In this document: in pieces, positions 1-10,510 of the stretch
Numbering within the stretch: position 1 is the stretch's first letter
Layout: each line of letters opens with the position of its first letter
Assembly: GCA_016932965.1 (NCBI GenBank)
Contig: JAFGBW010000134.1
Coordinates: forward strand, 1-10,510
Length of the DNA: 10,510 bases
Direction: 5' to 3'
DNA from: Candidatus Auribacterota bacterium
GTDB lineage: Bacteria; Auribacterota; JAFGBW01
The notes under the pieces: model-generated
The model's database searches: none
Seen by the model: only the letters and a program-made list of their open reading frames with translations
Told to the model about the DNA's origin: nothing
Program-made: the position numbers and the translations under genes

Positions 1-554
1 GAAAGGAAATGCGTTTCATCAATCAAAATGACCGGTTTAATCCCGTCCTGATAATAACTCAAAAGGGTTTGGGAGGTTTTTTCCACCAGGGAATGCAGAT
101 CGCGCGGAAGAAGCGCATCCTTTTCTCCGGTCAGCTCTTTAATGATGATTTTTAAAAACGCGCCGGGACTCAAATGAGGGGTGGCGAGAATCAACACCGG
201 TTTAAACCGTTTCAGTGAAAGGCGCTCCAAGAGGGCCTGTGAAATCATGGTTTTACCTGTTCCGCTTTTTCCCGTGACCAATCCAAAGGAAATATCATGC
301 TCAATGCTCATTTGCATTTTGATGAGCGCCATTTCATGGCCATTGCTCTTATAGAAAAAGGAGAGATCCAGAGAATCTGCGAACGGATGGGACCGAAAGC
401 CGAAATAATCAAGCATCGTTTGTTTTCCGATTCCGGACTTCTCAGGACGACTCCCTTCGGAAACCTGAGTGCTCTCTATCAAATCCTCAATGGAAAGCTT
501 CCCTCGTTTGATCTCCTGGTCAGTGGATAATTCTCCATATGCATCTTTTGCCAT
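1..554 (-). CDS. ExeA/GspA-like AAA ATPase, N-terminal part (cut by left edge)
   Basis: Reading the minus strand from an ATG at 554 gives 184 open codons that run off the left edge. The protein has the ExeA-family opening YFGFRSHPF (residues 50-58), a Walker A motif GKSGTGKT (95-102) and a Walker B strand VILIDE (175-180) followed by THFL. ExeA/GspA/MshM ATPases are cytoplasmic or membrane-associated P-loop proteins that assist assembly of type II secretion or pilus machinery; related ATPases also occur in transposition modules. The start is supported by a GAGGGGAG ribosome site five bases upstream (spacer TAAC plus one base). About 46 residues precede the usual family start, and Met47 (MLDYFGF) is an alternative internal start. 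The C-terminal half and the downstream partner lie outside the window, so the exact machinery cannot be assigned. The ATPase family call is firm; the secretion role is inferred. Confidence 0.85.
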   Translation of the reverse strand, partial: MAKDAYGELSTDQEIKRGKLSIEDLIESTQVSEGSRPEKSGIGKQTMLDYFGFRSHPFADSLDLSFFYKSNGHEMALIKMQMSIEHDISFGLVTGKSGTGKTMISQALLERLSLKRFKPVLILATPHLSPGAFLKIIIKELTGEKDALLPRDLHSLVEKTSQTLLSYYQDGIKPVILIDETHFL

Positions 555-1114
555 GTTACTCCCCTCTTCATAATTTCATCGGGTTTGATGAATACAATTG
601 CGGAATCATTATCATAAATGAAGTCACGACAAAATAATTTTTTTCAGCAGAGTCCGGTTATATTTTCATGAATCATGTTGGAGAAAATTTATTTTTATAT
701 GCATTCGTGTAATTGCGGCGGACTTCGTCCTTGTTCTTCGGACTCCCGACGGTCGCGATTTCCGTTGCACTTCGATACGATATTAAAAATCAATAACAAA
801 TCAGGTTGAGCCTTAAGACTTGAATTGATTATCATCTTAAAGCCGCATAGTCGCTGAACGCGACATATAATTTCTCACCACGAAGGACAAGGAATTTGTC
901 ATCATGCCTTTAAGGCATGATGAATCTCAGATGACAAATGTCAAATCTCAAATTACAGGCGTTTCGCCTGCTTCCTTAATGCTCTTCGTGGTGAAATGAA
1001 TATCTTGATATTTCCGTATCTGTCAAACCCGGGAGTCCTCCGCCCAAGTCGGAAATTTGCCTGATAGAATTGAAAGTAAATATAACAAAAATATAAAATC
1101 AAACGGATTAACCG
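555..1114. other. Gene-free spacer with mosaic repeat copy 1
   Basis: This spacer separates the ends of two minus-strand units. No open frame here looks like a protein. From 555 to about 700 it is AT-rich and should hold the ATPase promoter, but no clear -35/-10 pair is visible. A short GC-rich patch at about 713-775 contains small hairpins such as GGAC-TTC-GTCC. From about 800 to 1028 it holds the first copy of the mosaic repeat described separately. The flaG terminator lies at the right end. Confidence 0.7.
800..1028. repeat. Mosaic interspersed repeat, copy 1
   Basis: The element is built from modules shared with 3298-3555 and 5581-5772. Module A is GAGCC followed by GACTTGAATT (about 809-826). 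Module B is the hairpin TCGC-TGAAC-GCGA (851-863). The core is bounded by perfect 10-bp inverted arms CACCACGAAG (876-885) and CTTCGTGGTG (984-993). Inside the core are a 23-nt palindrome with arms CATCATGCCTT and AAGGCATGATG around one T (900-922) and the hairpin CAGGCG-TTT-CGCCTG (956-970). A trailing module TCCGTATCTGTCAAAC (1013-1028) recurs at copy 2. No transposase is encoded, so this is a non-autonomous, BIME- or MITE-like element. Confidence 0.85.
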
Positions 1115-1117
1115 TTA
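1085..1117 (-). terminator. Probable intrinsic terminator of the flaG unit
   Basis: On the minus strand a short stem AACGG-TTAAT-CCGTT (1102-1116) overlaps the flaG stop codon and is followed by a T-rich tract (TTTGATTTTATATTTTTG). The stem is only 5 bp, so termination may be weak. The position directly after the last gene of the unit supports the call. Confidence 0.45.
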
Positions 1118-1552
1118 TACGAGATGATCAATCAAACCCTGAGTGGGCAGATTGCTGGATCGTGATAATTCGCCCCTGTAATCCTCAGGCGGAATCTGAC
1201 GGATGACTTCTTTTGTGTTCTTATTGATGACAAAAACAACCAGCTCTTTTTTAACTGCTCCTGTTTCCGGATCCTTTTTTTCAAGCATCCGAAATTGAAT
1301 ATAGGTATCCAGCATCGGAACAGACTGATGAATAGGGATTTCTTCAAACTGTTGGGAAGCTTTTCTTTCAGTCTGTAAGGACTTATCTTGCTCTTGGGCA
1401 AGAGGATCCGACTGTTTTTTTTCTATGGGAATAATGAGATCCTTATGAACCTGATCAGCAGAAAAAAACACCTTTTCCACCTGCTTTTTAGGTTTCATAA
1501 CCTGAGGAACATCCATGTTCCTCATTTGAACTGGATCAATCACCGTATTCAT
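1115..1552 (-). CDS. flaG: FlaG family flagellar protein
   Basis: The product has 145 residues. Its C-terminal part (about 83-126) matches the FlaG pattern: YIQFRMLEK, a glycine turn, a beta-rich ELVVFVIN stretch, then the signature EVIRQIPPED (115-124). The first 80 residues are charged, Gln-rich and low in hydrophobic residues, as is usual for the variable FlaG N-terminus. FlaG proteins are small accessory proteins of polar flagella and in some species affect filament length; their biochemical role is not settled. An AGGAA ribosome site lies six bases before the ATG. The gene follows the 72-residue protein by 58 bp on the same strand, so the two are probably cotranscribed from the sigma-28-like promoter at 1874-1901. 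fliD and fliS, frequent neighbours of flaG, are not in the window. Confidence 0.82.
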   Translation of the reverse strand: MNTVIDPVQMRNMDVPQVMKPKKQVEKVFFSADQVHKDLIIPIEKKQSDPLAQEQDKSLQTERKASQQFEEIPIHQSVPMLDTYIQFRMLEKKDPETGAVKKELVVFVINKNTKEVIRQIPPEDYRGELSRSSNLPTQGLIDHLV

Positions 1553-1610
1553 GCTTTATTCCTACAAAACCCTCATGGTTCTGTATAAGAAACCCGGTTT
1601 TGACGGCATC

Positions 1611-1829
1611 TTATGCTATCAAATCCAGTATGGTTCCTTTATCTTCTGTCTTTAAGACAGACTGCTTTGGAGCGACTGGTTCTTCGGCTTTTGACTCTGC
1701 CGACTGAATTGAAACAGCATTGCCGTTTTCAACCTTCTTCAGATCGATCGCCCGCTGAAACATTTCCTTGGATTCCTGTTCAGCGATTTTGACTGATTCC
1801 AGATTTCCTTTAATGGCGCCTACTTGCAT
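1611..1829 (-). CDS. Small conserved-looking protein upstream of flaG, unknown function
   Basis: The product has 72 residues and I do not recognise the family. The N-terminal half (about 1-40) is a charged, probably helical segment. The middle is rich in Ala, Glu, Ser and Lys, and the end is a short hydrophobic motif GTILDLIA. There is no signal peptide, membrane segment or cysteine. It is a real gene by its strong ribosome site (GGGAGGT six bases before the ATG), its position just ahead of flaG, and a sigma-28-like promoter about 45 bp upstream. A late flagellar or motility role is inferred from context alone. It superficially resembles the small YjfB-type motility proteins in size, but I cannot show homology. 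Confidence 0.7.
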   Translation of the reverse strand: MQVGAIKGNLESVKIAEQESKEMFQRAIDLKKVENGNAVSIQSAESKAEEPVAPKQSVLKTEDKGTILDLIA

Positions 1830-1873
1830 TGGATACCTCCCTATAATAATACACTTATAATCTCCCAGTTCAT

Positions 1874-1901
1874 CTATCGGTTAAATACCGGACTGACTTT
1901 A
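1874..1901 (-). promoter_or_regulatory. Sigma-28 (FliA)-like promoter for the motility pair
   Basis: On the minus strand TAAAGT (1896-1901) is followed by CCGATAG (1874-1880). The FliA consensus is TAAAGTTT, 11 bases, GCCGATAA. Here the -10 element reads ACCGATAG and the spacing is one base longer than ideal. The -10 box lies about 45 bp upstream of the 72-residue protein, a sensible leader length. Because flaG is typically a late, FliA-dependent gene, motif and context agree. Confidence 0.55.
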
Positions 1902-1946
1902 GCATTATTATCAAAAAAATAATCTTTTAAGAAACAATAAAAAGAT

Positions 1947-1973
1947 ATAACTTACCTGATAAAAGCAAGTTAT
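1947..1973. promoter_or_regulatory. Inverted repeat in the divergent flaG-unit / HD-GYP spacer
   Basis: Perfect 7-bp arms ATAACTT (1947-1953) and AAGTTAT (1967-1973) are separated by 13 bases. The repeat sits between the divergent motility pair and the HD-GYP gene, where an operator could act. It is equally compatible with chance in AT-rich DNA or with a leader hairpin. Confidence 0.25.
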
Positions 1974-2024
1974 CCTTAAAAATATAAAAATTGGAAACCA
2001 CGAAAATCACTAAATCCACAAAAA

Positions 2025-3242
2025 ATGGAAAACGAACAATTCATCCATCAAATACTGGAAATCCTCAAAAAGGAAATCAGTCAGATCAAGGATATTGATT
2101 CTTTGTTGGACCGGATCCTGTTTGAGGCCAGAAAATTCACGGCGTCTGATGCAGGCTCCCTTTTCCTGGTGGAAGGGACCAAACTGAAATTCAGTTATGT
2201 CCAGAATGATTCCCTGTTTAAAGATCTCACTTTTAACAAACATCTCTATTCCAGCCAGGAAATGGAAATAGATGACAAATCCATCGCTGGCTATGTCGCT
2301 TTAACGGGGCAGACTCTCCAGATTGAAGATGTCTATGACCTGGGTCCGGACGAGCCTTACAGTTTTAACAGCACCTATGATCTGGCTTCTTCATACAGGA
2401 CCAGGTCCATGCTTGTTGTTCCTTTAAGGACTGGAGAAAATAAAATTGTCGGAGTCATCCAGCTGATCAATACCTTGCAAAGTGATCAGACACCAGGTAT
2501 ATACTCACAGCAGCACCGGCTCATGGCCGAACTTTTTGCTGATCAGGCTGCGATTGCCATAGAAAGGGCCAAGATGACCCGCGCCATCATCTTGAGAATG
2601 ATAAAAATGGCCGAACTAAGGGATCCGAAAGAAACAGGTGCTCACGTGAACCGGGTGGGGGCCTACTCCATTGAAATCTATCACCAGTGGGCGCGAACCC
2701 GGAACATTCCCGAAAAAGATATCAAATATTTTCTAGATACATTGCGCATTGCCGCCATGCTGCATGACGTTGGAAAGGTCGCTATTTCAGACACGATCCT
2801 GAAAAAACCCGGAAAATTGACCCAAGAAGAATATGAACTCATGAAGTGGCACACCGTTGCGGGTCATGAGCTCTTTCGCGATCCGACATCGGATTTGGAC
2901 TCCATGGCTGCCGATATTGCGCTCACCCATCACGAAAAATGGGACGGAACGGGTTATCCCGGACACATCAAACAAGATAAAGAAAACCCTGGTGCTGCTT
3001 CTCAAGGGAAAAAAGGCGAAAGGATCCCCCTGGCAGGAAGAATAGTGGCCCTGGCTGACGTTTATGATGCCCTGATTTCCAAGCGCTGTTACAAGGACGC
3101 CTGGCCTGAAGAAAAAGTGCTCTCACATATACAGGAACAATCGGGTTTTCACTTTGATCCTTCACTTGTCGAAGCATTTTTCTCCATTTATGAAGTCATC
3201 AAAGCCATCCGGGACAAATACGCGGATCCGGAAACAGGATGA
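2025..3242 (+). CDS. GAF-domain HD-GYP cyclic-di-GMP phosphodiesterase
   Basis: The product has 405 residues. A GAF sensor domain occupies about 20-185 (SDAGSLFLVE near 41; VVPLRTGENKIVGVIQLIN near 131-149). A linker helix leads to an HD-GYP domain at about 190-395. HD-GYP features seen are H207, the HD pair in AAMLHDVGK (H247-D248), H276 in KWHT, HHEKWDGTGYPG (302-313) and the ALADVYDAL helix (342-350). HD-GYP enzymes hydrolyse cyclic-di-GMP in the cytoplasm and so usually favour motility; the GAF domain would bind a small ligand or relay a signal. The loop between GYPG and RIPLAGRI is about 14 residues longer than in compact members and is rich in Lys, Gly and Gln. There is no transmembrane segment. 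The ATG lacks a clear ribosome site, although it is the first Met and the GAF domain needs this length. Divergence from flaG fits a motility link, which is inferred. Confidence 0.9.
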   Translation: MENEQFIHQILEILKKEISQIKDIDSLLDRILFEARKFTASDAGSLFLVEGTKLKFSYVQNDSLFKDLTFNKHLYSSQEMEIDDKSIAGYVALTGQTLQIEDVYDLGPDEPYSFNSTYDLASSYRTRSMLVVPLRTGENKIVGVIQLINTLQSDQTPGIYSQQHRLMAELFADQAAIAIERAKMTRAIILRMIKMAELRDPKETGAHVNRVGAYSIEIYHQWARTRNIPEKDIKYFLDTLRIAAMLHDVGKVAISDTILKKPGKLTQEEYELMKWHTVAGHELFRDPTSDLDSMAADIALTHHEKWDGTGYPGHIKQDKENPGAASQGKKGERIPLAGRIVALADVYDALISKRCYKDAWPEEKVLSHIQEQSGFHFDPSLVEAFFSIYEVIKAIRDKYADPETG

Positions 3243-3297
3243 ACGGGACGAATTTTGAGGGTTGAGTTGAAAAATAATTTTAACCGCGAGTCAGTGA

Positions 3298-3555
3298 CCT
3301 CCGGCAGAGCCGGAGGCTTGAAATTGTTGCCGGCTTAACGCCTCTTTTATGAGCCATTCAAAGTGGCATGATAATCAATGATATTCTTAAATATTTTTTC
3401 ACCACGGGGGACACGGAGAGCACGGAGGAAGTCATCATGCCCATAAGGCATGATGAATCTCAAATTCCAGGCATCCGCCTGTTCCCATTCTCAATTCTCA
3501 ATTTCTTCCCGCCTCCGTGGTAAATGAATTTTATATACTCCCGTATCTGCCAAAC
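3298..3555. repeat. Mosaic interspersed repeat, copy 2
   Basis: It opens with a perfect hairpin CCTCCGGC-AGA-GCCGGAGG (3298-3316) followed by CTTGAAATT, the module A sequence. The core has outer arms ACCACGG (3401-3407) and CCGTGGT (3515-3521), plus an alternative pair CACGGAGG (3421-3428) and CCTCCGTG (3512-3519). Inside are the 23-nt palindrome with arms CATCATGCC and GGCATGATG (3433-3455) and the hairpin CAGGC-ATCC-GCCTG (3468-3481). The trailing module CCCGTATCTGCCAAAC (3540-3555) matches copy 1. The first hairpin could also act in ending HD-GYP transcription, but it has no T tract. Confidence 0.82.
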
Positions 3556-3606
3556 TTTACAAGTCCAGTTGATTGCGGCTGCGCCGTGCTAACCCGCATT
3601 CGCGTT

Positions 3607-3647
3607 AAAAACAAAAAACCTCTTCTCTTTTTCAGAGAAGAGGTTTT
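3607..3647 (-). terminator. Strong intrinsic terminator after the HU gene
   Basis: On the minus strand a 14-bp perfect stem (3615-3628 paired with 3634-3647; core AACCTCTTCTCT) encloses a 5-nt loop and is followed by TTTTTTGTTTTT. It lies about 25 bases after the HU stop codon. On the plus strand the stem is followed only by a short T run, so it is mainly directional. Confidence 0.92.
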
Positions 3648-3672
3648 GTTATTCTCAACGAATGAGAAAAAA

Positions 3673-3963
3673 TTATTTTGTCTTCTTGGCCATTTCCTTG
3701 AGAGCGGCGCCGCATTTGAAACCGACGGTCTTGGAAGCTTTAATTTTAATGGTTTGACCGGTTTTTGGGTTCCTTCCGTTTCTGGCTGCCCTGTTCTTCA
3801 CTGCGAATGTTCCAAAGCCGATCAACTGAACGCAGCCGTCCTTTTTAATGCCAGTTTCAATCCCGTCTATGACGGCATTCAGTGCTTTTTCCGCGGAAGC
3901 CTTGCTGCAGAATCCAGCTTCTTTGTTTTTCAAAATGGTCTCAACCAATTCGCCTTTATTCAT
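3673..3963 (-). CDS. hup: HU-family DNA-binding protein
   Basis: The product has 96 residues. It has the HU order: N-terminal helices beginning MNKGELVETI, the GFGTF turn (49-53), the DNA-binding arm with NGRNPKTG (62-69, including the intercalating Pro66), and a C-terminal helix ending in a basic MAKKTK tail. HU is a dimeric nucleoid protein that bends DNA and assists replication, repair and recombination. An open frame continues to an ATG at 4041, but the start at 3963 is chosen because AAAGGAGG lies seven bases upstream and family members begin here. A Cys at 18 and others at 44 and 84 are unusual for HU but not prohibitive. The gene is monocistronic, with a TTGACA promoter upstream and a strong terminator downstream. 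HU and IHF subunits are close relatives; the motif and length favour HU. Confidence 0.93.
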   Translation of the reverse strand: MNKGELVETILKNKEAGFCSKASAEKALNAVIDGIETGIKKDGCVQLIGFGTFAVKNRAARNGRNPKTGQTIKIKASKTVGFKCGAALKEMAKKTK

Positions 3964-4019
3964 CCGTTTCCTCCTTTGTATAGGTTGAATAATACACTTA
4001 ATTAAATCATGAGTTTTCA

Positions 4020-4048
4020 TTCTTATTGAAAAACGAATCATCTGTCAA
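4020..4048 (-). promoter_or_regulatory. Likely sigma-70-type promoter of the HU gene
   Basis: On the minus strand a perfect TTGACA (4043-4048) is followed after 17 bases by TAAGAA (4020-4025), a weak -10 match. The leader to the HU start codon would be about 50 bases. The -35 match and spacing are good. TATTAT at about 3985-3992 is a better -10 box but has no -35 partner. Confidence 0.5.
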
Positions 4049-4175
4049 TTTCTTGTTTTACAATTATTTTTTCTCGTCGGAATCCTCAATTCATGACTCA
4101 TAACACTACTGTCCGGTTTATTTTTTTATTCGTGCTTATGTTCTTCTCTATCGCATTAAATTTGAGCAACGTTTT

Positions 4176-4254
4176 TAGAATTGAGAAGCAAGAATTCAGT
4201 TGGACTGCAAGGCAGCCGAAGGCGTTCCTATTGAATTCTGAATCCTGAATTCTA
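4176..4254. repeat. AATTGAG-type inverted repeat, copy 1
   Basis: The outer arms TAGAATT (4176-4182) and AATTCTA (4248-4254) pair perfectly and extend imperfectly inward (AAGAATTCAG against CTGAATCCTGAATTC). The centre carries CGAAGGCGTT (4217-4226), the reverse complement of a motif found as AACGTCTTCG in the second copy (7876-7885). It abuts the TGTCCGGCTT element directly. Confidence 0.6.
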
Positions 4255-4334
4255 TGTCCGGCTTCTTTAAATTTTCAATAAAACCCTTTATTTTATTGTA
4301 TTTCATCTTATTCCCTCATTTTTAAGCCGGACAT
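4254..4334. mobile_element. MITE-like element with TGTCCGGCTT ends, copy 1
   Basis: Perfect 11-bp terminal inverted repeats ATGTCCGGCTT (4254-4264) and AAGCCGGACAT (4324-4334) enclose an AT-rich middle. Its reverse complement aligns over its whole length with 7761-7840, at roughly three quarters identity by eye, including an internal ACAATAAAATA block. It is far too short to encode a transposase, so it would be mobilised in trans or be a remnant of an insertion sequence. On the minus strand GATGAAATACAATAAAAT resembles the beginning of a gene, consistent with an IS relic. Confidence 0.7.
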
Positions 4335-4370
4335 CCATGTTTCAGGTTGTTTGTTGATAAAGATCCTTCT

Positions 4371-4436
4371 CACCATTCACTATTCACCACCAACCAACAA
4401 CTGACAACCATCAACCATTTACCATTCTCAACTCAT
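4371..4436. repeat. Degenerate G-poor CCATTCACC-type tract
   Basis: This stretch of about 66 bases contains a single G on the plus strand and consists of degenerate units such as ACCATTCAC, CACCAACC, CAACCATTTACC. It is low-complexity, non-coding in appearance, and lies just downstream of queG. Confidence 0.6.
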
Positions 4437-4465
4437 GATTATCTATTTTAACCGGATAAAAATGA

Positions 4466-5542
4466 TCATGATTTGTCTCTCCTGATTCCAGCCTTTTTAA
4501 TCTGTGAAATGGCCCATCCGGCGGCCTCACGAATCAAAGGATCATTTTCATTTTCTCTTAAATGTCTCAGATCAGAAAGCCATTTGCGGTCCTTCAAATT
4601 GCCTGCCGCGATGCAGGCATTCCGCATCAGTATATTTCTTCCCCCCCTGAAAAAAACACTGTCCCTGAATTCCTGCTCAAACTGATGCGGAGAAGACAAA
4701 GAAAAAATTTTCTTCAGTCCCAGATTTTCATAAACAGCATCATCCCTTTTTATTTTGATGCGTTGATTATAGGGACAAGCACGCTGACATAGGTCACATC
4801 CCCAGATACAATTCTTCAACAATGGCCGAAACGATCGCGGGATCATCCCTTTTTGTTCGATCGTTTGATAAGAAAGACACTTGTTTGCTTTCAAGTAGTA
4901 AGATTGTTCCAATGCCCCGGTTGGACAGGTCTTGAGACACAACTTGCAGGAACCGCAACTATTTTTCACCGGAGAATCCGGTACTAACTCCAAAGAGGTG
5001 AGAATCCCCGAAAGAAACAAATACGAACCCAGATTTTCATTAATCAAGAGGGTATTCTTGCCGATAAAACCCAGTCCGGCCGATTGGGCGAATGCTTTTT
5101 CTAAAATAGGAGAACTATCCACAAAAGATTTGAATTCCGTACCGGGAAATAAGACCTGCAACTCTTTAATCAAAAGGGTCATCTTTTTCCGGATGGCATG
5201 ATGATAATCAGGAAACAGGGCAAAAAAGGCCGTTTCTATCTCATTTTTCGTTTTTAAAAAAAATTGCCCGGGAAAATAACTGGTCCCCAGCATGATGATG
5301 CTTCTGCCGGTTGATAACAAGGCCGCTGGATCAGCACGGTTTTCCGGAGACCGCTCCATGTATTTCATGGAACCATGGGATTTGTTATCGAGCCAGTCCT
5401 GAAGTGCCAGGAATCCCTTCTTGTGAAAAGAAACTCCGGTGATTCCCGCCAGATCAAATCCGGCTTCCAATGCCTTTTTTTTAATCCATACGGTCGATTC
5501 TTCTTTCTTCACTTTAAAAACACTCCATGCGCTCCTAACCAT
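4466..5542 (-). CDS. queG: Epoxyqueuosine reductase QueG
   Basis: The product has 358 residues. QueG is a cytoplasmic cobalamin- and iron-sulfur-dependent enzyme that reduces epoxyqueuosine to queuosine at the wobble base of GUN tRNAs. The catalytic region VDSSPILEKAFAQSAGLGFI (141-160) contains the conserved Asp142. Two ferredoxin-like 4Fe-4S motifs follow: C196-x2-C199-x2-C202-x3-C206 with C222, and C245/C249-x2-C252-x3-C256 in CIWGCDLCQRACP. The C-terminal 60 residues resemble a HEAT-like repeat (GWAISQI), as in full-length QueG. The ATG at 5542 has a weak AGG five bases upstream; a GTG at 5512 (Val11) is an alternative start, and family members usually need only 10-15 residues before the AGFDLAGI segment. 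The gene stands alone between repeat-laden spacers, with no other queuosine genes visible. Confidence 0.95.
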   Translation of the reverse strand: MVRSAWSVFKVKKEESTVWIKKKALEAGFDLAGITGVSFHKKGFLALQDWLDNKSHGSMKYMERSPENRADPAALLSTGRSIIMLGTSYFPGQFFLKTKNEIETAFFALFPDYHHAIRKKMTLLIKELQVLFPGTEFKSFVDSSPILEKAFAQSAGLGFIGKNTLLINENLGSYLFLSGILTSLELVPDSPVKNSCGSCKLCLKTCPTGALEQSYYLKANKCLSYQTIEQKGMIPRSFRPLLKNCIWGCDLCQRACPYNQRIKIKRDDAVYENLGLKKIFSLSSPHQFEQEFRDSVFFRGGRNILMRNACIAAGNLKDRKWLSDLRHLRENENDPLIREAAGWAISQIKKAGIRRDKS

Positions 5543-5580
5543 TAAAACCTAATTTTATCAGCAGGAAACCGGAATCAAAA

Positions 5581-5772
5581 TACCTCCGGCAGAGCCTCAT
5601 GACTTGAAATTATTCTCGTCGCAAAGCATCATATATAAAACCGCTGAACGCGGCATGTAATTTTTAACCACGGAGAAAGCAGGCGAAACGCCTATGATTT
5701 GAGATTCGAGATTCATCATGCCTTAAAGGCATGATGACAAACTCCGAGCTCTCCTTGTGGAGTGGTTAAAAA
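5581..5772. repeat. Mosaic interspersed repeat, copy 3 (core inverted)
   Basis: Module A (CCTCCGGCAGAGCC, then GACTTGAAATTATT) and the module B hairpin CCGC-TGAAC-GCGG (5641-5653) lie in the same order and orientation as in copy 1. The core is bounded by perfect 11-bp arms TTTTTAACCAC (5661-5671) and GTGGTTAAAAA (5762-5772). Its internal parts come in reverse order and as reverse complement: first AGGCG-AAA-CGCCT (5681-5693), then the 23-nt palindrome around a central A (5714-5736). So the core is flipped relative to its flanking modules. Confidence 0.85.
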
Positions 5773-5947
5773 TCCGTTAGACTCTCATGTCCATGGAGTA
5801 AAATATAAACCTTACCCAAAGAAATCGACAAACCGGAAGCAAAAAATATCACAACAAAAAAATCTGTTCTTTATTTTCTCCGATTTTCATATACTGGCCG
5901 ATCTCGTGGATTAATTTTATTACTGAGGCAATTAAATATTTAAATAT

Positions 5948-6007
5948 GCCCCAGTTATGCTCGCAGGCAAATGACCTTTTATTATTTAAGTATTCATTTG
6001 CCGGGGC
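5948..6007 (+). promoter_or_regulatory. Bulged hairpin in the recJ leader
   Basis: GGCAAATG (5966-5973) pairs perfectly with CATTTGCC (5995-6002), and the flanking GCCCC (5948-5952) pairs with GGGGC (6003-6007), leaving a 13-nt one-sided bulge and a 21-nt loop. It ends 27 bases before the recJ start codon and could shape the mRNA leader. It could also be a decayed repeat. Confidence 0.4.
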
Positions 6008-6034
6008 AGTAGAATAAAACCTGGCGGAAGAAAC

Positions 6035-7741
6035 ATGAAACAACATCAATGGATATTACCGGAAGAAAACCGGCCCTCATTTCAGGATTATCCTGAATTT
6101 CATCCTCTTCTTCTTTCCATCTTGTATAAGCGCGGGTTACGATCTTCGGCTGAAATATCATCTTTTCTGGATAAAAGCCTTCATGGGATTCACGACCCTT
6201 ACCTCATGCATGACATGGAGAAAACGGTTTCCCGGATCATGCAAGCCCTGCAGAAAAAAGAAAAAATCCTGATCTATGGTGATTATGATGTGGATGGAAT
6301 CTCAGCCATAACGCTTCTGAGCCAGTTTTTCCGTTATATTCAGGCCACCCACGAATATTATATTCCCCACCGGATCAAAGAAGGGTACGGACTGAACATG
6401 GAAGGCATTCAAACAGCACGTAATAACAACGTCAAACTCATCATCACGGTGGATACGGGGATCACGGGGCACGAAGCCATCCGGGAAGCTTCCGCGTACG
6501 GTATAGACGTGATTGTCACAGATCATCATCAATCCCCGGAAAATTTACCCCCGGCTTACGCCATTTTAAATCCGAACCAGCCGCAATGTCAATACCCTTA
6601 CAAATACCTTTCCGGTGTCGGGGTTGTGTTCAAACTGGTTCACGCCTGTCTGAAACAATGCGGCATGGACGAAACGGAGAGCAAAAGGATCCTGAAATCC
6701 CTATTGGATTACGTGACGTTAGGCACCATAGCGGATGTAGTGCCTTTGACGGGTGAAAACAGAAAACTGGTGGCTTCCGGTTTAAAGCAAATCAAACTGT
6801 CCTCTTTTTCAGGCATACGGATTCTGTTTGATCAGACTTTCGTGGAGGACAAGCCTCTCACGCCGGCCATGATTGCCTTCAAAATCTGCCCCAAACTCAA
6901 CGCTTCAGGCAGAACAGATCATGCGAACTATTCTGCCCGGCTCCTTTTGGAAAACGATCCCAGGGAATGTCTCCAGTTGTTTTCAAAACTGGAATTATTC
7001 AACCGCGAAAGGAAGGCATTGGAGGAAAACGATTTCACTAAGGCCATCCAGATAATCGAACAGGACAAGGATCATCTTGACAAACGGATTTTAGTCGTTG
7101 CCCATCCTTCTTTTCATCCCGGCGTGAACGGGATTGTGGCTTCCCGTCTGACGGATAAATATCATCGTCCTTCCATTGTGATGGCATTGAATGATAACGG
7201 TTTTTTTAAAGCCTCAGCCCGGTCTATTGCCGGCGTCAATATTTTTGAATGCCTTCAATCCTGCGAGGACCTCTGCATTGCCTTTGGAGGCCATCCTTTT
7301 GCCGCAGGTTTGACCCTCGATAAATCTAATCTGCAGGAATTCACTTCCCGTATTAACGCCTATATGGAAAAACATTTTTCGACACATGTTTTTGAACCGC
7401 GACTTCAGATCGATTCCTTTCTCTCCTTTTCCGATATCACCCCGCTTCTCATGAAAGGGCTTCAGGATATGGAACCTTTTGGCCTGGGAAATCCTGAACC
7501 GGTTTTCCTGACAAAACATGCCGTTATCCAGAATCAGCCGCGGCTTTTGAAAAACAAGCATCTCAAATTTGATGTCCAGCATGCCGGGGTCACGCTTCCG
7601 GTCATCGGTTTTAATTTTTCCAACAAGGCTCCTTCCCTGAAAATGAACGATTCCATAGACTTTGTCTATCACCTGAGAACCAATTCCTGGCTCGGACAGA
7701 CTCACACCCAGATCGAATTGATTGATTTCAAAAAAAACTAA
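6035..7741 (+). CDS. recJ: Single-stranded-DNA-specific exonuclease RecJ
   Basis: The product has 568 residues, close to the usual RecJ length. RecJ degrades single-stranded DNA 5' to 3' in the cytoplasm, with Mg2+ or Mn2+, widening gaps for RecFOR/RecA repair and serving mismatch and base-excision repair. The DHH domain motifs are DYDVDG (83-88), TVDTG (138-142), TDHH (162-165) and LGTIADVVPL (229-238). The DHHA1 domain shows KLNASGRTDHA (287-297), HPGVNGIVASRL (361-372) and GGHPFAAGL (418-426). The OB-fold tail includes MEPFGLGNPEPV (479-490). All catalytic motifs are intact. The ATG at 6035 has a modest GGCGGAAG site upstream and matches the family N-terminus (RP..QDYPEFHPLL). recO follows on the same strand after 314 bp, interrupted by a composite repeat, so joint transcription is uncertain. 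Confidence 0.97.
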   Translation: MKQHQWILPEENRPSFQDYPEFHPLLLSILYKRGLRSSAEISSFLDKSLHGIHDPYLMHDMEKTVSRIMQALQKKEKILIYGDYDVDGISAITLLSQFFRYIQATHEYYIPHRIKEGYGLNMEGIQTARNNNVKLIITVDTGITGHEAIREASAYGIDVIVTDHHQSPENLPPAYAILNPNQPQCQYPYKYLSGVGVVFKLVHACLKQCGMDETESKRILKSLLDYVTLGTIADVVPLTGENRKLVASGLKQIKLSSFSGIRILFDQTFVEDKPLTPAMIAFKICPKLNASGRTDHANYSARLLLENDPRECLQLFSKLELFNRERKALEENDFTKAIQIIEQDKDHLDKRILVVAHPSFHPGVNGIVASRLTDKYHRPSIVMALNDNGFFKASARSIAGVNIFECLQSCEDLCIAFGGHPFAAGLTLDKSNLQEFTSRINAYMEKHFSTHVFEPRLQIDSFLSFSDITPLLMKGLQDMEPFGLGNPEPVFLTKHAVIQNQPRLLKNKHLKFDVQHAGVTLPVIGFNFSNKAPSLKMNDSIDFVYHLRTNSWLGQTHTQIELIDFKKN

Positions 7742-7760
7742 ACTAAATTGAGATCATGAA

Positions 7761-7840
7761 TGTCCGGCTTAAAAAATAAAGAAATAACGCGAAACACAAT
7801 AAAATATTAGGGTCTAATTAAAAATATAACAAAGCCGGAC
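7761..7840. mobile_element. MITE-like element with TGTCCGGCTT ends, copy 2
   Basis: TGTCCGGCTT (7761-7770) and AAGCCGGAC (7832-7840) form 9-bp terminal inverted repeats around an AT-rich centre with ACACAATAAAATA. It aligns end to end with the reverse complement of 4254-4334. It begins 19 bases after the recJ stop codon and has no coding capacity. Confidence 0.7.
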
Positions 7841-7940
7841 TGGAATTAAGAATTGAGAATTAGGAATTTAAAAAAAACGTCTTCGAATTTTGTAAGAGAT
7901 TAAGGACAAAGCCTGGAACAATTCTCAATCCTGAATTCTA
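7841..7940. repeat. AATTGAG-type inverted repeat, copy 2
   Basis: GAATTGAGAAT (7850-7860) pairs with ATTCTCAATC (7921-7930) with one mismatch or bulge, and the flanking GGAATT and GAATTC extend the similarity. The centre carries AACGTCTTCG (7876-7885), matching the first copy on the opposite strand. It directly abuts the TGTCCGGCTT element, as copy 1 does in mirror image. Confidence 0.55.
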
Positions 7941-8055
7941 TAAAACATGACAAGAATTAAAGCCATTGATAATGAATGTCATCTCCGGACAAACAATAAA
8001 CCAGTCAGTACGGATATGATCGATAATCGGTTTTGGTTCATTTGTTAAAATAAAA

Positions 8056-8811
8056 ATGATACAGACTTCTGCCATCTGCCTCAAACAGCGTCCAATCGGA
8101 AAAACAAGCGCTGTCCTTTCTTTTTTATGTGAAAGACTCGGGCCAGTTTCCGTCTACGAAAGGGGCTTTCAGAACGCCTCTTCCAAAATCAAACCGTTAT
8201 TCGACCTGGGACAGGAAGTCTGTCTCGCCCTGACCGTCAAAGAGGAACGTTATTACTTGTCCGAAATGATCCTCAAACAGGGATTTGATCTCACCGATTA
8301 CCGTATCCTTGTCTTTTCCAGTTTTCTTTTCGAACTGCTCTGCAGCTGGCAGGACAATCCCCCGACCCGGCCGGAACAACTGTATCAGGAATTGATAAAA
8401 TGCCTCCACGATTTTTCAGAGAAGAAAAAAATATTCGGCTCTTTCCTTTGTTTCCAGATCAGGCTTTTAGAGGCTTATGGACTGGCAGGCAGTCTCAAGC
8501 AGTGCGGAGAATGCAGCCAGCGTTTTCCGGAACATGAACTCTGCCGCAGCGAAGAAAATACGTGGAATTTTTTATGTTCATCCTGCCATCACAAGACCGG
8601 ACGTAAAAAAAGTATTCTGGAACTGTCTCCGGAAGAAAGACATGCCCTTTCCCATTATTTACAGGACCGGAACCGGCACTCTGTCTTATCTGGGGACTTC
8701 CCTGTTAAGATTCAAACTCATCTCATGCGGATTTATGAAGAATGGGGGACGTTCAAATCCGGTGCTGAAATCATGCGGCTGATTCAATCGGGCAAACCGG
8801 AAGCGCTATGA
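8056..8811 (+). CDS. recO: DNA repair protein RecO
   Basis: The product has 251 residues, the normal RecO length. RecO binds single-stranded DNA and SSB and, with RecR, loads RecA at gaps; it acts in the cytoplasm. The N-terminal OB fold (about 1-80) begins with the typical ICLKQRPIGKTSAVLSFL pattern and LGPVSVYERG. The helical middle is followed by a four-cysteine zinc site C150-x2-C153 and C174-x2-C177, present in many but not all RecO proteins. The C-terminal helices include THLMRIYEEW. The ATG lacks a recognisable ribosome site (the upstream bases are TTAAAATAAAA), which may mean weak initiation; no better in-frame start is visible. Its 3' end converges with the binding-protein gene only 20 bp away. 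Confidence 0.92.
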   Translation: MIQTSAICLKQRPIGKTSAVLSFLCERLGPVSVYERGFQNASSKIKPLFDLGQEVCLALTVKEERYYLSEMILKQGFDLTDYRILVFSSFLFELLCSWQDNPPTRPEQLYQELIKCLHDFSEKKKIFGSFLCFQIRLLEAYGLAGSLKQCGECSQRFPEHELCRSEENTWNFLCSSCHHKTGRKKSILELSPEERHALSHYLQDRNRHSVLSGDFPVKIQTHLMRIYEEWGTFKSGAEIMRLIQSGKPEAL

Positions 8812-8822
8812 AATGGCTTCCG
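8798..8822. terminator. Hairpin over the recO stop codon, possible shared terminator
   Basis: CGGAAGC (8798-8804) pairs perfectly with GCTTCCG (8816-8822) around an 11-nt loop that contains the recO stop codon. There is no T tract on either side, so it is not a classical intrinsic terminator. It is the only structure in the 20-bp convergent gap. Confidence 0.3.
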
Positions 8823-8831
8823 TTGTCAGAC

Positions 8832-9785
8832 TCATGATGCAAATTCAAAAGTCTGCTCCGCGCCTTTGATGATGTCATCAGGTATGGTGATATTAAAGAT
8901 TTTCGCCGTGTTTAGATTGAGCGTATAGGTAATCTTGTCCGGGAATTCCATTTGAATATCCTGTGGTTTGACTCCGGAGTTCATTTTGATCAGAATTCGA
9001 ACCGCCTGTTTTGCCAGGGCAGGGTAATCAAAGGAAAAACTGATCAGGGCGCCGTTTTTTGTCATCACTTCATTGATGCCGATCAGCGATATTCTATTCA
9101 TGATGGAAAATTTATAGAGAAAATCCAGTGTATTGGGATTAAAAACCGTCAGATCTAAAAAGGAGAAAATGAAATTGACTTTCCCCTTCATCTTATTGAA
9201 AGAGGGAATGACATCGCTGGAGTCATGAATGGCTTTTTCAACCAAGGAATATCGTCCTGTGGAAAATTCCCTTAATTTGCCCAGATAATATTCGGATTGA
9301 TCAGGATTATAGACGATACCAAAAGTGATCTGAGGAAAAATCTTATTGAGGATATCGTAAATGAGCTGTGGACTGAAATAGACATCAATGCCGGTGAGAT
9401 TAGCCGTAGGGATCCCGTCTTTTCGCATGATTCCCTCTTTAAAAGGACCGACTACAAAAAGAAATAGTCCGGGCAAGCCGGATTCCTTGCCTATCAAAGC
9501 GCTCTTATTGCCGATACAAACAATCTGAGTCACACCTTCATCCTTTAAATATTGCTTCACCTCTGCATCGCCCGAGTCAGAATCAACAAATTTCAAAATA
9601 TGGCCATTGTCTTTCAGTTCATCCTTCATGAGACGATACATTTCATAAAATTTCTTGGATTTTACAGGAAATATCGCTCCCATCGTGTCTGCGCTCGAGG
9701 AGGGCGGTGAAAAGAAAAGAAAGAAAAAGATCGCTGTCAAATAAATACAAATAGCATGGGTATCATCGGATATAAAAATCTGCAT
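8832..9785 (-). CDS. ABC-type substrate-binding protein (ABC_sub_bind / TrpX-like family)
   Basis: The product has 317 residues. After a hydrophobic segment (residues 13-26) and a plausible SSA cleavage site at 30-32, the mature part has a two-lobed periplasmic-binding fold: MGAIFPVKSKKFYEMYRLMKD-like start, TANLTGIDVYFSP (near 127-139), FGIVYNPDQSEY (near 155-166), a hinge around SLIGINEVMTKNGALISFSFDY, and the family ending LNLNTAKIFNITIPDDII. Members bind small ligands in the periplasm, sometimes amino acids, but the ligand here is unknown. No permease or ATPase gene is adjacent, so it may be a solo binder or sensor partner. The first 12 residues (MQIFISDDTHAI) lack Lys/Arg and carry two Asp, unusual for a signal peptide. 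An AAAGGGG lies too far upstream (about 15 bases) to be an ideal ribosome site, and a stop three codons upstream rules out extension. Confidence 0.82.
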   Translation of the reverse strand: MQIFISDDTHAICIYLTAIFFFLFFSPPSSSADTMGAIFPVKSKKFYEMYRLMKDELKDNGHILKFVDSDSGDAEVKQYLKDEGVTQIVCIGNKSALIGKESGLPGLFLFVVGPFKEGIMRKDGIPTANLTGIDVYFSPQLIYDILNKIFPQITFGIVYNPDQSEYYLGKLREFSTGRYSLVEKAIHDSSDVIPSFNKMKGKVNFIFSFLDLTVFNPNTLDFLYKFSIMNRISLIGINEVMTKNGALISFSFDYPALAKQAVRILIKMNSGVKPQDIQMEFPDKITYTLNLNTAKIFNITIPDDIIKGAEQTFEFAS

Positions 9786-10212
9786 ATTTTTTATGTCAAC
9801 CCCTTTCTAAGAAATAAAATACGCATATTCAAGAACTCATTAAAAAATGAATCTGTATAAGTGAAGTTGTTAACTAATTTTGTGCTCTTGACAATGATTA
9901 TAAACATTCTACGAATTTATACTATCACAAAAAATGATATAAAAAAACAAGTAAAGTTCAATTTGGCTGCTCTCATAACCCAGCCCGGAGTATTTCCTAA
10001 CATTGATTTTTGTTTCTTCACTCGATAAGGGAACGAGGCATGCAAAAAGGTCATCAGTTTCATGTGAAAATGATCTTCTAGGCAGGTGACCGATACTCTT
10101 ATAAAAACGAATCATCCCGCCAGAATCATTTTTTGGCTCTATAAAAAAATCTGTGGGTATTTTTAACCATTTTTTTCGATTTTATATTCTTCTCTTCCTT
10201 GATGAGCAGAAT
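9786..10212. other. AT-rich region without a convincing gene
   Basis: This should include the promoter of the binding-protein gene, but no well-placed -35/-10 pair is clear: a TTGACA on the minus strand (9794-9799) lies too close to the start codon. A minus-strand open frame (9909 to about 10170) has some protein-like stretches but no good ribosome site. The region ends in the AGAATTCAGGAGTCAGAATT repeat at about 10207-10230, a short relative of the AATTGAG repeats. Confidence 0.5.
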
Positions 10213-10510
10213 TCAGGAGTCAGAATTCAGAATCATAGAATGAACATAGGTTTCTAATAGTTTACTCACTTCTATAAATAGAGATAATAATTCAGGATTA
10301 TTCCCATAACCTCAATCTTTCGCTAATATGAGATAATAGCGGCATTCTTCAATTGAACCTTGGGCGATATTGAAAAAACGCACTTTGTCCTTGTCAGATT
10401 TTTTTTTGAAACCTTCAGCAATATTTGCCGGTATAGAAACAGAAGCTCTTCGGAATTGGGAACTCAAACCAAACATTTCTTCTTTGGGAAATGATCGGCT
10501 AAAAGAATAA
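10213..10510 (-). pseudogene. Four-helix-bundle (S23 / 23S IVS-type) protein with in-frame TGA, cut by right edge
   Basis: The minus-strand frame entering from the right edge reads FPKEEMFGLSSQFRRASVSI, then PANIAEGF, then FNIAQGSIEECRYYLILAKD. This is the hallmark of the four-helix-bundle family first seen in 23S rRNA intervening sequences and now common as stand-alone genes of unclear function. A TGA (10312-10314) follows at about two thirds of the usual length. The same frame then continues with GYGNNPELLSLFIEVSKLLE, as expected for the missing fourth helix, up to a TGA at 10213-10215. A single base change (TTA or TTG to TGA) explains this. About 20 N-terminal residues lie outside the window. 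TGA ends other genes here (queG, recO, HD-GYP), so recoding is unlikely. Confidence 0.8.

Follow-up and report, generated by a model that had tools for sequence, protein, structure and literature searches.

Three intergenic spacers in the stretch of DNA analysed here (the window, 10,510 nt from a Candidatus Auribacterota genome) carry related sets of inverted repeats, which raises the question of what kind of element they are and where their parts came from. A first-pass annotation of the window had described them as a three-copy, BIME-type mosaic whose modules are present, missing or reordered between copies. All the modules it named were recovered, in place or displaced by a few bases, including CCGTATCTG(T/C)CAAAC in two copies, at 1014–1028 and 3541–3555, and absent from copy 3.

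Architecture of the three spacers

Each of the three spacers is a copy of the same nested, non-coding intergenic repeat. From the outside in, a frame surrounds hairpin arms built of CACGRAG units, and the arms surround a filler made of the CATCATGCC palindrome, a linker and a CAGGC hairpin. Each arm, here called type 1, consists of about three quasi-tandem units with the core CRCnnAn, one every 9–10 nt, and the arms of a pair stand in inverted orientation. The reordering proposed earlier holds in that the inner part of copy 3 is inverted, which is its main difference from copies 1 and 2; the modules are nested and not freely shuffled. No open reading frame (ORF) lies between the arms in any of the three copies.

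Copy 1 opens with the A end of the frame (804–871, +), in which GAGCC..GACTTGAATT is followed by a CGCTGAACGCG hairpin, of a family found only in this genome. The left type-1 arm (TCTCACCACGAAGGACAAGGAATTTG; 873–898, +), which carries the cross-phylum arm motif, is followed by the 25-nt palindrome TCATCATGCCTTTAAGGCATGATGA (899–923, +) and the quasi-repeated linker ATCTCAGATGACAAATGTCAAATCTCAAATTA (924–955, +), which by eye resembles the arms of a four-helix gene at another locus (L333). The CAGGC-type hairpin CAGGCGTTTCGCCTG (956–970, +) and the right type-1 arm (CTTCCTTAATGCTCTTCGTGGTGAAA; 971–996, −) were assigned from sequence and fold, and the B end of the frame, CCGTATCTGTCAAAC with a degenerate hairpin (1014–1062, +), from the 25 copies of that end.

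Copy 2 has an A end composed of a CCTCCGGCAGAGCCGGAGG hairpin, CTTGAAATT and a TGAGCCATTCAAAGTGGC hairpin (3290–3395, +), with 15 matches in its own genome and none in genomes of the same order. Its left type-1 arm TTTCACCACGGGGGACACGGAGAGCACGGAG (3397–3431, +), recognised by the arm motif, precedes the 25-nt palindrome (3432–3456, +), the CAGGC-type hairpin CAGGCATCCGCCTG (3468–3481, +; sequence and fold) and a quasi-tandem stretch, CATTCTCAATTCTCAATTTC (3482–3508, +), that looks like the type-2 arms of four-helix-bundle genes. A short right type-1 arm (3509–3525, −), again with the motif, and the B end (3541–3600, +), matching the other B-end copies, complete it. In copy 3, the A end (5583–5656, +) was placed by alignment to copies 1 and 2 and the short left type-1 arm TTTTTAACCACGGAGAAA (5661–5678, +) by motif and fold. 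Alignment also showed that the CAGGC hairpin (about 5679–5693) and linker (together 5679–5712, −) are inverted relative to the other copies; the 25-nt palindrome (5713–5737, −), known from its genomic copies, and the right type-1 arm CTCCGAGCTCTCCTTGTGGAGTGGTTAA (5738–5769, −; sequence and fold) follow.

The inner parts of copies 1 and 2 were 92.5% identical over 40 nt (score 56), and those of copy 1 and reversed copy 3 were 94.4% identical over 72 nt (score 90), against a shuffled maximum of 23 in both comparisons. At the A end, copies 1 and 2 resembled each other only weakly (score 16, where shuffled sequence reached up to 22), and each matched copy 3, with scores of 47 and 41, respectively. 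Folded as single-stranded DNA, copies 1–3 had z-scores of −8.5, −4.1 and −6.2, and none of 200 shuffles was equally stable. The type-1 arms of all three copies are partly degenerate. A diverged frame without arms is present at another locus (L067); the arms are inserted in an AT-rich part of the frame, and fillers have been exchanged between identical arms.

Copy number and genomic placement

The 25-nt palindrome is present in about 35 copies in the 3.1-Mb genome and in none in the reversed control, so the family is not limited to the three copies in the window. Thirty-three of 34 palindromes lie outside ORFs of at least 100 aa, in DNA that is about 85% coding; these placement statistics come from about 394 kb of contigs chosen for carrying copies, a biased sample for estimates of density. 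The view of the spacers as a multi-copy intergenic mosaic family is thus borne out. The three spacers themselves sit between protein genes, e.g. HD-GYP/HU and QueG/RecJ. Mapping against gene ends, which had been suggested as a check, showed no bias towards them or in orientation, with 18 copies between genes in the same direction, five between convergent and four between divergent genes, and a gene-end or terminator role was rejected on this basis.

The suggested search of related genomes returned no palindrome in 97 relatives at up to one mismatch, and a narrower pattern, TCATCATGCCTNNAAGGCATGATGA, was not found in the named GTDB contigs. Outside its own genome the frame A end had just a 27-nt match at chance level. 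The frame and the 25-nt palindrome occurred in this genome alone. No Rfam covariance model had a match to the copies with an E value of 1 or below, and a literature search on the DNA motifs retrieved unrelated primer-type matches only.

Distribution and pairing of the arms

The genome contains about 86 sites of the CACGRAG arm. The arm pattern was found in 17 of 98 relatives, and the reversed pattern in none of 98 genomes. An exact 23-mer of the arm was present in 116 or more stretches representing many phyla, among them Proteobacteria, Acidobacteria, Planctomycetes, Chloroflexi and Nitrospirae, mostly as hairpins of 65–250 nt, and gene-less arm pairs outnumbered gene-bearing ones. The arm motif was also carried by 20 viral contigs.

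The outer arms covary: in other phyla, 73 pairs were GAAG/GAAG and 15 GGAG/GGAG (88 matched), with one mixed pair. The conserved pairing expected by the first-pass annotation is therefore supported in the arms but not demonstrated in its 23-nt palindrome (25 nt here), which is conserved by sequence; one compensatory change in 35 copies does not show it to be a covarying RNA hairpin.

GxxExxY genes between the arms

An inverted-flank score of at least 30 was obtained for 79.5% of 127 GxxExxY genes (PF13366), compared with 1.2% of 85 ORFs at those loci and 0.7% of 442 ORFs in the window's own genome (p = 1.5e-29). One such gene, in the planctomycete Schlesneria (L173), has exact CACGAAG arms. 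Both arms carried the modal unit in 76 of 78 elements, and unit identity was 0.76 within an element against 0.30 if pooled. Arm units and proteins were correlated (Mantel r = 0.44, p ~2e-4; r = 0.21 for pairs less than 45% identical). A final G in the unit went with LL proteins (37 of 42), and any other final base with F proteins (29 of 30). Unit distances were 1.9 within and 1.96 between genomes. The arm variant tracks the GxxExxY protein, not the host.

In the genome of the window, a CACGAAG arm at one locus (L233) is followed by truncated LGPGLLQSTYEQCL, a broken GxxExxY gene, and in a genome of the same order (G001) a CACGAAG arm adjoins a decayed gene. The sole intact GxxExxY gene in the window's own genome has CGCAGAG arms and not CACGRAG. 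The CACGRAG-rich genomes G000, G001, G008, G015 and G028 each have a gene, or the remains of one, next to an arm of this type, and G030 has neither; the match between hairpin richness and gene or relic presence across these genomes is suggestive only.

Predicted fold of the GxxExxY protein

The NCBI name 'GxxExxY protein' comes from a motif only, and in the portion of the open-access literature covered we found no paper on its function. The gene has about 125 codons, and its product conserves the catalytic motif, with D67, E77, K79 and QxxxY. Sequence search gave no credible solved homologue; the structure model (pLDDT 96) had Cas4 SSO0001 as its best PDB match (E 7e-4, Z 9.8), and we predict a Cas4/RecB-like PD-(D/E)XK nuclease. 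The protein shares with that group the predicted fold and the D..ExK and QxxxY motifs, but is much smaller than Cas4, was not CRISPR-linked in the loci read and is encoded inside inverted arms. Relatives on plasmids were few (five records).

Origin of the middle layer

These data make it reasonably probable that the middle layer of the three spacers is MITE-like and gene-less, derived from a family of GxxExxY cassettes (type 1) that apparently has not been described so far. As the spacers have no GxxExxY gene between their arms, they are gene-less derivatives and not full type-1 members. They are probably mobile. What follows on how the arms are recognised and cleaved, on mobilisation in trans and on the order of events is inferred from sequence comparison. 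Single-stranded arms would form a hairpin. The GxxExxY protein would recognise the unit of its own arms and process that DNA, which would lead to the copying or movement of elements with matching arms, either in cis or in trans. In the present genome the matching gene would then have decayed while gene-less hairpins persisted, captured fillers (the palindrome, the CAGGC hairpin and type-2 pieces) and, as a composite with the local frame, multiplied to about 35 copies. We found no locus that was cleanly empty in one strain and filled in another. The coupling of arm and protein may reflect joint inheritance of the cassette rather than recognition, which host-independence does not remove, and the recurrent three-unit arm could instead serve autoregulation, RNA processing or some other function.

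Alternative explanations and related systems

An unlikely alternative is that the hairpins are not self-mobile and act in regulation or RNA processing, for instance as RNase III sites, terminators or autoregulatory sites, and are copied along with adjacent sequence when repeats recombine or the template is switched between them. In the intervening sequence (IVS) of Coxiella a 28-bp stem is combined with heptameric repeats that precede the ORF, and RNase III excises IVS elements at this terminal stem (PMC4990558); type-2 arms around IVP/S23 genes look similar in layout, quasi-tandem arms are prone to slippage and switching, and fillers are indeed swapped between identical arms. Against this, the bias in gene ends and orientation is absent, and neither near-identical arms in many phyla nor units that are homogeneous within each element and coupled to the protein would be expected of passive terminators. 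Like the 23S rRNA IVS with its S23/IVP ORF, type-1 elements have an inverted terminal stem around one small ORF, but the spacers are intergenic and outside rRNA, type-1 elements carry GxxExxY and not S23, and gene-less copies are abundant.

It is improbable that the spacers are classical MITEs of a DDE transposase, bounded by terminal inverted repeats and short target duplications, even with inverted terminal arms, an excess of gene-less over gene-bearing copies and insertion into an AT-rich part of the frame. Repeats of at least 6 nt flanked 11% of elements and 10% of mismatched flank pairs, so target-site duplications were not above chance, and the enclosed gene is of the PD-(D/E)XK family and not a DDE transposase. 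MITEs share with type 1 the terminal inverted arms, the length of 65–250 nt, the lack of a gene and the many copies; type-1 elements differ in lacking target-site duplications and a DDE partner and in arms that change coordinately as repeated units.

More improbable still is a repeat of the REP/BIME/REPIN type, dispersed when a RAYT transposase of the Y1 (HUH) type acts on tagged hairpins. Both systems are high-copy, intergenic, palindromic and mosaic, and both pair non-autonomous copies with a proposed cognate enzyme by repeat type; the inverted arrangements, strong single-strand folds and lack of target-site duplications also fit the class. However, a PF01797 search that was positive in five control genomes gave nothing in this one, which is 92.6% complete, and none of the 35 palindromes had GTAG/CTAC or CGTC/GACG in the 14 nt to either side. 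The BIME comparison made in the first-pass annotation is therefore kept as an analogy and dropped as a membership, because there is neither a Y1 transposase nor a GTAG/CGTC tag. The arms are linked instead to GxxExxY genes, and type 1 is set apart by its quasi-tandem triplets and by a Cas4-like PD-(D/E)XK gene between them. Coincidence in low-complexity, G/A-rich quasi-tandem sequence, which the short and simple units might suggest, is refuted by the empty reversed-pattern control and by control ORFs, of which 1% had comparable inverted flanks, and is also at odds with the covariation between the two arms.

The multicopy nucleotide sequences of Geobacter likewise form intergenic families, of palindromes and of 6–42-nt direct repeats (PMC2996986), and are catalogued without a partner gene in the part of that account available to us.

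Type-2 arms and four-helix-bundle genes

A wider and tentative proposal, which we hold with less confidence than the derivation of the spacers, is that GxxExxY cassettes form a distinct class of mobile element, with type-specific arm recognition and gene-less hairpins mobilised in trans, that a parallel class combines four-helix-bundle (Avd/S23-like) proteins with arms of their own, and that the two may jointly lie behind many intergenic hairpins across phyla, including these spacers. If so, the two classes would explain a large share of such puzzling hairpins. The arm linkage and covariation provide a first testable role for the GxxExxY protein and offer a gene partner for cross-phylum hairpins otherwise catalogued as anonymous repeats. 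The split of LL and F proteins by the last base of the unit hints that few residues read it; were units such as CACGAAG or CACAGAT read in this way, the proteins would be a compact family of sequence-specific nucleases.

PF05635 genes are likewise flanked by arms. Within the window, a type-2 arm, AGAATTCAGGAGTCAGAATTCAG (10208–10232), lies beside a broken four-helix-bundle (IVP/S23; PF05635/TIGR02436) gene that has an internal TGA and is cut by the window end (10255–10510, −), and the same arm flanks an intact IVP gene in another genome (L318).

Three intergenic repeats built as nested layers

The window comes from a draft genome of 3.14 Mb in 300 contigs, 92.6% complete, which is the sole member of its family; about 43 other genomes represented the phylum. 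Alignment of the modules bore out the first-pass annotation in that the three spacers (copies 1, 2 and 3; 800–1028, 3298–3555 and 5581–5772) are real and mutually alike, and their DNA folds were far more stable than shuffled sequence. One spacer has an AAA-ATPase and a FlaG-like gene on its two sides, in the same direction; another lies between convergent GAF/HD and HU-like genes, and a third between the divergent queG and a neighbour that we take, from its sequence, to be recJ. Genome-wide, about 35 copies of the 25-nt palindrome were counted, against none of its reversed pattern. A blastn search with copy 1 returned 77 matches at E ≤1, many of them the palindrome on both strands. Of the 34 palindromes in the 394 kb of contigs that carry copies, 33 were outside ORFs, with no gene-orientation bias.

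The copies aligned as nested layers instead of freely shuffled modules. The outer layer is a frame with a CCTCCGGCAGAGCCGGAGG hairpin, CTTGAAATT and a TGAACCACTCAAAGTGGC-type hairpin at its A end, and TTCCGTATCTGTCAAAC or TTCCGGAATTGTCAAAC plus a further CCGGC hairpin at its B end. Inside the frame are inverted arms of CACGRAG units, TTTCACCACGGAGGACACGGAGAGCACGGAG...CTCCGTGGTGAAA (or with CACGAAG), enclosing a filler. This most often consists of the palindrome, a linker and the CAGGC hairpin, which lie in either orientation, although other fillers exist. Bare arms (CACCACTCCACACGGAGTGGTG) are found at locus L437, and a frame without arms at L067. The differences earlier described as reordering are explained by inversion of the inner unit of copy 3. 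The comparison with BIME-type mosaics holds as an analogy but not as membership. Among the genomes searched, the A end and palindrome had matches in the window's genome only.

Matching arms across phyla and around GxxExxY genes

The 22-nt arm start was present in 17 of 98 relatives (≤2 mismatches), and its reversed version in none of the same 98 at that threshold. In a scan of named species genomes, at least 116 stretches carried the exact arm 23-mer; among the matches listed, these belonged to Delta-, Alpha-, Beta-, Gamma- and Zetaproteobacteria, Acidobacteria, Planctomycetes, Chloroflexi, Nitrospirae, Verrucomicrobia, Gemmatimonadetes and Treponema, the majority being inverted pairs 65–250 nt long. 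The two arms covaried (GAAG/GAAG 73, GGAG/GGAG 15, mixed 1).

GxxExxY protein N-termini often resemble translated arm sequence, which served as a lead and was then tested on GxxExxY genes (PF13366/TIGR04256) taken with their flanks from the Auribacterota and other phyla. The best inverted flank–flank match scored ≥30 in 79.5% of 127 GxxExxY genes, compared with 1.2% of 85 other ORFs from the same loci and 0.7% of 442 ORFs from the window's genome, and 96 of the 127 exceeded the 95% level of mismatched flanks. Exact TTTCACCACGAAGGACACGAAG-type arms enclose such a gene in the planctomycete Schlesneria (L173), in an element of 437 bp; another planctomycete locus (L123), 82% alike, has the same arm–gene–arm layout. 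Similar direct repeats of ~45 bp (GGTCAACTTGACYCRCAGTC...) on both sides of the Schlesneria element (L173, about 341–402 and 845–900) are perhaps another genome-specific frame.

The best match of the GxxExxY AlphaFold model (pLDDT 96) was Cas4 SSO0001 (E 7e-4, Z 9.8), and next came other PD-(D/E)XK nucleases, including Holliday-junction resolvases. D67, E77, K79 and a QxxxY motif, a mark of RecB/Cas4-type nucleases, are conserved, and we infer nuclease activity.

The sole intact GxxExxY gene in the window's genome has CGCAGAG arms, and CGCAGAG hairpins also occur elsewhere in that genome; of CACGRAG-type GxxExxY genes, only relics were seen. At L233, a truncated MKFDELFNEVVECTIEVHHNLGPGLLQSTYEQCL reading follows a CACGAAG arm and is similar to proteins that have CACGAAG/CACGGAG arms at other loci (L298, LGPGLLESTYEQCL; L238, LGPGLLESAYEQCL). 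In a same-order genome (G001), a CACGAAG arm adjoins a decayed GxxExxY gene. Because CACGRAG-type gene relics lie beside matching arms, the inner hairpins of the window are read as gene-less derivatives. The window copies are best read as a local composite whose core comes from a cross-phylum family of nuclease-linked inverted repeats, in its gene-less form; the family is apparently undescribed within the open-access literature.

A classical transposon is argued against by the absence of target duplications, and empty and filled alleles of one site were not seen. Most likely, a cognate nuclease would recognise single-stranded or hairpin arms, after which the element would be copied or transferred; gene-less hairpins would be served in trans.

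Arm type follows the protein

The arms of GxxExxY elements contain ~3 units per run with the core CRCnnAn. In the 78 elements with a clear unit, both arms had a common modal unit in 76, and units were identical within one element in 76% of cases versus 30% for pooled units. Our guess is that slippage or conversion between units changes all units of an element together.

GxxExxY protein distance correlated with arm-unit distance (Mantel r = 0.44, p about 2e-4), also for pairs <45% identical (r = 0.21, p about 5e-4), and unit distance was 1.9 for elements within one genome versus 1.96 across genomes. Arm type follows the protein rather than the host, and therefore the gene travels together with its arms, as a single cassette. 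Arm recognition by the GxxExxY protein would be compatible with this coupling.

Counted regardless of kinship, the unit ended in G for 37/42 LL-type (G-LL-E) proteins and in another base for 29/30 G-F-type proteins. The split between G-L and G-F at one position after the LG.G motif coincided nearly completely with the final base of the unit (37/5 vs 1/29; L230–L423). This position is a candidate specificity determinant, or else may mark two clades.

Inverted arms around four-helix-bundle genes

Inverted quasi-tandem arms of other sequence also flank four-helix-bundle genes (23S rRNA IVP/S23, Avd-related), with an inverted-flank score ≥30 in 77%. The window closes (10208–10510, minus strand) with a broken member of this family that has a AGAATTCAGGAGTCAGAATTCAG arm and is interrupted by an internal TGA; its 87% similar broken copy on contig C211 (L069, about 11076–11477) is evidence of duplication within the genome. 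Arm-flanked four-helix-bundle genes share their layout with known 23S rRNA intervening sequences (PMC4990558). The Coxiella IVS, in which tandem GACAGAT heptamers precede the S23 ORF (PMC4990558) and resemble the CACAGAT-type arm unit, may be an already known example of this architecture.

Fillers of the repeat copies contain pieces resembling four-helix-bundle-gene arms. An intact four-helix-bundle gene at L333 (G000:C148) has flanks, ATCTCAAATTTGAGATC ... AAATTTGAGATATTAGATATGAGAT, that are similar to the linker in the inner element of the window. Quasi-tandem CCATTCACTATTCACCACCAACCAACAACTGACAACCATCAACCATTTACC at 4370–4440 has the style of four-helix-bundle-gene arms. A further inverted frame, GTCCGGCTTAAAAA ... 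AAGCCGGAC, spans 4256–4340 and 7755–7840, is adjoined by AATTCAG/AATTGAG-type arms (4177–4253, 7849–7939) and recurs near the broken IVP gene in L069. In genome G051, four-helix-bundle matches recur as close back-to-back pairs (e.g. C7:104028–104554 and C2:122174–122711).
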